Source: Bdellovibrio sp. BCCA (lineage in GTDB: Bacteria > Bdellovibrionota > Bdellovibrionia > Bdellovibrionales > Bdellovibrionaceae). From it: a DNA stretch of 64,000 nucleotides. The notes under the pieces were generated by a model. It searched no databases, was not told where the DNA came from, and saw only the letters and a list, made by a program, of their open reading frames with translations. The DNA lies in the NCBI RefSeq assembly GCF_037996825.1, contig NZ_JBBNAC010000001.1:2418001-2482000 (forward strand). The letters are read 5' to 3'. Positions 1-64,000 of the stretch are shown here, in pieces. Position numbers and translations under genes: made by a program. Numbering within the stretch: position 1 is the first letter of the stretch; each line of letters starts with the position of its first letter.

Positions 1-10
1 GGCAAATAAA

Positions 11-343
11 ATGAAATCACTTACTAAAAAAATCGTTCAAACTTTAACTTTCGCACTTCTTGCTTTACCGACAATTGGCCACGCCTCAATGCGCGTTTAT
101 AATAACACTCAACACGTTGTCAAATTTGCGATCTATCAAGGCTCGGAAGGCAATACGCTTCAAAGCATTGTTGTTCCCGCTAACACGCAAAGAACGCTTT
201 CTTTGGCGAGACAATACAAAATTGTTGTTGTAGTCGACGGCGTGACTTTAGACCCTGTGGTTACTGCAAATCCAAATACGAACTTCAGAGTGATCTCAAC
301 TGTTGACCGCGACGGCAACGAAGGTTTCGAAGTACAGTTCTAA
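11..343 (+). CDS. small secreted protein of unknown function
   Basis: A 110-residue protein starting at the ATG at 11. Residues 1-25 form a clear Sec signal peptide: a Lys-rich start, a hydrophobic core, and a likely cut after GHA. The mature part is about 85 residues, has no cysteines and is rich in Val, Asn and Thr in an alternating pattern that suggests beta strands. I do not recognise a family. The product is probably periplasmic or released. The window begins just upstream, so its promoter and operon cannot be judged. It converges on the next gene with an 8-base gap. Confidence 0.75.
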   Translation: MKSLTKKIVQTLTFALLALPTIGHASMRVYNNTQHVVKFAIYQGSEGNTLQSIVVPANTQRTLSLARQYKIVVVVDGVTLDPVVTANPNTNFRVISTVDRDGNEGFEVQF

Positions 344-351
344 ACGGTCAC

Positions 352-1140
352 TTACTTTTTTTTGCTGCTGCTGTCTTGAAGGTGCTCAAGATAGAAGTCA
401 ATGTGGCGATTCGCCTCTTCAAAAGAACTAACTTTATTGAATACCTTCAAAAGAGCCTCGTGATCGGGGCTCTTTTTTAATGCCAATCCATATTCTGTGA
501 CAGTGATAAACTTGGGATTGATCTGCAGAGCTTCTCGAAAAGATTGCAGTTTAGGCTCCACCCACATTTGATATTTGAAAACCGTCGCATCCATGGTTAT
601 GAAATCGATTCTTTTGTTGGCAAGCTTCAACAAATTGTTCAGATCAGTCGAGGCGTTTTCGACTTTGAGTTTATTTGTTTCTGCCAGCTCTTTAATTCCA
701 GGACGAAGTTCGACTCCTGTCACATTACCCATCGTGAACTTGCTCAAATCTTCGATCTTATCCCACGTGATGGGATTTTGTTTTCTTTCAACAATCACCC
801 ACTTAGCCCGATAGATGGGTTTTGAGTAAAGAAAATCCGCTAGATCTTTAGCCGCGTATGGAAATATCCCGCCTACACTCGCATCCGAACGCGCGATGAC
901 CTTCGCTCGCTCCCATGGCGCAAAGCGAACTTCAAGATCGTAGCCCGCTTTTTTTAACAATTTTCTGAGAGCGAAAATTCCAGCACCCTGATCTTTCATA
1001 CTTTCAGATAAAAACGGAGGAGACTCCGTGGACATCAAAACTATTTTTTTGGACTTTGTTTTTGCATTCAGCGAGAGCGGTAGAGATATTACTCCGGATA
1101 AAAGAAATACGCTAAGAATTCCCCAGAGAGAAGTACGCAT
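352..1140 (-). CDS. periplasmic solute-binding protein, SBP_bac_3 type
   Basis: 262 residues with an N-terminal signal peptide (about residues 1-26, hydrophobic core then a cut near LNA). The rest has the look of family 3 extracellular solute-binding proteins: an early ESPPFLSE segment, a middle APWERA segment typical of the amino-acid-binding or YckB-like branch, and alternating alpha/beta lobes. No permease or ATPase gene lies beside it, so it may serve a transporter encoded elsewhere or act as a sensory binding protein. The ligand cannot be inferred. The start is the ATG at 1140. Confidence 0.8.
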   Translation of the reverse strand: MRTSLWGILSVFLLSGVISLPLSLNAKTKSKKIVLMSTESPPFLSESMKDQGAGIFALRKLLKKAGYDLEVRFAPWERAKVIARSDASVGGIFPYAAKDLADFLYSKPIYRAKWVIVERKQNPITWDKIEDLSKFTMGNVTGVELRPGIKELAETNKLKVENASTDLNNLLKLANKRIDFITMDATVFKYQMWVEPKLQSFREALQINPKFITVTEYGLALKKSPDHEALLKVFNKVSSFEEANRHIDFYLEHLQDSSSKKK

Positions 1141-1191
1141 ACTTCTCTTATACTAACCGTATTTGGAAAATATGGAATAGGTTTATGATTT

Positions 1192-2511
1192 TTAATTTTT
1201 TCGGCAGAATAGAACGGCGACGTTTTTAGGACGTGTTTCTGCACCGCCAGTACTGCTTAACACACCTGTTATCGTGCTTTTGTCGTATCCCGTGACTTGG
1301 GTCGATCCATCTAAGTCTCCGTCAGCACCTGACGTGCCGGAAACAAAGTATCCATTGGGTGAATGCGTGTGGCTTTTAAAATCGTCCACTTGTACGCTTC
1401 CGGGAGCACGGGTCCCGCTCGGATCGTTACCAGCACCGTTGTCGATCCCACGAAGAAACCGACCTCGGGCGGCTGTGTACTCGGTCCAACCGGAAGGGCA
1501 GCTTGTTAAATCAAATGCCATGACCGCGCCGGTGGGTATACTGCTCGATCCAGTGAAAGATTGCCAAGCGATGCCATCACAAAACTCCATAATTTTCAGA
1601 GTTGAATTATAGCGCTGTGAACCTTCTTGGCTGGCAGTACACGCTGTCATGGACCCCAGCTTGATACCGCCGACAACCTCAAGGGTGGCTGCCGGATTGG
1701 TTGTGCCGATGCCGATATTTCCTCCGGTAAGGATGGTCATTTTAGTGGTTCCGCCGGTTTCAAAATTTAAAGCATAAGCATCATTTGTACCTAAAGTGGC
1801 GGCTCCAGAAAAACTGTTTCCGCCATTAGCAAAAATATTTGAAGCCGAATAATTTGTACATCCCATCACTCCCCCGCTGTCGAATGTCATCAACTGTCCT
1901 ACCGCACAGGTAAATGTTGTAACCGCAGCTCCTGTGCCATCACTGGCAAGAAGACGGCTGGCGGTCAGAGACGTTACACCTGTCCCCCCCTTGCTCACAG
2001 GAACTGTCGGAAGTTGGGATGCAGATAGCGCAATTGTCTGACACAAAAATTTTCCAGAAACAGAACTCCAGTAAGGAGTCTCGTGAGCCGCACAATTGGC
2101 ACTACCAACAGCGGTATTAAATGCAGAGATGGTATGGTAGGTATCCAGTGTGGAGTTTAAATTTGTAACGTCATTCATTCCAATGGCAGCCGCCAACCAC
2201 TGAGTTCCGTCATACTTGAGGAATTGATCAGTTACAGGAGTTGTATTTGAAACTGCAACACCCTGAAGTTTTAGAACCGCAGGGTTCGGATAACTTCCGC
2301 CTAAATCTCCACCAGCACTGCCCGTTGGCGCACGTGAATCTGTAAAACGAGAATCATTCCCCGCAGCCACAGTTCCCGCCGAGGTTCCCACATTGAGGGT
2401 CAATTGAGGAGTCGAGTTTCCATTCGCGACGGAAATATAAGAATTCATCGAGGAAACTGAAGTCACCGTTCCTCCCAAAGCGCCACTCACCGGAATACAA
2501 GCTAAAGACAT
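1192..2511 (-). CDS. tail-collar-type surface protein, C-terminal fragment
   Basis: 439 residues of low-complexity Gly/Ser/Thr/Ala sequence with repeated GGDLGGSYPNP- and FLKYDGTQW-like units. It ends in a tail-collar-like module (TGAVMAFDLTSCPSGW, then GRFLRG, then ETRPKNVAVLFCRKN). Such modules occur in phage tail fibres and in cell-surface fibres of predatory bacteria. The reading frame continues upstream of this ATG (…NQFLTWDG) and runs into sequence that belongs to the other fragment in a different frame. The ATG is therefore internal, and this is probably the distal part of a broken gene. No other phage genes are nearby. Confidence 0.6.
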   Translation of the reverse strand: MSLACIPVSGALGGTVTSVSSMNSYISVANGNSTPQLTLNVGTSAGTVAAGNDSRFTDSRAPTGSAGGDLGGSYPNPAVLKLQGVAVSNTTPVTDQFLKYDGTQWLAAAIGMNDVTNLNSTLDTYHTISAFNTAVGSANCAAHETPYWSSVSGKFLCQTIALSASQLPTVPVSKGGTGVTSLTASRLLASDGTGAAVTTFTCAVGQLMTFDSGGVMGCTNYSASNIFANGGNSFSGAATLGTNDAYALNFETGGTTKMTILTGGNIGIGTTNPAATLEVVGGIKLGSMTACTASQEGSQRYNSTLKIMEFCDGIAWQSFTGSSSIPTGAVMAFDLTSCPSGWTEYTAARGRFLRGIDNGAGNDPSGTRAPGSVQVDDFKSHTHSPNGYFVSGTSGADGDLDGSTQVTGYDKSTITGVLSSTGGAETRPKNVAVLFCRKN

Positions 2512-2522
2512 CCCATCCCAAG

Positions 2523-2855
2523 TTAAAAACTGGTTTGAGTTACTAGTCCTGAGATGTACTGAACGGAACCCGAACCAATAGGAACATCAAAAACTCCTCC
2601 AGAGTTTGTCATGTTGTAACCGTCGATTTGCTCTTGATAAATCAGGCAGCTCCCGCTCGGATCCAGAATCCTAAAAACAAAGGAGACGTTGCCGTTTTCA
2701 AAAGGTGTTTTGTCAGATTTAAGAATGCGGCCTTGGAAAGTAAGAGAGCTGGAGCTTGCCGAAATGCTTGCGGCCTCCGTGGTTGAAACACAAAACAATA
2801 GTAAAGTTATTTGCTTTAAAGCCCTAGGAAAGGATAGACATCGGGCTAAATGCAT
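2523..2855 (-). CDS. tail-collar-type surface protein, N-terminal fragment
   Basis: 110 residues: a hydrophobic export signal (about residues 12-29, ending TTEAAS), then a conserved opening module with LTFQGRILKSDKTP, SFVFRILDPSGSC and NSGGVFDVPIGSG. The frame stops 12 bases before the start assigned to the downstream fragment, which lies in another frame. As I recall related proteins, this opening module is followed by roughly 100 residues before the FLTWDG motif. Here FLTWDG follows almost at once, so a deletion with a frame change is likely. A good ribosome-binding site (GGGGGAC) precedes the ATG at 2855. Confidence 0.55.
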   Translation of the reverse strand: MHLARCLSFPRALKQITLLLFCVSTTEAASISASSSSLTFQGRILKSDKTPFENGNVSFVFRILDPSGSCLIYQEQIDGYNMTNSGGVFDVPIGSGSVQYISGLVTQTSF

Positions 2856-2894
2856 ATGTCCCCCAGTGAAACGTTCCAGAATTCCCTATAGATA

Positions 2895-2902
2895 TTATCG
2901 GA
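2895..2902 (-). promoter_or_regulatory. possible sigma-28-like -10 element
   Basis: On the minus strand TCCGATAA sits about 40 bases ahead of the surface-protein start at 2855, matching seven of eight bases of the flagellar sigma consensus GCCGATAA. I see no good TAAA-type -35 at the right distance, so this is only suggestive. Confidence 0.22.
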
Positions 2903-2958
2903 TTCAAAGGGGCACACCTAAAGTGAGAAACCAAAGTCGCACCTTAAAATGGTGTAAT

Positions 2959-3324
2959 TTAGACGGACTTGGATTCAACACCAAACGGGCACGTTGACTG
3001 CAGAATTTCGCGAACATTTTTTTGAAACTTTTTTATTAAGGCAACTCGTTCGTCTAAGGCATCGAGTTTTTTAGTAAGTTCCGAACGGAGCTTATCTTTA
3101 GTTAAAGCTCCTTGCTGGAGAGCTCTTGCTAGCGATTGAATTTCTTTAAGGGTAAATCCTAAATCTTTGGCCTGTAACACCAAAAGAAGAAGTCCTTCAG
3201 ATTCAGGAGGGAAATCACGGTAATTAGAGTCTCCCCTTTTAGCTCGAATAATTCCCATTGTTTCATAATAGCGCACTTTTGAGACGGACAATCCCACTTT
3301 TTTTGCTAATTCGCCAATTTTCAT
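2959..3324 (-). CDS. MerR-family transcriptional regulator
   Basis: 121 residues with the MerR winged-helix N-terminus (MKIGELAKKVGLSVSKVRYY, residues 1-20), the YRDF wing segment near residue 36 and the long dimerisation helix (about residues 75-110). The short C-terminus carries a single Cys in the STCPFG stretch, so a multi-cysteine metal site as in CueR or MerR is not evident. It is divergent from the membrane-protein gene at 3373, with the shared promoter region only about 50 bp long. That is the usual layout for a MerR protein controlling its neighbour. Confidence 0.88.
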   Translation of the reverse strand: MKIGELAKKVGLSVSKVRYYETMGIIRAKRGDSNYRDFPPESEGLLLLVLQAKDLGFTLKEIQSLARALQQGALTKDKLRSELTKKLDALDERVALIKKFQKNVREILQSTCPFGVESKSV

Positions 3325-3334
3325 AATTTTCCTC

Positions 3335-3366
3335 TTGAGTCTAAAGTATACATGAAGGTTTACAGT
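3335..3366 (+). promoter_or_regulatory. MerR-type promoter with long spacer
   Basis: TTGAGT (3335-3340) and TACAGT (3361-3366) are separated by 20 bases. MerR-activated promoters characteristically have over-long 19-20 bp spacers containing the operator. The spacer has only a weak dyad. Transcription would start close to 3373, which is the A of the likely start codon of the downstream gene. Confidence 0.4.
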
Positions 3367-3372
3367 AACAGT

Positions 3373-3756
3373 ATGGAATCAAAAAGATATAAAAAAATAG
3401 TTCAAGCCAGCGCACTCTATGACTTAATTGTGTCAGCCCCCTTTGCAACACCCTGGACATTCAAATGGCTGCATCATGGATTAGGACATTTCGTTACGCT
3501 TCCGGAATATCAACCTATGCATATATTGTTTGCTAACCTAATGGGAAGCGTCGTTGTTGTTTGGTCGACCTTGCGTCTTCGTCAGTATAACGAGATTTTT
3601 GGTTTATATGACGGAATAGCTCGCCTGTTATTCTTTACATGGCAAATGTATTATTTCATAGGATTTCAAGCTCCTTGGATCGTTGGAGTTTTTGCCATAT
3701 TTGAAATTACCTTTGGAATTTTACAGTTGGGTTTTAGAAAAAATCTCAAGACTTAA
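3373..3756 (+). CDS. small integral membrane protein, MerR-divergent
   Basis: 127 residues from the ATG at 3373. An earlier ATG at 3352 lies inside the promoter spacer. Four hydrophobic stretches are visible, roughly residues 10-25, 48-65, 78-95 and 100-118, with many aromatic residues. I do not recognise the family; a DoxX-like or similar four-helix membrane protein is possible. No Shine-Dalgarno sequence precedes the start, which fits a leaderless transcript. It overlaps the truncated-haemoglobin gene by four bases at the 3' end (shared TTAA). The divergent MerR gene is its likely regulator. Confidence 0.7.
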   Translation: MESKRYKKIVQASALYDLIVSAPFATPWTFKWLHHGLGHFVTLPEYQPMHILFANLMGSVVVVWSTLRLRQYNEIFGLYDGIARLLFFTWQMYYFIGFQAPWIVGVFAIFEITFGILQLGFRKNLKT

Positions 3757-4130
3757 TTCGGATCCAGCAAACTCAAATTAATCATAAAGTTCCGCGCAAT
3801 ACGCATGGCGCGCTCTTTGGCTTCACTGGCTTTTAAGCCGATGAAATGTTCGTCCACGGTTTCTGTGAACAGACGAAGCCAACGTTCGAAGTGGCCGAAC
3901 TGCAAATTAAGTTTCATGTGTGGAGGAAAGGGACGACCACGATAAGTGTCGTCGCCTAACAATAAATCCGACCAAAAATTATATAATTTTGGAAGATGCT
4001 CATCCCAATCTACTTTCGCGACATCGTTGAAAATCGGCCCGATCAAAGTGTCTTTGCGAACTTTGGCGTAAAAGCTATCCACGAGTAATTGAATATCTTC
4101 TCTTGTTTCAATCGGTTTACGTTTTTCCAT
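3753..4130 (-). CDS. group III truncated haemoglobin
   Basis: 125 residues with the group III globin pattern: FYAKVRKD (B helix, Tyr21 at or near B10), LGPIFND, YNFWSDLLLG (E-helix Trp53), then PFPPHMKL with His71 as predicted proximal haem ligand, and HFERWLRLF. These globins bind O2, NO or peroxide. Here the gene lies just downstream of oxyR on the same strand, although a terminator separates the two. The context points to oxidative or nitrosative stress. Confidence 0.88.
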   Translation of the reverse strand: MEKRKPIETREDIQLLVDSFYAKVRKDTLIGPIFNDVAKVDWDEHLPKLYNFWSDLLLGDDTYRGRPFPPHMKLNLQFGHFERWLRLFTETVDEHFIGLKASEAKERAMRIARNFMINLSLLDPN

Positions 4131-4161
4131 TTCAATAATCCTTATTTATCGCGCCGCAATT

Positions 4162-4181
4162 CAAAAAGGTACGCCGTACCT
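4162..4181 (-). terminator. rho-independent terminator after oxyR
   Basis: Read on the minus strand, AGGTAC-GGC-GTACCT is followed by TTTT. This is a compact 6-bp stem with a 3-base loop and a T-run, two bases beyond the oxyR stop codon. It should limit read-through into the haemoglobin gene. Confidence 0.7.
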
Positions 4182-4182
4182 C

Positions 4183-5145
4183 TTAGGCGATTGGCAAGAC
4201 ATCCAGATCTTTTGGACGAATCTTGCGGAGTTCTTCGGGGATTGATTTTAGAATCGCCTCCCCTAGGCTTTCTATCAATTCGCTTTTGTAGTGTTCGCGG
4301 CGATAGACTAAACCAATTTCCCTGGCAGGAATTGGTCGTTCGAATTGTACAACCTGACTATGCTCCCCGATTTGTTCGGTGGCAAGGTGTGGAAGCAAAG
4401 TGTACCCCCCGTAGAGATCCACAAGATTCTTAAGGGTCTCTAAGCTTCCGCTTTCAAATTTATATTTGCGATGCACACCGCTTTTATTTTTCTTAATAGA
4501 ACAAAGATCTAAAACTTGATTGCGCAAGCAATGACCTTCTTCTAGGAGCCACACGTCTTCCATACGAAGACTTTGATATTTCACCTTTTTAGACTGTGCA
4601 TATTCGTGATCCTTATCGCATAAGACATAAAATGGTTCGTAATAAAGAGGAAATTCAAACATCTTCGCCACTTGTGTTGGCGTCGCCAAAATTCCGACAT
4701 CAATTTCGTCGTCATCCAAAGCTTTTAAAATTTGATCGGTCTGCAATTCTTTGATGTTGAGTTCTACTTCAGGGAAAAGTTCTTCACACATCGGAAGAAG
4801 TCGCGGCAATAAATAAGGAGCTACTGTTGGGATCACTCCCACAACGAGCGAGCCTTGTTTTGCGCCTTTTTTTTCTTGCTGGATCAGATTCTCAATTTTT
4901 CTGGCCTCAAAAAGGACCGTCTGCATTTGAGATATCAACTTTTTTCCCATGTGTGTCAGAAGGATCGGCTTTTTAGAGCGGTCAAAAATCACCACACCTA
5001 AGTCCTCTTCCAACTTCTGAATTTGCATGCTTAAAGTCGGTTGCGTTACAAAACAAGCCTCTGCCGCCTTAGCAAAATGCCCATATTTATGGACTGCCAT
5101 CACATATTCGAGCTGCGTCAAAGAAAAGTTCACTTTTGGGGTCAT
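4183..5145 (-). CDS. oxyR: OxyR, peroxide-sensing LysR-type regulator
   Basis: 320 residues. The N-terminal LysR helix-turn-helix is clear (FAKAAEACFVTQPTLSMQIQ, residues 24-43), followed by the substrate-binding-like effector domain. The diagnostic redox pair is present: GHCLRNQVLDLC gives Cys206 and Cys215, matching the Cys199/Cys208 disulphide switch of E. coli OxyR. The gene is divergent from ahpC with a 200-bp gap that carries an OxyR-like operator. On peroxide oxidation it should activate ahpC and ahpF and may autoregulate. Confidence 0.95.
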   Translation of the reverse strand: MTPKVNFSLTQLEYVMAVHKYGHFAKAAEACFVTQPTLSMQIQKLEEDLGVVIFDRSKKPILLTHMGKKLISQMQTVLFEARKIENLIQQEKKGAKQGSLVVGVIPTVAPYLLPRLLPMCEELFPEVELNIKELQTDQILKALDDDEIDVGILATPTQVAKMFEFPLYYEPFYVLCDKDHEYAQSKKVKYQSLRMEDVWLLEEGHCLRNQVLDLCSIKKNKSGVHRKYKFESGSLETLKNLVDLYGGYTLLPHLATEQIGEHSQVVQFERPIPAREIGLVYRREHYKSELIESLGEAILKSIPEELRKIRPKDLDVLPIA

Positions 5146-5177
5146 AGAATTGCTCCTATATTAGGCATTATGCCGTA

Positions 5178-5214
5178 ATAGACAAAATCTATCAATCCAT
5201 ATTTATAATCGATT
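5178..5214. promoter_or_regulatory. OxyR binding site between oxyR and ahpC
   Basis: ATAG-N7-CTAT at 5178-5192 is an exact half of the OxyR consensus (ATAG N7 CTAT, repeated after N7). The second half (TATT-N7-GATT, about 5200-5214) is degenerate. It lies directly upstream of the proposed ahpC -35 box and within 35 bp of the oxyR start, so it can serve activation of ahpC and autoregulation of oxyR. Confidence 0.7.
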
Positions 5215-5242
5215 TCATTAAAAAAGGTTGATCCCCTACTAT
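5214..5242 (+). promoter_or_regulatory. proposed ahpC promoter
   Basis: TACTAT (5237-5242) is a fair -10 box. The matching -35 position (TTCATT, 5214-5219) is poor, as expected for an activator-dependent promoter whose OxyR site abuts it. The transcript would begin near 5249 and contain a small hairpin (ACTCCG/CGGAGT, 5306-5324) before the strong AAGGAG ribosome-binding site at 5335. Confidence 0.45.
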
Positions 5243-5345
5243 GAAAGACGAAAGATGTCCTCTGGTAACGAAGGCTATTAGAGGCCCTCATTTTTTTTAA
5301 CCACGACTCCGGCGAAATCGGAGTGCAACCATCTAAGGAGAAAAC

Positions 5346-5912
5346 ATGCAAACTCTTATCAACACGAAAGTGCCTGACTTTAAAGTTCAAGCTTTCCACC
5401 ACGGTGATTTCAAAACTGTGACTCAAAACGACCTTAAAGGTAAATGGGCGATTTTCTTTTTCTACCCAGCAGACTTCACATTCGTTTGCCCAACTGAATT
5501 GGGTGACATGGCTGACAAATATGCTGACTTCCAAAAATTGGGCGTAGAAGTTTACGGTGTTTCTACAGACACTCACTTCACTCACAAAGCATGGCATGAT
5601 GCTTCTGAAACAATCAAAAAAATCAAATACCCAATGTTGGCAGACCCTACATTCCAATTGACTCGCGCATTCGGTGTACACATTGAAGAAGAAGGTCTTG
5701 CTTACCGCGGTACTTTCTTGGTGAACCCAGAAGGCAAAATCGTATTGGCTGAAGTTCAAGACAACGGTATCGGCCGCAACGCTGATGAGTTGTACCGCAA
5801 AACTCAAGCAGCTCAATACATCGCTGCAAACCCAGGCGAAGTTTGCCCTGCTAAATGGACTCCAGGCAAAGCAACTTTGAAACCTGGTTTGGACCTTGTT
5901 GGTAAAATCTAA
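5346..5912 (+). CDS. ahpC: AhpC, alkyl hydroperoxide reductase peroxidase subunit
   Basis: 188-residue typical 2-Cys peroxiredoxin of the AhpC class. The peroxidatic Cys48 sits in ADFTFVCPTELGD and the resolving Cys167 in GEVCPAKW near the C-terminus. It reduces peroxides in the cytoplasm and is recycled by AhpF, encoded next. Strong Shine-Dalgarno at 5335. Codon choice is highly biased, which suggests high expression. A hairpin at 5928-5954 between ahpC and ahpF probably lowers read-through, so AhpC would exceed AhpF. A 224-codon frame open on the opposite strand is a by-product of this codon bias. Confidence 0.97.
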   Translation: MQTLINTKVPDFKVQAFHHGDFKTVTQNDLKGKWAIFFFYPADFTFVCPTELGDMADKYADFQKLGVEVYGVSTDTHFTHKAWHDASETIKKIKYPMLADPTFQLTRAFGVHIEEEGLAYRGTFLVNPEGKIVLAEVQDNGIGRNADELYRKTQAAQYIAANPGEVCPAKWTPGKATLKPGLDLVGKI

Positions 5913-5927
5913 TTTTTAGATTTTAAT

Positions 5928-5954
5928 AAGTCCCCGCAATTTCGGCGGGGACTT
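5928..5954 (+). terminator. attenuating hairpin between ahpC and ahpF
   Basis: AAGTCCCCGC and GCGGGGACTT form a perfect 10-bp stem with a 7-base loop. It is followed by a pyrimidine-rich stretch (CTCTCCCTT) rather than a pure T-run. It is best read as a partial terminator or 3' stabiliser for ahpC mRNA. Confidence 0.6.
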
Positions 5955-5993
5955 CTCTCCCTTAAGTCTCTCGATCTCTAGTTAGGAGGCGTT

Positions 5994-7562
5994 ATGTCAC
6001 TCGACTCTCAAATTAAAGAACAACTAACTTCCGTCTTCGGAAAACTTGAAAACACCGTAGAGCTTATCTATGAAAACAGCTCGCATGAAGATCAAAAAGA
6101 CCTGATCGAAATGCTTGAGGATGTGGCTAGCACTTCTTCTAAAATCGTTGTCAGCAAAAATGCTGCTGGCAATTCGCCCATGCCTCAGTTTCATATTGCC
6201 TACCAAGGCAAACCCACAGGAATTATTTTTAAAGGTATTCCTGGCGGACATGAATTTACTTCTTTGATCCTTGCTATCCTCAACACGGACGGCAAAGGAA
6301 AAGTTCTTGATGAAGTGATCGCCGATCGCGTGCGACGCTTAAAGAAAAACATCACAGTTCAATCATACATCTCATTAACTTGCGAAAACTGCCCTGATGT
6401 TGTGCAAGCTTTGAATCAGTTTGCTTTAGTTCACGGAAGCCTTCGTCATGAAATTATTGACGGTGGCTACGTACAAGACGACGTGAAAGCTCTTGGCATC
6501 CAAGGTGTTCCTTCTTTGGTTGCTAACGCAAAAATGTTTCACTCAGGTCGTATTTCTCTTTTAGATTTATTAGCGAAACTTGAATCTACATTCGGTGTCG
6601 ATGAAACAGCGGCTCCAGCTGAGCCTGTGAATAAAAACTTAGGTCATTTTGAAGTTCTTGTCGTGGGCGGTGGCCCTGCAGGCGCTTCGGCTGCGATCTA
6701 CAGTGTTCGTAAGGGGTTAAGCACGGCTATGATCACAGAAAAAATCGGTGGTCAGGTGCAAGAAACCAAAGGCATTGAGAACTTAATCTCTGTGACTTAC
6801 ACAGAAGGTCCTCAATTGGCGGCACAGTTGAATCAACACGTGGCAAGTTACCCAATCAAAGTTTTTGAAAATCGCCGTGTTAAAAAGATCCGTACCGAAG
6901 GCGGACTAAAAGCCATTGAACTTGAAAGTGGAGAACACCTCACTGCCGATTCGATCATTGTCACAACAGGCGCTAAATGGCGTGAACTCGGTGTTGAAGG
7001 TGAAAAAGAATATTTGGGCCGTGGAGTTGCTTACTGCCCTCACTGTGATGGACCTTTCTATAAAGGTAAAAAAGTAGCTGTGATCGGCGGAGGAAACTCT
7101 GGCGTTGAAGCGGCGATTGACCTTGCAGGTATCGTGCGTGAAGTGGTTGTGTTTGAATATAACGATCAATTGAAAGCCGACAAAATCTTGGTAGATAAAC
7201 TTAAATCATTGCCAAATGTTTCTATTATCACGAGTGCAAAAACTGAAAAGATCACAGGCGATGGAAGCAAAGTAACTCAGCTTGAATACGTGGACCGTTC
7301 GGTCAACAAACCAGAGAAAATCGATCTTGATGGTATCTTCGTACAAATCGGTCTTGTTCCCAACAGTCAGTTCTTAAAAGACACTGTGGAGCTAACTAAG
7401 TTTGGCGAAATCGTTGTCGATGAAAAAGGTCGCACATCCCTGCCAGGCATTTACGCTGCCGGAGACGTAACAACGACTCCTTACAAGCAGATCGTGATTG
7501 CTATGGGTGAAGGTGCAAAAGCGGCTCTGGCCTCTTTTGAAGACCGCATGTACAAACACTAG
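5994..7562 (+). CDS. ahpF: AhpF, alkyl hydroperoxide reductase flavoprotein subunit
   Basis: 522 residues, the normal AhpF length. The N-terminal double-thioredoxin-fold domain carries Cys130 and Cys133 (CENCPDV). The FAD motif VVGGGPAG ends at residue 230, the thioredoxin-reductase-type redox pair is Cys348/Cys351 (CPHCDGP), and the pyridine-nucleotide motif VIGGGNSG follows near residue 365. It passes electrons from NAD(P)H to AhpC. AGGAGG lies just ahead of the ATG at 5994. The gene converges on the Cache-HAMP gene, sharing a palindromic CTAG as stop codon for both. Confidence 0.96.
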   Translation: MSLDSQIKEQLTSVFGKLENTVELIYENSSHEDQKDLIEMLEDVASTSSKIVVSKNAAGNSPMPQFHIAYQGKPTGIIFKGIPGGHEFTSLILAILNTDGKGKVLDEVIADRVRRLKKNITVQSYISLTCENCPDVVQALNQFALVHGSLRHEIIDGGYVQDDVKALGIQGVPSLVANAKMFHSGRISLLDLLAKLESTFGVDETAAPAEPVNKNLGHFEVLVVGGGPAGASAAIYSVRKGLSTAMITEKIGGQVQETKGIENLISVTYTEGPQLAAQLNQHVASYPIKVFENRRVKKIRTEGGLKAIELESGEHLTADSIIVTTGAKWRELGVEGEKEYLGRGVAYCPHCDGPFYKGKKVAVIGGGNSGVEAAIDLAGIVREVVVFEYNDQLKADKILVDKLKSLPNVSIITSAKTEKITGDGSKVTQLEYVDRSVNKPEKIDLDGIFVQIGLVPNSQFLKDTVELTKFGEIVVDEKGRTSLPGIYAAGDVTTTPYKQIVIAMGEGAKAALASFEDRMYKH

Positions 7563-8878
7563 CTCTTGCGCGTCTCTCGGATTTTTTTCGCCATAGAAGC
7601 GAAGGATCGCGAGAGCCTGCCGATTTCATCTTTGCGTTCAACGGGCAAGGCGATTTCGCTTTCGCCCTTCGCAATGCTTTCAGTGGCGCGGATGAACTGC
7701 TCTAGCGGTTCAGCCACCTTTCTTCTAAAGATCAGATATAAAAGCGCAATATCCAAAAGCAGGGAACCTACGCCAACCAGAATAATAAAAATCGCCGCGC
7801 TATTGGCCGTTTGCCGAATCAACGACTTCGGAGAAACCGTTACAAAGTACCAGTCCGTTTCAGGTAGATAGCTCACGGCCAAAAACCGGTCGTACTCACT
7901 TTGGTTGATGATTTTTTCCGCTGTATTTCCACGAAAATTTCTTTTTATCTCGTTGAAAATATCCAAGAGTTGCGAGTCTTGAGCGTTATCGACTGAAAGA
8001 AGTCCTTTAGCGGCCACAATCTGATCCATTTTCTGAGGATGCGCAATCAAGCGACCGTTACCACTGATGAGGATATTATAAGTTCCCGGTAAGCCCTCAT
8101 TGGTGGTTCGAGTGATCAAATCATCAATCATAACGTCATGTCCGATAACTCCAGCCAAGAATCCCCGACTGTCATCAAAGGGCGTGCTCGCGGAAACCAT
8201 CCACTTGTGGATCGCATCGTCGAAATAAACTCCCGACCAGCGCGTTTTGCGCTCGGGATTGTTTTGTTTTTTTCCGATTTGATAAAGTTCGTAACTTGAG
8301 TAATCAAAGTTAGCAGGTGTGCCAGCGCTCCAATCCGGGAACTCGGGCCAATAAACGATGTTCGCATTTTCGGACAAAGCAATATAAGTGTCCGTGAATC
8401 TCACATGAAAGGCCGGAGCATACCGCAAAAGGATCTTTGAAAATGCGACGACTTTTCTGCGAAACAAAGCGTCGTTATTGGCGTTTTTTGCGACCCAAAT
8501 ATCCAGTTCTTTTTTTACACCAGGTTTCGAATGTGGCGAGCGCAAAGCTCCGTCCGGATCTCTGCGTACCAAAGAGTTAAACTCCGCCACTGGATCTTCA
8601 CTGGATTTTTCTATTTTTCGGAAAACGTCGATCAGTTCTTTTCTGAGAGCATACTGATTATCTCGGGCCAGTTTAAAAATTTCTCTTTCCCTAAGTGAAC
8701 GCTCGCGTACGTACTTTTCAAGAGTCGTCAGAGACGTCTTTTCTATTTCGTGAGATAAATGCCAATACGTGAGCCCCGCCGTCACACCGACGACAAGAGA
8801 AACCCGCAAAACAATCGCTGTGAGCGTTGTTGATGTTAGAGAATGACGCTGTTCCTTCAGCTTCGTCCAAAAACTCAT
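7559..8878 (-). CDS. Cache-HAMP membrane sensor lacking an output domain
   Basis: 439 residues: transmembrane helix 1 (about 22-42), a long periplasmic region resembling a double-Cache domain (ending with WYFVTVSPKSLI near residue 345), transmembrane helix 2 (about 355-382), and a HAMP domain (PLEQFIRATESIAKGE … KDEIGRLSRSFASM). The protein ends about ten residues after HAMP. Chemoreceptors, kinases and cyclases with this front half normally continue into a signalling domain. This one may work with a partner in trans or be a natural truncation. It lies 36 bp downstream of the phospholipase-D-like gene on the same strand. Confidence 0.85.
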   Translation of the reverse strand: MSFWTKLKEQRHSLTSTTLTAIVLRVSLVVGVTAGLTYWHLSHEIEKTSLTTLEKYVRERSLREREIFKLARDNQYALRKELIDVFRKIEKSSEDPVAEFNSLVRRDPDGALRSPHSKPGVKKELDIWVAKNANNDALFRRKVVAFSKILLRYAPAFHVRFTDTYIALSENANIVYWPEFPDWSAGTPANFDYSSYELYQIGKKQNNPERKTRWSGVYFDDAIHKWMVSASTPFDDSRGFLAGVIGHDVMIDDLITRTTNEGLPGTYNILISGNGRLIAHPQKMDQIVAAKGLLSVDNAQDSQLLDIFNEIKRNFRGNTAEKIINQSEYDRFLAVSYLPETDWYFVTVSPKSLIRQTANSAAIFIILVGVGSLLLDIALLYLIFRRKVAEPLEQFIRATESIAKGESEIALPVERKDEIGRLSRSFASMAKKIRETRKS

Positions 8879-8914
8879 TTATCCTACCGTCTCCGAAACG
8901 GGTCCTTTTATTCT

Positions 8915-11299
8915 TTAAATCAACTGTAAAAGCTCGTCGTATTCTGTTTCCAGCATTTGCTGCTTGGATTTTTGTTCGCTGGACTCATCTGCACGATCGT
9001 TATTCTGTATCGGCACTTGATTGTAGTCCACTAACTGAAGACTCAACTGATAAATTCTTTCGCTTAAGTTGAAAATCAACTTTTTGATGAACTCCCCGTT
9101 TTTGCCTTCGATAAGTTTTGGATTGATCTTCGCAAGCTGAGCTTTTGCCATCTGCCAATCACGCTCGCGCATGCTTTGGATTCCTTCGCCGCGAACGTAA
9201 AGGTCTGTCTTATTTTCCAAGAGTCCTGAGTTACGAGTCAAATCGTCCACCCATTCAGTATATTCACGAGCAAACTGAGGCACATTGCGCAGAAGCATTC
9301 CGTTGTTTGTATCCATATAGAAACTGCGCACGTCCAAATTCGCCGACCCGATCAAGACATCATCGCCAAAGACAGAGACTTTTGAGTGCAAGGAAAGCTT
9401 TCCACCTTTGTCATCCGTCCCCTTGTATTCCAAATATTCAAACGTCGGAGCTGATTTATTTTTTCTCCGATAGACGTCAAAGAAAGCCCGCAATTGGTAT
9501 TTGGCGAAAACATTCATAAAGAACAAGTCCGTTGACTGCTCGGAGTTCGTGATGAACGTCACTTTCACGTTCTTACAATTCCAACGACCATCGAGCATTT
9601 TTCCAAAGGCGCGCACCAGATTTGCCGGAGGCATATAGTAAGCACTATGGAAAATCACGCGCTGACTTTTTCCCGTCGTACGGGAAACTTCACAGACGTT
9701 TTCAAGTTCTTTCATCCAAGCCGCGTGAATGTTTTTACCGTTGAGTTCCTCGCGGTCTTCACCCCATGGAGCCCAGCTGCGCTTAGAGGCTCCATAGATG
9801 CGATCTTGATTGCTTTGGTCTTTATCGACAAAGCTAAACGGCAAGTTTTCGACATAGTACGCCGCCATCTTTTGTGCATCGCTATCAGAAATTCTAAAGT
9901 GTTTGTCTGACGGTTTTCTGACGTATTCACGATAGAAAGTATCCGCCTTTTGTTGCCATTCTTTTTCAATACGCGCTTGACGGTCTTGTTGCACAGTAAA
10001 TGAACTTGCTGAAACGCGATTTGACAAACAACTTGCTAGAGCTGAACGGTTTTTGCCCATTTGCGATTTACAAGACTCAAGACTTTGCTTTAACCAGTCT
10101 GCATTTACAACCCAGTCGTGAGGCATAAAGCTATAGGCTTCGTTTGCAGTCCACACCATCGGTTTGTAATTCCAAAGACGGTCATAGGCGTTAGCGATAT
10201 CGCGTCCACCGCGAGTGATGTTGGCAAAAAGATCCGTGTCTCTAAAGATATATTTATCCGTAAGATGATTCTTTTTCATGTGATAAGAGTTTTCGATATT
10301 ACGACCACCCAATTGCACCATGCGATCTTCCAGCAAGATCATCTTGTGGTGCGTGTAGTCTGTAAAATGAAGCCAATCATTCCACGAATGAGGTTTTGGC
10401 TGGTCGAGTGGCACTCGTCCATAAACTTCATAAAGAATGGGATTAAGCGTACTTCCCATAAAGACCATGCCTAACGCGATCTTTAAGCGCGCAATATAAT
10501 TGCCGTCGATTTTATTTTCTTTCAGAAGTTTTAAATTTTTAAAGATTGATTCGAGATCCACGTCGGCCGCGGCAGCGACGTTGCGTTTCTGCGAATTGTT
10601 CCAGCGATGAGACACACTGAAAGTTTTAAGATCCAGCTCTTGTCCGCCCATGATGGCGAGTTTTAACAAGTCGAGATTCTGTGCATAGATGGCAGAAAGC
10701 AAAAGACGCGCATAAATGTCGGCATCTTTCGTTGTGCCGGTTTTAATCTGCGCCCATTTTGCGTCTGAACAATCACTGGCTTTTGATTTTGCGTCCTTTT
10801 TAGCACAAGGCATTGTTAAGAAACGGGCATCACGAATCATTAAGTCCGTCGGTTTTCCGTAAAAACGAACTTCCAGATTTCCTCTTCCTAATTTTTGCAT
10901 CAAAAGAAGTTCATCCAAAGTTTTGTAGTTTACGAAAAAGTCCAAAAGAATGCGCACCTTCACGCCGCGTGCTGTGGCTTTCAACAACTCCTCAGTCATC
11001 ACCGAAGACGAATGATCGTGACTGTAGATGTAATAAACCAAACGGATGGTCTCACCCGCTTTGGCTGCGCGAATCATTCTGATTTTGGATTCAAATGCGT
11101 CATCGTTATCCACCAAAACTTCTGTACCAGAAAGACGAAGATCTTTTGTGGAAGAAAACTTATCCAGATCTTTTTGTGTGATGAGATCCATTCCTGACAA
11201 GAAGGAATTGGGCTCACGCGTAGAAGAAGAAGGTGTCATTGTCGTGCATGAGTTCAATGCAAAAACAGCACAAAACAGAAAACCAATTTGTTTTTTCAT
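8915..11299 (-). CDS. phospholipase-D-like lipoprotein
   Basis: 794 residues from the ATG at 11299, which has GGAG upstream; a TTG six codons earlier is less likely. The signal peptide MKKQIGFLFCAVFALNSC has a lipobox cysteine at residue 18. Two HKD-type catalytic motifs are visible: HHKMILLEDRMVQLGGRN (about residue 317) and LHSKVSVFGDDVLIGSAN (about residue 635). Both have the HxK-x4-D and G-x-N/S-N pattern, as in cardiolipin synthases and secreted phospholipases D. A roughly 150-residue helical insertion follows the first strands. It should act outside the cytoplasmic membrane on phospholipids. It is probably co-transcribed with the Cache-HAMP gene. Confidence 0.85.
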   Translation of the reverse strand: MKKQIGFLFCAVFALNSCTTMTPSSSTREPNSFLSGMDLITQKDLDKFSSTKDLRLSGTEVLVDNDDAFESKIRMIRAAKAGETIRLVYYIYSHDHSSSVMTEELLKATARGVKVRILLDFFVNYKTLDELLLMQKLGRGNLEVRFYGKPTDLMIRDARFLTMPCAKKDAKSKASDCSDAKWAQIKTGTTKDADIYARLLLSAIYAQNLDLLKLAIMGGQELDLKTFSVSHRWNNSQKRNVAAAADVDLESIFKNLKLLKENKIDGNYIARLKIALGMVFMGSTLNPILYEVYGRVPLDQPKPHSWNDWLHFTDYTHHKMILLEDRMVQLGGRNIENSYHMKKNHLTDKYIFRDTDLFANITRGGRDIANAYDRLWNYKPMVWTANEAYSFMPHDWVVNADWLKQSLESCKSQMGKNRSALASCLSNRVSASSFTVQQDRQARIEKEWQQKADTFYREYVRKPSDKHFRISDSDAQKMAAYYVENLPFSFVDKDQSNQDRIYGASKRSWAPWGEDREELNGKNIHAAWMKELENVCEVSRTTGKSQRVIFHSAYYMPPANLVRAFGKMLDGRWNCKNVKVTFITNSEQSTDLFFMNVFAKYQLRAFFDVYRRKNKSAPTFEYLEYKGTDDKGGKLSLHSKVSVFGDDVLIGSANLDVRSFYMDTNNGMLLRNVPQFAREYTEWVDDLTRNSGLLENKTDLYVRGEGIQSMRERDWQMAKAQLAKINPKLIEGKNGEFIKKLIFNLSERIYQLSLQLVDYNQVPIQNNDRADESSEQKSKQQMLETEYDELLQLI

Positions 11300-11359
11300 G
11301 ATTTGGTACTCCAACAAAAACTTATCGGAGTCCGAGAGATTCTCTAAATAGACCTAAGG

Positions 11360-11716
11360 TTAGTGCTCACTCAGTTCGATCGAATGACCATCGGGATCTA
11401 ACACAATGGCTTTCATTCCGTCGGGCATCTCTGTCGGGTCCAAAATGCACATGGCCCCGGGGATTTTCATCAGTTCCCCGACAGTTTTTTCCAAATCTGT
11501 AATCCTGAAACCCAATTGCAGACTGGGAATTTGAGATCTCTGCGCATTTTGGATGGAGTATAAAGAAAACTCCACAGCGTTGTGAACGGCTCTGTGCACT
11601 TCACTCCCCTTATCAACTTTTGACGCTGTAAATTGAAAGCCGATAATTCGATAAAATCCCAGCATGTCCTGTAGGCGCGGGGTATTTATTGTGATAGAAG
11701 TGATTAACAAACTCAT
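11360..11716 (-). CDS. VOC-family (glyoxalase/dioxygenase-fold) protein
   Basis: 118 residues with the single VOC module: an N-terminal DMLGFYRIIGF segment and a C-terminal VLDPDGHSIELSEH segment whose Glu is a typical metal ligand. The family includes glyoxalase I, fosfomycin resistance enzymes and extradiol dioxygenases; substrate is not predictable. Its start is only 26 bp from the divergent pepN start. It may be the first gene of the operon containing the phospholipase-D-like lipoprotein, 60 bp downstream. Confidence 0.8.
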   Translation of the reverse strand: MSLLITSITINTPRLQDMLGFYRIIGFQFTASKVDKGSEVHRAVHNAVEFSLYSIQNAQRSQIPSLQLGFRITDLEKTVGELMKIPGAMCILDPTEMPDGMKAIVLDPDGHSIELSEH

Positions 11717-11742
11717 TGGTCTATTATCTGAATCGAGGCATT

Positions 11743-14364
11743 ATGAAACAAGAAAAAATTTATCTGAAAGACTATAAAGCCCCTGCTTTCACTGTGGAGT
11801 CAGTGAACCTCGACTTCAACCTCAATGAAGACTTTTGTCGAGTCATTGCAAAAAGCCAAATAAAAAAAACTACTTCCGGAGCTGAACTGCGCCTCAATGG
11901 TGAAGAATTAAAGCTTGTTTCCGTGAAAATCAATGGAGCGGCTTTAAGTCCAGAGCAGTACCAAGTGACAGCTGAGGAACTCATTATTCCAAGCGTTCCA
12001 GATGTTTTCACCATGGAAATCGAGACGGAGCTGCAACCTCAGAACAACACTTCGCTTGAGGGTCTTTACAAATCTAGCGGCATTTTCTGTACTCAATGTG
12101 AAGCGCAAGGCTTTAGAAAAATCACTTATTTCTTCGACCGCCCTGATGTGATGACGTCTTATTCAGTCACTATCGAAGCTGACAAAAAGAAATATCCTGT
12201 GCTTCTTTCAAACGGTGATCGCATCAAGATTGAAGATCTTGGCAACGGTCGCCACAAAGCTTTCTGGCGCGATCCTCACAAGAAACCTTGCTACCTCTTT
12301 GCCTTGGTCGCTGGAGACCTTGGTGTAATCCGCGACACGTTCACAACTAAATCTGGTCACAAAGTAAATTTAGAAGTTTACGCCGCTCACGGAAAACAAG
12401 AGCGCTGCTGGCACGCTATGGATTCATTGAAAAAATCCATGAAGTGGGACGAAGACACTTTCGGCCTTGAGTATGATTTGAATGACTACATGATCGTTGC
12501 CATTGACGACTTCAATGCAGGCGCGATGGAGAATAAAGGTTTGAACATCTTTAACTCTCGCCTGGTGCTGGCGGATTCTAACTCCGCGACGGACGTCGAC
12601 TTCCACAGCATTGAATCTGTTGTTGCGCATGAGTACTTCCACAACTGGACAGGCAATCGCGTGACTTTGCGTGATTGGTTTCAACTTTCTTTAAAGGAAG
12701 GTTTGACTGTTTTCCGTGATCAGGAATTTTCTGCGGATATGACGGATCGCGGAACGCAAAGAATTGAAGACGTCGATGCTCTTCGCGCAGGACAGTTCGC
12801 TGAGGATGCCGGTCCGAATGCTCACCCTGTTCGTCCTGAGTCTTGCATGGCTGTTGATAACTTCTTTACCATGACGATCTATGAAAAAGGATCTGAAGTC
12901 ATCCGGATGATGCAAACGATTGTGGGTCGTAAAGGTTTCCGCAAAGGCATGGACGAATACTTCAAACGCTATGACGGACAGGCTGTGACAACGGAAGATT
13001 TCGCCTCTGCGATTTCTGAACCGAATGGCAAAGACTTCACTCAATTTAAACGTTGGTACAACCAATCGGGAACTCCGGTTGTGACGATCACGGAAAATTT
13101 TGAAGCCGCTAAAGGTGAATACCATCTAACGTTGGAGCAACACTGCCCGCCGACTCCGAACCAACCTAAAAAAGATCCGTTCCATGTGCCATTGATGATG
13201 GGTCTTTTGGATAAAGCTGGCAATGAGTTGAAATTGAACTGCGATAAGATCCAAGTAAATTCAGACGGAAAAAATCTGATTGAACTTAAGGAAGAAAAAG
13301 AAAACTTCGTCTTTAAGGGACTTTCCGAGCGTCCTGTGCTTTCGATTTTACGTGAGTTTTCAGCTCCCGTGAATTTAAAATGGCAAGCCAGCCAAGATGA
13401 TCTTTACTTCTTGATGGAGAAAGACACGGATTCTTTCAATCGCCGTGAGATGGCGCAAAAAATCGGCATGGGTGTATTGCACGGACTTATTCAGCAAGCT
13501 CGCGCAAAACAACCGCTGGTTGTCGATGCAAAATACTTAAAAGCATTAAGCGCTATCATTCATGATGAGACGATGGACCCGGGCTTTAAGGCAAAAATGC
13601 TTCAACTTCCGAGCTATGCGATTTTAGCTCAAGAGGAAGCCGTTTTGGATGCGGAGGCTTTCCATAAAGCTCGCATTACATTGCGCATGGCGATTGCTCG
13701 CGAAAACCGCGCGCAACTTTTGGATATCTACCGCAAATATCATGGTGTCGAGCCCAAGAGCCGCAACACGAAAGTTTTTGGTCATCGCTCATTGAAAAAC
13801 CAGGCCTTGGCTTACCTTGCCGACCTTCGTGATCCAGAGATCCTAGAGATCGTGAATAAGCAATACTGGGAAGCGCAAAACATGACGGACCGTATGACGG
13901 CGATGATGATCTTGGCGGATGCAGAGACACCACATCGTGCAAAAGCTCTTCAGAATTTCTATGAAGAGTGGAAAAACGATTCTGTTGTGATCAACAAATG
14001 GTTCACAACTCAAGCGACATCTCACCGTCCACAAACGCTTGAGGACGTCAAAGCTTTGACGAAACACCCAGCGTTTAACATCACAAATCCTAACAACGTT
14101 TATTCATTGTTGAGAGCTTTCGGTGCGAACATTGTGAACTTCCACGATCCAAATACAAACGCGTATGAATTCTATGCGGATAAAATTTTGGAAATCGACG
14201 CGAAGAATCCGCAAGTGGCAGCTCGTTTGTGCGCAGCCTTTAACTTTGTACAAAAGTTAGATTCTGCAATGAAAGAAAAAGCCATGAAGCAAATCAAGCG
14301 CATGGTGGCAGTAGAAACTCTCTCTAAAAACTCAAGAGAGCTTTTGCAGTCTGCTTTGATGTAA
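11743..14364 (+). CDS. pepN: PepN, M1-family aminopeptidase N
   Basis: 873 residues from the ATG at 11743 (GAGG upstream); a TTG at 11716 is an unlikely alternative. All PepN hallmarks are present: the exopeptidase motif GAMENKGLNIFN (about residue 260), the zinc site HEYFHNW with His296 and His300, and the third ligand Glu319 in LKEGLTVFRD. The long C-terminal alpha-helical and ARM-like domain is complete. It is a cytoplasmic zinc peptidase removing N-terminal residues, plausibly important for turning over protein from prey or from internal turnover. Confidence 0.96.
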   Translation: MKQEKIYLKDYKAPAFTVESVNLDFNLNEDFCRVIAKSQIKKTTSGAELRLNGEELKLVSVKINGAALSPEQYQVTAEELIIPSVPDVFTMEIETELQPQNNTSLEGLYKSSGIFCTQCEAQGFRKITYFFDRPDVMTSYSVTIEADKKKYPVLLSNGDRIKIEDLGNGRHKAFWRDPHKKPCYLFALVAGDLGVIRDTFTTKSGHKVNLEVYAAHGKQERCWHAMDSLKKSMKWDEDTFGLEYDLNDYMIVAIDDFNAGAMENKGLNIFNSRLVLADSNSATDVDFHSIESVVAHEYFHNWTGNRVTLRDWFQLSLKEGLTVFRDQEFSADMTDRGTQRIEDVDALRAGQFAEDAGPNAHPVRPESCMAVDNFFTMTIYEKGSEVIRMMQTIVGRKGFRKGMDEYFKRYDGQAVTTEDFASAISEPNGKDFTQFKRWYNQSGTPVVTITENFEAAKGEYHLTLEQHCPPTPNQPKKDPFHVPLMMGLLDKAGNELKLNCDKIQVNSDGKNLIELKEEKENFVFKGLSERPVLSILREFSAPVNLKWQASQDDLYFLMEKDTDSFNRREMAQKIGMGVLHGLIQQARAKQPLVVDAKYLKALSAIIHDETMDPGFKAKMLQLPSYAILAQEEAVLDAEAFHKARITLRMAIARENRAQLLDIYRKYHGVEPKSRNTKVFGHRSLKNQALAYLADLRDPEILEIVNKQYWEAQNMTDRMTAMMILADAETPHRAKALQNFYEEWKNDSVVINKWFTTQATSHRPQTLEDVKALTKHPAFNITNPNNVYSLLRAFGANIVNFHDPNTNAYEFYADKILEIDAKNPQVAARLCAAFNFVQKLDSAMKEKAMKQIKRMVAVETLSKNSRELLQSALM

Positions 14365-14370
14365 TCTTCC

Positions 14371-14395
14371 TTTCCCGACCAGGACGGTCGGGAAA
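14371..14395. terminator. strong hairpin between convergent pepN and folE
   Basis: TTTCCCGACC-AGGAC-GGTCGGGAAA gives a perfect 10-bp stem seven bases after the pepN stop. No T-run follows on either strand. A second, smaller hairpin (ATGGCG … CGCCAT, about 14409-14428) lies between it and folE. Together they probably stop or stabilise both transcripts. Confidence 0.55.
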
Positions 14396-14463
14396 CAGCC
14401 TGCTTACGGATGGCGAAAGCTCGCGCCATTGTCTCTGCTGATCGAAGTTAATTACTACTAAAC

Positions 14464-15168
14464 TTACTTCGTCCGACAGTGCTGCAAGAACTCTTCACGC
14501 GTTTCCTGACGAGACTTAAAGTGCCCGCGCAAGTCCGCTGTGGACGTCGTGCTGCCTGTGTCTTCAATACCTCTCATGATCACACAGTAGTGTTTGGCAT
14601 TGATGTGAACAGCGACATGCTCCGTACCAAGAATGTACTGTAAGCAATCCGCAATTTGCTTCGTCAAGCGCTCTTGCACCTGAGGACGGCGCGAGAAGTA
14701 CTGTACGATGCGATTGATCTTTGAAAGACCGATAACTTTTTTGTTAGGAATGTAAGCCACAGTCGCCCATCCATCGATTGGCAAAAAGTGATGCTCACAA
14801 AATGAAAGACAGCTAATGCTCTGAACCACGATCATTTGATCGTAACTCATTTTGTTTTCAATCACCGTCATTTTCGGGAATTTCTTAGGATCAAGACCGC
14901 CGAAAACTTCGTTCACGTACATCTTCGCTACGCGATGAGGTGTTTCTCTTAAGCTGTCATCTTCCAAATCAAGGCCCAATGTCTCCATGATATCCGTGAA
15001 CTTTTCAGTGATCTTTGCAATTTTTTGCTCATTGGACAGACCATTGTGAACCATCGGCGTGGGACGAACATTTTCTAAAATCTTACGAACCTCCACTGGA
15101 ATTTCGTGAGCGTGTTCGTCTGTCGTGACGGGCTTTTTTGCGTTTTTTTTCTTTGTTGTTTTAGCCAT
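14464..15168 (-). CDS. folE: FolE, GTP cyclohydrolase I
   Basis: 234 residues. The catalytic core is typical: [10 protein letters not shown], the zinc and active-site [18 protein letters not shown] (Cys near residue 121), [22 protein letters not shown] and [11 protein letters not shown] with the third zinc Cys. It makes dihydroneopterin triphosphate for folate. The first about 20 residues are a Lys-rich extension ([11 protein letters not shown]) not needed for the fold. The PilZ membrane-protein gene lies 72 bp upstream on the same strand. Confidence 0.96.
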
Positions 15169-15240
15169 GATACTACCTTAGGTGAAAAGCCCTCTTATGC
15201 CTTAAAATCAGGCGGCGCGAAAGCACTAAGTCGATTTTGT

Positions 15241-15912
15241 TTAAACTTTCTTAAGGTCCTGAGAATTCAACCACTGACGGATTAAATCCTTTTCAGAAGC
15301 CGAAGTCCCCTCGAAATGAACACGAATATGGTCCTCTTTGACATCAACAACACGTGCTTTGCAGCTGATGTCGTTGATTTCAGTCAACTGCAGAGCCACA
15401 ACGTCCCCCGATTTAAAGGTCGCAGAGCCCGGAATGGTGATGCGCGCGCCGGTATAGGAAAGGTCGATGGTTTGTGTTTCAGCTCCGCCTAAAACCACGG
15501 ACGAAACAATAGCAAAACGATCTCCTGTCGGTGCGAACCAGTTTTGACGGCGATCCAAGTAAGGGTAACGGAAAAAATAGGACACCGTTCCCACGATAAA
15601 TAGAACTAAAAGACAATCTAAGAGCTTTGCAGAACTAACGATAGGATCCACCGTGTCCATCTCGCGCACCAGACTCACACCCGTTGAAATGACAAAGACA
15701 GAGCACAGGATAATTCCCAAAACCCAAGAGGATTTGTGACGAACCAAAAGGCTCACTCCTGCGCCAAAAATCAAAATCCAACTGAAAACGCTAAAAACTT
15801 GAGCTCCGGTTCGTTGAGACATCATCATATCCAACACAGGAGCCATAATAAGCACTGCAGCAGCCATCTGCACAGCGCGCGGACGTTCTAAGGTGGTGGT
15901 CTTTGTTTCCAT
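15241..15912 (-). CDS. membrane-anchored PilZ-domain protein
   Basis: 223 residues if started at the ATG at 15912; the frame remains open to 16002. Three or four transmembrane helices occupy the first about 110 residues, followed by a cytoplasmic PilZ domain. The domain shows a basic DRR pair near its start and the canonical DLSYTG (D/NxSxxG) motif, so c-di-GMP binding is plausible. There is no strong ribosome-binding site at either start, which leaves the N-terminus uncertain. It is divergent from the CxxCH barrel gene and upstream of folE. Confidence 0.75.
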   Translation of the reverse strand: METKTTTLERPRAVQMAAAVLIMAPVLDMMMSQRTGAQVFSVFSWILIFGAGVSLLVRHKSSWVLGIILCSVFVISTGVSLVREMDTVDPIVSSAKLLDCLLVLFIVGTVSYFFRYPYLDRRQNWFAPTGDRFAIVSSVVLGGAETQTIDLSYTGARITIPGSATFKSGDVVALQLTEINDISCKARVVDVKEDHIRVHFEGTSASEKDLIRQWLNSQDLKKV

Positions 15913-15993
15913 GGAACACTTATCGGTTAAGAATGCATGTTGATATAGATTTTTATTGATTCTCAACTCTCGTCCAATAGAATTTGTGTCATT

Positions 15994-17160
15994 GTGAGAC
16001 ACTTTAAATTTTCATACGCGTTTTTCATCCTTGTTTCTTTCATCCTTGCAAGCCAGGCACAGGCCTATCCCGATTTTATCGGCTATAGCTACTCCTCTTG
16101 CATCACTTGCCACTACAACGGCCTGGGCGGAGGCGGACTGAACGATTACGGTCGCGCCCTCTATGCGACAGAGATCACAGCCCGTGATCCTTTCTTTCCT
16201 AAAAAAATGGAAGAGGAAGAAATCGCTGCCAAGTCAGGTTTCTTAGGCTCTAAGCCTATGCCTTGGTGGATTCGTCCGGGGCTTAAGTATCGCGGTCTTT
16301 GGTTGCAAATGGATCCGGGATCAAAAGCCTCCATGGAGCGTTTCATCAACATGCAAAATGACGTGAATCTCACGTTCTTTGGCGACAAAAAACAAACGTA
16401 CACACTGGTGACAACGACGTCTTACACAGGGATTGAGCCTTACTACGGAAAAACAAATACGTGGTTTGCGAAGGAATATTATATTCGTTGGAAAAAGAGC
16501 AACAACTTCTGGCTCTACGTGGGTCAGATGGATAAGGCTTTTGGTATTCGCAACGTGGATCACACGGCTGTGAATCGTAAGGCAATCACGCTGGGACAGT
16601 TTGATCAATCTCAAGGAGTCATTGCTCACTTCACTTATCCAGATTGGGATGTCGCTGTGAATGCCTTCTTTGGTAATGGCGCTCAGGAAGACGTTGAAAA
16701 ACAAAAAGGGTTCTCTGTCGCTGGCGAATACCAAGTGTTTGAGAAATTTAAAATTGGCGGCTCGGCTTTAAGCTCACAAAGTGATCTTGCGAAATGGAAT
16801 CTTTTAGCCTTCACCACTCGCATGGGACTTTCAAAAGGCTCGGCAATCATGGCAGAGGCTGGCTTTAAAGAAAAAACTGACAAGCTTGCGAATACCAAAG
16901 CGCAATTGGGAACTTATGCCCTGGTTGAAACGATGGTGAATGTCACTCGCGGATACAATCTTCTTTCGGTGATTGAACATAGCAAGTCTGATATTAGCAA
17001 ATCGTCTTCAGAAAATATGAAATGGAGTTTGGGGGCTTTGATGTTCCCACTTCCCCGCTTAGAGCTTCGCGCGATGGCGACAAATGCAAAAACTTATACG
17101 GACTCGACAGGTGCTCAAGATGCTTGGGCCTTGCAAGGTCAAATTCACGTGTCTTACTAG
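15994..17160 (+). CDS. exported CxxCH protein with beta-barrel-like body
   Basis: 388 residues from a GTG start. The signal peptide (about 1-24, ending QAQA) is followed at once by one c-type haem motif, Cys36-x-x-Cys39-His40 (SCITCHYNGLGGG). The remaining about 320 residues are alternating aromatic and polar strands (LWLQMDPG, FWLYVGQMDKAFG, WDVAVNAFFGNG) ending in a C-terminal aromatic residue (HVSY), as in outer-membrane porins. I know no named family for this combination. It could pass electrons at or across the outer membrane, or the motif may be structural. The next gene, 9 bp downstream, is another barrel and is probably co-transcribed. Confidence 0.72.
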   Translation: MRHFKFSYAFFILVSFILASQAQAYPDFIGYSYSSCITCHYNGLGGGGLNDYGRALYATEITARDPFFPKKMEEEEIAAKSGFLGSKPMPWWIRPGLKYRGLWLQMDPGSKASMERFINMQNDVNLTFFGDKKQTYTLVTTTSYTGIEPYYGKTNTWFAKEYYIRWKKSNNFWLYVGQMDKAFGIRNVDHTAVNRKAITLGQFDQSQGVIAHFTYPDWDVAVNAFFGNGAQEDVEKQKGFSVAGEYQVFEKFKIGGSALSSQSDLAKWNLLAFTTRMGLSKGSAIMAEAGFKEKTDKLANTKAQLGTYALVETMVNVTRGYNLLSVIEHSKSDISKSSSENMKWSLGALMFPLPRLELRAMATNAKTYTDSTGAQDAWALQGQIHVSY

Positions 17161-17169
17161 GAGAGAGCC

Positions 17170-17859
17170 ATGAGAAAAATTATTCTTTTTCTTTTCTTAA
17201 GTTCATTGCTGGCTCACTCGTCTTTTGCTCAAGAAGCTGCAACGGAAGAAGAGGTTGCACCTACAGAAACATCTGCTGCTCCGACAACAGAGCCGACGAC
17301 AACGACTGAGACTCCGGCTCCAGCAAAGACAGTAGCGCGTGTCGTCCGTCCTAAATCTTTGCAATCTTGGGGCGTGGGAATTTCGGCTTTGCAGTGGAAT
17401 GAAACTTTGAAACTGCAACAAGGTATTACGGCGGATAAAGACGTTGCGAATTATAACGGACTTATTCTTACGGCACAAAAAGAAGTGACTTACTACCGTT
17501 GGGGTTGGAGCTTTGGCGGATTCGTGGGCGCAGGCCGCGCGAATGGCGGCGGCAATAGCACCGTTATTAGCTACGAAAAAAGCAAAGTGGCTTTTACAGT
17601 TTACGGTATTGCTCCGCGAGTGTTTTATCGTTTATCTGGAAGAATCAACGCCGGATTATCCGCAATGGCATTCATGAAGAATGTCGATTGGCCTAAAGAT
17701 GCTACGAACCAAACGATTGATTCTGGTCGCAATCTCAATGTCATGGGAATGGCTGATTTGAATGTTCGTCTATTTCAGAAGTGGGAATTTTACTCTGGGA
17801 TTGGCCCCCTCGCTGAGGGAGCCACTCTTTGGAAAATCGGTGTGAATTACCGATTTTAA
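17170..17859 (+). CDS. outer-membrane beta-barrel protein
   Basis: 229 residues with a signal peptide (MRKIILFLFLSSLLAHSSFA), then a Thr/Glu/Pro/Ala-rich linker (about 22-55), then short amphipathic strands ending in the C-terminal Phe signature (IGVNYRF). The protein looks like an eight-stranded barrel or OmpA-like membrane domain. AGGAGAGAG precedes the ATG. Its stop codon abuts that of the convergent YceI gene with no gap. Confidence 0.75.
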   Translation: MRKIILFLFLSSLLAHSSFAQEAATEEEVAPTETSAAPTTEPTTTTETPAPAKTVARVVRPKSLQSWGVGISALQWNETLKLQQGITADKDVANYNGLILTAQKEVTYYRWGWSFGGFVGAGRANGGGNSTVISYEKSKVAFTVYGIAPRVFYRLSGRINAGLSAMAFMKNVDWPKDATNQTIDSGRNLNVMGMADLNVRLFQKWEFYSGIGPLAEGATLWKIGVNYRF

Positions 17860-18339
17860 TTACTTAACGGGGACGGCCACGTGAAGTGTGATTTCGTCCT
17901 CAACACCGACACCCATGTAGTTGATGTCTTTGATATCAAAGTCAGTCAAATTCAATTTGAAATCGGCCTTTAGAACTTTACCTTCGACTTTGTAAGTTCC
18001 GGCGATGTCTTTTTCAACACCTCTGATTTTGATTTTGCCAGTACCTTTACCACCTTTTCCTGTCGCAGAAACAAGAACGGCTTCAGGAAAAGCTTTCGTA
18101 TCAAGATATTTTTGAGTGTGTTTGTCTCTCAACTCCACACCTGTTTTTAAACTCTTCAAATTCACAACAATGTTTTCAGCCGACACTTCGTCGCCTTTCA
18201 CTGTTGCTGCACCTTTTACTTCGCCTGTTTTCGCTTTAAAATCCCCCATCGGATTTAAAATCACATCCACAGTCACACTTTGTGCCATCGCGGTGTAAGA
18301 AAGCCCCATAGTTAGAAACAAAGCTGCAAAAAACTTCAT
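17860..18339 (-). CDS. YceI-family periplasmic protein
   Basis: 159 residues: a signal peptide (1-19, ending AMA), then a YceI-like lipocalin fold with NIVVNLKSLKTGVELRDKH, KYLDTKAFPEA and the late INYMGVGVEDEITL segment. YceI proteins bind polyisoprenoid-type lipids in the periplasm and often sit beside cytochrome b561 genes. Here it lies 47 bp downstream of the cytochrome-c lipoprotein gene on the same strand and may be the last gene of that operon. Confidence 0.85.
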   Translation of the reverse strand: MKFFAALFLTMGLSYTAMAQSVTVDVILNPMGDFKAKTGEVKGAATVKGDEVSAENIVVNLKSLKTGVELRDKHTQKYLDTKAFPEAVLVSATGKGGKGTGKIKIRGVEKDIAGTYKVEGKVLKADFKLNLTDFDIKDINYMGVGVEDEITLHVAVPVK

Positions 18340-18386
18340 TTTAAGATCCCCCTAATTTTTGGTGATTGTTTTTCTCTTTTTAAAAA

Positions 18387-19409
18387 TTATTGAATGCTGT
18401 TAATCCAATCAGCGATAGATTGAACCTCAGCTCCGCTGATGCTTCCACCTGATGGCATGTTCTTCGTGCCCGGTCCTGCTGAACCTTGCAGACGATAATA
18501 AAGCTTCGAGGCTTCAGGATTTCCTTTAACGACCCAGCCATTGCCCACAGCTTTAGACTCTGTGATATTCACGAAGTTTGGATCGTATCCGCCGGACTTA
18601 TGACAGCTGATACATTTCGCATCGATGACTGCTTTAGCTGCAACGAATTTAGGATTCACGACATCGCCGCCACCAGATCCACCATCGTTAATCAACGATG
18701 GATCGAAAATCACATTCGCAATCATATTGTCATTGGCAACATAGCGAGACATGACGTTGAGTTCTGAATTCGTCAACTTTCCTTTTTTATAAAGGCTGTC
18801 TCCGCCGTACACAACATACTCGTACACTTGTCCGCCAACCGGCGTCGAAGAAAGACTTCTCAATGTGTAAGAGTAATCAAAAGGCGCTCCGGTTTTTTGT
18901 ACGGTTCCCGACTGAACAACACCGTTTACCATCAAAGAAATGTCGGAAGCTTTTGCTCCGAAAGAAGCTGCAACAACCATTTTGTCACCGCTTGATGGAA
19001 GTGGAACTTCAAGGTATTCCGTATAACTTGTACCTACAGTATTCAGTCGAGTCGCACGAATTTTTCCCGCCACAACGGAAATAGAAGATTCATCCACACC
19101 AGCGCCGGATCTCACGTTGGCCAATGTTCCTGTCGCAGACCTATCAGCCGCAACAACGATAGAGACCTGATCTCCCCAAACTTGTTTGTTCACGAAATTA
19201 GGTTGGCCTGGTTTAGACCACAAAGAAAGTTCTTCAGATTCTAAAAGTGCGGGAAGAGTTTTCGCATCTAAAGCTTCGCGAGATTCGAAAAGACCTTGTT
19301 CGTAGAGAACCTGATCTTGCAAGGCAAAGTCACTGCAGTTTTGGAAACCCAAAACTAACACCACAGCCGCACCACCCGCGATCAGCGCGCTTTTCATCCC
19401 AGCTTTCAT
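18387..19409 (-). CDS. lipoprotein with C-terminal cytochrome c module
   Basis: 340 residues. The N-terminal signal ends in GFQNC (Cys25), a lipobox with Asn rather than Gly/Ala/Ser before Cys. Residues about 60-240 look like a beta-sandwich of the concanavalin/LamG kind. After a Gly-rich linker, a small cytochrome c domain holds Cys266-x-x-Cys269-His270 (CISCH), with Met318 in KNMPSGG as probable second haem ligand. It is the fourth gene in a tightly packed operon of exported proteins and is predicted to be an envelope-anchored electron carrier. Confidence 0.8.
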   Translation of the reverse strand: MKAGMKSALIAGGAAVVLVLGFQNCSDFALQDQVLYEQGLFESREALDAKTLPALLESEELSLWSKPGQPNFVNKQVWGDQVSIVVAADRSATGTLANVRSGAGVDESSISVVAGKIRATRLNTVGTSYTEYLEVPLPSSGDKMVVAASFGAKASDISLMVNGVVQSGTVQKTGAPFDYSYTLRSLSSTPVGGQVYEYVVYGGDSLYKKGKLTNSELNVMSRYVANDNMIANVIFDPSLINDGGSGGGDVVNPKFVAAKAVIDAKCISCHKSGGYDPNFVNITESKAVGNGWVVKGNPEASKLYYRLQGSAGPGTKNMPSGGSISGAEVQSIADWINSIQ

Positions 19410-19436
19410 CTACTTTTCCCCCAAAAACGAACTCTT

Positions 19437-20147
19437 TTATTGTAACTGCCACCCTGGTGATTCGCAAACTTGAAGTGCCAAAGCTCGCCATCTTTCCAGC
19501 GGTGTCTCATTTTTCACCGCCATAGCTCGATCCAACTCCAGAAGCGAATTAATCACAAGATCCGAGGGCTCATCACCACGATAAAAAAGACCATAGACCT
19601 GCTTCGCAGCACTCGCATTCGGAGCTGTCGGACGGTTCGAAATTTTTGCGAGAACAGCGTTCACGCCCTCATCCATTCCTAAGACATTCTCACAGAACTG
19701 AACGCGAAAGGATTCACGTACGGTATTGTCGTCAACGTGAGTAGAAAGATTCGCATTCGAAATATCTCCACCACAATCACGACCGGAATAAGTGCTATAA
19801 GGATTGCAACCTAGACCATACTGCGCACCACGATTGATAATCCATTGATTGATCAGCGCTTCTAAGTTGGGAACAGGTGCTGCTGGATTAGTAAATACTT
19901 CGCGCACCAAAGAGGCGACGTACTCTCGATTCCCCACTTGGATTTTTTGCGTCGGCAAGACCACGTCTTTTTGCGCCGGATGGTTTAAGTCTGTGGAACC
20001 TTCAGAACCCAATGAAAGATTCATCGAAGACATATCCAACGCCTGAAACTCTCCCATCTGCCCACAGTTTTGGTACATCTGAGTGAGCACAAGGCCGGAC
20101 AGAACAAGAGTGAAGATTTTCGTTTTTTGCGATTTTAGCATCTTCAT
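19437..20147 (-). CDS. lipoprotein of unknown function in cytochrome operon
   Basis: 236 residues. The signal peptide ends in YQNC (Cys28), the same unusual Gln-Asn-Cys lipobox as the next gene. The mature domain is helical and has four Cys residues (GCNPYS, RDCGGD, QFCENV, QVCESP) that could form two disulphides. I do not recognise the family. Its position between the Tat-exported DUF1501-like gene (5 bp gap) and the cytochrome lipoprotein gene (27 bp gap) suggests it is a subunit of the same envelope complex. Confidence 0.75.
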   Translation of the reverse strand: MKMLKSQKTKIFTLVLSGLVLTQMYQNCGQMGEFQALDMSSMNLSLGSEGSTDLNHPAQKDVVLPTQKIQVGNREYVASLVREVFTNPAAPVPNLEALINQWIINRGAQYGLGCNPYSTYSGRDCGGDISNANLSTHVDDNTVRESFRVQFCENVLGMDEGVNAVLAKISNRPTAPNASAAKQVYGLFYRGDEPSDLVINSLLELDRAMAVKNETPLERWRALALQVCESPGWQLQ

Positions 20148-20152
20148 CTTTA

Positions 20153-21841
20153 TTACCCCACGATCTTCGCCGTTTTTAAAACGCGCAGTTGACCGTTGTT
20201 AAGCTCAACCAAAGGAGCTGCCAAATTCTCATAAGGATTTTTGGGAACACGTAAAAGAGCTGCGACAGTTGAAGCCGCCATCGTCGGAGTAGGACGACCT
20301 TTTTGATTGTAATCATCAATCGCGGCTCCGATACCTTGAGTGCCCGTATATCCACCACCATGACCGGCTTTTTGGATATTACCGACAACAAAAGGACCTT
20401 TTTGAATGGCACCCGAAAATACGCTCGTCACCATTTGATTAAAGCCGTGATCACTGCCCGTGCCATTTGCACGCGCACTGCGATTGAATTCTGAAATCAC
20501 TTGCACCACAGTCTCAGACCAAAGATTTGTGCCATTGGTTTGAACTTTTTTAAGCTGATCGATCAACTCTAAAAGACCTGCCGCTAAAGCGCGATAGTAA
20601 GCCGTTGTGATAAGAAGACCCGGAATGGCTCCCGTTTCGTGCATGTCTTTGATCGCCGTATGCACGGCCTGTGCGCCATTGGCAGCATCTTTCAAAATCA
20701 CATTCGCCGGATCACCCATTTGCAAATTCAAAGATGTCACAAGATTTTCTTTTAAAACGTATTCGGCAAGAGCTAAGCCTTCTGCCAAAGAGCCCGGAGC
20801 TGTCATGCTTTTCACAGACTCACGCAAATCGAAGTCACTGCTTACAAGCAAACGACGATTCCCGTCGGCTACGTGCACTCCCCAATAAGCTCCACCATCA
20901 GAAATCATCGGCACATCGCTGATTCCCATTAAACCTGACTGACGCATACTATTTTCAATCACAGCTCTGTAGCGAGCCACGGCTGGATTCCAATAACCGT
21001 CAAGATTGCCCGTGCCTTTTTTCATCAACTCTGAAGCATTGGAAAGATTTTTCGCTAAAACAGTTGAACCGTTAAAATCCGATTGAGCATAAGCACGCAA
21101 ACGAGCTTGCGCCAAATCATAAGCATCACGATTGCGGTCTTTCAAAGAGCGGCCTTTCACACGGCCACCTTGCGGACCACCGAACCCCTCAAGCAATGAA
21201 TACAAAGGATTTCCGGTAACTTTGTTAAGAGCTTTTCCTTTTGAAGAAGTGTAAGTTCCAAAGTCACCGCGCTCAGGCCACTCGACGGCTTCAAAAGTTT
21301 TTGAAGAGTAATCGGCAGCAAGGCCTAAAACAGAAGACACACCGCCGACCGGTGCTTGTTGAGCTGTGGCATTAAAAGGATGTCCGTCGAAACCCGTTCC
21401 GAATCCACGAATCACCAGCATGTGATTAAGAAGATCGGTCAAAGGTCTTTGTGCGCCTGCACTGTTAAAGACGGAGTGAGAAAACATATGCGGCACAAGA
21501 ACGCCGTTATAATTGAATGTCGCATTTTCAACTCCGACAACACGACCGCCGGAGTTCACGAACTTTGTGGCTACCATTGGATTAAAATCAAGCATGGTGT
21601 CGTTCACGTTCGTGCGCATCCACGCATCAAAAGCGTAGCGCATCGGTCCGCCCGCCATAAGAATATTAATATAATTGCGTGCGCCAGCGTTGCCACTCGC
21701 TTCGGCTTGTGCTTGTTGGATAAAACCGGAACTTAAAACATTGAGCAGTCTTTCCAACGGAGTTGGAACAAGGGCCGCAGCGCCAGCAACAGCACCACCT
21801 GCGATAAAACCCCTTCTTGATAATTTATTTCCATCCCCCAT
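20153..21841 (-). CDS. Tat-exported DUF1501-like protein
   Basis: 562 residues. A twin-arginine signal is clear: LSRRGFIAGG (Arg9, Arg10), a hydrophobic stretch and AQA near residue 46. The body resembles DUF1501, an alkaline-phosphatase-superfamily group: NILMAGGP near the start, a mid HMLVIRGFGTGFDGHP segment, and the late TVVQVISEFNRSARANGTGS followed by DHGFNQMV and VFSGAIQKGPFVVGN. DUF1501 proteins are best known from Planctomycetes, where they pair with CxxCH-bearing DUF1549/1553 partners. Here the upstream gene, 15 bp away, carries such a motif. Substrate unknown. Confidence 0.8.
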   Translation of the reverse strand: MGDGNKLSRRGFIAGGAVAGAAALVPTPLERLLNVLSSGFIQQAQAEASGNAGARNYINILMAGGPMRYAFDAWMRTNVNDTMLDFNPMVATKFVNSGGRVVGVENATFNYNGVLVPHMFSHSVFNSAGAQRPLTDLLNHMLVIRGFGTGFDGHPFNATAQQAPVGGVSSVLGLAADYSSKTFEAVEWPERGDFGTYTSSKGKALNKVTGNPLYSLLEGFGGPQGGRVKGRSLKDRNRDAYDLAQARLRAYAQSDFNGSTVLAKNLSNASELMKKGTGNLDGYWNPAVARYRAVIENSMRQSGLMGISDVPMISDGGAYWGVHVADGNRRLLVSSDFDLRESVKSMTAPGSLAEGLALAEYVLKENLVTSLNLQMGDPANVILKDAANGAQAVHTAIKDMHETGAIPGLLITTAYYRALAAGLLELIDQLKKVQTNGTNLWSETVVQVISEFNRSARANGTGSDHGFNQMVTSVFSGAIQKGPFVVGNIQKAGHGGGYTGTQGIGAAIDDYNQKGRPTPTMAASTVAALLRVPKNPYENLAAPLVELNNGQLRVLKTAKIVG

Positions 21842-21856
21842 GTGACGCCCCCAAAA

Positions 21857-23410
21857 TTATTTTTCTCGATAATTCACGCTGCGATAGTATTTTGAAGCCA
21901 TGATATCTTTAATCAGCAAACGAACAGATTGCGTTTTCTGAAGCTCTTCCCCAAGAGATTCAATAAACTTTCTGTCATCCATAGCTTCTTGAGATAATTT
22001 ACGATTCACTTCTGCATTCGCAGGATTTGTACGATCGTAAAGAGCTACTTGAATTCCTGTGAAAAACTCAAAATATCTCTTTGCTGCACAATAATAGTAG
22101 TCCTTCGTTTGCGTCATCGCAGCGCCAAGGCCCGCAATATTGCTAACCGGTTTATCGACGAGCTCTCCTGTCATGGATCTAAAGAACAAACGACCCGTCG
22201 GAGTTTGACGATGGAAATTAGCCACGGGTTCAGAAGGCCATCCACCGACTGACGGAAATTCAGGACGATAACTTGTTACATGAAGAGCCGTTTTTGAATT
22301 CGTTCTGGAACCCTGGGACATCACGAAATAGTCCGAATTCGCCACGACCAGGTTACGGGCCGTGTAAGCCATCGGATCTAAGGTTGCATGGCACATCACG
22401 CAGCTTGCAGAGTTTCTAAAAGGTGCTGAAGAATTCCCTACAACATATTGCTTAATATCCGATTCACGCAAAGCCGGAAGTTCTGCGCATAAAAATGAAT
22501 TCATATTCGTCTGCGACCAGCGACGAGGAACTTTTGTGGAACCGTTAGCTTCAACTCCACGGCCATGACCGTAGTTGAGCATAAAATAAATAGGTGTCCC
22601 TAAAACGCCGCCACCAAATGTTTTAAACAGATCAAAGCTGTAATTCAATCCCGGTTGGTCGTTACCGCGCTTATCATCTCCCAACGGATGTAACGAGACG
22701 TTTGGAATATTCGCGTTCTCACCTGTGAGACGAATCCCCACGAGTTCACCGACTTCAATTTTTGGAAGATTGACGAACATAGAATTCGTTGTGTCTGAAT
22801 TTCCGTTAAATCCACCTGTGTACGAACGAAAGTTAAAAAGATTTTGATCGAAGCCGCCGTTATTTCCATACATCAAACGACCGGGGAAGTTGACGTTCCA
22901 ACCAATCATATTTTTGACAGCCATGTTTTCTTCGCGCTGGGCATGAACGCCCGTGGAAAGAGTCAAAACGTCAGAATATTTTGCGTTACGCGCAAACATC
23001 GCGCGCGTAAGAGCAAGACCTGGTTCCGTCGTATCGTAAATATCAATGGTCCCGCGCGAAAGCTCTGCGCTGTACTCTTGAATCTGATCAACAGTATTGG
23101 CAGAAAACCAACTGCGATGAAAGTTATAAAAGTTATTGAGGATCGAACGAGCTTCACCGTCGTTGCGATTATAAAGAGGTCCCGTTGGGTCCAGCTCTGC
23201 TTTATCCAATAAAGCATTGCAGGCGTCCAAGGCCCTCATCTTCCCGGCACGAATCTGTGCCATTGTTCCATTGCCGAGTGGAACGGGTTTTCCAGTTAAA
23301 TGAGAATAGCAACGGTTGAATAGGCCTACTTCAGATAAAGTTTGCCCAAAGGCAGACGACGTCGCCACGAGTACTATCAAAAAAGTACCAATACGTTTGG
23401 ACACGGTCAT
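21857..23410 (-). CDS. secreted CxxCH protein, DUF1588/DUF1585-like
   Basis: 517 residues with a signal peptide (about 1-23, ending AFGQ). A haem c or metal motif, Cys337-x-x-Cys340-His341, is followed by ATLDPMAYTARN. This resembles the DUF1588 signature in planctomycete-type secreted cytochromes, where CxxCH is followed by DP-x-G. A later KDYYYCAAKRYFEFFTGI segment resembles DUF1585. Assignment is by pattern, not by alignment. It is the first gene of the operon; GGGGG precedes the ATG and an upstream TCCGATAA element may belong to its promoter. Confidence 0.72.
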   Translation of the reverse strand: MTVSKRIGTFLIVLVATSSAFGQTLSEVGLFNRCYSHLTGKPVPLGNGTMAQIRAGKMRALDACNALLDKAELDPTGPLYNRNDGEARSILNNFYNFHRSWFSANTVDQIQEYSAELSRGTIDIYDTTEPGLALTRAMFARNAKYSDVLTLSTGVHAQREENMAVKNMIGWNVNFPGRLMYGNNGGFDQNLFNFRSYTGGFNGNSDTTNSMFVNLPKIEVGELVGIRLTGENANIPNVSLHPLGDDKRGNDQPGLNYSFDLFKTFGGGVLGTPIYFMLNYGHGRGVEANGSTKVPRRWSQTNMNSFLCAELPALRESDIKQYVVGNSSAPFRNSASCVMCHATLDPMAYTARNLVVANSDYFVMSQGSRTNSKTALHVTSYRPEFPSVGGWPSEPVANFHRQTPTGRLFFRSMTGELVDKPVSNIAGLGAAMTQTKDYYYCAAKRYFEFFTGIQVALYDRTNPANAEVNRKLSQEAMDDRKFIESLGEELQKTQSVRLLIKDIMASKYYRSVNYREK

Positions 23411-23443
23411 TCCCCCATTGAATAATTCCGCGATATATTCATC

Positions 23444-23451
23444 TTATCGGA
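23444..23451 (-). promoter_or_regulatory. possible sigma-28-like -10 for the cytochrome operon
   Basis: On the minus strand TCCGATAA occurs about 33 bases ahead of the operon's first ATG, identical to the element ahead of the surface-protein gene at 2855. No convincing -35 is seen. The 211-bp divergent gap also repeats ATTCCCCCATTGA twice (about 23409-23421 and 23569-23581). Confidence 0.25.
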
Positions 23452-23586
23452 CTTGGGAGCAGAAACACGACCATGCTTCTCACATTGAGACATCTTTTTT
23501 TAAACTAAATGTTTCATTCATGTTCCGCACACGGTTTTTGTGGTAAATTTTCTGTTCCGATTTTTTCAATTCCCCCATTGAGACAC

Positions 23587-23614
23587 TTTAGTTTCATTTT
23601 GATTATGTCGATAA
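23587..23614 (+). promoter_or_regulatory. sigma-28-like promoter, nearly leaderless
   Basis: TTTAGTTT (23587-23594), a 12-base spacer and GTCGATAA (23607-23614) match the flagellar-sigma pattern TAAAGTTT-N11-GCCGATAA at six and seven of eight bases. The -10 ends only eight bases before the ATG at 23622 and no ribosome-binding site fits, so the transcript would be leaderless or nearly so. Confidence 0.4.
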
Positions 23615-23621
23615 TCCCCTT

Positions 23622-24470
23622 ATGAAGATCTTGATTACAACATTGTTGCTTACATCTTTGGTTTCACCGGCTTACGCCCTCAAAACACTCGTCGTTAAAA
23701 ACGATCGCGCACTTATTGATTTGGAAGGTGAAGATCTGAAAGTCGGCGACAAACTCGGAGCGCGAAGCTCTGATGGAAAACCCCGTGCTCTTCTTGAAAT
23801 CAAACAAGTGAAAGACGGAAAAGCTGTGGCAATGGTTGTAAAAGGCCGCATGCAAAAAGATTTTAGTGTTGAGAGATACACTCCTGGCGGTTCTGCTGCG
23901 GCTAAGACATCTACAGCACCAACAAAATCACTTTCAAAATCTAAATCCGCTTGGGGTTTTACAGCGGGCTATGCGATGAATAAGATGACCGTAAAACCCA
24001 GTGGTGCTTCTTCAATCTCTCTTTCAGGAAGCAGCTTTAACGTTTCCGGTTTTTATCAAATGCATCTTGATGGTGGTTTCAGTGCCCGCATTCTTGGGGG
24101 TTATGAAACTTTGCAAGCTTCAGGTTCCTCTGCGGCCGCTTCTTGCTCCGGAAGTTCCGATTGTAAAGTAGAACTTAGCTACTTGGGTCTTGAAGCTTTG
24201 GTGCGCTATTCTTTCGTTCGCTCACAAAGTATGGATGTGTGGGCTGGTGCCGGTTTAGGATTTCTTTTTGCCATTGGCAAATCCAGTAACGTTTTGGATA
24301 CAAGCAAAGTCAGCACGAATCAAACAATCGTCGGTTCTTTGGGTTTAGATTACCGTTTGAAAGGTAACAACTTTATTCCTGTGCAGCTCGACTATGCAAT
24401 GTTCCCGGACAATAACACATCTTCCGCGAATCAAATCGTCCTTCGCGCAGGATACGGATTTAATTTTTAG
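23622..24470 (+). CDS. outer-membrane beta-barrel protein with SH3-like N-domain
   Basis: 282 residues. The signal peptide (1-19, ending AYA) is followed by about 65 residues that look like a small periplasmic beta domain (VKNDRALIDLEGEDLKVGDK). A Ser/Thr/Lys/Ala linker follows, and then a barrel with repeated aromatic-Gly strands closing with the C-terminal Phe (RAGYGFNF). One Cys pair (SCSGSSDC) probably makes a loop disulphide. Transcription may come from the sigma-28-like promoter just ahead. The propeller protein gene begins 8 bp downstream. Confidence 0.78.
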   Translation: MKILITTLLLTSLVSPAYALKTLVVKNDRALIDLEGEDLKVGDKLGARSSDGKPRALLEIKQVKDGKAVAMVVKGRMQKDFSVERYTPGGSAAAKTSTAPTKSLSKSKSAWGFTAGYAMNKMTVKPSGASSISLSGSSFNVSGFYQMHLDGGFSARILGGYETLQASGSSAAASCSGSSDCKVELSYLGLEALVRYSFVRSQSMDVWAGAGLGFLFAIGKSSNVLDTSKVSTNQTIVGSLGLDYRLKGNNFIPVQLDYAMFPDNNTSSANQIVLRAGYGFNF

Positions 24471-24478
24471 GATAAGAC

Positions 24479-26179
24479 ATGAAGAAACTTTTGGGACTGG
24501 CCATTGCTCTTACGGCCGTGGTCACCTCTGTAAAGCTTTCTCTGCCAAGATCGACTCCCGAAGGGAGTCTTTCATTTTCTTCTGTTGAGTCTTCTTCAAC
24601 GAATAGAACTTATGCACCTTTAAAACTTCCGCCTTTTCCGAGTTCGGGTTTAAATCTTTTTAACTCATCCGCGGAAGTCGCCAACTATCTTGAAACTTTT
24701 CACGAACGAAAAGCCTTTAATTGGAATCCCTCCTACCCGATTTATATTCCGGCTTTTGATAATCAAAACAAACCCTATTTAAGAAAACACGATCGCGGTC
24801 AAACGACAGCACTCATGAATGGATTTAAAAAATATGAATTAGGTTTTTGGCGAGACCTGCCTTTAGATCTTTCCGCTTTACATAAAAGTTTTCCTCAAAC
24901 GTCCCTTGAGCAACTGGCTAACTTTAACAAACAAGACATTTTGTGGGATCCGAAGATGGCGGTCTTTGATAAGGACGACGTCTTGTATACCGTCGTACGC
25001 ATCAGAACAGAGAATCCTTCGCTGAAGCATTATGTTTTGATGTATTCAAAAGACCACGGTATTTCGTGGCAGAGTAAAATCTTGTTGAGCGATGCCAATC
25101 TTCCGGAGTGGTATGACCTGGAGAGACCTTATTCTCCGAATCCTTTGTTTTCATCTCCCGCATTTTTGTATTATCAAAAACAAGGAAAAGCTCCCGGTTA
25201 CGAAACGGGGTTTGAATATTGGCAAGGCACTGTGGGTCGACTGACTTTGCAGACGACGTCATTTAATGACAAAGGTGAACTTGTTGTTGATGCACCTGTT
25301 GAGATCAGCACTACGGCGCAGCCCATCGGTTATCGCAGTGGAAGCGCTGTTAAAGTTTTACGCTCTGGCGACAAATACTTTGTGACATGGCTTGAAGCCA
25401 CTTTGGATCATAAGCTTGAGAAAAATAAGACTGGTCGACCAGTGAATACAGTTCCCGATAAAAAAGGAAATCCTTACTCAGGAATTTGGGTGGCTGAGTA
25501 CGACATAAAAACAAGGTTTCTTAAGAAAACAGAAGTTCTCAAAACGTGGCCTTTGAATGACAGTCATAATCAGCCCGGCATTGTTCGCACAAGTAAAGGT
25601 ATTCTGCATGTCATAGGCGGAGCGCATGGGGCGCATTTTACTCATGCGTTTTCTTTAAAACCTGACTCCATCGATGCTTGGAGTGCTCCGCAATTTACGA
25701 ACACCACGAACAGTGGTTACTCTGCCAATTTTAATATTCCTGGTGTTCCCGGAGGCAGTCAGACCTATGTGTCTTTGGTGATCGACAGCAAAGATCAATT
25801 GCATCTTGCCTATCGTTTGTGGGCGTCAGACAAATCAGTTTTCAATGCAGAATACTTCGGCGCTCTCGCCTATCAAAAAGCGGACTGTGATTTCTCTGAT
25901 CAAAAAAACGTTTCAAAAACTTGTCGTTGGAATTCTCCACAAATTTTGGTCTATCCGAATGCTCCAGAATACACACATTATTACCAAGTGATGACGATCG
26001 ATAGAAAAGAAAATCTGTATTTGGAATACGCGCAGATGAGACCATACGCGCCTTATTTCTTCAAAACGCCAACCGGAGAAATGATCAACACTTCCCCAAT
26101 GCTGAACTCCGCCCTTTTAAAGTCCGAAGACAACGGCAAATCCTGGTTCCTAGTTAACGACGAAGATTTCGAGCATTGA
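24479..26179 (+). CDS. exported Asp-box (BNR) beta-propeller protein
   Basis: 566 residues with an N-terminal signal or anchor (about 1-20). Two Asp-box motifs of the sialidase/BNR type (SxDxGxxW) are plain: SKDHGISW near residue 190 and SEDNGKSW near residue 553. Other blades are more diverged (GIVRTSKGILHVIGG, VSLVIDSKDQLHLAYR). Residues needed for sialidase catalysis cannot be confirmed. It could be a glycan-binding or glycan-cleaving exported protein. It follows a barrel protein by 8 bp, so the pair may be made together at the cell surface. It overlaps the convergent HNH gene by 26 bp. Confidence 0.72.
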   Translation: MKKLLGLAIALTAVVTSVKLSLPRSTPEGSLSFSSVESSSTNRTYAPLKLPPFPSSGLNLFNSSAEVANYLETFHERKAFNWNPSYPIYIPAFDNQNKPYLRKHDRGQTTALMNGFKKYELGFWRDLPLDLSALHKSFPQTSLEQLANFNKQDILWDPKMAVFDKDDVLYTVVRIRTENPSLKHYVLMYSKDHGISWQSKILLSDANLPEWYDLERPYSPNPLFSSPAFLYYQKQGKAPGYETGFEYWQGTVGRLTLQTTSFNDKGELVVDAPVEISTTAQPIGYRSGSAVKVLRSGDKYFVTWLEATLDHKLEKNKTGRPVNTVPDKKGNPYSGIWVAEYDIKTRFLKKTEVLKTWPLNDSHNQPGIVRTSKGILHVIGGAHGAHFTHAFSLKPDSIDAWSAPQFTNTTNSGYSANFNIPGVPGGSQTYVSLVIDSKDQLHLAYRLWASDKSVFNAEYFGALAYQKADCDFSDQKNVSKTCRWNSPQILVYPNAPEYTHYYQVMTIDRKENLYLEYAQMRPYAPYFFKTPTGEMINTSPMLNSALLKSEDNGKSWFLVNDEDFEH

Positions 26180-27167
26180 TTACTAATCCCGCTTCTTTGG
26201 AATATTTGTATCTATTGTGCTTTCCGCAGAGAACTTGGAGATTTCGAGCTTCGTTACCTCCGCCAATCCAACGCGAAGTTTTATGATCGATCTGCAAACC
26301 ATAAGTGCTCTGACAAATCTTTCCAGTTTGCAGGTCACGATACTGGCAGCAGGTATCACGCTTAAGAATAAGCCGACGAGTTTTCGGAGTTAACGTTTTA
26401 TTATAATCATTCACCACCGCATCGATTTTGCAAGGTGTTACGGAATTGGTCTGAACGGCAGTGTCGTCTGCATTTGCGTTCTTTGTCGTATCTACTTTCG
26501 ATGCTACCACTTTTGAGCTTTCTGTATCGCTCTGTCTGAAAGTCTTTCGCAAATATTGATCGGCCAGCAATTCAAATAAAGAAGCCCAAGAAGAATCCTT
26601 ATGGTTTTGTTCCAACAAATGCGCCGCCAAGTCTTTGCACTGAAGAAGCTTTTGATATTGTTCTTTGCTTAAAGTGATTTCTAGGCGCAAAGATTCATTC
26701 TGTTGTATCTTTTGCTTCTCAAATTCTTTGACTGGTAAATCCAATGCTAACGCTAATTCTTTTTGAGTATCCAGTGTTGTTTTACTTTCAATCTTTGCGA
26801 CAAGTTCGCGCTTCTGAAGTGAAGATACTTTTTGGCCCGTCGTTTTCTCTTTTTCTTTAATCGAACGGGAAAGTTCACCGATTTGGGAAAGATTCAATGA
26901 ACCTTCCTGAATTTTTTGAGCCATAGCGGGAACTTCATTTAAAAGTCTTGCGGCTTCAATTCTTCTCATCGCAGCTGATCCGGAATAGCCAAACTCTTTA
27001 ACCAAATACTCGTATAAAGAAGAGTAAGCTCTTTCTAAATATAACTTTCTTGAATCAATTTCTTTAATATGCTCAAGAATTACATGAAGAAGTTTACGTT
27101 CTTTCTGTACAAAATCTTTGAGATTCGTTTCAAGTTCTAGATTAGAAAGTCTTTTTAATGCGTGCAT
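26154..27167 (-). CDS. HNH-domain protein with helical N-terminus
   Basis: 337 residues from the ATG at 27167 (GGAGG seven bases upstream). The N-terminal about 220 residues are charged helices (RKLYLERAYSSLYEYL, EFGYSGSAAMRRIEAARLL), as in a Bdellovibrio-type HNH family related to DUF222. The C-terminus is a zinc-containing HNH nuclease fold: CCQYRD, KICQSTYGLQIDHK with the catalytic His, then NEARNLQVLCGKHNRYK. It is a putative DNase. It has no RuvC domain, so it is not an IscB. It faces away from the structured intergenic region. Confidence 0.8.
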   Translation of the reverse strand: MHALKRLSNLELETNLKDFVQKERKLLHVILEHIKEIDSRKLYLERAYSSLYEYLVKEFGYSGSAAMRRIEAARLLNEVPAMAQKIQEGSLNLSQIGELSRSIKEKEKTTGQKVSSLQKRELVAKIESKTTLDTQKELALALDLPVKEFEKQKIQQNESLRLEITLSKEQYQKLLQCKDLAAHLLEQNHKDSSWASLFELLADQYLRKTFRQSDTESSKVVASKVDTTKNANADDTAVQTNSVTPCKIDAVVNDYNKTLTPKTRRLILKRDTCCQYRDLQTGKICQSTYGLQIDHKTSRWIGGGNEARNLQVLCGKHNRYKYSKEAGLVINARNLRR

Positions 27168-27474
27168 AAATTCCTCCGAAGAATTCTTGAGAAACTTATA
27201 GCACACCTTTTAGGATTGAAATTTTGAGTTTGTCAGTGATGATTTTTAATTCACTTCAAAACGAGTCAATAGCTCTTATAGGAAACGATCACAGACTATT
27301 TTGAAAAAATAAAATTTGTTCCAGAGATTGTTTAACTGAGAGCAGTTAAATGCGTCGGAAAACACGTCAAATGTTTTTTTATATTTTTTGTTGCTGCGAT
27401 AATGTCACGATGTTTAAAGATTTATTCATTGTTCATAAAAGATGAAAAATAAAAGTTCATTGAAATCCTTGTGA

Positions 27475-27740
27475 CTAGGTAAATCTCTGGGGAAAATCGC
27501 AACACGGTGAAGCACCGATGCGGTGGTAAATACAGCGGAGACAGTTTTGCGTTCTTCCGCCGTCCGTGAGCAAGCTGTTTCCTTACATCCCCTGACGAGC
27601 ACGATGCTCGTCAGGAAGGCCACTCATGGATGGTCAGCCTTCGCGCCACAACAAGCAGCTGTTACTCCCCCAAACAAACCGCCCTTTTCGGCCCCTGTCT
27701 CAATCTTAGACAGTCGTCGAAACCCTGGGCTGCACTACAA
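27475..27740 (+). ncRNA. candidate structured RNA or long leader in 27168-27824
   Basis: The 657-bp gap between the HNH gene and the next gene starts AT-rich and becomes GC-rich at about 27480-27740, where hairpins follow one another. They are CGGTG-AAG-CACCG inside CGCA/TGCG (27498-27521), and GGAGACAGTTTTGC with GCAAGCTGTTTCC (27537-27550/27570-27582, 13 pairs, one bulge). Next comes the perfect 11-bp CCTGACGAGCA-CGA-TGCTCGTCAGG (27591-27615), and then CTGTCT/AGACAG (27695-27713). No credible gene covers it. It matches no riboswitch or RNA I know well. GATAAT (27398-27403) could be a -10 box with a poor -35. It may be an independent RNA or the leader of the gene at 27825. Confidence 0.35.
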
Positions 27741-27824
27741 TTGCCATAAGACCTTTTATTTTTGGAATCCTGCTTGCAACGATCCCGAGCGGACAATAGC
27801 CCCCAAAAAGATGAGGTTTATTAA

Positions 27825-29540
27825 ATGGTACGTCGGTTTCACACATCTAAATTGTTGATGCCCCTGTTACTGTCCCTGCAAGGATTGACGGCGCATGCTG
27901 CTTCTGACAGCAACCCGCAGATTGCGAACAAGCATTTATTAGGTAATGCAGTCCAAGTCCAAGTCACGTCTCGCGGGATGAAATACTTTGATACTCGTCT
28001 AAGTGACATCCTAGGAAACTTGGGAGTGAAGCTGGATGAGGGTTATTTCCCTGCGATGAAATATACTTTTGAAAAAGACATCAACCCTGATGACTTTATT
28101 AATTCCAATCCTGACGCCGTAAAAATGTATAAGCAAGTTCGTGATTTGTTAACACAATGGTTGGTCGGCTTTTCGATGAACAATCACCGTCCGACAATTG
28201 AGATTGGTGAATCAGGATACGTAGCGCAGTTTTCTCGCTTTGGTTTGGTGACTGACGAAAATCTTATGCGCGCACTTGGTAAAGTGGACGGCGCGGTCCT
28301 AGCTATTGAGCTTGAAGTAAAACAGCTCACTGTTTCGACAAGCTCCGTGGTTGCTTGGGATTTGAATAATGAATTCCTAGGAAAAGCCGGATTTGAAAAT
28401 GTCACGCTTGCAGCCGGAGACCAAAGAACTCCGCTGAAACTTCGTTTGCCATTTTATATCCGTATGAATGCTTACGGCGGTCTTGATTTCGAAGCCCTTG
28501 AAATTGACAACAATCTTGATCAAGTTTCGATGTCGCTGAAGTATGGAAAATTGATCGTTCCTACATTTGCCGTAGAGATCAACGGCAAGAAATTCTATTT
28601 GAACAACAAAGAAGTCGATAAGCTTTTCAATGCTCAAGCTCCTGTGATTTTGGAACAGATTCGTAAAAACTTGGGCGAGTTTGCTCGCAAACAATTGCCA
28701 CAAATGCTTAATGAAAAAGCCAAAGAATTTTTGGGTGGATCTTTAGAGCAAGTTCAAGACATGGCCCCTCCAGGTAAAGAAGAAAACGACAGACGCCCTG
28801 ATTTTAAATGGGGTCTTAAACTTCAAAATATCAACTTGAAGAAGTCATTGAATATTGCGCTCACAGCTTATGTTGAAGATCCTGTGAACAGCCAAAGCAA
28901 TCCTGTGAAGTCCCATGGATCTCGCGGTCCTGTGACTATGGGGCTTGTTCCCCAAGAGAACTTTGACATCGGTTTAAGTTTGGATCGTGCGTTGATCAAC
29001 CGCATCTTGCAGCTTAGCTATGAACGCAGGAATTTCGAGCAAATCAAGCAATCCGACGGTTCCGTTTTGAAACTGAAGGCGCCGCCACTCATTGACTATG
29101 TAAAAACTCCAGCGGGTGCGGTTTTAAAACCTACAGAAACCTTCGTTAAAATGCGCGTATCGGTGGAAAACAGACCGGGTTCTCTCTTCCTGAAAGACAC
29201 CATCGTCGTCGACTTCGATATTATTGCAAAACTTCGTCAATTGAGCGATAAGAGCGGCATGCAGCTTGCGCTGGTCTCTATCGACACAGACAGCATGTAT
29301 TTGGATGACAAGTACATCTCTTTTGCCGGAGCCCTTTTCAAAGGTAAAGTCCGCGAAGGTGTGAAAGATGAGTTGCGCAAGAAGAGCGCAGGATGGGCGA
29401 AATCAGACGAAGTCATTCCAGGAAGTCTGCCGCTGCCTCCTGAAATTTTGGGAATTAAGCTTGATATCAATCGCGTCGCCATGGATCCAAACGGTCACTT
29501 AGTGATGTATCTGGATTACGCGAAAACAGGAGCGAAGTAA
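27825..29540 (+). CDS. large secreted protein of unknown function
   Basis: 571 residues with a signal peptide (about 1-25, ending THAA). The mature part has long alternating beta segments and two similar halves containing amphipathic helices (VILEQIRKNLGEFARKQLP; KGKVREGVKDELRKK). The overall look resembles lipid-binding tubular folds such as BPI/TULIP, but I cannot confirm this. GAGG lies nine bases before the ATG. The next gene starts two bases after its stop, so the two products probably act together in the periplasm or envelope. Confidence 0.8.
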   Translation: MVRRFHTSKLLMPLLLSLQGLTAHAASDSNPQIANKHLLGNAVQVQVTSRGMKYFDTRLSDILGNLGVKLDEGYFPAMKYTFEKDINPDDFINSNPDAVKMYKQVRDLLTQWLVGFSMNNHRPTIEIGESGYVAQFSRFGLVTDENLMRALGKVDGAVLAIELEVKQLTVSTSSVVAWDLNNEFLGKAGFENVTLAAGDQRTPLKLRLPFYIRMNAYGGLDFEALEIDNNLDQVSMSLKYGKLIVPTFAVEINGKKFYLNNKEVDKLFNAQAPVILEQIRKNLGEFARKQLPQMLNEKAKEFLGGSLEQVQDMAPPGKEENDRRPDFKWGLKLQNINLKKSLNIALTAYVEDPVNSQSNPVKSHGSRGPVTMGLVPQENFDIGLSLDRALINRILQLSYERRNFEQIKQSDGSVLKLKAPPLIDYVKTPAGAVLKPTETFVKMRVSVENRPGSLFLKDTIVVDFDIIAKLRQLSDKSGMQLALVSIDTDSMYLDDKYISFAGALFKGKVREGVKDELRKKSAGWAKSDEVIPGSLPLPPEILGIKLDINRVAMDPNGHLVMYLDYAKTGAK

Positions 29541-29542
29541 CA

Positions 29543-30058
29543 ATGAGATCTCTAAAACTCATCATCATTAATGCACTCACACTGATCATTGGCTTGGGCC
29601 TTATGAGTGGTTCTGTTTCTCAAAGAAATGCGGAAGCCGCTCGCTTTGAAACGATTCCTTCTTTGCAAGTGAATCGCCTGGGCAATATGCGTGGTCAGTA
29701 CCTGACAGTTCTTTATGCTGTCGGTTCTCGTCCGTTCATTTCAACAGACTCTTCGCAAATCTCTATTTCTCAAGTGAAAGAGTCACGCACGGTTTATATT
29801 TCTGAAGACGCGATGACTTTGCCTTCAGTGCAAGTTGAAAAAGAAGGTTTCCGTCCTTCTTACAACATCATCGTTTTTGTGGTGTCTCCGCAGCCGAATT
29901 ACAGCTGGGTGAATGCCGATGGCAGCGTTCCTCAAGGTATGAGCCTTACAAACAACCACATGAGTTCGTTGATCAATGCGATCAACAAAACAGATGTGGA
30001 TGGTTTTGTTTCCGCTCAAGGCGAAACAGCGACACTGCAAGTGAATCTTGTAAAGTAA
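29543..30058 (+). CDS. secreted protein, partner of upstream exported protein
   Basis: 171 residues with an N-terminal hydrophobic segment (about 8-26) and a likely signal cleavage near EAA. The mature domain is rich in Ser, Val and Asn with predicted beta strands and no cysteines. No family recognised. It starts two bases after the preceding stop, which suggests translational coupling. The gene converges on the amine-oxidase gene with a one-base gap. Confidence 0.78.
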   Translation: MRSLKLIIINALTLIIGLGLMSGSVSQRNAEAARFETIPSLQVNRLGNMRGQYLTVLYAVGSRPFISTDSSQISISQVKESRTVYISEDAMTLPSVQVEKEGFRPSYNIIVFVVSPQPNYSWVNADGSVPQGMSLTNNHMSSLINAINKTDVDGFVSAQGETATLQVNLVK

Positions 30059-30059
30059 T

Positions 30060-31565
30060 CTAGATCACGATTTCGGAGGCGGCCTTCACGCCGCTCTCCA
30101 AAGCTCCCTGCAAAGTTCCCGCAAATCTTAAACTTGTGTGCTCCCCCGCAAAAACAAATCGACCTTCGTACTCTGCTTCTGCGGCAGCCCCTTTGTAGCG
30201 CATGTACTGACCCGGTTTAAACACAGCCATAGATCCTAAAGCCCATTTTTTCTGAAGCCAGTTCACGGCTTGTGACGAGTCGCCTTCCAAGGAAGGAACA
30301 TCGTTATAGAAAAGTCCTAAATCTTTCAATGCTTCTTCGGGAGCTGCCGCCCCCGCCTTTGCACCTGAAGAGCCGCCTCTTTGGAAAGTTAAAAGACCTT
30401 GAGTTCCGTTTTGAGCACGTCCTGAATCCCAGATTTTTTGAGAGACAAAATCTCCTGTGAAGTTTCCAAGATTGGCCACCGCCGAACCGCGACGAGTGCG
30501 CCAGAATGGTGTTGCAAATGTCATCACACCTTTGCTGTGAGTCGCGTAAGCTTGCGTGCGAATGGCTTCGTGTTTAAGCGAAGAGAAATTGAGATCGCTC
30601 AAACCTTTTACTTCGCGCAATTTTGAAAATGGCACCGTGCAAATCACGTTGCGAGTGATGAACTTTTCTTTGCCGTTCGGACCTACGAATGTCAGTTCAA
30701 AGACACCACCATTTTCTTCGATTTCCACTAAAGGAAAATTTAAGCGCAAAATCTGATCAGGAATAACTCCGGCCACACGAGCTGCCAAAGTTTGTGTCAA
30801 TTCTGAAAGGCCCCCTTCCAAACGATATGTTGAGCGACCTGAAAGAAGAGAACTTCCTTCTGCGTCAATCGTTGAAAGGAAATGCAATGCAGATTGGTCT
30901 TTGGCATCCACTCCGAAACGGCTCACCGCTTGGGTCTCGATGATTTGTAACACTAAAGGATCGACTTCGCTTTTCCACGAATCCAAAAGATCTTTTAAAG
31001 ACAATGTGTCGTAATAAACGGAGCGTTCAAACTGCAAAGAGTTTTTATAGCTAAGAATGACATCTTGATCGCGGAACAAGTCACTGCGAATACGGCGATA
31101 GACGTTTTGCAATGTCTTTAGGCGCGGCACGACGTCTTTCACACGATAAGTTTTTCCCTCGAAAGAAAAAAGGTGTGCTTCAAGATCCGTGGGCGTTTTG
31201 AGTTCGCGCACAGGTAAATTCAGTTCTTGTGCTAAAAGAAAAACTTGGGAGTGAGATGTTTCAAAAAACTCGGCTCCCAATTCCGCGACCGGGCCCCCTT
31301 CAGGAAAGACGGTGACGGATTGCACGCGACCGCCGACTCGCGAGGACGCCTCAAATATGCGGAAAGGAATTTTGCGTTTTTTAAGTTCAAAGGCGGCAGC
31401 TAGACCTGCGGCTCCTCCTCCGAGGATGACGACTTCATTTTTGAGGTTTCGGGAGTCGCCCATGAAGAAACGGTCGAGGCTTGTGCAACTGCTAAGCGCC
31501 ATAGCCGACGTACCCAATGCTGAAATCTTTAAAAACTCGCGGCGATTCAAAGAACTTTTTGCCAT
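30060..31565 (-). CDS. Tat-exported flavin amine oxidase family protein
   Basis: 501 residues from the ATG at 31565, preceded by GAGAGGG. The N-terminus is a twin-arginine signal (LNRREFLKIS) ending in ALSSC, so the protein may also be lipid-anchored. Then comes the FAD-binding dinucleotide motif VVILGGGAAGLAAAFELKK-like (residues about 45-62), a GGRVQSV segment, and the C-terminal FAD contact GRFVFAGEHTSLRFAGTLQG. These fit the monoamine/polyamine oxidase or phytoene-desaturase-like superfamily. It probably oxidises amines in the periplasm and releases peroxide. Its start lies 33 bp from the divergent oxygenase gene. Confidence 0.88.
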   Translation of the reverse strand: MAKSSLNRREFLKISALGTSAMALSSCTSLDRFFMGDSRNLKNEVVILGGGAAGLAAAFELKKRKIPFRIFEASSRVGGRVQSVTVFPEGGPVAELGAEFFETSHSQVFLLAQELNLPVRELKTPTDLEAHLFSFEGKTYRVKDVVPRLKTLQNVYRRIRSDLFRDQDVILSYKNSLQFERSVYYDTLSLKDLLDSWKSEVDPLVLQIIETQAVSRFGVDAKDQSALHFLSTIDAEGSSLLSGRSTYRLEGGLSELTQTLAARVAGVIPDQILRLNFPLVEIEENGGVFELTFVGPNGKEKFITRNVICTVPFSKLREVKGLSDLNFSSLKHEAIRTQAYATHSKGVMTFATPFWRTRRGSAVANLGNFTGDFVSQKIWDSGRAQNGTQGLLTFQRGGSSGAKAGAAAPEEALKDLGLFYNDVPSLEGDSSQAVNWLQKKWALGSMAVFKPGQYMRYKGAAAEAEYEGRFVFAGEHTSLRFAGTLQGALESGVKAASEIVI

Positions 31566-31597
31566 CAATCCCTCTCGTCCCATAGAATGGCAACACT

Positions 31598-32227
31598 TTG
31601 GAACAGAATCAAATCAATCTCATAGAGCTCGAAAGAATGTTCGATGAGCTGGCCGCTAAAAACTGGGCAAGCTCGACTGAACTTTTTCCACAAGAGTTCA
31701 GTAGGAAGCTCGCCCAAGAGTGTCAAAGGCTTCACGACCAAGGGGAATTTAACAAAGCCTCTATCGGACGCGGAGCCACGAAAACAACACATTCAGAAAT
31801 TCGCGGCGACTTCACTTTGTGGATCGACGAAAACACAGTCTCACCTCTGCAGCAGAACTTTCTCTCACATCTGCAAACTCTCTTAGAACATCTCAATCAG
31901 TCTTTTTACTTAGGACTTAAAAGATTTGAAACACACTTTGCCCTATACCCACCGGGGGCAGGTTATGATAAGCATATTGATAATCATCGAGGTTCCGGAG
32001 CTCGAAAGATTACTTTCATCCTTTACCTCAATGAAAGCTGGAAAAAGGGACATGGTGGCGAATTAAGTCTCTATCAGCCTGATCACGAAGACACTCTGAT
32101 CACACAGATTGAGCCTCAGCTTGGCACTTTTGTTTTGTTTCGCAGCGACCTCTTCCCTCATCAAGTCGAGAAGAGCTTTCAACCACGCTTAAGTATCACG
32201 GGCTGGTTTAGGAACGATGCATCATGA
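31598..32227 (+). CDS. 2-oxoglutarate/Fe(II)-dependent oxygenase, prolyl-4-hydroxylase type
   Basis: 209 residues from a TTG start; the ATG at 31637 is an alternative start. The iron triad is visible: HID (His and Asp) in AGYDKHIDNH, the distal His in DLFPHQVEKS, and the 2-oxoglutarate-binding Arg in RLSITGWFR. It hydroxylates protein or small-molecule substrates. Its stop overlaps the ATG of the first ABC half-transporter (ATGA), so the enzyme and the exporter are translationally coupled. A link to modification of an exported compound is an inference. Confidence 0.85.
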   Translation: MEQNQINLIELERMFDELAAKNWASSTELFPQEFSRKLAQECQRLHDQGEFNKASIGRGATKTTHSEIRGDFTLWIDENTVSPLQQNFLSHLQTLLEHLNQSFYLGLKRFETHFALYPPGAGYDKHIDNHRGSGARKITFILYLNESWKKGHGGELSLYQPDHEDTLITQIEPQLGTFVLFRSDLFPHQVEKSFQPRLSITGWFRNDAS

Positions 32228-34008
32228 AGTCGCTGTTCTCAGAAGTCGTATTCACTCGTTTTCACGCCCGCGTGTTCGTTCTGCTATCGTCTTTAATGGC
32301 GGCTCTTTTAGGCCTCTTGGGTCCCTTTTTTCAAAAAGAGCTCATTGATCAACTGACAGGCGTTCAAGGAACTTTGCATCTGATTCGTTTCGACAATCCA
32401 TTGACGTACATCATTGGCGCCTTTTTGTGCGTGCTTTTGGCGCAGGCCTTTTCGCAGCTGACAAATTATTTGAGCGTGCGCGAGTCGCTTTACATGCAAA
32501 AAGTTTTTGCACAAAGACTGTACGAAAAAACTTTGCATCTGCGTGTGGATACCATGAGTGGCAAACCTGTGGGAGAGATTGTTTCTCTTTACGCAACAGA
32601 CGTGCAAGGTGCGACAGTGTTTTTGGATCAAACGTTGCCTGCTGGATGCTCGACTCTTTTTCCGCTGTTGCTAGCCCCTTTTGCTATTTCTGTTTTGTTT
32701 GATATTCCTTTATGGCCGACGCTGATTGTGATGTTCGTTATCACCCTTTTTAATTCGTTCATGGCCTTTCGCCAATCGAAGTTCTTTTTTCTTTTTAAGC
32801 AATTGGCGGCGGAGCGTATTGGTCTTGTAAACGAGTGGGTGCAAAACATCCGCACCATCCGCATCTTGGGATGGACTCGTCATTTCGAAAAAAATATTTT
32901 TGCCAAACGTATCGTTGAGACGCAAAACCGCATCACGATGGTGACAAACGGTCAAATCATGAATGCCGTTTCTTCTTCCATCACTTTTATTTTGAACGTG
33001 ATTGCTTTGGCAACTTTGGTTCTGCACTCGAAACATCAACTCACCAGCGGCGAACTTTTAGCACTTCTCTGGATTGTCGGTGTGTTTTTGACTCGTCCGT
33101 TTAGGCAGATGCCATGGTTTTTTACTTTTGCGTTTGATTCTTGGACATCGTTAAAGCGTTTGGAAGATTTCTTTAGTACGAAAAACAATCAAACGGCGGA
33201 CAGCACAGAACGCATTACAAAAGAGCAAGTGCGCGATCAAAAATATGCGCTGCAAGTGCATGGTCTGAATCTTGTGATCGGCAAAAGACATATTTTAAAC
33301 AATCTTAATTTCAACATTGCCCATGGGGAATTTGTCGCCGTTGTGGGTGAAGTCGGTGCCGGAAAATCCATGCTGCTTCTTTCACTTTTGCGTGAGACCG
33401 GGGCTCGCTTTGATTCATATCATTTAGGAAATAAAAATGCGTTAGAAGTGCCTTTAGATGAAGTGCGTGGGCAGTTTGCTTACGTTCCTCAAGAGGGTTT
33501 TATCATGAGCGCAAGTCTGCGTGAAAACGTGGCCTTTCTTTATGATATTGAGCCAGAACGTGACCCGATGGTGGAAGAATCACTAAGACTTGCGCAATTT
33601 GATTTAACTACCGAGCGGGTTGAAAAAGGCCTGAGCACTGAAATCGGTGAACGCGGCGTGAATCTTTCAGGAGGACAACGTCAGCGTGTCGGTTTAGCGC
33701 GTGTGCATTTCCATCAAGCACCGATCATGCTCTTGGATGACTGCTTAAGTGCTGTCGACGTCGATACGGAACACAAGCTTTTTGAACAGTTGTTGTTGGG
33801 AGCTTGGAGTGAGCGCACAAGAATTTTGGTCACTCACCGTCTTAGCGCCCTTCATCGCGTTGACCGTATTCTTTTTATGGAAGACGGAAAGATTTTAGAC
33901 CAAGGGACCTTCGAAGAGCTTTTAGGCCGCAATCAAAAGTTCCGCGAGTACACGACAAGTGTGGCTAAAGAAGCTGCCGAGAAAAAACAGGAGGCTTCTC
34001 ATGTCTAA
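32224..34008 (+). CDS. ABC exporter half, ABCC NBD1-like, degenerate catalytic site
   Basis: 594 residues: six transmembrane helices (about 1-300) and one ATPase domain. Walker A is GEVGAGKS (about residue 375), the signature is canonical LSGGQ (about 482) and Walker B is MLLDDCLSAVD (about 503). The catalytic Glu after Walker B is Asp, as in NBD1 of MRP/ABCC proteins (LLDDPLSAVD type). It should pair with the next gene product, which supplies the consensus Walker B. It overlaps both neighbours (ATGA upstream, eight bases downstream). Confidence 0.92.
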   Translation: MKSLFSEVVFTRFHARVFVLLSSLMAALLGLLGPFFQKELIDQLTGVQGTLHLIRFDNPLTYIIGAFLCVLLAQAFSQLTNYLSVRESLYMQKVFAQRLYEKTLHLRVDTMSGKPVGEIVSLYATDVQGATVFLDQTLPAGCSTLFPLLLAPFAISVLFDIPLWPTLIVMFVITLFNSFMAFRQSKFFFLFKQLAAERIGLVNEWVQNIRTIRILGWTRHFEKNIFAKRIVETQNRITMVTNGQIMNAVSSSITFILNVIALATLVLHSKHQLTSGELLALLWIVGVFLTRPFRQMPWFFTFAFDSWTSLKRLEDFFSTKNNQTADSTERITKEQVRDQKYALQVHGLNLVIGKRHILNNLNFNIAHGEFVAVVGEVGAGKSMLLLSLLRETGARFDSYHLGNKNALEVPLDEVRGQFAYVPQEGFIMSASLRENVAFLYDIEPERDPMVEESLRLAQFDLTTERVEKGLSTEIGERGVNLSGGQRQRVGLARVHFHQAPIMLLDDCLSAVDVDTEHKLFEQLLLGAWSERTRILVTHRLSALHRVDRILFMEDGKILDQGTFEELLGRNQKFREYTTSVAKEAAEKKQEASHV

Positions 34009-35878
34009 AAAACAAGTGGCGAAGCCCATTGTAAAACCTAAATATCTTTCTGACGGAGAAATCCGCAAAGAAGGCGGCTATAGTAAAACCATCTTTGAAA
34101 CTTTGGCCTTTGCTTACAAACCTTTTGCCGGAAGAATTATTTTCTTTCTGATTTTGGGAATCATAGGACGCGGTCTGCTTTTAGCCAATGCCAACGTGAT
34201 TGGTTATTGGGTTGATGAACTCGTTGGAAAATCAACTCCGCTTTCTGGTCTTAGCCAAAAAGGGATTATTACTCTGCTAGGAAGTATGGCTTTCGGTGGA
34301 TTCATTCTCACGGTGACCTTCCGTACAAACTTTTCGCGTTTATCGGCCCGTGCGATTTCTACGGTCTATGATGAAGTGACGTTGCGTACCTCCCGTCTGC
34401 CGATGAGTTTTTTTGACAACGCTCCAGCGGGAAGAATCATCACACGTTTTTCGAGTGACTACGGAAACATCTTCCGTCTTTTTGGCGGGCCTTTAGCCGA
34501 ATTCATCACGATCATCTTTGAACTTGTGATGATGGTGATTTTGATTTCAGTGGCGAATCCGATTTATTTGATATTCGTTGCATTCATCGCGGTTATGAAT
34601 TTCTTGATTTATAAACTCAACCAGGAAAAACTGCGCACCTCCCGCCGTGAACTTTCGGCGAGCCGGTCGCCAAGCATTGCGCATTTTGCAGAAACAACTC
34701 AAGGCGCAAGCACGATTCGCTCTTTCCGCCGTCAAAAATCTTTTGGTGAGCGCTTTGAAAGACTGGATCGTTATTTTCTAACTCAAAAAATGAACACCAC
34801 AAAAAGTCTGATTAGTTTTTCTTTTCAGATGAACAGCTTAACGGCGTTATTATTACTTATCACCGGGGTCTCCGCCTACTTTATGGTGGAAAAAGGCTGG
34901 GCAACCGTAGGCTCTGTCGGTGTGGCGTTTAGTTTTATCGCGCTTTCAGGAAATACGGTGCAGATGTTCTTTGAGTGGCTCACGCAATTTGAAGAAGCGA
35001 TGATTGGGGTTGAACGTTTAGATCAATACATGCGTATGGATATTGAAAAAGGCAGTCATTTGCCTTCTTACGCTCAGTTTGCAACGGGACATCCTGTTTA
35101 CTCTGACTCTGTGGAAAAATATTTGCTCCACCGCCGCCTTACAGAAGATCGCAGTGCCTCGGTGCAAGTGAATGATGTTTGGTTCCGTTACCGCGAAGAC
35201 CTTCCTTGGGTTCTTAAAGGTGTTAATTTCGAGGTCAAGGCCGGAGAACGCTTAGGAATCGTAGGCCGAACGGGTTCCGGAAAATCGAGTCTTATTCAGG
35301 CTTTGTTTTATTTATACCCGATTGATAAAGGAAACATTTCTATCAACACTCATGCCCCGAAACTTTCCGAAGCGGTCCAAGGTGTGGATCTGAATTTATA
35401 TCGTCAATCCATGGCCTTTATTGCGCAGGAACCGATCCTGTTTCAAGGAACTTTGCGTTTTAACTTAGACATCAAAGACAATCTTCCCGACGAACGCCTT
35501 TTGGAGGTCTTGGACCAAGTGGGTCTTCGTTCTTGGGTCTTAGCTCAACCGGGCGGACTTTTGATGAAAATCGAAGAGCGCGGCAAGAACTTGTCTTTGG
35601 GTGAAAGACAGCTTCTGTGCATGGCCCGTTGCCTTTTGCAGGAAGCTCCGATTGTGATCATGGATGAAGCCACAAGTTCAGTGGATCCTCAATCTGAAGA
35701 GATCATGGTTAAAGCAACCGAGGAGTTCTTTTCGGATCGAACGCAGATCATTATTGCTCACCGACTCTCTACTCTAGCGAAGTGCGATCGCATCCTGTGG
35801 TTGCAAAACGGAGAGATTGTCGCCTTGGGACCGACCCATGAGGTTCTTCCCCGTTTTAAAAATACAGAACTGGTCTAA
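34001..35878 (+). CDS. ABC exporter half, ABCC NBD2-like
   Basis: 625 residues from the ATG at 34001, with AGGAGG upstream inside the previous gene. There are six transmembrane helices, then an ATPase domain with Walker A GRTGSGKS (about residue 423), a non-canonical signature LSLGE (about 531), Walker B VIMDEATSSVD with the catalytic Glu (about 552), and an HRLSTL switch His. With the preceding gene this forms a heterodimer with one consensus and one degenerate ATP site. The overlap ATGTCTAA ensures coupled translation. Confidence 0.93.
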   Translation: MSKKQVAKPIVKPKYLSDGEIRKEGGYSKTIFETLAFAYKPFAGRIIFFLILGIIGRGLLLANANVIGYWVDELVGKSTPLSGLSQKGIITLLGSMAFGGFILTVTFRTNFSRLSARAISTVYDEVTLRTSRLPMSFFDNAPAGRIITRFSSDYGNIFRLFGGPLAEFITIIFELVMMVILISVANPIYLIFVAFIAVMNFLIYKLNQEKLRTSRRELSASRSPSIAHFAETTQGASTIRSFRRQKSFGERFERLDRYFLTQKMNTTKSLISFSFQMNSLTALLLLITGVSAYFMVEKGWATVGSVGVAFSFIALSGNTVQMFFEWLTQFEEAMIGVERLDQYMRMDIEKGSHLPSYAQFATGHPVYSDSVEKYLLHRRLTEDRSASVQVNDVWFRYREDLPWVLKGVNFEVKAGERLGIVGRTGSGKSSLIQALFYLYPIDKGNISINTHAPKLSEAVQGVDLNLYRQSMAFIAQEPILFQGTLRFNLDIKDNLPDERLLEVLDQVGLRSWVLAQPGGLLMKIEERGKNLSLGERQLLCMARCLLQEAPIVIMDEATSSVDPQSEEIMVKATEEFFSDRTQIIIAHRLSTLAKCDRILWLQNGEIVALGPTHEVLPRFKNTELV

Positions 35879-35896
35879 AAAATAAGTTTGCGGCTG

Positions 35897-35921
35897 CCGA
35901 TGAAAAGGAGTATTTCATCGG
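35897..35921 (+). terminator. hairpin between ABC operon and mgtE
   Basis: CCGATGAAA-AGGAGTA-TTTCATCGG is a perfect 9-bp stem, 18 bases after the ABC stop, followed by a T/A-rich run (TTATTTATTTT). It is most simply a terminator, though its loop shows AGGAG and the mgtE start lies 35 bases on. It is far too short to be an M-box Mg2+ riboswitch. Confidence 0.5.
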
Positions 35922-35955
35922 AGCATTATTTATTTTCAGCCAGAGCGGAGCGGTG

Positions 35956-37296
35956 ATGGACAACAACAACCAACCCCTTGAAGAAACACAAGACCAAGAC
36001 TCCGTCATGAACCTTTCTGACACATGGTCAGCTCTGTCTCCCGATGAACGTCGTGAGAAATTCAAAGAATTGCCCCGCACTGAGGCTGAAGAACTCTTTT
36101 TAAGCCTCAAGACTCATGACCAGGCCGAACTCATCGCCGAAGCTTCGCATTTGGAAAAGCGTTCGTGGATTCGTCTTCTCGCTCCCGATGACGTGGCCGA
36201 TTTAATTCAAGAAATGGGACTGGACCAAAAAGAGGACCTGTTGTCTCTTCTTGATCCACAAACAAAGCGTGAGGTTATAGCGCTCTTAGCTTATGCCGAA
36301 GACGCCGCCGGGGGCTTGATGAGCTCCCGCTTCGTACGTTTGCGTCCTGACATGACTGTGGATGAAGCGATCAGTTACATCCGCATTCAAGCCAAAACCC
36401 ACGTTGAAACGATTTACTACGCTTACGTTTTGGATTCCGATCAAAAACTTTTGGGTGTGGTTTCTTTCCGCGAATTATTCTCTGCAGCTCCCGGCAAAAA
36501 GATTTCCGAGATCATGCACACGGATATTTTAAAAGTTCCGCCAGAAATGGACCAGGAACAAATCGGTCGTATCTTCTCACAACAAGATTTGATGGCGGTT
36601 CCCGTTGTCGATGAACATGGTGTGATGAAAGGTATCGTTACGTTCGACGACGTGGCGACAGCGATTCAAGAAGAAGCGACAGAAGATATCCATAAGATCG
36701 GTGCCGTTGAAACCTTGGATGCTCCGTATTTGAAGATCTCGATGTTCGAGATGTTAAAAAAACGCGGTGGCTGGCTGATGATCCTTTTCCTTGGGGAAAT
36801 GTTCACAGCCACAGCGATGGCATTTTTTGAAGATGAACTGTCTAAAGCTGTTGTTCTTTCGATGTTCATTCCTTTGATTATTAGCTCAGGCGGTAACTCG
36901 GGCTCGCAAGCTTCGACTTTGATTATTCGTGCGATTGCTCTTCGTGAAGTGCGCTTGCGTGACTGGTGGCGTGTTTTAGGGCGCGAACTTGTGACGGGAC
37001 TTTGCTTAGGAGCACTGCTCGGTGTGATCGGTTTTACTCGTATTATGCTTTGGCCGAATCGTGAAGCACTTTACACAAGTCACTATATGCTTGTTGCGGC
37101 TACGGTGTGCGTGAGTGTTATTGGAGTTGTTCTTTGGGGTACTATTTCTGGATCGATGTTGCCGTTTGTCCTGAAAAAAATAGGATTCGACCCCGCTTCT
37201 GCTTCTGCTCCTGCTGTTGCTACTCTTGTTGACGTCACGGGGCTTGTTATTTACTTCACTGTTGCTAGTATGATTTTGCACGGGGTTCTTCTTTAG
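35956..37296 (+). CDS. mgtE: MgtE, magnesium transporter
   Basis: 446 residues from the ATG at 35956; a GTG one codon earlier is possible, but spacing to GCGGAG favours the ATG. Domain order is the standard one: an N-terminal MgtE_N helical domain, a CBS pair (about residues 135-255) that senses cytoplasmic Mg2+, a plug helix, and five transmembrane helices. The pore motif region IISSGGNSGSQASTL is intact and the C-terminal PAVATLVDVTG segment is present. It imports Mg2+ across the inner membrane. Confidence 0.95.
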   Translation: MDNNNQPLEETQDQDSVMNLSDTWSALSPDERREKFKELPRTEAEELFLSLKTHDQAELIAEASHLEKRSWIRLLAPDDVADLIQEMGLDQKEDLLSLLDPQTKREVIALLAYAEDAAGGLMSSRFVRLRPDMTVDEAISYIRIQAKTHVETIYYAYVLDSDQKLLGVVSFRELFSAAPGKKISEIMHTDILKVPPEMDQEQIGRIFSQQDLMAVPVVDEHGVMKGIVTFDDVATAIQEEATEDIHKIGAVETLDAPYLKISMFEMLKKRGGWLMILFLGEMFTATAMAFFEDELSKAVVLSMFIPLIISSGGNSGSQASTLIIRAIALREVRLRDWWRVLGRELVTGLCLGALLGVIGFTRIMLWPNREALYTSHYMLVAATVCVSVIGVVLWGTISGSMLPFVLKKIGFDPASASAPAVATLVDVTGLVIYFTVASMILHGVLL

Positions 37297-37313
37297 GACG
37301 GCTTCGAGCGGGG

Positions 37314-37468
37314 TTTGAAGTGGGATGGAGTTTAGGAATGGCTGTCGCTTCGGTCGGCACGCCATCCGGGCTCGGTCGTCGCCACTGCTGCGCAGTGGTT
37401 CGCGCCATCGTGGCGCCGACGAAGGCCTCTCTTCGGACAGCCATTCCTAAACTCCATCCCACTTCAAA
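37314..37468. repeat. perfect 33-bp inverted repeat with structured 89-bp core
   Basis: The left arm (37314-37346) and right arm (37436-37468) are exact reverse complements over 33 bases. The arms read TTTGAAGTGGGATGG… on both strands. Between them lie 89 bases that contain further hairpins (CCACTG-CTGCG-CAGTGG; GTCGTCG … CGCCGACGA) and are GC-rich. It begins 18 bases after the mgtE stop. It could be a non-autonomous mobile (MITE- or REP-like) element, a recombination-made fold-back, or an extreme terminator. Whether copies exist elsewhere cannot be seen here. Nothing else is evident between the repeat and 37732 apart from a weak hairpin plus T6 near 37625-37646. Confidence 0.9.
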
Positions 37469-37732
37469 TTTGCTGAACTCCATAAAGAATAACTGCGTGC
37501 TGCTATTGCACACTTTGAGTTGATTTCCTGTGAGTTCTTTTAGAAGGAACTTCGGAGCAGTTCTCTTTTTGACCTTTTTGTTTTTTCGTTGTCCTTGTTG
37601 AATTTTGTTTGTTCTGTTGGTGAACGCAGTGGGCTTGCGCCTTTTTTAATTTGCGTTGGTTTGAGGGTTGGTTCTATGCTTTTTGGGGTAGGGCTTTATC
37701 TTTTCAAACTTATTTTGTGGAATGGACGTTTT

Positions 37733-38104
37733 ATGAAAGCATTTATTTTTTCTTTTGCTTTGGTTTGTTCTCCCCTTTTTGTTTTTGCTGGGCAGCTTAA
37801 GTGTGAGTATGGGTTTTCTGGGAGTCCTCTTGGGACGGTGACTTTGGCTGTTGATGATAAAGGTGTTCCTGCGGAGACTGCTACTGTTGCTATGTTTTAT
37901 ACTCCGGCTCGGGAGATGCCTGTTTCGAATGAGAATCCGCAGAACGGTGAAATGCTTCGTTTGATTCTTTCTAAGGATGATCCTAATAATGAAATTCACA
38001 TGATGGTTTATCCGCCTCAGGGGAATACTTATAAAAGTAAACTCATCAATCCTGCGGCTCCTCCGGTGATGAAGGAGCTTTCAGGGAGTTGTCAGCTTCT
38101 TTAA
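37733..38104 (+). CDS. small secreted protein of unknown function
   Basis: 123 residues from the ATG at 37733, chosen because it begins a clear signal peptide (MKAFIFSFALVCSPLFVFAG); upstream frame remains open to 37589 but reads as intergenic. The mature protein has two Cys (one at QLKCEYGF, one at GSCQLL near the end), which may form a disulphide. It has no recognised family. Codons are strongly T-ending, unlike most neighbours. It overlaps the convergent channel gene by four bases. Confidence 0.7.
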   Translation: MKAFIFSFALVCSPLFVFAGQLKCEYGFSGSPLGTVTLAVDDKGVPAETATVAMFYTPAREMPVSNENPQNGEMLRLILSKDDPNNEIHMMVYPPQGNTYKSKLINPAAPPVMKELSGSCQLL

Positions 38105-39348
38105 GAAGCCCTTGTTTGAATGACGTTGTGGATGTGTTCCAGAAATTCTGGATACTTTGCGCACACGTGTTCGAAAGAATCTTTTTTTAGAACGTACAAA
38201 TCACAAAACTGAGTGGCTCTGGCTGTGGCGTTTCTTTTGCCGTCAAAAAGCAGAGCCATTTCTCCGAAGAAACTTCCTTCGACTAATTTTGCAATCACCG
38301 CACCCTGATCTGAGATGATTTCGACGCCGCCTTTGTAAATGAAATACATGGCGTCGCCGGAATCTCCGGTTTTAAAGATTTTTTCTCCTGGAATGCAAAC
38401 GCGGGATTCTAGTTCGTGCATTAAGTCTTCAACGAGTTCATGTGAGGCTCCCTTAAGAAAAGGAACTTGCTCTAGCACGGGACGATTGATGTGAAAAAAT
38501 AATTCCGACTGAATTTTTTTAGGAAGATCTTCCAAAGCTGAATGGTCCCGATAACCTTTTTTATGTTGCCACATGTAGTGATAATAAGAACGAACTCGCG
38601 TGCGCGTATCACTTGGAATGCGATGTGAACGCATGAAGTTTTCAACTTTGTCGAGATTATCCATGTGATGTTCACGAGCCGCATCTTTACGAGCCAGAAG
38701 ACTTGCTACGTTACTCAAGATAAATCCAAATACACCAACACCCGTCACCTGCACCAAGCAAGTAAATAACATCTGCGGAATTGTCTTAGCAGAAATATCT
38801 CCATAACCAACTGTCGTGAGAGTCGTAAACGACCAATAAATCGCTTTCACATATTCATAAACTTGATCCGTATCCGGTCCCGCAGTACCGCTCCCCAAAG
38901 AAATCCAAGCACAAGCAATCAAATGCAACAACAGAGGCATCATCACAAAAATTGGAACCAGACGATACGTGATGGGCTGAAGGTGTCCAAAGCTATCCAA
39001 AATCCCTTTCACATGACGAACATGCCGAGCCGCGAGCAAATTAAAAATCAAAAGCCCACTGACCGTCGTATGAAAGAAAACAAAAGCCATCAGAGAAAGC
39101 GGAAGCAAACAAACAAGATCAAAACAAAGCCCTAAGTTAACCCAAGAACGAAAATCAGAAACATTTTTTTCAGAACGCTGAAAATAAAGATAAACATTGA
39201 TCCCCGCCACCACAGAAATCAAAAGATCAAAAACAATTTCCCAAGCCGGATCCAAAACATACCCAATCAACCGAAGCGGAATCCAAAATCCAACTAGAAA
39301 TGCCCCTGCCACCGAAATCATCTTAAGAACCAAAATCTTACTCTTCAT
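38101..39348 (-). CDS. cyclic-nucleotide-gated K+ channel
   Basis: 415 residues from the ATG at 39348; a TTG at 39417 is less likely. Six transmembrane helices occupy residues about 1-230. The K+ selectivity filter TVGYGD is at residues 179-184 between S5 and S6, and the S4-equivalent (AARHVRHVKG) is only weakly charged. A C-linker follows, then a cyclic-nucleotide-binding domain (about 300-395) with the phosphate-binding cassette GSFFGEMALLFDGKRNATAR. It should pass K+ under control of cAMP or cGMP at the inner membrane. The nucleotide cannot be told from the sequence. Confidence 0.9.
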   Translation of the reverse strand: MKSKILVLKMISVAGAFLVGFWIPLRLIGYVLDPAWEIVFDLLISVVAGINVYLYFQRSEKNVSDFRSWVNLGLCFDLVCLLPLSLMAFVFFHTTVSGLLIFNLLAARHVRHVKGILDSFGHLQPITYRLVPIFVMMPLLLHLIACAWISLGSGTAGPDTDQVYEYVKAIYWSFTTLTTVGYGDISAKTIPQMLFTCLVQVTGVGVFGFILSNVASLLARKDAAREHHMDNLDKVENFMRSHRIPSDTRTRVRSYYHYMWQHKKGYRDHSALEDLPKKIQSELFFHINRPVLEQVPFLKGASHELVEDLMHELESRVCIPGEKIFKTGDSGDAMYFIYKGGVEIISDQGAVIAKLVEGSFFGEMALLFDGKRNATARATQFCDLYVLKKDSFEHVCAKYPEFLEHIHNVIQTRAS

Positions 39349-39420
39349 AAGAATCTCTTCGGAACCCAAAGCACCAAATCCAAGTCTGGAAAAAAACGCC
39401 AAATACTTCAGGACCAAAGC

Positions 39421-39452
39421 AAAGGGGCTTCAAATCTGTCGATCGAAGCCCC
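39421..39452 (-). terminator. terminator after the subtilase-PilZ gene
   Basis: Read on the minus strand, GGGGCTTC (39452-39445) and GAAGCCCC (39431-39424) form a perfect 8-bp stem with a 13-base loop, followed by TTTGCTTT. It lies about 25 bases after the stop codon. Confidence 0.65.
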
Positions 39453-39477
39453 TCAGAAATTACTTGTTTAGCAAAGA

Positions 39478-41364
39478 CTATGTTTTGATGAGCCCTGCAG
39501 TCCAATCGCGAATCATAGCAAGAGTTCCCTGCTTGGCATTGGCAAACTGGACTCCGTAAGCTTGGTTCTTTTCGCACCAGACGACTTGTCCTGTGACCTC
39601 GATGATTTCATGGCCATCAGGGCTTTGGATTCTCATCGTGACGATGCCGCCTTTTTCCAATGCTTGGTCGGTGTTGAATGAAAGACCGCCCTCGGAAATC
39701 GTGTTCATCGCTCCGACCAATTCGCGGTCGCCGACTTTCACGCGGATTTCAGAACTCATTTTAAAGCGTTCGTAACGACGTTTGTCTTTTGGATCGGCTG
39801 AAGCAGCACTTCTTACACGCAACACTTGCCATACAGCGAGTGGCACTAAAAGAAGTCCAACCACAATACCAATCGGTGAACCACCTGATCCATCGTCAGA
39901 ACCCGGACCGTTTTTCGTGACAGCTTTCACCAAACCGCAACCGCCTCCACCAGCGGCATCACTGGCTGGAGATCTGTCCGCCAAGTAAGACGGCTTGTAA
40001 CTTGGTTGCGCTGAAGCTGTCGACACCATTTGCTTGGCTGATTGAATCAGATAAAGAGCATCAATGCGTGCGCTTGTTGAAACAAGGCCATTTAAGTAAC
40101 CATTTTGCTGAGCTGTTTGCAAAATAAGCTGCTTCATTTGATAGCCAGATAAAGATGGTGCTTCTCGAAAAGCGAGTCCCGCCATACCAGCTACAAATGG
40201 AGTCGCCATACTTGTTCCCGACATCGACATTGTCGCGTTACCAGGAACGGTACTTTCAATATACTCACCAGGGCTTCCAATATTAACGGTGTTTGCACCG
40301 TAATTCGAAAAACTTGAAAGATCATCATAGCGAGATGTTGAAGCCACCGCCAAGTTGCTTGGCACGTCGTAGTTCGATGGATACATTGGATTCACATCAT
40401 TATTATTCGAATAGTTACCCGCTGCGGAAACCACAAGAACGCGGTGATCGTAGGCGTAAATAATCGCATCGTGAAGAGAACGACTGTAACCCGCTCCCCC
40501 CCAAGAGTTGTTGATCACACGAGCGCCGTTATTAACGGCATAATAAATCGCGCGAATCGCATTCGACGTAGAGCCCGAGCCACTCGCACCTAGGAATTTC
40601 AAAGGCATGATCAGCAGTTTGGATTCTTGCAAAGGACGCGCAAAAATATTTTGACCTGTGCCGACGATAATTCCCGAAACGTGTGTTCCGTGATCGTCAT
40701 CGTCAAAAAAATTATTTGTGTTATTGATGAAGTTCCAACCGTTGATATCGTCGACAAAACCGTTCTGGTCGTCATCAACTCCAGGGAGGCCATTTGCTTC
40801 TGCCTGATTGATCCAAAGAGCTCCTGTTCCGCCGTTGGCAACAGGCTTAAAGACATCGTGATATCTATCAAGACCGGTATCAACAACCGCGACAACGACT
40901 TTATCATTGGAAGATGCTAACGGAGAAAGTATCGGCCATGCCGAAGCCACTCCCGTATTTGCATTTGATTGTGAATAAACCGAAGCATTTGTAGAAGCCG
41001 CATTCGCGTTGACCACCTGCTCATATGTCAGACGCTCAACAGGGCCATTGGGCTCCACTTCACTTTTTTCCAAAACGAAGTTCGGTTCAATATATTCAAC
41101 GTCGGGATCGTTTTTAAGAGCCTCAAAATTGACTTTTTCATCTGCGGATTTCATGGAAACCTGCATGATTCCCATACCAGGGAAGGAGGCTTTTAAAGAG
41201 GCTTTGCCTGAGAGTTTTTGTTGCGCAATCGCTGCGCCTCCCGAAGAAGCCTTAAACTTAATCAGGTACTCGCCAGGAACGACTTTAGGTTGTACTTGCG
41301 CCATCGCGAGTCCACCAACCAACGTACTGCATGAAATAAAAAGACTTCTTAGAATCGGTTTCAC
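39478..41364 (-). CDS. subtilase (S8) - transmembrane helix - PilZ-like fusion
   Basis: 628 residues from a GTG start with AAGGAG upstream. Order: signal peptide (1-22), I9-type inhibitor propeptide (about 28-98), and S8 protease with Asp162 (VVDTG), His225 (DHGTHV) and Ser385 (SGTSMATP). Then come a Gly-rich GGGGCG (472-477), one transmembrane helix (about 498-516) followed by Arg-x-Arg, and a PilZ-like domain (about 527-628). The latter has RRYER (529-533) and TISEGG (555-560), where the usual D/N is Thr. The Gly-Cys motif plus helix plus Arg resembles MYXO/GlyGly-CTERM sorting tails, which normally end the protein. The predicted topology puts the protease outside and PilZ inside the inner membrane. 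Confidence 0.88.
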   Translation of the reverse strand: MKPILRSLFISCSTLVGGLAMAQVQPKVVPGEYLIKFKASSGGAAIAQQKLSGKASLKASFPGMGIMQVSMKSADEKVNFEALKNDPDVEYIEPNFVLEKSEVEPNGPVERLTYEQVVNANAASTNASVYSQSNANTGVASAWPILSPLASSNDKVVVAVVDTGLDRYHDVFKPVANGGTGALWINQAEANGLPGVDDDQNGFVDDINGWNFINNTNNFFDDDDHGTHVSGIIVGTGQNIFARPLQESKLLIMPLKFLGASGSGSTSNAIRAIYYAVNNGARVINNSWGGAGYSRSLHDAIIYAYDHRVLVVSAAGNYSNNNDVNPMYPSNYDVPSNLAVASTSRYDDLSSFSNYGANTVNIGSPGEYIESTVPGNATMSMSGTSMATPFVAGMAGLAFREAPSLSGYQMKQLILQTAQQNGYLNGLVSTSARIDALYLIQSAKQMVSTASAQPSYKPSYLADRSPASDAAGGGGCGLVKAVTKNGPGSDDGSGGSPIGIVVGLLLVPLAVWQVLRVRSAASADPKDKRRYERFKMSSEIRVKVGDRELVGAMNTISEGGLSFNTDQALEKGGIVTMRIQSPDGHEIIEVTGQVVWCEKNQAYGVQFANAKQGTLAMIRDWTAGLIKT

Positions 41365-41536
41365 CGGTTCTCCTTCTCAACCCTATTCTCTTCGGCCAGA
41401 AGTCCGGGGGGGTTGAGTGAAAAATGGGTGAAAAAAACTGTCTCATTTTAAGAACGGCGTAAGAGCTTGAAGAGCCTCGACTTAGCTGATATTTAGTTTC
41501 AACCGATAGGTTAAAAAGCGAACAGGACATCCAGCT

Positions 41537-42139
41537 ATGAAACAACTTCAGAAAATCTTCTTGCAAGGTCTCGTGACTTTCCTACCGATTGCGCTGACGA
41601 TTTACATCATCTACGCCGGTATCGCGATCGTGGATAGTTTTCTCGGGGATGCTCTCCGCCAAATTCTTCCCATCTACATACCGGGTTTAGGTTTCTTACT
41701 TACAATTGTGTTGATTCTTCTTTTGGGTTTGATTCTCAATAACATCTTGGCTGGCGGTATCTTCCAAAAGCTGGAACAAAAGCTGACGCAAGTTCCATTT
41801 ATCAAAGCGATCTACAGTCCCCTGCGCGATCTAATGAACTTGTTTTCAAAAGGTGGCGGTCCGGGTGGTTTGCAAAAAGTTGTGCTTGTGGATTTGTCCG
41901 ACTCCGGAGTTCGCGCGTTGGGTCTTGTGACGCGTGAAAGTTTTAAAGACGTTCCTGCCATTGAACAAAATGCGGGAGATCGTATCGCCGTTTACATTCC
42001 GATGAGTTACGGTTTGGGTGGTTTTACTTTGATGGTGCCACGCTCTCGTATCACTCCGTTAGATATGCCGATTGAAAAAGCCATGAGTCTTGCGATCACG
42101 GGCTGGGTGAAAGCTGAAAAAGAAGGCGAGAAAAAATAA
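41537..42139 (+). CDS. DUF502-family membrane protein
   Basis: 200 residues with two transmembrane helices (about 12-32 and 50-75) and a C-terminal soluble domain. The domain carries the DUF502 pattern: a PLPGLGF-like IPGLGFLLT turn, FIKAIYSPLRDLMNLF, and YIPMSYGLGGFTLMVPRS. Function of the family is unknown. Its stop shares a base with the start of the next gene (TAATG), so the two are coupled. AGGAC precedes the ATG. It is divergent from the subtilase-PilZ gene with a 172-bp gap. Confidence 0.85.
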   Translation: MKQLQKIFLQGLVTFLPIALTIYIIYAGIAIVDSFLGDALRQILPIYIPGLGFLLTIVLILLLGLILNNILAGGIFQKLEQKLTQVPFIKAIYSPLRDLMNLFSKGGGPGGLQKVVLVDLSDSGVRALGLVTRESFKDVPAIEQNAGDRIAVYIPMSYGLGGFTLMVPRSRITPLDMPIEKAMSLAITGWVKAEKEGEKK

Positions 42140-43560
42140 TGTCCGAGTATTCTTCTGAAAACACCACGGGTAAAGCACTGCGAATCAATATCGACACCAC
42201 TCGCTATGGTGTGTTTGCAGAAATCGGTGCTGGTCAAGAAGTGGCTCGCCACTTTTTTCAAGCCGGAAAAGCTTCTCAAACAATTGCTAAAACTATTTCT
42301 GCTTACGACATGATCGTGAGTGACGATATTTATGGTCGTGAGCCCAATGGCCGTTATGTCTGCGAATCACGTTTGGAAAAAATGCTGGGTCATGAGTACG
42401 ATCTTTTGACGGATCGCCTGTCATCAACACGCGGAGCGCAAACGAAGTTCTTCTCTTTTGCAAACACGGTGGCAACGGCTTCATCCAGCAGCAACAAACA
42501 AACACAGAAACAATCTCACGGTTGGATGGGTGTGCGCTTTCAAGCAGATCCCAACGGCCCTTCCAACGACATTATCTTGCATGTGCGCATGCTGGATCGT
42601 CATCGTTTGCAACAACAAGAAGCTTTGGGCGTTTTAGGTGTCAACCTTCTGACGTGCGCCTTCTATCATTTAGACAAAGTCGAAGATTTTATTACTCATC
42701 TTGTGGAAGGTCTTAAAGAAGGTCAGATCGTTATCGATGTGATCAAATTCAAAGGCCCGACAGTAAAACATTTCGATGGCCGCCTAATGAATTTGGAATT
42801 GGTTCGTAGAGGTTTGGCAGAGGCGATTTTATTTTCTCCAAACAATGAAATCCTTAATGTCTCTGATGCTATTTATGGAAAAGCCTTGCTGATTCAGCGT
42901 GGAACATTCCGTCCGGTGACAAGCACTCACCTCGATGTTTTGCAAAAAGGTTTAGCGCAAATCAAAGATGACGTTCGTAAAAGCGAAGGCAAAGATCTTG
43001 ATGTGTTACCGATTATGGAGCTCACGATGCACAACTTGCAAACGGATGGCCATATCAATGAGAAAGACTTCTTAGCCCGTGTTGAAACTTTGACGAATCT
43101 TGGAATGCACGTTTTGATTTCCAACTTCTTCTTATTCTATGGACTTAAACGTTTTATCCGTCGCTACAACCCGCACTTTATGGCGTTGGTTGTGGGAGCA
43201 AGCCATTTAGAAAAACTCTTTAAAGAGGAACACTATAAAAATCTTGAAGGTGGTCTTCTTGAAGGTTTGGGTAAACTTTTAGAGCAAAAGACGAAGCTCT
43301 ACATTTACCCGCATAAAACGTCGACGTTATGTCTAACAACGAAGAGTTTCTTTCCTGCTCCTCATCTTCGTCATATCTATGCTTATTTTACAGAGAATAA
43401 GCAGATCGTGGATATTTCAGGATGTGACGAAACGGCAGATTATTTGCACTCTGTTGATGTGATGCGCATGATTGAAAAAGGCGATCCTGCTTGGGAAAAG
43501 CTTGTACCTGAAAAAGTGCGCGATCTGATTAAATCCAAAAAACTTTTTGGTTATCAATAA
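42139..43560 (+). CDS. large conserved cytoplasmic protein of unknown function
   Basis: 473 residues with no signal peptide or transmembrane segment. I have seen similar proteins labelled as nicotinamide-nucleotide adenylyltransferases or TonB-related proteins, but the sequence shows no HxGH nucleotidyl-transfer motif. I therefore give no function. Notable stretches are NIDTTRYGVFAEIGAGQEVA near the start (a Gly-rich turn), VVGASHLEKLF and DISGCDETADYLH. Its start overlaps the DUF502 stop, which makes a functional link likely. The end converges on ftsH with a four-base gap. Confidence 0.8.
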   Translation: MSEYSSENTTGKALRINIDTTRYGVFAEIGAGQEVARHFFQAGKASQTIAKTISAYDMIVSDDIYGREPNGRYVCESRLEKMLGHEYDLLTDRLSSTRGAQTKFFSFANTVATASSSSNKQTQKQSHGWMGVRFQADPNGPSNDIILHVRMLDRHRLQQQEALGVLGVNLLTCAFYHLDKVEDFITHLVEGLKEGQIVIDVIKFKGPTVKHFDGRLMNLELVRRGLAEAILFSPNNEILNVSDAIYGKALLIQRGTFRPVTSTHLDVLQKGLAQIKDDVRKSEGKDLDVLPIMELTMHNLQTDGHINEKDFLARVETLTNLGMHVLISNFFLFYGLKRFIRRYNPHFMALVVGASHLEKLFKEEHYKNLEGGLLEGLGKLLEQKTKLYIYPHKTSTLCLTTKSFFPAPHLRHIYAYFTENKQIVDISGCDETADYLHSVDVMRMIEKGDPAWEKLVPEKVRDLIKSKKLFGYQ

Positions 43561-43564
43561 ACTA

Positions 43565-45409
43565 TCACGCTAAATCCAAAGGGCGCTCTGCGGGGCGCGG
43601 CTGTTTAAGATCTTGCATCAGAGTTTTAATTTCAGATTCCTGCAGGGTTTCTTTTTCTAAAAGAAGATTGGCCCCTTTTTCTAGAATATCTCGATTGGCT
43701 TCTAAAATACGTCGAGCGAGACTGGCGGCTTCATCAATGGTTCGGCGAATCTCGGCGTCAATTTTTTGTGCACTCTCTTCACTGTGATCCCGATGTTCAA
43801 TTCCAGGGTAAGTGCGTTCTAAAAATGATGGTGGCTGTTGTTCAAAGACGACGTTACCTAAAGAAGAACTCATCCCGTAACGCGTGACCAAGGCTTCTGC
43901 GATATTTGTGACTTTCACCAAATCATCAGCGGCTCCCGTGGAAATTTCTCCAAAGACTAAACTTTCAGAAATTCTTCCTCCCAGCAAAACAGCCATCTTG
44001 TTTAACAACTCCTCTCGAGTCATAAGATAGCGGTCCTCTAAAGGACGTTGAATGGTGTAACCCAAAGAACCAATGCCGTGAGGAATGATTGAGATTTTTT
44101 GCACCCGATCCGTTCCCGGCAAGGCACAGCCAATCAAAGCATGTCCCATTTCATGAAAGGCGACGATACGTTTTTCTTTCGGACTTAAAAGACGATTGCG
44201 TTTTTCTAAGCCTGCGACGATTCGCTCCATCGCCATCACAAAATCTTCTTCTTCGACAACGGAAGATTTTCTGCGAGTGGCGACTAGGGCTGCTTCGTTT
44301 ACGAGATTGGCAAGATCCGCTCCTGTAAATCCAGAGGTGAGACTTGCGATATTTTCTAGATTTAGATTTTCAGAAATGCGGATTTTTTTGATATGAACTT
44401 TTAAAATCGCTTCGCGGCCAATTTTATCGGGACGGTCGACAAGAACTTGTCGATCAAAGCGCCCTGCTCGCAGCAAGGCGGGATCTAAAACTTCAGGACG
44501 ATTGGTTGCCGCTAACAAAACGACACCTGACTTCGTATCAAAGCCGTCAAGCTCGGCTAAGAGTTGATTCAGCGTTTGTTCTTTTTCATCATGCCCCCCA
44601 GAAAGCATTCCCGGCGCACGGACTTTTCCAAGAGCATCCAGTTCGTCGATAAAGATAATACACGGCGCTTTATTGCGGGCTGTTTCAAAAAGATCTCGCA
44701 CGCGAGCCGCCCCCACACCCACAAACATTTCTACGAACTCAGAACCACTGATCGAAAAAAAAGGCACTTGGGCTTCTCCGGCGACGGCCTTTGCAAGCAA
44801 AGTTTTTCCCGTTCCCGGAGGACCGATCAGCAATATTCCTTTGGGCATGCGAGCGCCCAGCCGTTCATAGTCGATAGGATTTTTGAGAAACTCCACGACT
44901 TCGCGCAGTTCATCTTTGGCTTCATCCACCCCCGCGACATCTCCAAAAGTGGTTTTCACGTCGGTCTCTACGTAAAGTTTGGCGCGGCTTTTTCCCACGG
45001 ACATCAAGCCACCCATCCCGCCTTTTTCAAAAACACGACGACTGAAATAAACCCAAAGGGCCACGAAAATAATCGCGGGAAGTGTCCAAGAAAGAAGATC
45101 TCGAAAAAACGTGCTTTCCACCGCGCGCGTGTAGGTAATACCTGAGCCCTGCAAGTCTTTAGCGAGTTCAGGTTCAACTCTTGTTGTGATAAAAAGTTTT
45201 TTATTTCCTCGCGGCTCTTTAAACTCTCCCCGAATGGTTTTATCGCCAATCACGAGATTTTCGACGCTGTTGGATTTCACAAGGGATTCAAATTCACTGT
45301 AAGGAATATTTTCGACAAAGCCTGAGCGCATCCACAGGTTTTGCAGCCAGAAGAGGCCGACAAAAGTAAATAACATAAAGAGCAAGAGATTGCGTCTTTC
45401 TCTAGGCAT
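43565..45409 (-). CDS. ftsH: FtsH, membrane-bound ATP-dependent zinc protease
   Basis: 614 residues: transmembrane helix 1 (about 7-24), the periplasmic FtsH-extracellular domain, transmembrane helix 2 (about 110-127), then the AAA module. This has Walker A GPPGTGKT near residue 200, the pore segment, [11 protein letters not shown] and second-region-of-homology arginines. The M41 protease follows, with the zinc site HEMGHALIG near residue 417; most FtsH proteins read HEAGH here. It degrades unstable membrane and cytosolic proteins. GGAGG precedes the ATG. It is 15 bp downstream of the small zinc-binding protein gene and is probably transcribed with it. Confidence 0.95.
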
Positions 45410-45424
45410 TTATCGCCTCCCGTT

Positions 45425-45667
45425 TTAGAGCCCGGTGGTGTCTTCGATATGCAAAGTTCGACCCGCAGTTCTTAGACAGTGCTCTCCGCAATAGATGATT
45501 CCATCTTCCTCAACCCCCTGCCCGATGATCCGACAGGAGCAATTCGCGCACACGGGTGCGAGTCGATGAATGGCACATTCAAAACAGTCAAATTCATGAC
45601 TGATATTTTTTAAGATTACCTTGAAGCTATTTTTATAGTGATTCCCGCACGTTTCACAAACACCCAT
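45425..45667 (-). CDS. small zinc-binding (LIM/zinc-ribbon-like) protein
   Basis: 80 residues from the ATG at 45667, preceded by GGAGGAG. Four Cys-x2-Cys or Cys/His pairs are spaced as in zinc fingers: CETC, CFEC with a following His, CANC, and CGEHC. Two treble-clef or LIM-like zinc sites are likely. No enzyme domain. It lies directly upstream of ftsH (15-bp gap), so it may be an adaptor or regulator of that protease; that is an inference from position. A promoter-like element shared with ndvB lies 43 bp ahead. Confidence 0.75.
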   Translation of the reverse strand: MGVCETCGNHYKNSFKVILKNISHEFDCFECAIHRLAPVCANCSCRIIGQGVEEDGIIYCGEHCLRTAGRTLHIEDTTGL

Positions 45668-45709
45668 GACTCCTCCATAGTGCACATCTTAAATCGGGAG
45701 TTTTAGATG

Positions 45710-45729
45710 ACGAAGTTACACGGCAGAAA
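45710..45729 (-). promoter_or_regulatory. shared promoter-like element, copy 1 (zinc protein-ftsH)
   Basis: The minus strand reads TTTCTGCCGTGTAACTTCGT, matching 19 of 20 bases of the element ahead of ndvB. It ends 43 bp before the start codon. GTAACTTC resembles the -35 of extracytoplasmic-function sigma factors (GGAACTTC), with a GATTT about 17 bases downstream. Confidence 0.5.
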
Positions 45730-45822
45730 CATTCAAAGACACATGGAGCTGTGGCACGACCTGCGACAAAGCAAGGAATCACAGCTTTGTCTTTGTAAAG
45801 AAGAATCCTAGGATAGAGGCAT

Positions 45823-46005
45823 ATGAAAAGAAAATCTAGAACAACAAAGAACAAAGGCTCGAAACAGGAATCCAAAAAAGTTCCATTACCTTACCAGGAG
45901 ACTGTTTACGAAGAACTCAATAACCGTTCTTTCCACGCTAACTTCAACGTTTTGATTCACCATTACAAAAAGAAAGACTTTTCCTTACCGACAAAACCGG
46001 AATAA
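45823..46005 (+). CDS. small basic protein, possible gene
   Basis: 60 residues, very Lys/Arg-rich at the N-terminus (MKRKSRTTKNKGSK). GAGG lies at good spacing before the ATG at 45823, which is the best reason to believe it. The last 43 bp run antisense to the end of the glucan synthase gene. No family recognised. It could be a small RNA- or ribosome-associated protein, or a chance frame. Confidence 0.4.
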   Translation: MKRKSRTTKNKGSKQESKKVPLPYQETVYEELNNRSFHANFNVLIHHYKKKDFSLPTKPE

Positions 46006-49000
46006 GGAACCTGCACCACGATTTCATGGGTCTTTGCATCGTCGACAAGCCGCAATTCTCCATTATCAGACACCATTCTTCCTTCCTCCACCACGACAAG
46101 GTTTTCATTTTTATTTTGTGGAAAATTCTCGACCCTTATTTTATAAAGACTTCGCTTGTAACGGTACTGAACATCGTAAAAAGGCCAAGTTTCAGGCACA
46201 CAAGGTTTAAAGTACATTCGATTCCCTTCGATATGGATTCCCAATAGAGATTCAATCCCAGCTCGATAGAACCACGAAGCAGAGCCCGTATACCAACTCC
46301 ACCCTCCCCGGCCCGTGTGGGGCTCGACAGCGTAAACATCTGCCGCGACCACGTAAGGTTCAATTTTGTATTTTTGCACGCCCGCCCTACTGCGGGAATG
46401 TTGAATGGGGTTGAGCATACTGAATATCTCATAAACGCGGGTCGTATCTTTAAGTTTTGCAAAGGCCATCAATACCCACAAAGCCGCATGAGTGTATTGT
46501 CCTCCATTCTCACGGACTCCAGGGACATAACCCTTAATATATCCAGGATCTAGAGGGGTTTTATCAAACGGTGGCGTCAATAAAAGAATGATATTTTTAT
46601 CTTTCAAAACCAGGTGTTCCCAAACACTTTGCATTGCCTGCCGCTGCCTCTCAGGACTCCCTGCTCCAGACAAGATCGACCAGGTCTGTGCCAAAGAATC
46701 GATTTTACATTCTTCACTTTCTCTTGAACCGATAGGTGTTCCATCATCAAAGTAAGCTCGGCGATACCATTGCCCATCCCAGCTATTGGCTTCAACATTC
46801 TTTTTAAGAACTTCTACGACATTGACGTATTGAGCCTTTTTTTCAGGTTCGCAAAATGGCAAAAAGTCTTCGATGACTTTAATTAAGAACCACGCCATCC
46901 ACACGCTCTCGCCCTGCCCTTTTTCTCCGACCCGGTTCATACCGTCATTCCAGTCTCCAGAGCCGATCAAGGGAAGTCCGTGCTTTCCGAGCTTCAAAGA
47001 ATGATCTATTGTGCGCAGGCAATGATCTAAGAGCGGCGACTCCAACGCCGATTTTTCCGGCTGCGTGTAAGCGTCTTCTTGTTCTGGCGACAATAACGGC
47101 GCTTCAATAAAAGAAACTTTCTCTTGCAGAATACCTTCGTCACCACTGCACCGAATATAGTGACTGACAACCAAAGGCAGCCATAATAAGTCATCTGAAA
47201 AATGAGTGCGCACTCCGCGCCCTGTGGGAGGATGCCACCAATGCTGCACGTCTCCTTCCGGAAACTGCCGTGAGGCCGCACGTAGAATATGTTCTCTAGC
47301 TAAAGCTGGTCGGGCATATACAAAGGCCATGCAGTCTTGCAACTGGTCCCGGAATCCATAAGCCCCCCCCGACTGATAGAATGCGGAACGTGCCCAGAAA
47401 CGACAAACAATAGACTGATAAAGAAGCCAGCGATTTAACAGAAAATCCAAGGACTGGTCAGGTGTTTTAACTTGAATAACATTTAGTATTTCATCCCACA
47501 TCGCGCACATTTCATGGTACGCGTTCTCGACCGCTTCCATTTTTTGATATTTTAATATCAACTCTTGCGCTTTTGTTTTGTTTTCAGCCTGTCCTAACAA
47601 AAAAGTTATTTCGACTTCCTCATGTGGTTTTATTTCCACCATTGTTTGCAAGGCCCCGCAGGGGTCTAACCCGATCCCAGTGCGTCCCGAAAGATTCTGC
47701 CGTTGCAAAGCCTCCGGAGAGGAAAAATGTCCGTTTCTTCCCAAAAATTCTTTACGATCACACGTAAAACTTTTCGCCGTACCCAACATTTTGAAAAAAG
47801 AAATTCTTTCTGCAAATTCGTGATTGTATGAATTCTTAGCGAATATTGTTTTATCAGCGCCGACTTCTGTAAAGATGTAGGGTGCGGATTTATCTCGTTG
47901 ATTTCCTAAAACCCATTCGACGTAAGCCCAGACAGAAATCTTACGTTTTCGCGTCGAAATATTTTTCAAGCGCAGATGCGTGATCTTAACGGAGTCGTCT
48001 TTGGGAACGAATACGTTAAGATACGAAGAGATATCCTGCTGACTGTGCTCGAACTTCGTATACCCTTGGCCATGACGAATAATATAAAGACCTGAATCGC
48101 GTATGGGTAAAGGGGTTGGACTCCAAATCTTTCCGGTTTCTTCATCCCGCAGATATAGAATTTCCCCCGGTGGATCGCACACAGGATCGTTCGACCACGG
48201 TGTCAGCCGATTTTCTCGGCTATTCACGGACCAGGTAAACCCAGCTCCTGTTTCAGAAATTTGAAAACCGAAATCATGTGGATTTGCAATGACATTGATC
48301 CAAGGCGCCGGAGTCCACAGGCCTTCTTTTAAATAAATGATATACTCTCTGCCGTCCGCGGAGAATCCGCCCAAACCATTAAAGAATTTAAGCTCCGGTA
48401 ATAAAACCTCTGCCTTGGGATATTTGCGATTTTCGTCAGCGGGCACAAAGATTGGGGCATATTTCTCCGGCAGGATTTTGCGGGCCACCTGTTCTTTTAA
48501 GGAGCCCAGTTCAGAAGAAAGAACAACGCGAGCCATAGCCTGAATTAAAGCCCGATCTTTTTCAGGCATCGTATCTAAACGCAACGAAAAGATACCGCCG
48601 GGCTTGTTGAGCCACCCTTGATAGCCGCTGTAACGAACCTGTCGTAAAATTTCTTCTTGCAGATCTTGCAGATAAACACTTTTGGGGTCGTTGAGAATAA
48701 CGAAATCATAAGAAAGTCCCTTTAAACGCAGATATTCGTGTCCTCTTAAAAGTCTGCGAAGCATGCCCAAATCCCGCTTGTCCGCCACTCTCAGTACCAC
48801 GATCGGCAAATCTCCACTGATGCCATAAGGCCAGAGGCTCGCCTGCTCACGAGTATGCGCCGCTAAGAAGTGAGATGGCTGACGCAAAGACGGATCTGAG
48901 TATAAAATTCTCTCTGCCAATCTTTGGAATAAATAGGCCGCTTCAGAATCCATACCCAAGTGCCGCAGATCCATGCGGGACTTGGTCCAAGCCAGCTGAC

Positions 49001-52000
49001 TTTCGCGCTCAAATGCAAGAATGTCGTGATAGCGATCCGCCAGTTGCAAAACCTCGTCTTTAGAAAAAGCAATGCCTGTCGTAAACTGAATTCGACGAGT
49101 TTCACCAGGCGGAATACGCACCTTTACCCGCAAAGATAAAACAGGATCCAAAGTGGACCCCACGGTATTCGTAAGCTCCGCTCCCGGACTCATTGCAGAC
49201 GGATTTTGCAAACTGCGACCACGTCCGATAAAACGGGCTCTGTCCGTCTCATACTCAACACCGCTTTCAAGCGCCTGATCCGTCGTCACACCGTGAAATC
49301 CCCAAACTTCATTTTTCTTGACGGAACGAGGACGGCGACGAGCCAAAAGACAATTTTTTGACGATAAAAACTCCGTCTGTACAAAAAGATTGCTAAAAGC
49401 CGGATGCGCTTGATCTTCCGCCAACGGAGCTAAAACCGGTTCCATGTAACTTGTCACTTCAACAAAGCGCTCTTTAAAAGAGTCATTGCTTACTGAAATC
49501 GACCGCATATCCAGATTGGATTCCGGCGCAACGATGACTTCGCTGTGAGTGCGAAGGTCTCCATCCTGACGCAAAAATTCAACCTTATCTTCGGAGAAAA
49601 TAACCTTGTAGTTGTCTGGCTTCTTAAGGGACGGCTGCGAACTTGCAGACCAAGCCATGTTGTTTTCAAGGTCTCTAATGAAGAAGAAACTTCCCCAATG
49701 GTCACGAGTCGCATCTTCGCGCCACCGACTCACGGCCAAATCTTCACATTTCGAATATCCCGCACCTGCTGTCGACAGCATGAGTGAGTATTTTCCATTG
49801 GAAAGAATTTGCACACGTGGACTGTGGTGAGCGGATTCGTCATACACTCGCGAGAAAGACTTTAATAACGAGTCTTCCACACCATTCCACTCGATTGCCG
49901 CCGCTTTCGGAGGTGCCAGGAGGACCTTCTGCGGAATTCGTTCCTGCAATAATACTTGCGCTGCACGAACCCGAGATTCTGCATGAAAACGCTCTTGCAT
50001 GATTTCGGAGTTCAGTATGTTATCAACAGCGACGAGACTCATTCCCTGATGGTGAGCCATGTAAGACCGAATCACGGAAAATTTTTGTTCGGGACTTAAA
50101 CGCTCCGGCGTATAATCGATGGCCTCATAAAAACCGTAACGCGTGAGAATATTTTGTTGAATAAAATGGCGAAGGTTTTTAATAGCCTCGACAGGACTGA
50201 CCATGGCCGCCAGAAAAGTTGAATAAGGTGACACAACTAAATCATGCCCCAGTCCCCTTTTTAACCCCAAGCCCGGAACTCCGAAAGGACCGTATTGGTA
50301 ATTGAAATTGAGATCCCGAGCGTTGTATCCCGCCTCAGAAATCCCCCACGGAACACGAAGCTTTTTACCGTAGCTGATTTGTCTGCGAACGACGGTAAAA
50401 ACAGTTTCGTACAACAAGGTGCTCTCATAATTTTTCATCACCAGTTGAGGCATCAAATATTCAAACATCGAAGCGGACCAAGAGACGAGCGCTCTCTGTC
50501 CATCGACAGGAACCAATTGACGGCCTAAACGGAACCAATGTTTTTGACCGACGTCTCCTTTAATAATGGCGATAAAACTTGCCAGACGGGCTTCCGAGGC
50601 CAGTAAATCATAGTATGCATTATCCGACCGCATCTCAGTGACGTTGTAGCCAATCGAAAAAACTTCACGCTCTTTGTCCATGAGAAATGAAAAATCCATG
50701 GCCTCAAAAAAATCTTCGCAGTCCGCCTCTATTCTTGCAACAGAGCTTAAAAAATTTTTTAGATTTCCTATAGCCCCTTCGCATTTTTCCAGCAGCCTCT
50801 CGCAGAACTCAACATATTCTTTGTTGCGAGATTTTAAAAAAATCAATTGCTCTTTCGTCTTTTCATACGCATTTAAAAGATCTTCAGCGCCCCGATTTTC
50901 CAGAAGAGACTTTCGCAAATCCGACCATTCGGGTACCTGCCGCCATTGACTCTCTTCCTGAAGAAATGGAAAATATAATTGCAAATCCTGATCGAGATCC
51001 GTCAATAAAGACATGAGAGATTTAACCCAACCTCGTAGATTTTCATAGTGCTTCAATCCATGCTCTAGTTCTAATGCCGTCAAACTATCATCGATGTCAC
51101 CCATTGACTGAGTTAAGAATCGAAGTGTTATAAACCACTCTTCCAAATTTTCCGGAGACTTTCCTAACAAAATACGCTTCGCCTCTAAAATGCGTTCATA
51201 GAGATGAGTAGAGCTAATAGCGTTGGTTGCCTGCCTTTGGTGTCGTAGATGAAGGACTTCTTCCTCAATCAATGACAACGTGACTTGCGCGCCGGATAAA
51301 AGTTCTTTCGGAAAAAACGGAGACTTGGTCAGCTCCAAACACGCTTGTTTTGTCACCAAAAGCGCGCCTGCAAAGTTTCCGCTATCAACCACTGATACAT
51401 ACTTTGGATACAACGGTTCTAGGCTTTGAGTGTCATACCAATTCAAAAAATGTCCGTGAAACTTTTCCAGTTTCTTAGCCGTGGCAAAAAACGCATTTAT
51501 TATTTTTACGCATGAACGTGGACTGATATAACCTAAATCTTTTGCGGATATTAAGCATAAAGCATATAGCCCCATGTTCGTGGGAGAGGTGCGATGGGCC
51601 ACAATATGCTCAGGATCTTCCTGCACATTATCCGGTGGAAGCCAATTATCTTGAGGGCCGACAAAGGTTTCAAAAAAATGCCATATCTTTCGGGCTATAC
51701 CATTCAAAAAAACTTTTTCGTTTTCGGAAAGCTCCGGTGACTTTTTCCTTAGGCGCAAGGAAGTCCATTGTGCCACCAGAGGCTGCGAAGCCCACACCAA
51801 AAGAAACGGCAGCGCCACCACAAACGCCGTCCCGTTCCCCCTTACAAGAAGAACGGCAAAAAGCAATCCAAGAATAACTTCAACAGGCCAAGATTTTTTC
51901 CATATGGATCGATCTAAAGAATAACCTTTATCCACTTGCGCCGAGGCCACCCATTCAAGACATTTCCGCTTAGAGACATGACTGCGGTACAAGGCGCGCG

Positions 52001-54683
52001 CAATGGCATCACACTCTGCAAAAGCTTTATGGGGTAAAAAAATCAAAGACAGCGTAAACTGTGCAAGACTTGTTTTAGTCCTTCCAAGCTCAGACCAAAA
52101 ACTGCTTGTCCAAGGCATTCCTCGCGGGCTGACAAAAAGACCATTGGCTACATGAAGAAAGCAAGGTAAAGCGATCACCAGCGTCGTCAGCAATGTCCAA
52201 AACAGAGCATGCCCCGGCAATATCAGCCATCCCAAAACATAAGCAACAAATAACCAAATCGCGACCAAGCTGCGACGAAGATTGTCGTATATTTTCCAGC
52301 GAGATATCAAAGGCAATTGATTCAAAACCTTTCTGCCAGAGGAGTTTGGCACAAAGGGCAATATCCATCGCCAAATTTGCCAGTCTCCCCGCACCCATCG
52401 GTGTTGCCTTTGAATATAATTAAAATAATTGCCAGGATAATCATCAAGAAGCTCAATGTCCGTCGCCAATGCAACTCTTGCAAAAAGTCCTTCGAAAAGA
52501 TCGTGACTTAAGACAGTGTTTTCAGGGACGCGATCTTTCAGAACGGATTCAAAAATATCAATTTCATAAAGACCTTTACCGGTAAAGCTGCCTTCTTTGA
52601 AAAGATCCTGATAAACATCAGACACAGCCGTGGTGTAAGGGTCAATTCCCGTGTGACCTGAAAAAATCGCAGCGAACGTCGAGCGTGAAGAACTTTCCAG
52701 TGAAATACTTATCCGTGGCTGAATAATGCCGTAACCTTTAGTGACCCGTCCAAGAGTTTTATCGACAAGCGCACGATTCAAAGGGTGAAGTGCCGTACCA
52801 ATTAATTTTTTTGCGGTATCCAATCCAAGTTGCGTGTCTGCATCGAGAGTAATGATGTACTTAAAGCTCGAACGCAGTTCGACAGGAGCCGTGGCGACAA
52901 TGTAAGAAGTCCTGTGATCCCCTCTTAACAGACGATTGAGCTCATGGATCTTTCCCCGCTTACGCTCCCACCCCATCCATTTTTTTTCGACGTCATTCCA
53001 CTTTCGTTTTCGATGAAAAAGAAAAAAGCGATCTTCACCCTCGTTAGCGTAGATTTGATTCAATCGCGCAATGCCCGATTGCGCCTCATTAAGCAAAAAC
53101 ACATCCTCTGGCATCGTTTCTTGAGGGGCATCAATGTAGTCTGTTACTAACGCAAAATAAATTTCTGGGTCCCGATTTCCTAAATAATGAACCTCTAATT
53201 TCTCCAAAAGGTGCCGGACCGTTTCTAAATCGGGTAGCAAACAAGGCACGATAATCATTGTCCGCGCCTCAGCTGGAACTCCTTGAGAGACATCCATTTT
53301 TGCTAAATGCCGGGGTCCTAGTATATGAGTTAGAGCGAAGTTAAAAAGACTAACAGCGAAGTCACTGGCCGGAATAAAAAAGAGCCACGCAATTCCAACC
53401 AACCCTCCCCACAAAGCCCCATGCAATGAAGCATACCAAATCGGCAAAACCAAAAGAGCCGCTATTAAAACAGTCAAAGAACTTAAATAAAATAGCGTGG
53501 GCCACTTTTGTAAAGCTCTGACAACTCTTTCTTTGAGGGGCGGTGAATAATGAAATTTTTTTTCCAGCGTTAAAAGTCCGTAGTCTTTCAAATAGAATCC
53601 GACATGTGTTTTTGCCTCTTCTGCAAAAACCAAAGCCTGCCTTGCGATGTCTCGCTCTGCAGCTCCCGTCCTTTTTCCAATTCTTTCTATTGTGTGGCGA
53701 TACTCATCTCGAGTCGCAAACTCCATGTGAAGGTAATCGCCCGACGGATCCGTCGCCAAGTCCTGATCCAGCAAACTGACACTTTCAAAAAACACCTTCC
53801 AATCAATATTTGATAGAAGACGCATGCTTGAAATAATATTGGCGATAGTCACTTGATTTGCGGCCTGATGCTGATGCTCCAGGTAAACGACTTCTTCTAA
53901 GGTGCAATGGCAGTTTTGGAGAATATTTTCCAAATACTCTGAGGCCGGCCAGATATCTGATTCTTGATCACGGAGTTTTTTGGCCATTTGAGAAATGAAA
54001 GCATACTCAGCTTCGATATTTCTTCCGCAATGCTGTGAAATGCTTTCAATCGCTTTTTTTAATTTTGCAGGATCACGAACTTTTTCAACTATCTCATCGA
54101 CGATAAGATCCGCTTGTTTTTGTTGGTTGCGGTCCCAGACAATTCGCAAAGCCACACGACGAATGTTTTCCACCAAAGCCAAACGCAATGTGATCGCCAC
54201 CGCCCACAACTCACCAATATTTAAATACGCTTTAGTCTGAAAAGCCTGTATAAAACGACGAATGGTCTCGACATCCAGGCGACTGTCCGAATGAGCCACT
54301 AACGCCAAAGACAAAGCATAAATGCGCGGATACCCTGCAAGATCCCCTATGGAAATTTTTGGAAGCTCTTCGTAATAAGATTTTGGCAGGTCCTCTTGTA
54401 TTTCACGAAGCTGCTCTTCAACGACATAGAAATTATCAATCAGCCATTCCGCCGCAGGTGAAACCGCTTCTTTATTTCGGGCGGCTTCGACTAATAATTT
54501 ATAGGAAGATAAAAGCTTATCACCGCTGTCACGCATACGGTGTAAAAGACGACGGCGTATTTTAGGAGCTTTATCAACCTCTAAGTGCTCTGCCAGATAA
54601 ACGGCATATTCTTCCAACCTCTCAAGGCTGTATATTTCCCCTCGAATGGGAGTTTCAGCAATGTCAGTAAGAGACGGACGCAT
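45963..54683 (-). CDS. ndvB: cyclic beta-1,2-glucan synthase, NdvB/Cgs type
   Basis: 2906 residues, close to the known size of Brucella Cgs or Rhizobium NdvB. There is a helical N-terminal region. A transmembrane block and GT84/GT2-like glycosyltransferase follow, with the DxD-type LDADTQLG near residue 612 and QRHRWVRGDW near residue 758. Further transmembrane helices come next, then a glycoamylase-like domain with NARDLNFNYQYGPFGVPG near residue 1453. The C-terminal GH94 phosphorylase-type domain has GSGDWNDGMN near residue 2571 carrying the catalytic Asp. The product is a periplasmic cyclic glucan used in osmoadaptation and envelope function. It starts with GGAGG close upstream; see the hairpin and promoter-like element ahead of it. 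Confidence 0.93.
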   Translation of the reverse strand: MRPSLTDIAETPIRGEIYSLERLEEYAVYLAEHLEVDKAPKIRRRLLHRMRDSGDKLLSSYKLLVEAARNKEAVSPAAEWLIDNFYVVEEQLREIQEDLPKSYYEELPKISIGDLAGYPRIYALSLALVAHSDSRLDVETIRRFIQAFQTKAYLNIGELWAVAITLRLALVENIRRVALRIVWDRNQQKQADLIVDEIVEKVRDPAKLKKAIESISQHCGRNIEAEYAFISQMAKKLRDQESDIWPASEYLENILQNCHCTLEEVVYLEHQHQAANQVTIANIISSMRLLSNIDWKVFFESVSLLDQDLATDPSGDYLHMEFATRDEYRHTIERIGKRTGAAERDIARQALVFAEEAKTHVGFYLKDYGLLTLEKKFHYSPPLKERVVRALQKWPTLFYLSSLTVLIAALLVLPIWYASLHGALWGGLVGIAWLFFIPASDFAVSLFNFALTHILGPRHLAKMDVSQGVPAEARTMIIVPCLLPDLETVRHLLEKLEVHYLGNRDPEIYFALVTDYIDAPQETMPEDVFLLNEAQSGIARLNQIYANEGEDRFFLFHRKRKWNDVEKKWMGWERKRGKIHELNRLLRGDHRTSYIVATAPVELRSSFKYIITLDADTQLGLDTAKKLIGTALHPLNRALVDKTLGRVTKGYGIIQPRISISLESSSRSTFAAIFSGHTGIDPYTTAVSDVYQDLFKEGSFTGKGLYEIDIFESVLKDRVPENTVLSHDLFEGLFARVALATDIELLDDYPGNYFNYIQRQHRWVRGDWQIWRWILPFVPNSSGRKVLNQLPLISRWKIYDNLRRSLVAIWLFVAYVLGWLILPGHALFWTLLTTLVIALPCFLHVANGLFVSPRGMPWTSSFWSELGRTKTSLAQFTLSLIFLPHKAFAECDAIARALYRSHVSKRKCLEWVASAQVDKGYSLDRSIWKKSWPVEVILGLLFAVLLVRGNGTAFVVALPFLLVWASQPLVAQWTSLRLRKKSPELSENEKVFLNGIARKIWHFFETFVGPQDNWLPPDNVQEDPEHIVAHRTSPTNMGLYALCLISAKDLGYISPRSCVKIINAFFATAKKLEKFHGHFLNWYDTQSLEPLYPKYVSVVDSGNFAGALLVTKQACLELTKSPFFPKELLSGAQVTLSLIEEEVLHLRHQRQATNAISSTHLYERILEAKRILLGKSPENLEEWFITLRFLTQSMGDIDDSLTALELEHGLKHYENLRGWVKSLMSLLTDLDQDLQLYFPFLQEESQWRQVPEWSDLRKSLLENRGAEDLLNAYEKTKEQLIFLKSRNKEYVEFCERLLEKCEGAIGNLKNFLSSVARIEADCEDFFEAMDFSFLMDKEREVFSIGYNVTEMRSDNAYYDLLASEARLASFIAIIKGDVGQKHWFRLGRQLVPVDGQRALVSWSASMFEYLMPQLVMKNYESTLLYETVFTVVRRQISYGKKLRVPWGISEAGYNARDLNFNYQYGPFGVPGLGLKRGLGHDLVVSPYSTFLAAMVSPVEAIKNLRHFIQQNILTRYGFYEAIDYTPERLSPEQKFSVIRSYMAHHQGMSLVAVDNILNSEIMQERFHAESRVRAAQVLLQERIPQKVLLAPPKAAAIEWNGVEDSLLKSFSRVYDESAHHSPRVQILSNGKYSLMLSTAGAGYSKCEDLAVSRWREDATRDHWGSFFFIRDLENNMAWSASSQPSLKKPDNYKVIFSEDKVEFLRQDGDLRTHSEVIVAPESNLDMRSISVSNDSFKERFVEVTSYMEPVLAPLAEDQAHPAFSNLFVQTEFLSSKNCLLARRRPRSVKKNEVWGFHGVTTDQALESGVEYETDRARFIGRGRSLQNPSAMSPGAELTNTVGSTLDPVLSLRVKVRIPPGETRRIQFTTGIAFSKDEVLQLADRYHDILAFERESQLAWTKSRMDLRHLGMDSEAAYLFQRLAERILYSDPSLRQPSHFLAAHTREQASLWPYGISGDLPIVVLRVADKRDLGMLRRLLRGHEYLRLKGLSYDFVILNDPKSVYLQDLQEEILRQVRYSGYQGWLNKPGGIFSLRLDTMPEKDRALIQAMARVVLSSELGSLKEQVARKILPEKYAPIFVPADENRKYPKAEVLLPELKFFNGLGGFSADGREYIIYLKEGLWTPAPWINVIANPHDFGFQISETGAGFTWSVNSRENRLTPWSNDPVCDPPGEILYLRDEETGKIWSPTPLPIRDSGLYIIRHGQGYTKFEHSQQDISSYLNVFVPKDDSVKITHLRLKNISTRKRKISVWAYVEWVLGNQRDKSAPYIFTEVGADKTIFAKNSYNHEFAERISFFKMLGTAKSFTCDRKEFLGRNGHFSSPEALQRQNLSGRTGIGLDPCGALQTMVEIKPHEEVEITFLLGQAENKTKAQELILKYQKMEAVENAYHEMCAMWDEILNVIQVKTPDQSLDFLLNRWLLYQSIVCRFWARSAFYQSGGAYGFRDQLQDCMAFVYARPALAREHILRAASRQFPEGDVQHWWHPPTGRGVRTHFSDDLLWLPLVVSHYIRCSGDEGILQEKVSFIEAPLLSPEQEDAYTQPEKSALESPLLDHCLRTIDHSLKLGKHGLPLIGSGDWNDGMNRVGEKGQGESVWMAWFLIKVIEDFLPFCEPEKKAQYVNVVEVLKKNVEANSWDGQWYRRAYFDDGTPIGSRESEECKIDSLAQTWSILSGAGSPERQRQAMQSVWEHLVLKDKNIILLLTPPFDKTPLDPGYIKGYVPGVRENGGQYTHAALWVLMAFAKLKDTTRVYEIFSMLNPIQHSRSRAGVQKYKIEPYVVAADVYAVEPHTGRGGWSWYTGSASWFYRAGIESLLGIHIEGNRMYFKPCVPETWPFYDVQYRYKRSLYKIRVENFPQNKNENLVVVEEGRMVSDNGELRLVDDAKTHEIVVQVPYSGFVGKEKSFFL

Positions 54684-54684
54684 G

Positions 54685-54722
54685 CACCCTCCGAAATTCC
54701 GATATTAAAACCAAGGAGGGTG
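54685..54722 (-). promoter_or_regulatory. hairpin sequestering the ndvB ribosome-binding site
   Basis: On the minus strand CACCCTCC (54722-54715) is fully complementary to GGAGGGTG (54692-54685), which contains the Shine-Dalgarno and sits one base before the ATG. The loop is 22 bases. If the upstream strand is part of the mRNA, translation would need the stem opened. If transcription starts downstream of it, the pairing is irrelevant. Confidence 0.45.
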
Positions 54723-54726
54723 TCAA

Positions 54727-54746
54727 ACGAAGTTACACGACAGAAA
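54727..54746 (-). promoter_or_regulatory. shared promoter-like element, copy 2 (ndvB)
   Basis: The minus strand reads TTTCTGTCGTGTAACTTCGT, one base different from the copy ahead of the zinc protein and ftsH. It ends 43 bp before the ndvB start codon, the same spacing to within a base. The GTAACTTC core resembles an ECF-sigma -35, with GGTTTT about 17 bases on as possible -10. Confidence 0.5.
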
Positions 54747-54764
54747 ATTTGCAAGAAGACAAAA

Positions 54765-56306
54765 TTACCTCAACGCGCGATCAGAAAGGAACTCGATCAA
54801 GCATTGAACGGGTTGACCGCTTCCTCCGCTAGAGAGCAAAGCCCCTTGTGCTTTGTCAGTCCATGCGTAGACATCCAAGTGCGCCCATTTTTTTCCACGG
54901 ACGAATTTTTGTAGGAACAAGGCTGCCGTGATGGCACCACCGAATCCACCGCCGGAGTTTTTAAAGTCTGCAAATGGAGAAGACATTTCCCCCCAGTATT
55001 TTTCAAACAAAGGCATGCGCCAGTTCAGGTCACCAGCACGTTGTCCTGCATGAGTGAGAGCAGAAGCCAATTGATCGTCATTCGAGAAAAGACCTGCGAT
55101 CTCAGCGCCAAGACCGACTTTAATAGCGCCTGTCAAAGTCGCAACGTCGATCACGTATTCAGGTTCATCAGAACCTTTTTGTGTGCACGCAACATCCAAG
55201 ACATCTGCCAAGACCAAACGGCCTTCAGCGTCTGTGTTGTCGATTTCCACTTTCAAGCCATTGCGAGCGGTGACCACGTCACTTGGACGGAAGGATTTTC
55301 CATCCACTGCATTTTCAGCCAATGCCAGATAGAAATCCACCGGACCTGGATAATTACTGTCCGCAACCCAAGTCGCCAGAGCCATCACACTCGCTGCTCC
55401 ACCCATATCCTTTTTCATCAAACGCATTCCCGAAGAAGGTTTGATATCCAAGCCGCCTGTATCAAACGTGATTCCTTTACCGACAAAGGCGATAGGTTTT
55501 AGTTTTGATTTTTTTGTCGGACGGTATTTAAGGTGAACCATGCAAGGCCCGTTTTCAGCGCCTTGGCCCACAGCTACGTGAAGACCCATGTTTTCTTGCA
55601 TTAATTTCTTCGTATCCCACACCGCGACTTTTAAAGTCGATGGGAATGAAAGTTTGCTTGTCGCAAACTCTGCAAAAGTTCTTGGATTTAAATCGTTCGG
55701 TGGCAAATTCACCAAGTGACGAGCAATATTCACCGCGCGTGCACGAAGCATGGCTTCTTTAATAAGATCTTTATCCAATCCACCCAAAGATTTTTTCAAA
55801 GCGACCTTAGGAAGTTCCGACAATTGTTTTCCGTCAACAAATTGGCGGAAGTTGTAAACTGCCATATCAAAGCCAACTAAAGCTCCCAAATCTTGAACTT
55901 CTTCCGTTCCATGAAACTCGATTTGCACCCCTTTTAAATGGTGCGCTTTAAAGTGACTTACTAAGGAGCCAAATTGATCACGCGCCCAAGTGTAGCTGGC
56001 TTCGTCGATCAAACCATCATGTCCCACAGAATTTTTGGAACGAGAACGCAAAATCCAAACAGGTCCTTTTTGTCCTACGAAATAAAGAAACTCACGCTCG
56101 TTTTTCTTAAGGCTGTCGAACTGCCAATCCAGTGCGTGCTGTTCCACTAAAGATGTGAATTTATTTGAATCATCCACTCCCAAGAAATAGACGAAGCCTG
56201 TCAATTCATTCTTTACTTTAAGTTCTTTGCCAAAATCAAAAGTCTCAATCCATGAATGAAATTGAAGCTTTGTTGAGGTTTTCTTCGGAGTCGATTTTTT
56301 AGCCAC
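54765..56306 (-). CDS. M17-family leucyl aminopeptidase
   Basis: 513 residues from a GTG start with GAGGAAA upstream. The M17 signatures are intact: VGKGITFDTGGLDIKPS with the metal and catalytic Lys/Asp near residue 277, MKKDMGGAASVMA, and NTDAEGRLVLADVL with the second metal-ligand Asp/Glu pair and the catalytic Arg. The N-terminal about 160 residues are diverged. It is a hexameric cytoplasmic dimetal aminopeptidase. ndvB lies 81 bp downstream on the same strand but has its own promoter-like element. Confidence 0.93.
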   Translation of the reverse strand: MAKKSTPKKTSTKLQFHSWIETFDFGKELKVKNELTGFVYFLGVDDSNKFTSLVEQHALDWQFDSLKKNEREFLYFVGQKGPVWILRSRSKNSVGHDGLIDEASYTWARDQFGSLVSHFKAHHLKGVQIEFHGTEEVQDLGALVGFDMAVYNFRQFVDGKQLSELPKVALKKSLGGLDKDLIKEAMLRARAVNIARHLVNLPPNDLNPRTFAEFATSKLSFPSTLKVAVWDTKKLMQENMGLHVAVGQGAENGPCMVHLKYRPTKKSKLKPIAFVGKGITFDTGGLDIKPSSGMRLMKKDMGGAASVMALATWVADSNYPGPVDFYLALAENAVDGKSFRPSDVVTARNGLKVEIDNTDAEGRLVLADVLDVACTQKGSDEPEYVIDVATLTGAIKVGLGAEIAGLFSNDDQLASALTHAGQRAGDLNWRMPLFEKYWGEMSSPFADFKNSGGGFGGAITAALFLQKFVRGKKWAHLDVYAWTDKAQGALLSSGGSGQPVQCLIEFLSDRALR

Positions 56307-56362
56307 TGTATTTCCTCACTTTTAGTTTGTGATTCGGGTGATAAATTCCGTAAAATCATAAT

Positions 56363-57394
56363 ATGACGTGGACAGAGACCACAAATTTAAAATTTTGCTT
56401 ACTCAATGCAGAGAATCTCTTTTTGATGTTCGACGGGACACCAACAAAAGATGTCTTGAATCTGAAAGAAGCTCAGTGGCAACGTCTGTCCTCTTCCATT
56501 TATGAGAATAAGTCGTTAAAGAAAACTCAAGATATCGCCAAAGCCTTAAAAGAGATCAACGCCGACATTATTATGCTCTGCGAAGTTGGTGGTTTTGAGT
56601 CCTTAAAAAACTTCAACCTTCTCTTTATGGATGATGCCTATTCCCCTTGTTTGATTGAGGGAAACTCCGAAAGAAATATCGACGTCGGTTTTTTGATCCG
56701 CAAGAACCTGCCGTTCTACTTTGATCTTCAATCCAACAAGAACCGACCGATCAATTACCTCTACCCTCATGAGCGCGAAAGTCTTTTGCACGGCTATCCG
56801 GTCAAAGGTGGCAAGGTCACAAGCAGTCATAAGTTTTCACGAGACGTGGCGGAGCTTCGACTTTTTAAAACTGACAAAGAAAAACCGTCACTGATTGTTT
56901 TGCTCGCTCATCTGAAGTCACGCTTAGATCCTGAACGGATTGATCCCAACGGTTTTGAGAGACGCCAGGCTGAGCTTCGCACTTTGCTTGAGATCTACCA
57001 TGAGCTTGAGATCGTGCATCCTGATCTGCCTTTGATTGTGGCGGGTGATTTTAATGGCAATGCCAGCATGATTAATACGGATGAAGAGTTTAAAGATCTG
57101 TACTCTTCGACTCCTTTAAAAGATGTGCTGGAGGTCAGCGGTCTTCCGCAAGAAGCGCGTGCCACTTTTTACCAAGTTCGAAACGGATCTCGCGCGGAAG
57201 GACGGCAAATTGATTTTGCGTTTTTGTCGCCGCACACACAGCAGTTGGTGAAACCAGGTGGCTCGTATGTGCATCGATATAAGGATGAGTTCGGTATGGA
57301 ACATGACATCCCAAGAAATATGGATGCCAAACTCAATCTCCCTTCGGATCATTATCCGTTGGTGTTTGAAATTGAGAACCTCAAACTCAAATAG
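56363..57394 (+). CDS. endonuclease/exonuclease/phosphatase-fold hydrolase
   Basis: 343 residues with the EEP metal and catalytic positions in order: LNAENLF (Asn) near residue 13, LCEVGGFES (Glu), VLLAHLKSR (His), VAGDFNGNA (Asp, Asn) and LPSDHYPLVFEI (Asp, His). There is no signal peptide, so it is probably cytoplasmic. The substrate could be DNA, RNA, a sugar-phosphate or a phospholipid; the sequence does not decide. It is divergent from the aminopeptidase gene with a 56-bp gap. Confidence 0.85.
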   Translation: MTWTETTNLKFCLLNAENLFLMFDGTPTKDVLNLKEAQWQRLSSSIYENKSLKKTQDIAKALKEINADIIMLCEVGGFESLKNFNLLFMDDAYSPCLIEGNSERNIDVGFLIRKNLPFYFDLQSNKNRPINYLYPHERESLLHGYPVKGGKVTSSHKFSRDVAELRLFKTDKEKPSLIVLLAHLKSRLDPERIDPNGFERRQAELRTLLEIYHELEIVHPDLPLIVAGDFNGNASMINTDEEFKDLYSSTPLKDVLEVSGLPQEARATFYQVRNGSRAEGRQIDFAFLSPHTQQLVKPGGSYVHRYKDEFGMEHDIPRNMDAKLNLPSDHYPLVFEIENLKLK

Positions 57395-57486
57395 CTCGCT
57401 ACACACGCCGCATTACATTTGTTATCTGTCATTCTCTTTTTAGCTCGTTGACGTTTATATGCGTCGAAATTATCCTAGATGACACT

Positions 57487-57876
57487 ATGGCAATGCAAAA
57501 AACAACAACCCCGAATTTTCAAATCACTGCGAAGGTCGTCTACGTTCCTGCGGAGTCGCGTCCAGAGCAGGGTTATCACTTTTTTGCTTACAAAATTTCA
57601 ATCAAAAATGTGGGCGAAGCTCCGGCTCAATTGATGAGTCGTCATTGGGTGATTACGGATGCTCGTGGGCACAAAGAAGAAGTTCGCGGCCCGGGTGTTG
57701 TTGGAATGCAGCCAAAAATCCAACCGGGTCAGACGTTTGAATATGACAGCGCCTGCCCTCTTCATGCGGCCACAGGAAGTATGCAGGGTCGCTACCATTT
57801 CGTTGCAGAAAATGGAGAGAGCTTCAGCGTCGAAATCCCTGAATTCTATCTAATTGCTCCTCACGCTCTTCATTAA
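57487..57876 (+). CDS. apaG: ApaG family protein
   Basis: 129 residues from the ATG at 57487. The Fn3-like ApaG fold is recognisable from YKISIKNVGEAPAQLMSRHW, the basic HWVITDARGHKEEV strand, GPGVVGMQPKIQPGQTFEY and the C-terminal GRYHFVAENGESFSV. ApaG proteins bind divalent cations or nucleotides and are linked to Ap4A metabolism and Co2+/Mg2+ resistance. Here it is not next to ksgA or apaH. A spurious upstream extension to 57448 is possible but not convincing. Confidence 0.93.
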   Translation: MAMQKTTTPNFQITAKVVYVPAESRPEQGYHFFAYKISIKNVGEAPAQLMSRHWVITDARGHKEEVRGPGVVGMQPKIQPGQTFEYDSACPLHAATGSMQGRYHFVAENGESFSVEIPEFYLIAPHALH

Positions 57877-57962
57877 TCGACAAGGTCTAGTTTTTTAGAA
57901 ATTTTCTAGATCACTCAAAGAAAGCTGTGCTAAACCCTGTTCCCGATCGGAAGGGGGCTTTC

Positions 57963-58277
57963 ATGGCTTGGTTCAAAAATCTGCGCGAACTTTTAGGACT
58001 TCAAAAAAACTCTACGATGTGTTTGTGCATGGTTGTTTCCGAGCAAGAAGGCGCAGAAATCTGGCTTAACGATCGAAAAACTAACTTCGTCACTCCGAAA
58101 GCCGTGGCGATTCCCAAAGGGCCTGAGACAAAAATCACTTTGAAACTTGTCGGCCACAAAGATCACATTGCTTACGTTAAAAGCGCTCATACATTGACCT
58201 ATTATCATTGCAAGCTCGAACGAATTCCTCTTAGACTTATTCGTAATAATGAAATCTATCAAAGTGCCTCTTTATAA
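57963..58277 (+). CDS. PEGA-like domain protein
   Basis: 104 residues from the ATG at 57963, with AAGGGGG upstream. A PEGA-like segment is visible: GAEIWLNDRKTNFVTPKAVA, then IPKG … ITLKLVGHKDH, the usual pattern of a short beta domain found in surface and S-layer-type proteins. No clear signal peptide, although residues 1-30 contain a short amphipathic helix. The end overlaps the GNAT gene by 29 bases, which implies coupling. Confidence 0.65.
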   Translation: MAWFKNLRELLGLQKNSTMCLCMVVSEQEGAEIWLNDRKTNFVTPKAVAIPKGPETKITLKLVGHKDHIAYVKSAHTLTYYHCKLERIPLRLIRNNEIYQSASL

Positions 58278-58815
58278 AAATACCCAACGTCTTGTTATTC
58301 GTCCTTTAGAAGAAACGGATTACGAAAACTGGGCGCAGGCCCATTCCTGTCTTCGTCCTCCACAAAATGAGTGGGACGAAACGAACTGGAAAGACTCTGA
58401 GCTCACGAAGAAAAAATTCAAAGAACTTTTGAAAATCCAGAAAGTTCAACGCGCGAAAGACATCTTTTATTCTTTTGGAATTTTCAGAAAAGATGACGGG
58501 ATTTTATTGGGCACAGTAAACCTGATGGATATTTCCCGCGGGCCTTTTCAAAATGCTTACTTGGGTTATCGGATTTTTAATAACTACTGGGGAAACGGTT
58601 ACGCGCAAGAGGCTTGCAAAGCAGCGATGCACATTGCTTTTAAAGACTTGAAACTTCACAGAGTTGAAGCTGGGATTGCTCCGACAAACAAAAGATCCAT
58701 CAAAACCGCAAAAGCCATCGGCCTTCGCAAGGAAGGCCTCAGCCGCAAGCGTCTTTTGGTGCGCAACAAATGGGTGGATTTAGTATTGTACGCCGTCACC
58801 AAAGAAGACCTTTAA
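58249..58815 (+). CDS. GNAT acetyltransferase, RimJ/RimL-like
   Basis: 188 residues with the RimJ/RimL organisation: RLVIRPLEETDYENW at the start, GTVNLMDISRGPFQNAYLGY in the middle, the acetyl-CoA loop NNYWGNGYAQEA, and the C-terminal KDLKLHRVEAGIAPTNKRSI. It probably acetylates an N-terminal amine of a protein or a small molecule. The start at 58249 lies inside the PEGA gene. A four-base overlap joins its end with the next, convergent gene. Confidence 0.9.
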   Translation: MKSIKVPLYKNTQRLVIRPLEETDYENWAQAHSCLRPPQNEWDETNWKDSELTKKKFKELLKIQKVQRAKDIFYSFGIFRKDDGILLGTVNLMDISRGPFQNAYLGYRIFNNYWGNGYAQEACKAAMHIAFKDLKLHRVEAGIAPTNKRSIKTAKAIGLRKEGLSRKRLLVRNKWVDLVLYAVTKEDL

Positions 58816-59138
58816 GTCGTCATTGATTTTCCGTATTTCTCAACACTTTGCTTAAGTCCCGGCATAGCCTTACCAAACTCGGCTTGAGTCATGGCAGGAA
58901 TCAAATCCACATTTGCTCCCATGGCCAACCAGAATGGTTCAATCGCGCGCGGAATGTCTGCGGCAGAATCCAAGTTCACTAACGCAAAAATGGTGCGATG
59001 ACCATCCGCCACACAAAAATACGCAGCCTCAGGCTTGAGACCCGACATCAAATCATCCATGCGTTCATTAAAGTTTTTGCTAGAGACAAACTTATTGCCG
59101 CCTTCAGTAGGGATAGTGATCTTCGCTAAAAAGTGCAT
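58812..59138 (-). CDS. small alpha/beta-barrel-like protein of unknown function
   Basis: 108 residues from the ATG at 59138 (AGGAG upstream); an open frame reaches 59330 but overlaps the divergent gene and lacks signals. The alternating strand-helix pattern (MHFLAKITIP, AAYFCVADGHRTIFALVNL, IEPFWLAMGANVDLIPAMT) suggests a dimeric ferredoxin-like barrel of the DUF3303 or muconolactone-isomerase type. No function assigned. Confidence 0.7.
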   Translation of the reverse strand: MHFLAKITIPTEGGNKFVSSKNFNERMDDLMSGLKPEAAYFCVADGHRTIFALVNLDSAADIPRAIEPFWLAMGANVDLIPAMTQAEFGKAMPGLKQSVEKYGKSMTT

Positions 59139-59278
59139 AAAATTCTCCTTTTTTGGAAAGAGCATGACAGTCTCGACGGAAAGAGCAACGACGACGCTAA
59201 AAATACAAAACCTCTTTGTCTTTTTCAGAAAACTTTCTAAAATGAAAACATAAAGCCGGCGTAAGCCAAGGAGCTTCA

Positions 59279-59764
59279 ATGAAAAACTTCGCCATCGCGA
59301 CTGCCCTTGTCCTTTTAGCACAAACTTCATTAGCTTCTGAAACTCGCACTATCGATGGCGAAAAAGGCTCCTACATCCAACAAAGTTTGATCGAATTGAC
59401 AGCGACTTCAGATTGCGAAGAAGACACCTGCAAATACACTCTTACAAACGTGAACTGCTCCTACGACGCCGACGCAAGTCCTTCAGGCGGAAGAATGATC
59501 CATGTCTCTGCCGACAACTCCGTCGGCCAACACGTTGATATGTACGAATATCCGGACGACGACGAAAAACTTTGCAACGGTAAAGAAATCAACGACGAAA
59601 ACTGCCACTACGGACAAATCTCTTTGATCCAAAGAATGATCGAAGAAAATTTATTGAAGGACGGCGACAGCCACACAACAAGACTTTTGTGGGCGCAACT
59701 CAACAAAATCGAATGCACATCCAGCGACTACAACTCCGCTTCCTGCGTTTTCGAGTACAAATAG
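59279..59764 (+). CDS. secreted acidic protein with conserved-looking cysteines
   Basis: 161 residues with a signal peptide (1-19, ending SLA). The mature part is acidic (DDDEK cluster) and has seven Cys, several arranged close together (DCEEDTCKYTLTNVNC; KLCNGKEINDENC; IECTSSDYNSASC), implying disulphides in the periplasm or outside. No family recognised. AAGGAG precedes the ATG. It sits between a divergent small protein gene and convergent pdxH. Confidence 0.75.
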   Translation: MKNFAIATALVLLAQTSLASETRTIDGEKGSYIQQSLIELTATSDCEEDTCKYTLTNVNCSYDADASPSGGRMIHVSADNSVGQHVDMYEYPDDDEKLCNGKEINDENCHYGQISLIQRMIEENLLKDGDSHTTRLLWAQLNKIECTSSDYNSASCVFEYK

Positions 59765-59797
59765 CGCAACAGCGCTACCAAAAGTAAGTCCGTACCT

Positions 59798-60385
59798 TTA
59801 AGGGCTTCTCATGAAGGTCTTCCACACTTTGCCGTCTCTTTGATAGACGTAACGCTCGTGGAGTCGACCGTTAAGACCGAACCAGAATTCAATTTCTGTT
59901 GGGATGACTCTCCATCCGCCCCAGTGCGGAGGACGAGGAACGACTTGTCCGTCGAATTGTTTTTCGTATTCAGCCACACGACGAACCAACCAATCACGAT
60001 CGGGAATAATCTCACTTTGATGAGAAGCCCAAGCTCCGATCTGACTTAAGCGTGCGCGAGTTGCAAAGTACGCGTCACTTTCTTCGGAAGAGATCTTTTC
60101 AGCTTTTCCGGTGATGCGGATTTGTTGCCACAAAACGGGCCAGTGGAAATTCAAACAGACATTTTCATTGATAGCGATGTCTTGGCCTTTATGACTTTTG
60201 TAGTTGCCATAAAAAACAAAGCCCCCCTTGGAAACGTCTTTTAGATAGACGATTCGCACGGAGGGCACACCCTCTTCATCCACTGTCGCCACTGACATCG
60301 CATTGGCCTCAGGGACTTGCTTTGCGATCGCCTCTTTAAGAAGGCGATCGAAATGCTCAAAAGGGTCTTTGCTAAAATCGATCAT
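59798..60385 (-). CDS. pdxH: PdxH, pyridoxamine 5'-phosphate oxidase
   Basis: 195 residues with the full pattern: MSVATVDEEGVPSVRIVYLK (FMN site), FVFYGNYKSHKGQDI, FHWPVLWQQIRITGKAEKI, ARLSQIGAWASHQS, and the C-terminal WGGWRVIPTEIEFWFGLNGR with RLHERYVY. It makes pyridoxal 5'-phosphate from pyridoxamine or pyridoxine phosphate. Its start codon shares one base with the stop of the FKBP gene upstream, so both are translated from one message. Confidence 0.96.
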   Translation of the reverse strand: MIDFSKDPFEHFDRLLKEAIAKQVPEANAMSVATVDEEGVPSVRIVYLKDVSKGGFVFYGNYKSHKGQDIAINENVCLNFHWPVLWQQIRITGKAEKISSEESDAYFATRARLSQIGAWASHQSEIIPDRDWLVRRVAEYEKQFDGQVVPRPPHWGGWRVIPTEIEFWFGLNGRLHERYVYQRDGKVWKTFMRSP

Positions 60386-61089
60386 TATTTCTTTTTAGCT
60401 TCAGCTTTTTTGTCTTGTTTTACGATGTCGATCAACTCAACGTCGAAAACTAGAACTGAATTTGGTGGGATGCCCGGACGACCAGAAGGACCGTAAGCAA
60501 GCTCAGGTGGGATGAAAAGTTTAGCTTTGCCGCCCACTTTCATCAATTGAAGAGCTTCTGTCCAACCTGGGATCACGCCGCCAACTGGGAATTCAGCTGG
60601 TTGACCACGATCGTAAGATGAATCGAATTGTTCACCGTTCGTCAAAGTTCCTTTGTAGTGAACTTTTACTACGTCTTCTTTTTTAGGAGAAGCGCCAGTG
60701 CCTTCTTTTTCAACGATGTATTGAAGACCCGAAGCTGTTGTTTTAACTCCAGCAGCAGATTTATTTTTCTCCAAGAAGTCTTTACCAGCTTTAGCATTGC
60801 TTTCAGCAGCTTCCTGTTGTTTTTTCATCGCCATTTCTTGAAGTTTCATCATCGCAGCTTGCATGTCTTCTTTAGACATTTCGTTTTTACCTGCGCCTGC
60901 ATCTTTCAAAGCTTGCGCCAAAGCGTCAGCATCGAAATCGATGTTTTGTTGTTTCAAGTTGCCACCGATTTGTTGGCCGATAGCGTAGCTCGCTTTTTTC
61001 ATATCAGTGTCGAGCTTAACTTTCTTTTGGCAAGCTGTTGTAAAAGCCATTGCAGCTACAACAAGACCACCAAGAACTAACTTATTCAT
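60385..61089 (-). CDS. FKBP-type peptidyl-prolyl isomerase, lipoprotein (FkpA/Mip-like)
   Basis: 234 residues. The signal peptide ends in TTAC with Cys20 as lipidation site. An N-terminal helical dimerisation domain (about 25-115) includes KKASYAIGQQIGGNLKQQ. The FKBP fold follows, with VKVHYKGTLTNGEQFDSSY, GGVIPGWTEALQLM and AYGPSGRPGIPPNSVLVF, all binding-site positions present. It folds envelope proteins in the periplasm. GGGGAG precedes the ATG. A 93-bp gap separates it from the selenium operon upstream. Confidence 0.93.
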   Translation of the reverse strand: MNKLVLGGLVVAAMAFTTACQKKVKLDTDMKKASYAIGQQIGGNLKQQNIDFDADALAQALKDAGAGKNEMSKEDMQAAMMKLQEMAMKKQQEAAESNAKAGKDFLEKNKSAAGVKTTASGLQYIVEKEGTGASPKKEDVVKVHYKGTLTNGEQFDSSYDRGQPAEFPVGGVIPGWTEALQLMKVGGKAKLFIPPELAYGPSGRPGIPPNSVLVFDVELIDIVKQDKKAEAKKK

Positions 61090-61182
61090 GTTGTCTCCCC
61101 TTAAAGGTTGTTAATTTGCTAACGCCATATCTTGCGACGATTTCTCGCCGTTTCAAACAGATAACGCGCAGAGAAATAACGA

Positions 61183-62322
61183 TCAGGGTTTCAGATTTTT
61201 AAGGAACTGCAAAGCTTCTTCAGCGGAACCTTTGAAGATCGGGCTTACCTGTCGGCGCTCCAAAGAGGAAAGATAAAGTGGGTCATAGTAATATTTTAGA
61301 AGTTTCTCGATCCAGATCTTGTTCGACTCGACTTCATTTTTATTCAAATAATCCTGCTCGGCATTTTCCAAATCCGCCAAGACTTCTTGAGTCCGCAATC
61401 CCCCAAGCTTCTTAGAAATAGCGTGCAAAGAAATTTTGTATTTTTCAAAAACCTTGAGAGCTTGAGACGTCAGAATCTGCTGTTCTTCTAAGCAACGCGG
61501 AGCCTGTCCCATGTGCTGACCAATCGCGGTCATTAGGACGTAATCTTTATAAATATTCTCGAGCCGAGTCTCAAAAGGCTCATCCAACCAGATGACTTGT
61601 GAAGCACGCAAACGATCAAAGAAACTTGTAGGCTGATAAACCTTTCCGATTAAACGACTTTCATCTTCGACGATGGGTCTTAAATTTCCAAGCCCCTTGT
61701 CCTCAAGCTTAAGAAATCGCACAGCCAACAGATTTTCAAAATTAATTTGGGTCGGTTGCGCCCTATCCAAAGCCCCAAAAGCCGAACCACGGTGTTGCGC
61801 GAAGAATTCCAAATCTATCGTAGGGTAAAAAGCATCAGCTTTTTTTAGGAACTCGGTCTTTCCACTTCCCGTCGGCCCGCACAGAGCCAGCAGTTCTTGA
61901 TGTTTTGAAAACCGTTCGATCGTATCTATCAAAAATTGACGACTGGCTTTGTAACCGCCAACAATCAACGGCCGTTCAACACCCGCATCTTTCAACCATT
62001 GCTGAGTGATCTGCGATCTTTTTCCACCGCGAAAACAATAAATCACCGCATTCGGATTTTGCGCGATAAAACTTTTCCATTTTTCAAGGCGTTCTTCTTT
62101 GACGGAGCCAGAGATCAATTCATAGCCAAGCTTCACGGCGGCTTCTTGCCCCTGCTCTTTGTAGGTCGTGCCAATACGGGCGCGTTCAATGTCATTAAGA
62201 ATGGGAAGATTCACAGATCCAGGAAGGCTTCCTTGGACAAATTCCACCGGAGCGCGCACATCAATCAGTGGCACATCATGAATAAATAAATCTTTAAGAT
62301 GTTCCGGTTTAATATTCTTCAT
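61183..62322 (-). CDS. mnmH: MnmH (SelU), tRNA 2-selenouridine synthase
   Basis: 379 residues. The N-terminal rhodanese domain carries the active Cys96 (VIYCFRGGKRSQ), and the C-terminal half is a P-loop NTPase-like domain with GPTGSGKT at 149-156 and LDEPFETRLENIY further on. It replaces sulphur by selenium at the wobble 2-thiouridine of tRNAs for Lys, Glu and Gln, using selenophosphate. Its ATG directly abuts the selD stop, which gives the donor and the user in one operon. Confidence 0.95.
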   Translation of the reverse strand: MKNIKPEHLKDLFIHDVPLIDVRAPVEFVQGSLPGSVNLPILNDIERARIGTTYKEQGQEAAVKLGYELISGSVKEERLEKWKSFIAQNPNAVIYCFRGGKRSQITQQWLKDAGVERPLIVGGYKASRQFLIDTIERFSKHQELLALCGPTGSGKTEFLKKADAFYPTIDLEFFAQHRGSAFGALDRAQPTQINFENLLAVRFLKLEDKGLGNLRPIVEDESRLIGKVYQPTSFFDRLRASQVIWLDEPFETRLENIYKDYVLMTAIGQHMGQAPRCLEEQQILTSQALKVFEKYKISLHAISKKLGGLRTQEVLADLENAEQDYLNKNEVESNKIWIEKLLKYYYDPLYLSSLERRQVSPIFKGSAEEALQFLKNLKP

Positions 62323-63372
62323 TTAGTTGAAGATCACTGCTTTATCTTGGCGAGCAATAACCTCTCCAATGATCTCAGCAGATTTAAACTTCGCACGCAA
62401 GGCCTGAACCATCAAACCGCTCACTTCCGGAGACACGCTTAAGAGCAAGCCTCCGCTGGTTTGTGGATCATGAATCAATAATTTATGAAGAGCGTCTAGT
62501 TTAGAAACGTCAATGGAGTCTTCCGTGTATTGAGCATTGCTTCTATGAGCCTTCGTCAGAAAACCCTTTTCCAGGCAATGCATAGTCTTCGCAAAACGCG
62601 GAAGTTTTTGTGAGTGAATTCGTAAACTGACTTGGCTTGCTTTCGCTAGTTGCATCGAATGCCCCGAAAGTCCAAAGCCTGTGATGTCTGTCGCCGCACG
62701 AACCTCGTTCACCAGATTTGCAGGAATAAAATCAATGGCGTTATTCACAGTGGCCATGCTGAGCAAAGCCTCCATGATATCTTCTTCCGTGGATTCTTGA
62801 CGCTTTAAAGAGGCCGTCATAGTGCCCGTACCCAAAGCTTTTGTCAGGATCAAATGATCCCCGGGTTTAGCTTTAGCGTTGGACCATACATGATCAGGAT
62901 GAACAAAACCTGTGACGGAAAGACCGAACTTCAAAGTATCGTCGTCAATTGAGTGACCGCCGACGAAATTGGCATCGGCTTCTGCGATTTTATCACTCGC
63001 CCCTTGCATCACATCAACGATCACGTGCTCTGGCATAGTGGCAATTGGAAACGCCAAAATACCCATCGCCGTTTTTGGTTTTCCGCCCATGGCATAGACA
63101 TCGCTCAGCGCATTGGCCGCCGCGATTTCACCGAAAAGTTTGGGAGTATCAACAATGGGAGTAAAAAAATCGAGAGTTTGAACGAGCGCGATTTCGTCGT
63201 TCACTTTGTAAATTGCCGCATCATCAAAAAGACCGCCATCCACCAGAAGATTAGGATGAGGGACCGGGAACTTCACCTGTTGCAAAATTTTACGAAGTTC
63301 GGAGGCGGCCACCTTCGCGGCACATCCTCCTTTTTGCACAGTCTGAGTCAGGGCAATTTTTTCTGAGCTCAT
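62323..63372 (-). CDS. selD: SelD, selenide water dikinase
   Basis: 349 residues. The active-site pair is Cys17 and Lys20 (KGGCAAK), so this is a cysteine form, not selenocysteine. Asp-rich metal/ATP motifs follow (LVDGGLFDDAAIY, LVQTLDFFTPIVD), with DVYAMGGKP, GGHSIDD and the C-terminal DPQTSGGLL. It makes selenophosphate from selenide and ATP. Only mnmH is linked here; no selA or selB is present in this window. The start overlaps the tatA stop by four bases. Confidence 0.96.
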   Translation of the reverse strand: MSSEKIALTQTVQKGGCAAKVAASELRKILQQVKFPVPHPNLLVDGGLFDDAAIYKVNDEIALVQTLDFFTPIVDTPKLFGEIAAANALSDVYAMGGKPKTAMGILAFPIATMPEHVIVDVMQGASDKIAEADANFVGGHSIDDDTLKFGLSVTGFVHPDHVWSNAKAKPGDHLILTKALGTGTMTASLKRQESTEEDIMEALLSMATVNNAIDFIPANLVNEVRAATDITGFGLSGHSMQLAKASQVSLRIHSQKLPRFAKTMHCLEKGFLTKAHRSNAQYTEDSIDVSKLDALHKLLIHDPQTSGGLLLSVSPEVSGLMVQALRAKFKSAEIIGEVIARQDKAVIFN

Positions 63373-63602
63373 GATTGTTTGTGAGAGTCTTTTTCCTCTT
63401 GAGTTTGATTCAGAGGCTGTTCTTGATTTTGAGGAATTTGCTTACCAACTTCACGTTCCTGAGAAGCGTCTTCGTTCAGGCCTTTTTTAAAACCACGGAT
63501 CGCCTCTCCCATAGAACGTCCCAATCCGGGAAGTTTGCTTGGGCCAAAAAGAAGTAAAGCAATGCCGCCAATCAATAGGATTTCAGTCCAACCAAGATTC
63601 AT
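63369..63602 (-). CDS. tatA: TatA, twin-arginine translocase pore subunit
   Basis: 77 residues: a short periplasmic start, one transmembrane helix (about 6-20, EILLIGGIALLLFG), the FGPSKLPGLGRSMGEAI amphipathic helix with the conserved Phe-Gly, and an acidic/Gln-rich tail. It forms the Tat pore with TatC encoded elsewhere. Two Tat-signal proteins occur in this window (DUF1501-like, amine oxidase). It is the first gene of a tatA-selD-mnmH operon. Confidence 0.95.
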   Translation of the reverse strand: MNLGWTEILLIGGIALLLFGPSKLPGLGRSMGEAIRGFKKGLNEDASQEREVGKQIPQNQEQPLNQTQEEKDSHKQS

Positions 63603-63692
63603 AAGGTCTCCTCGTTACAATCATGGACGGTACTATAAGCCCTATTGCGTGGCAACAAAAGGCCGTGCATTATATTGAGAAAGGGGGAAACA

Positions 63693-64000
63693 ATGCTGAG
63701 TTTCATCGTCGTCTTATTCCTCGCGGGTGATGCGCAGGCCCAAGAACAGGCCCCGCCCAAGAAGATCAATACAAACCTTTATGAGCAGGAAGCAGAACCT
63801 GAAAAAACCAAAAGCTTTAGCGCCAAAGTGAAAGTGGTGCGCGAAGAAAGCGATGGCGTTGAGGTGTTTTTTGAAGGAGAGAACAAAGGCGCATACAGCC
63901 TTTTGCGCTCTACGGAGCACTATGCCAAGATGCTTAAAGATCTCGAAGACAGTCGTAAACCCACAGGCAAACCTGTGAAAGTTGTCGCGACGACTGAAAA
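63693..64000 (+). CDS. secreted protein, 3' end beyond the window
   Basis: An open frame from the ATG at 63693 runs to the end of the window (about 102 residues seen) without a stop. AGGGGG precedes the start at good spacing. The start of the product is a signal peptide (MLSFIVVLFLAGDAQA), followed by a Gln/Pro/Lys-rich stretch and then a charged domain (KVKVVREESDGVEVFFEGEN). It has no recognised family. It is divergent from tatA. Confidence 0.75.
   Translation, partial: MLSFIVVLFLAGDAQAQEQAPPKKINTNLYEQEAEPEKTKSFSAKVKVVREESDGVEVFFEGENKGAYSLLRSTEHYAKMLKDLEDSRKPTGKPVKVVATTE

Follow-up and report, generated by a model that had tools for sequence, protein, structure and literature searches.

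Palindromes that are both long and perfect are usually regarded as unstable. The closest described systems are the REP and REPIN sequences with their RAYTs (PMC2817692, PMC3733652), which, as characterised in these accounts, resemble the element described here in being dispersed intergenic palindromes with strand-asymmetric feet and possibly a life as single-stranded DNA. REP stems are given as 5-13 bp long, with transposase genes linked to the GTAG type (PMC3733652); the Bdellovibrio element is unlike the REPs so described in that its arms are far longer and locus-specific, its tip is conserved and no transposase link was found. Template switching has been proposed to create and repair the perfect stems of RNA genes via multi-base double changes (Monttinen and Loytynoja 2022, PMC8794818), and the Bdellovibrio case differs from the RNA genes presented there in being a dispersed repeat with a conserved tip and with host gene ends in its arms. 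Nematomorph mitochondrial genes (PMC6649704) have long perfect inverted repeats in unexpected places, as here; those repeats sit inside the genes, and a dispersed conserved tip is not known to accompany them. No account of the present hairpin family was found among the matches listed from the open-licence PubMed Central literature. Hundreds of near-perfect palindromes persist in Bdellovibrio, and some of their arms have been rewritten in step between sister species.

In the window, that is the whole 64-kb stretch of Bdellovibrio sp. BCCA DNA that was analysed, the element lies on the plus strand behind an mgtE-type divalent cation transporter gene (35953-37296, plus strand; an ORF with the Pfam domains MgtE, CBS and MgtE_N), the end of the stop codon and the perfect left arm being 17 nt apart. 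The left arm (37314-37346), locus-specific when copies are compared, and the right arm (37436-37468) are exact complements over 33 nt each with a spacer of 89 nt, precisely as the earlier note had described them. When perfect stems down to 14 bp and spacers up to 200 are admitted, this block (37314-37468) is still the sole inverted repeat in the window, and as RNA its 155 nt fold at -104.3 kcal/mol versus -53.2 (sd 4.0) in 200 shuffles (z -12.9). The core between the arms (37347-37435; covariance-model match 37352-37429) contains hairpin A (37361-37371, GCC-NTCCN-GGC) and a stem P2 (37376-37422, formed by 37376-37381 with 37417-37422) which encloses hairpin C (37382-37398) and hairpin B (37402-37416). 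An outer imperfect stem extends the symmetry to about 37278-37500: a left foot with an internal-loop motif of the GCGnnGG type (37300-37313) faces a right foot of the TTTGCT type (37469-37482), and beyond the feet the last mgtE codons (37278-37295), the proposed source of an imperfect inverted copy at 37483-37500, match the complement of the latter at 15 of 18 positions. In the minus-strand DNA fold these two segments close the outer stem of the hairpin. The match lies above the 99th percentile of decoys with a chance of about 0.003-0.004 taken alone, and at p about 0.003 the inverted copy of the window locus is weak evidence on its own. An intrinsic terminator is recognised by a GC hairpin with a T-run immediately behind it, and the right perfect arm is followed by TTT only; the pattern scan for terminators allows loops of 3-8 nt and is thus unfit to judge this hairpin.

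The core recurs. Searching the own genome with the 155 bases located it at five further places, with a different arm pair at each; a covariance model, built from 37 cores and scoring at most 150 candidates per genome, gave seven copies there, the seventh being counted by the model and arms being read for the five others. Among 24 Bdellovibrio genomes the model found at least 313 copies in 22, with a range of 0 to 31 per genome and none in G003 and G004. The conjecture of the earlier note that the core might recur genome-wide with different arms is borne out by these counts, and its refuting case, a single-copy terminator, is excluded by them. Class-wide, 25 of 143 genomes had model matches, three of them outside Bdellovibrio. 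Two of the three (G035 and G082, two other genera of the same family, with seven copies) show the same core build and long complementary arms, partly read; the third (G140, another family) has a shorter core with weak scores (E 3e-4 to 1e-3) and, unlike the Bdellovibrio copies, an arm sequence common to the three copies read. An exact 21-nt core pattern matched three records of a named collection, all Bdellovibrio sp., and a distant-mode search of phage and plasmid collections gave no match to the element. The 147 copies read, on which the following counts rest, are those fetched, mostly the best-scoring, of the at least 313; left out of the counts were weak, split or truncated matches (L040, L048, L052_1351, L098_580, L166), same-place duplicates, and L179, a second, cut mgtE match of G003.

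What recurs at many places is a conserved tip of about 80 nt, in which hairpin A stands beside P2 bearing hairpins B and C. From the outside inwards the layout is an imperfect outer stem, an asymmetric foot, the inner arms, a second internal loop and the tip. The nested core hairpins noticed earlier are real: across the 37 cores 94% of the positions assigned to stems are paired, and 121 doubly changed cells were counted versus 32.5 in shuffles, a value reached by 0 of 500 shuffles. Both partners have changed in five of the six pairs of P2 and in five of the six of hairpin C, and G-U is nearly absent in P2 and C. The loop of hairpin A reads NTCC in 134 of the 147 copies. With strict patterns, the left-foot motif GCGnnGG occurs in 49/147 copies and in 0/147 in the mirrored zone, and the right-foot TTTGC type in 33/147 with none mirrored. 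A RAYT-associated REP would have a GTAG- or CGTC-type head where its hairpin begins; in its GCGACGG form the left-foot motif corresponds to CGTC on the minus strand, but the stem length of the element is unlike that of a REP.

The arms are long, complementary and, save for some related pairs, different between loci within Bdellovibrio. Within 50 nt of the core model at least 25 Watson-Crick arm pairs were found in 144 of 147 copies (median 38), the longest unbroken run having a median of 21 and reaching 33 or more in 14 of the 147. When left and right arms were taken from different copies the median fell to 1 pair (maximum 31; at least 20 pairs in 32/147). In alignments optimised for pairing, 4176 of 4584 arm pairs are Watson-Crick; the plus-strand mismatches are 200 pyrimidine-pyrimidine, 24 purine-purine, 67 G-T and 117 A-C, a spectrum by which the minus strand holds the better tolerated mismatches. 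The minus strand gives the more stable hairpin in 129 of 146 copies when folded as single-stranded DNA and in 98 of 146 when folded as RNA; an artificial control with perfect arms gave a small strand difference of 0.7 kcal/mol. The comparison of folds favours the minus strand, and favours DNA over RNA, in a test weakened by the relatedness of the copies.

How arms change could be followed between G001 and G019, for which 21 and 19 copies, respectively, were fetched and 16 ortholog pairs were defined by both flanks. The arms are identical in three pairs and nearly so in several; elsewhere both arms differ together. In 663 aligned arm pairs 35 Watson-Crick pairs are doubly changed, where about 2 would be expected if the sides changed independently. 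Clustered double changes which preserve pairing, as expected of a hairpin maintained by template switching, are present, 14 of them at L193/L204 and 9 at L152/L148, or 23 of the 35. One-sided changes number 42, of which 18 come from L186/L200, where gaps cause mis-registration. At L073/L092 the left arm is identical and the right arm differs, the complement being perfect only in G001. Both arms are new sequence at L186/L200, L193/L204 and L195/L198, so that recombination with another copy or re-insertion is also needed. At three further pairs (L194/L202, L189/L201, L153/L147) the left and right flank identities lie 5-13 points apart, as if recombination breakpoints fell at the hairpins. The G019 ortholog of L154 has lost hairpin B, and at L150 an apparent disrupted remnant is seen in G001.

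The symmetry often extends into host DNA. With decoys in which the left flank of one copy is set against the right flank of another, 23 of 145 copies show symmetry at 60-220 nt from the core above the 99th decoy percentile (1.4 expected) and 13 of 145 above the 99.9th (0.1 expected). The excess is strong at 60-110 nt and weaker at 110-160 (p 9e-5) and 160-220 nt (p 1e-3); at 220-290 nt it is not significant over decoys. The claims rest on these decoy tests, as the identity figures of the flanks are inflated by liberal gap costs. A test limited to the last 45 nt of an upstream CDS ending at the foot, which avoids terminators, found the CDS end inverted on the far side above the 99th decoy percentile in 6 of 58 copies (L126, L145, L132, L049, L020 and the window copy) and no significant copy in the other 52, with p 3.8e-7; this and the p values of the flanks are too small, since orthologs were counted separately and copies are related, and L126 and L145, having near-identical CDS ends, are probably one locus. 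The mirror test on right-hand CDS ends, which lie further off, gave 1 of 30 copies (p 0.67).

Among these inverted gene ends is that of L132, the one locus with empty-site relatives. In G022 there, the far side bears a perfect inverted copy of 21 nt of the CDS end, stop codon included; G012 has the element, a shorter coding end and an inverted copy with mismatches, and differs from G022 by an insertion on the left side and by single bases on the right. The orthologs in G021 and G011 are without the element, and G017 gave no match. The coding end of G021 is four codons longer; a GC hairpin comes after it, and about 10 nt beyond that a T-run. Judged by eye, the outer arms of G022 are similar to the two sides of the stem of this hairpin, a likeness suggesting that the element inserted into the loop of a hairpin of the G021 type. 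No direct target-site duplication was seen at this locus, where the inverted gene-end copy is found instead.

Copies favour gene 3' ends, with one strand toward the upstream stop codon. Of 143 copies with an ORF on each side under a simple ORF rule, the gene on the left is directed toward the element in 100 and the one on the right in 88; 58 arrangements are convergent and 13 divergent, and 90 elements come directly after a stop codon or a terminator. Left genes at most 400 nt away number 98, with a canonical terminator ahead of the element in 32; of the 66 without one, 58 end 39-77 nt from the core, that is at the foot of the hairpin. At 22 orthologous mgtE loci with the downstream stretch read, nine of which were also searched with the model, the element stands right behind the stop codon in the own genome and in G009, no ordinary terminator being seen, and behind a terminator in G010; the other 19 loci lack it, and 12 of these have an ordinary terminator by eye. 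The contig of G009 ends within the core, and the visible left half is unlike that of the own copy. Just past the mgtE stop of G007 (L160) a short stretch looks by eye like two element feet joined, possibly an excision scar. The core strand is co-directional with replication in 53 of 84 listed copies from 12 genomes (p 0.02, taking the terminus to lie opposite dnaA), a weak bias which gene orientation could cause.

On balance, and with moderate confidence, we read the element as a dispersed, non-coding, intergenic hairpin. Its tip is conserved, and template switching during replication would both keep its arms complementary and lengthen them into host DNA. The template strand (here the minus strand) would fold into the hairpin; the growing strand would fold back at the tip and copy its own arm, sometimes with the gene end past the arm, and would then go back to the template, the far arm being overwritten by the complement of the near one. 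Such fold-back would keep the arms matched without G-T intermediates, locus-specific and lengthened; started from the left arm and carried past the foot, it would also account for the copying of CDS ends in one direction and for the scarcity of G-T. This template switching is inferred from cross-species orthologs (G001/G019), and the common arm sequence of the three G140 copies read speaks against it. A mobilising enzyme for the element was not found. Fold-back synthesis accounts neither for arrival at new places nor for wholly new arms; our guess is that the tip might enter terminator hairpins, or sites behind them, in the form of single-stranded DNA. A more far-reaching version, which we put forward tentatively and think rather doubtful, sees the element as mobile DNA of a new kind: a hairpin cap that is transmissible, has no fixed ends and settles at gene 3' ends or in the loops of terminators, where snap-back synthesis on the target DNA supplies its inverted repeats; insertions would then yield different palindromes, each mirroring the last codons of the neighbouring gene. 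If the template-switching mechanism is right, the loci are natural recorders of such events in which the switch point is marked by the conserved tip, the origin and upkeep of perfect stems become directly testable, and the repeat makes part of its own ends from host sequence. The loci also caution that compensatory changes do not prove RNA function.

In the main rival to replication template switching, the copies would be transcribed from the upstream gene as a family of structured RNAs or long terminators, and ordinary selection for base pairing would preserve their stems. The orientation of upstream genes toward the element, the tight spacing of their stop codons ahead of it, the strong covariation of the core and the mgtE loci, where the two elements behind the stop codon stand without the ordinary terminator that 12 of the 19 element-free loci possess, all agree with it, and individual copies may act as terminators. 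RNA helices maintained by selection would be expected to abound in G-U, however, whereas on the sense strand G-T is rarer than A-C; nor does this rival sit well with doubly changed arm pairs beyond independent change, with symmetry that enters coding sequence, with the 32 upstream genes whose canonical terminator already precedes the element, or with Rfam 15, which gave no match above the gathering score in the window and eight loci. We consider it unlikely.

The origins offered by the earlier note divide in the same evidence: captured flanks and replication fold-back are the best supported, through the flank symmetry, the CDS-end copies and the paired arm changes, and membership of the MITEs or of the REP-like elements does not hold. 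That the Y1 (RAYT-like) transposases of these genomes move the element as REP-like single-stranded DNA might be expected from the presence of Y1_Tnp (PF01797) genes in 21 of 24 genomes, one of them (in G005) about 1.8 kb from a copy, from the strand bias in single-stranded DNA stability and from the asymmetric foot motif. RAYT-associated REPs, though, flank a RAYT gene and have a short stem of common sequence; six Y1 loci of the 79 hits, examined with 1.5 kb flanks, gave no model match at E up to 5, the arms are long and are not shared sequence, G013, G008 and G017 have 15, 11 and 6 copies and no Y1 hit, and in G003 and G004, which lack copies, a single Y1 gene each is present. This makes a Y1-driven element very improbable. 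Still less credit is due to a classical MITE, bounded by fixed terminal inverted repeats that derive from a lost DNA transposon, a reading which we disfavour: the element is short, dispersed, mostly intergenic and variable between some lineages, L059 and L058 have about 179 nt of hairpin in common (87%, arms included) and the G140 copies read share their arms, but terminal inverted repeats conserved among copies are not found within Bdellovibrio, apart from some related pairs, and at L132 an inverted gene-end copy was seen and no direct target duplication.

Some copies occur in particular arrangements. In G013, L058, L060 and L061 share a repeated stretch of about 1 kb, less in L061, that includes the hairpin and an IS1-transposase-like ORF below the curated cut-off, with which these hairpins may have travelled; the idea that they prove copying of the hairpin only was dropped for these three. 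Oppositely oriented copies whose cores lie about 200-650 bp apart were seen as pairs at L049, L050/L054, L051, L053/L055, L056, L057 and L043, and two such pairs are common to G001 and G019. In the window, 37497-38104 comprises a T-rich stretch and then a small ORF (from 37733) without Pfam match; the element, a small ORF and an ion-channel gene separate mgtE from a subtilase gene with a C-terminal PilZ domain (39478-41364, minus strand). The subtilase-PilZ gene lies at most 1.5 kb behind mgtE in 11 of the 22 searched mgtE loci of relatives.

Follow-up and report, generated by a model that had tools for sequence, protein, structure and literature searches.

What is the role of a protein that joins an exported protease to a PilZ domain, and what is the function of the sorting-type tag that lies between the two? 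This question is raised by a gene at positions 39478..41364 (minus strand, stop codon included) of the window, the 64,000-nucleotide stretch of Bdellovibrio sp. BCCA DNA that was analysed. The combination of an S8 protease (subtilase) and a PilZ domain has been on record since 2008, when a survey listed a "Subt-PilZ" protein of B. bacteriovorus (NP_969350.1) in a table only, without functional work (PMC2605481). That entry shows the same pair of domains, but does not include the tag, the topology, the distribution or a mechanism (PMC2605481). An earlier note on this DNA knew of no described system of this form; the domain pair had in fact been listed, although no explanation of the combination was found in that listing. 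The literature searched contained no account of the tag, its placement within the protein or a mechanism linking PilZ to a protease. What is new is the sorting-type tag and its mid-protein position. NP_969350.1 is presumably the HD100 ortholog of the window protein (very likely, in our judgement); a suggested identity of this ortholog with Bd2620 was not confirmed and is not retained.

The gene encodes a protein of 628 amino acids, for which full-length orthologs occur across the class. The reading frame has a GTG start codon and no internal stops on inspection of the sequence, and a Shine-Dalgarno sequence (AAGGAG; 41370..41375, minus strand) lies 5 bases ahead of the start. All of the protein features that follow are encoded on the minus strand. 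Residues 1-22 (41299..41364) are predicted from hydropathy to form a signal peptide, for which cleavage between AMA and Q was assigned by inspection. This is followed by an inhibitor-like propeptide (residues 26-95; 41080..41289; PF22148, Fervidolysin_NPro-like, E-value: 4.5e-6) and by a Peptidase_S8 domain (residues 154-422; 40099..40905; PF00082, E-value: 1.9e-50). The score of the latter (172 bits versus a cut-off of 21.8) places the protein in the S8 family. The catalytic triad consists of D162 (in VVDTG), H225 (in HGTHV) and S385 (in GTSMA), with N285 as the oxyanion residue, and each of these four residues is invariant in the 68 aligned orthologs. Secreted subtilases of the deseasin MCP-01 and thermitase type have neither a transmembrane tag nor a PilZ domain. 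The window protein shares the protease domain and the triad with these secreted S8 enzymes (deseasin MCP-01, PDB 3vv3; thermitase).

Behind the protease domain lies the tag (residues 472-520; 39805..39951), which is recognized both by the A1 profile described below and by an HMM built from 16 non-S8 proteins (E-value: 2.6e-10). It contains the signature G475-C476-G477 (39934..39942; part of GGGGCG), continues with a single transmembrane helix (residues 497-515; 39820..39876; hydropathy 2.23 over 19 residues) that contains P508 (39841-39843), and closes with R516-V-R518 (39811..39819), a probable cytoplasmic stop-transfer sequence that marks the tag end. The PilZ domain (residues 527-622; 39499..39786; PF07238, E-value: 1.1e-18) contains the motifs RxxxR (RRYER, residues 529-533; 39766-39780) and TISEGG (residues 555-560; 39685-39702). 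The propeptide, Peptidase_S8 and PilZ matches are all above the curated Pfam cut-offs. A hydropathy scan found only two strong hydrophobic segments, the signal peptide (approximately residues 4-22) and the helix at 497-515. On the standard reading of topology, the protein would have one transmembrane helix with its N-terminus outside and its C-terminus inside. These features indicate that the protein is very probably a zymogen S8 protease with a sorting-type tag across the inner membrane and a PilZ domain on the other side. The earlier note had described the same order of parts from the letters alone (a complete protease with signal peptide and propeptide, GGGGCG, one helix, Arg-x-Arg and a PilZ-like domain), and this description was upheld throughout, coordinates and motifs included. 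Its placement of the protease on the outward-facing side agrees with all sequence signs, which predict export and give no sign of a cytoplasmic location.

It is extremely improbable that this arrangement is an artefact of a frameshift, a chimeric assembly or the chance joining of two genes. Such an origin is hard to reconcile with the dozens of independent orthologs, which are full length at 39-81% identity and hardly ever interrupted by a stop, or with a dN that is low relative to dS over the whole gene. The occurrence of full-length orthologs at all distances rules out a frameshift or chimera, and the gene is single and intact. Relatives with the same order of domains, which the earlier note proposed to look for, are common: among the 106 good-quality genomes of the class (at least 90% completeness), 98 contain a match at E-values of 1e-90 or lower, nearly all of which extend from the protease to the PilZ end. 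There is nearly always one copy per genome. Across 291 genomes sampled from the phylum, the PilZ domain was never matched outside of the class, where only the protease part was found, once with the tag. A search of genome contigs for related loci returned S8 matches only. No ortholog was found in G008, a genome of the same genus that is 96% complete, while similarly complete close relatives all have one; this absence counts against the mechanism proposed below.

The near-universal, core-gene distribution in the class, with absence from several small genomes, could fit a housekeeping protease for quality control or assembly, in which the helix would be an inner-membrane anchor and the PilZ domain would be structural only. 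This explanation is very unlikely, because the ligand-site residues of the PilZ domain are conserved, the tag is common to exported enzymes, and the signal peptide and inhibitor-like propeptide are as in secreted subtilases. At the sequence level, every part of the protein is evidently under selection. Pairwise comparisons within the genus gave a lower dN for the PilZ domain (0.04-0.14) than for any other region (for example, 0.11-0.24 for the S8 domain).

The PilZ domain (67.9 bits versus a cut-off of 22.5) ranks first among the 18 matches to this family in the genome. Residues 519-628, modelled with AlphaFold2 from the single sequence (mean pLDDT 64), are predicted to form a six-stranded barrel and a C-terminal helix, and the PDB entries that fit the model best are Alg44 PilZ domains with bound c-di-GMP (E-value: 1e-4); the PilZ sequence alone gave no significant match in the PDB. 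The Pfam score and the barrel, the latter predicted with moderate confidence, assign this region to the PilZ family, and the match of the model to a c-di-GMP-bound structure would favor a nucleotide-responsive protease. As in c-di-GMP receptors, the RxxxR motif is present, with R529 and R533 invariant (68/68), which argues for ligand binding. The second motif, [D/N]xSxxG, is incomplete: S557 (66/68) and G560 (68/68) are present, but T555 takes the place of D/N. This replacement is a point against the proposed mechanism, and the earlier note had suggested that it may weaken nucleotide binding. The variant is real, but of the 68 orthologs 44 have Thr and 19 have Ser at position 555 (together 63/68), and Ser or Glu likewise occupies this position in other PilZ domains encoded by the genome; therefore, it is not evidence of decay. 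B. bacteriovorus produces cGAMP (PMC9140294), and, speculatively, Thr or Ser at position 555 may broaden the range of ligands.

The conservation of the PilZ domain can also be read in another way. PilZ surfaces often bind partners, and the domain could serve as an address rather than as a switch, holding the protease at a cytoplasmic partner or at the pole (for example, to the pilus or flagellar machinery) while the tag is processed independently. Consistent with this, the low dN within the genus points to more conservation than would perhaps be required for a ligand pocket by itself. The invariant RxxxR argues for ligand binding instead, and such an address would be without a known partner; this explanation is considered unlikely.

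The tag is conserved in its critical positions. G475, C476 and P508, the last of these in the middle of the helix, are each invariant in the 68 orthologs; all 68 have Gly or Ala at position 477, and 66 have a basic residue (Arg or Lys) at position 516. In contrast, the linker ahead of the tag and the spacer within it are among the most variable parts of the protein. The general build can be written as GC[GA], approximately 20 residues, a Pro-containing transmembrane helix and Arg. The A1 profile, built from the tails of the S8-PilZ proteins, was used to find the tag on other proteins of the phylum, and it also matched proteins without PilZ in other genomes. Eighteen such open reading frames were read. 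In every one of them, 1 to 14 residues separate the end of the tag from the stop codon, and a signal peptide is recognizable at the start of most. The proteins include matrixin-type M10 proteases, C25 gingipain-like proteins, SCE4755/LPMO-like proteins, other subtilases and fn3 proteins, while some are unassigned. Tag bearers from the loci L119-L137 (for example, L133:399-7955:-, L120:417-1154:- and L119:735-1520:-) represent at least five unrelated exported families, and their tags exceed the cut-off of none of the NCBIfam sorting models tried. Among all tag bearers, the S8-PilZ protein alone has a domain behind the tag.

In the reverse direction, a profile of 16 non-S8 tags picks out the embedded tag of all 68 S8-PilZ proteins (64 of them at E-values below 0.01) and has no matches at E-values below 1 in reversed sequences; this two-way test is partly circular, as the non-S8 tags had themselves been retrieved by the S8 profile. 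That the 18 other tags are C-terminal is evidence independent of the profile test. Taken as a whole, the tag is probably a functional signal of the sorting type. No second convincing bearer was found in the window's own genome, which contains only weak TM-like matches, and a sortase would thus serve one client there, a point against the mechanism proposed below. A second tag-like match within the genus occurs in a 250-amino acid open reading frame (G018:C1:1476095-1476223, minus strand; E-value: 1.2e-5).

The earlier note had likened the tag to the MYXO-CTERM and GlyGly-CTERM tails. The resemblance to a sorting tail holds, as the tag is shared with 18 terminal bearers, but assignment to either system does not: no TIGR03901 match, CPBP protease or rhombosortase above cut-off was found in the genome. 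The likeness to MYXO-CTERM lies in the Cys signature, the transmembrane helix and the Arg, as well as in exported enzymes as clients (PMC11980579). All three of these signature elements are present in the S8-PilZ tag (C476 in 68/68, R/K516 in 66/68). MYXO-CTERM is found at the extreme C-terminus, whereas the S8-PilZ tag is embedded, with the PilZ domain after it, and has an invariant Pro in its helix. In Myxococcus, Cys-containing tags of similar build are cut for surface anchoring by the CPBP protease MrtX (PMC11980579). The MYXO-CTERM model TIGR03901 has no matches in the window's genome even at an E-value of 10; the best match among the other tags scores 18.2 bits (cut-off 20), and one tagged matrixin weakly matches a "myxosortase-dependent metalloprotease" model. 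No CPBP/Rce1-like protein (PF02517) was found in the same genome at E-values of 1 or lower. Of 60 class genomes sampled, 28 have CPBP proteins and 32 do not, and at least three genomes (G143, G070 and G118) have terminal tags without CPBP. Membership in the MYXO-CTERM/myxosortase system was rejected on the lack of both a TIGR03901 match and a CPBP protein in the window's genome.

Two other processing enzymes were considered. The exosortase of the PEP-CTERM system (PF09721) was found in none of 20 relatives, the window's genome included, and was rejected on this basis. The GlyGly-CTERM/rhombosortase system is similar in its Gly-rich signature before the helix, its basic end and its subtilase clients (PMC3237569), but the invariant Cys and Pro belong to the S8-PilZ tag. 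The three rhomboids of the genome score 26.8, 37.0 and 40.2 bits against the rhombosortase model TIGR03902, all below the cut-off of 84, and rhombosortase was likewise rejected. However, all 40 genomes examined for rhomboids have them, and proteins of this family accept substrates such as Pro-broken helices; a rhomboid may therefore still process the S8-PilZ tag. That no known sorting enzyme was found in the window's genome counts against a processed tag.

Comparison of tagged proteins suggests how the tag and the PilZ domain came together. Five tagged subtilases of the class (L073, L074, L075, L086 and L087) do not have a PilZ domain, and they nest inside the S8-PilZ tree, in which several branches are weak. 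For this reason, loss of PilZ is likelier than a late gain, and the tree suggests several losses of the domain with retention of the tag. The same nesting disfavors a PilZ-less ancestral form, although many branches are weak and the out-of-class L088 falls outside. L088 (G146, another class) is a subtilase with a C-terminal tag that branches apart from the S8-PilZ clade; the tag would then be older than the PilZ fusion, or have spread between proteins. Retention of the tag after loss of PilZ indicates that it has a use of its own.

These observations bear on the main rival to gated processing of the tag, in which the protein is never cut and functions as a receptor-protease comparable to LapD/LapG. 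The tag would be a permanent anchor, and the dinucleotide would shift the oligomeric state or clustering of the protein, perhaps via a C476-C476 disulfide, and so control protease activity in the periplasm. Maintenance of the fusion throughout the class, the invariant RxxxR and the lack of a known sortase in the genome are all in keeping with an uncut receptor, as is C476, which is the sole cysteine between the signal peptide and the helix of the window protein and could form an inter-chain disulfide. The Gly-Cys-Gly/Pro-helix/Arg unit is, against this, C-terminal on unrelated proteins and kept upon PilZ loss. Because it is terminal elsewhere and outlasts PilZ, the tag fits a signal for processing or anchoring better than a private signalling helix, and the uncut receptor is regarded as somewhat unlikely.

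The genes adjacent to the S8-PilZ gene were also compared. A DUF502 membrane protein (41537..42139, plus strand) is its divergent neighbor in almost all family-f1 loci read. Together with a 473-amino acid protein without a Pfam match, it occupies window positions 41537-43560 (plus strand), and nearly all of these loci have the pair in divergent orientation beside the S8-PilZ gene. A K+ channel with a cyclic-nucleotide-binding domain is encoded 60 bases downstream on the same strand (38101-39417, minus strand). Among the loci read, this channel is found downstream only in the window's own genome, and most same-genus loci with enough flanking sequence have MgtE. An operon with the channel was rejected, as the arrangement is not conserved.

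The proposed model for the S8-PilZ protein, in which a protease outside of the cell is controlled from within, is as follows. The S8 protease would be made as a secreted zymogen and held in the inner membrane by one transmembrane helix. The tag would be the substrate of a putative membrane enzyme that modifies and/or cuts it, and processing would leave the protease free to exit the inner membrane while the helix and PilZ domain stay behind. The PilZ domain may bind c-di-GMP or another cyclic dinucleotide and in this way set whether, where or when processing happens, and the intracellular messenger would thereby set the amount or place of active outer protease. As a whole (anatomy, processed tag and dinucleotide-gated release), this model is plausible at somewhat below even chances. 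The long flexible linker counts against it, as it makes rigid allosteric coupling through one helix unlikely. Gated processing as the mode of coupling is put forward more tentatively. Gated processing is preferred because the tag residues are invariant and outlast PilZ loss, and because a lasting fusion is hard to explain if the halves always part at once. The class-wide fusion (98/106 good genomes) is consistent with the model, and the cutting and surface anchoring of Cys tags in Myxococcus (PMC11980579) provides an analogy for tag processing. A further proposal, that the mid-protein tag is a sorting signal gated by a second messenger, with PilZ as its latch, and represents a novel class of Cys/Pro sorting signals in the Bdellovibrionota, is doubtful.

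The nearest known parallel in logic is LapD/LapG (BpfD/BpfG), where a cytoplasmic c-di-GMP receptor controls an outward-facing protease across the inner membrane (PMC3032553, PMC3032545). LapD is a degenerate GGDEF-EAL protein that captures a separate cysteine protease, whereas the S8-PilZ protein, in which no GGDEF-EAL domain was found, joins PilZ covalently to a subtilase through a single helix. On our reading, it brings together inside-out control of proteolysis by c-di-GMP and a sorting tag of the Cys type.

Predators such as Bdellovibrio rely on c-di-GMP enzymes to choose among invasion, gliding exit and axenic growth (PMC3271064). The c-di-GMP receptors are mostly unassigned, and the S8-PilZ protein is a concrete candidate for a receptor-effector. 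The tag points to a putative processing enzyme in the phylum, most of the genomes sampled from this genus being without a detectable myxosortase, and may serve as a marker for finding surface-anchored enzymes. If the model is correct, nearly every member of the class has kept a one-protein route by which an internal cyclic dinucleotide would act on a protease outside.
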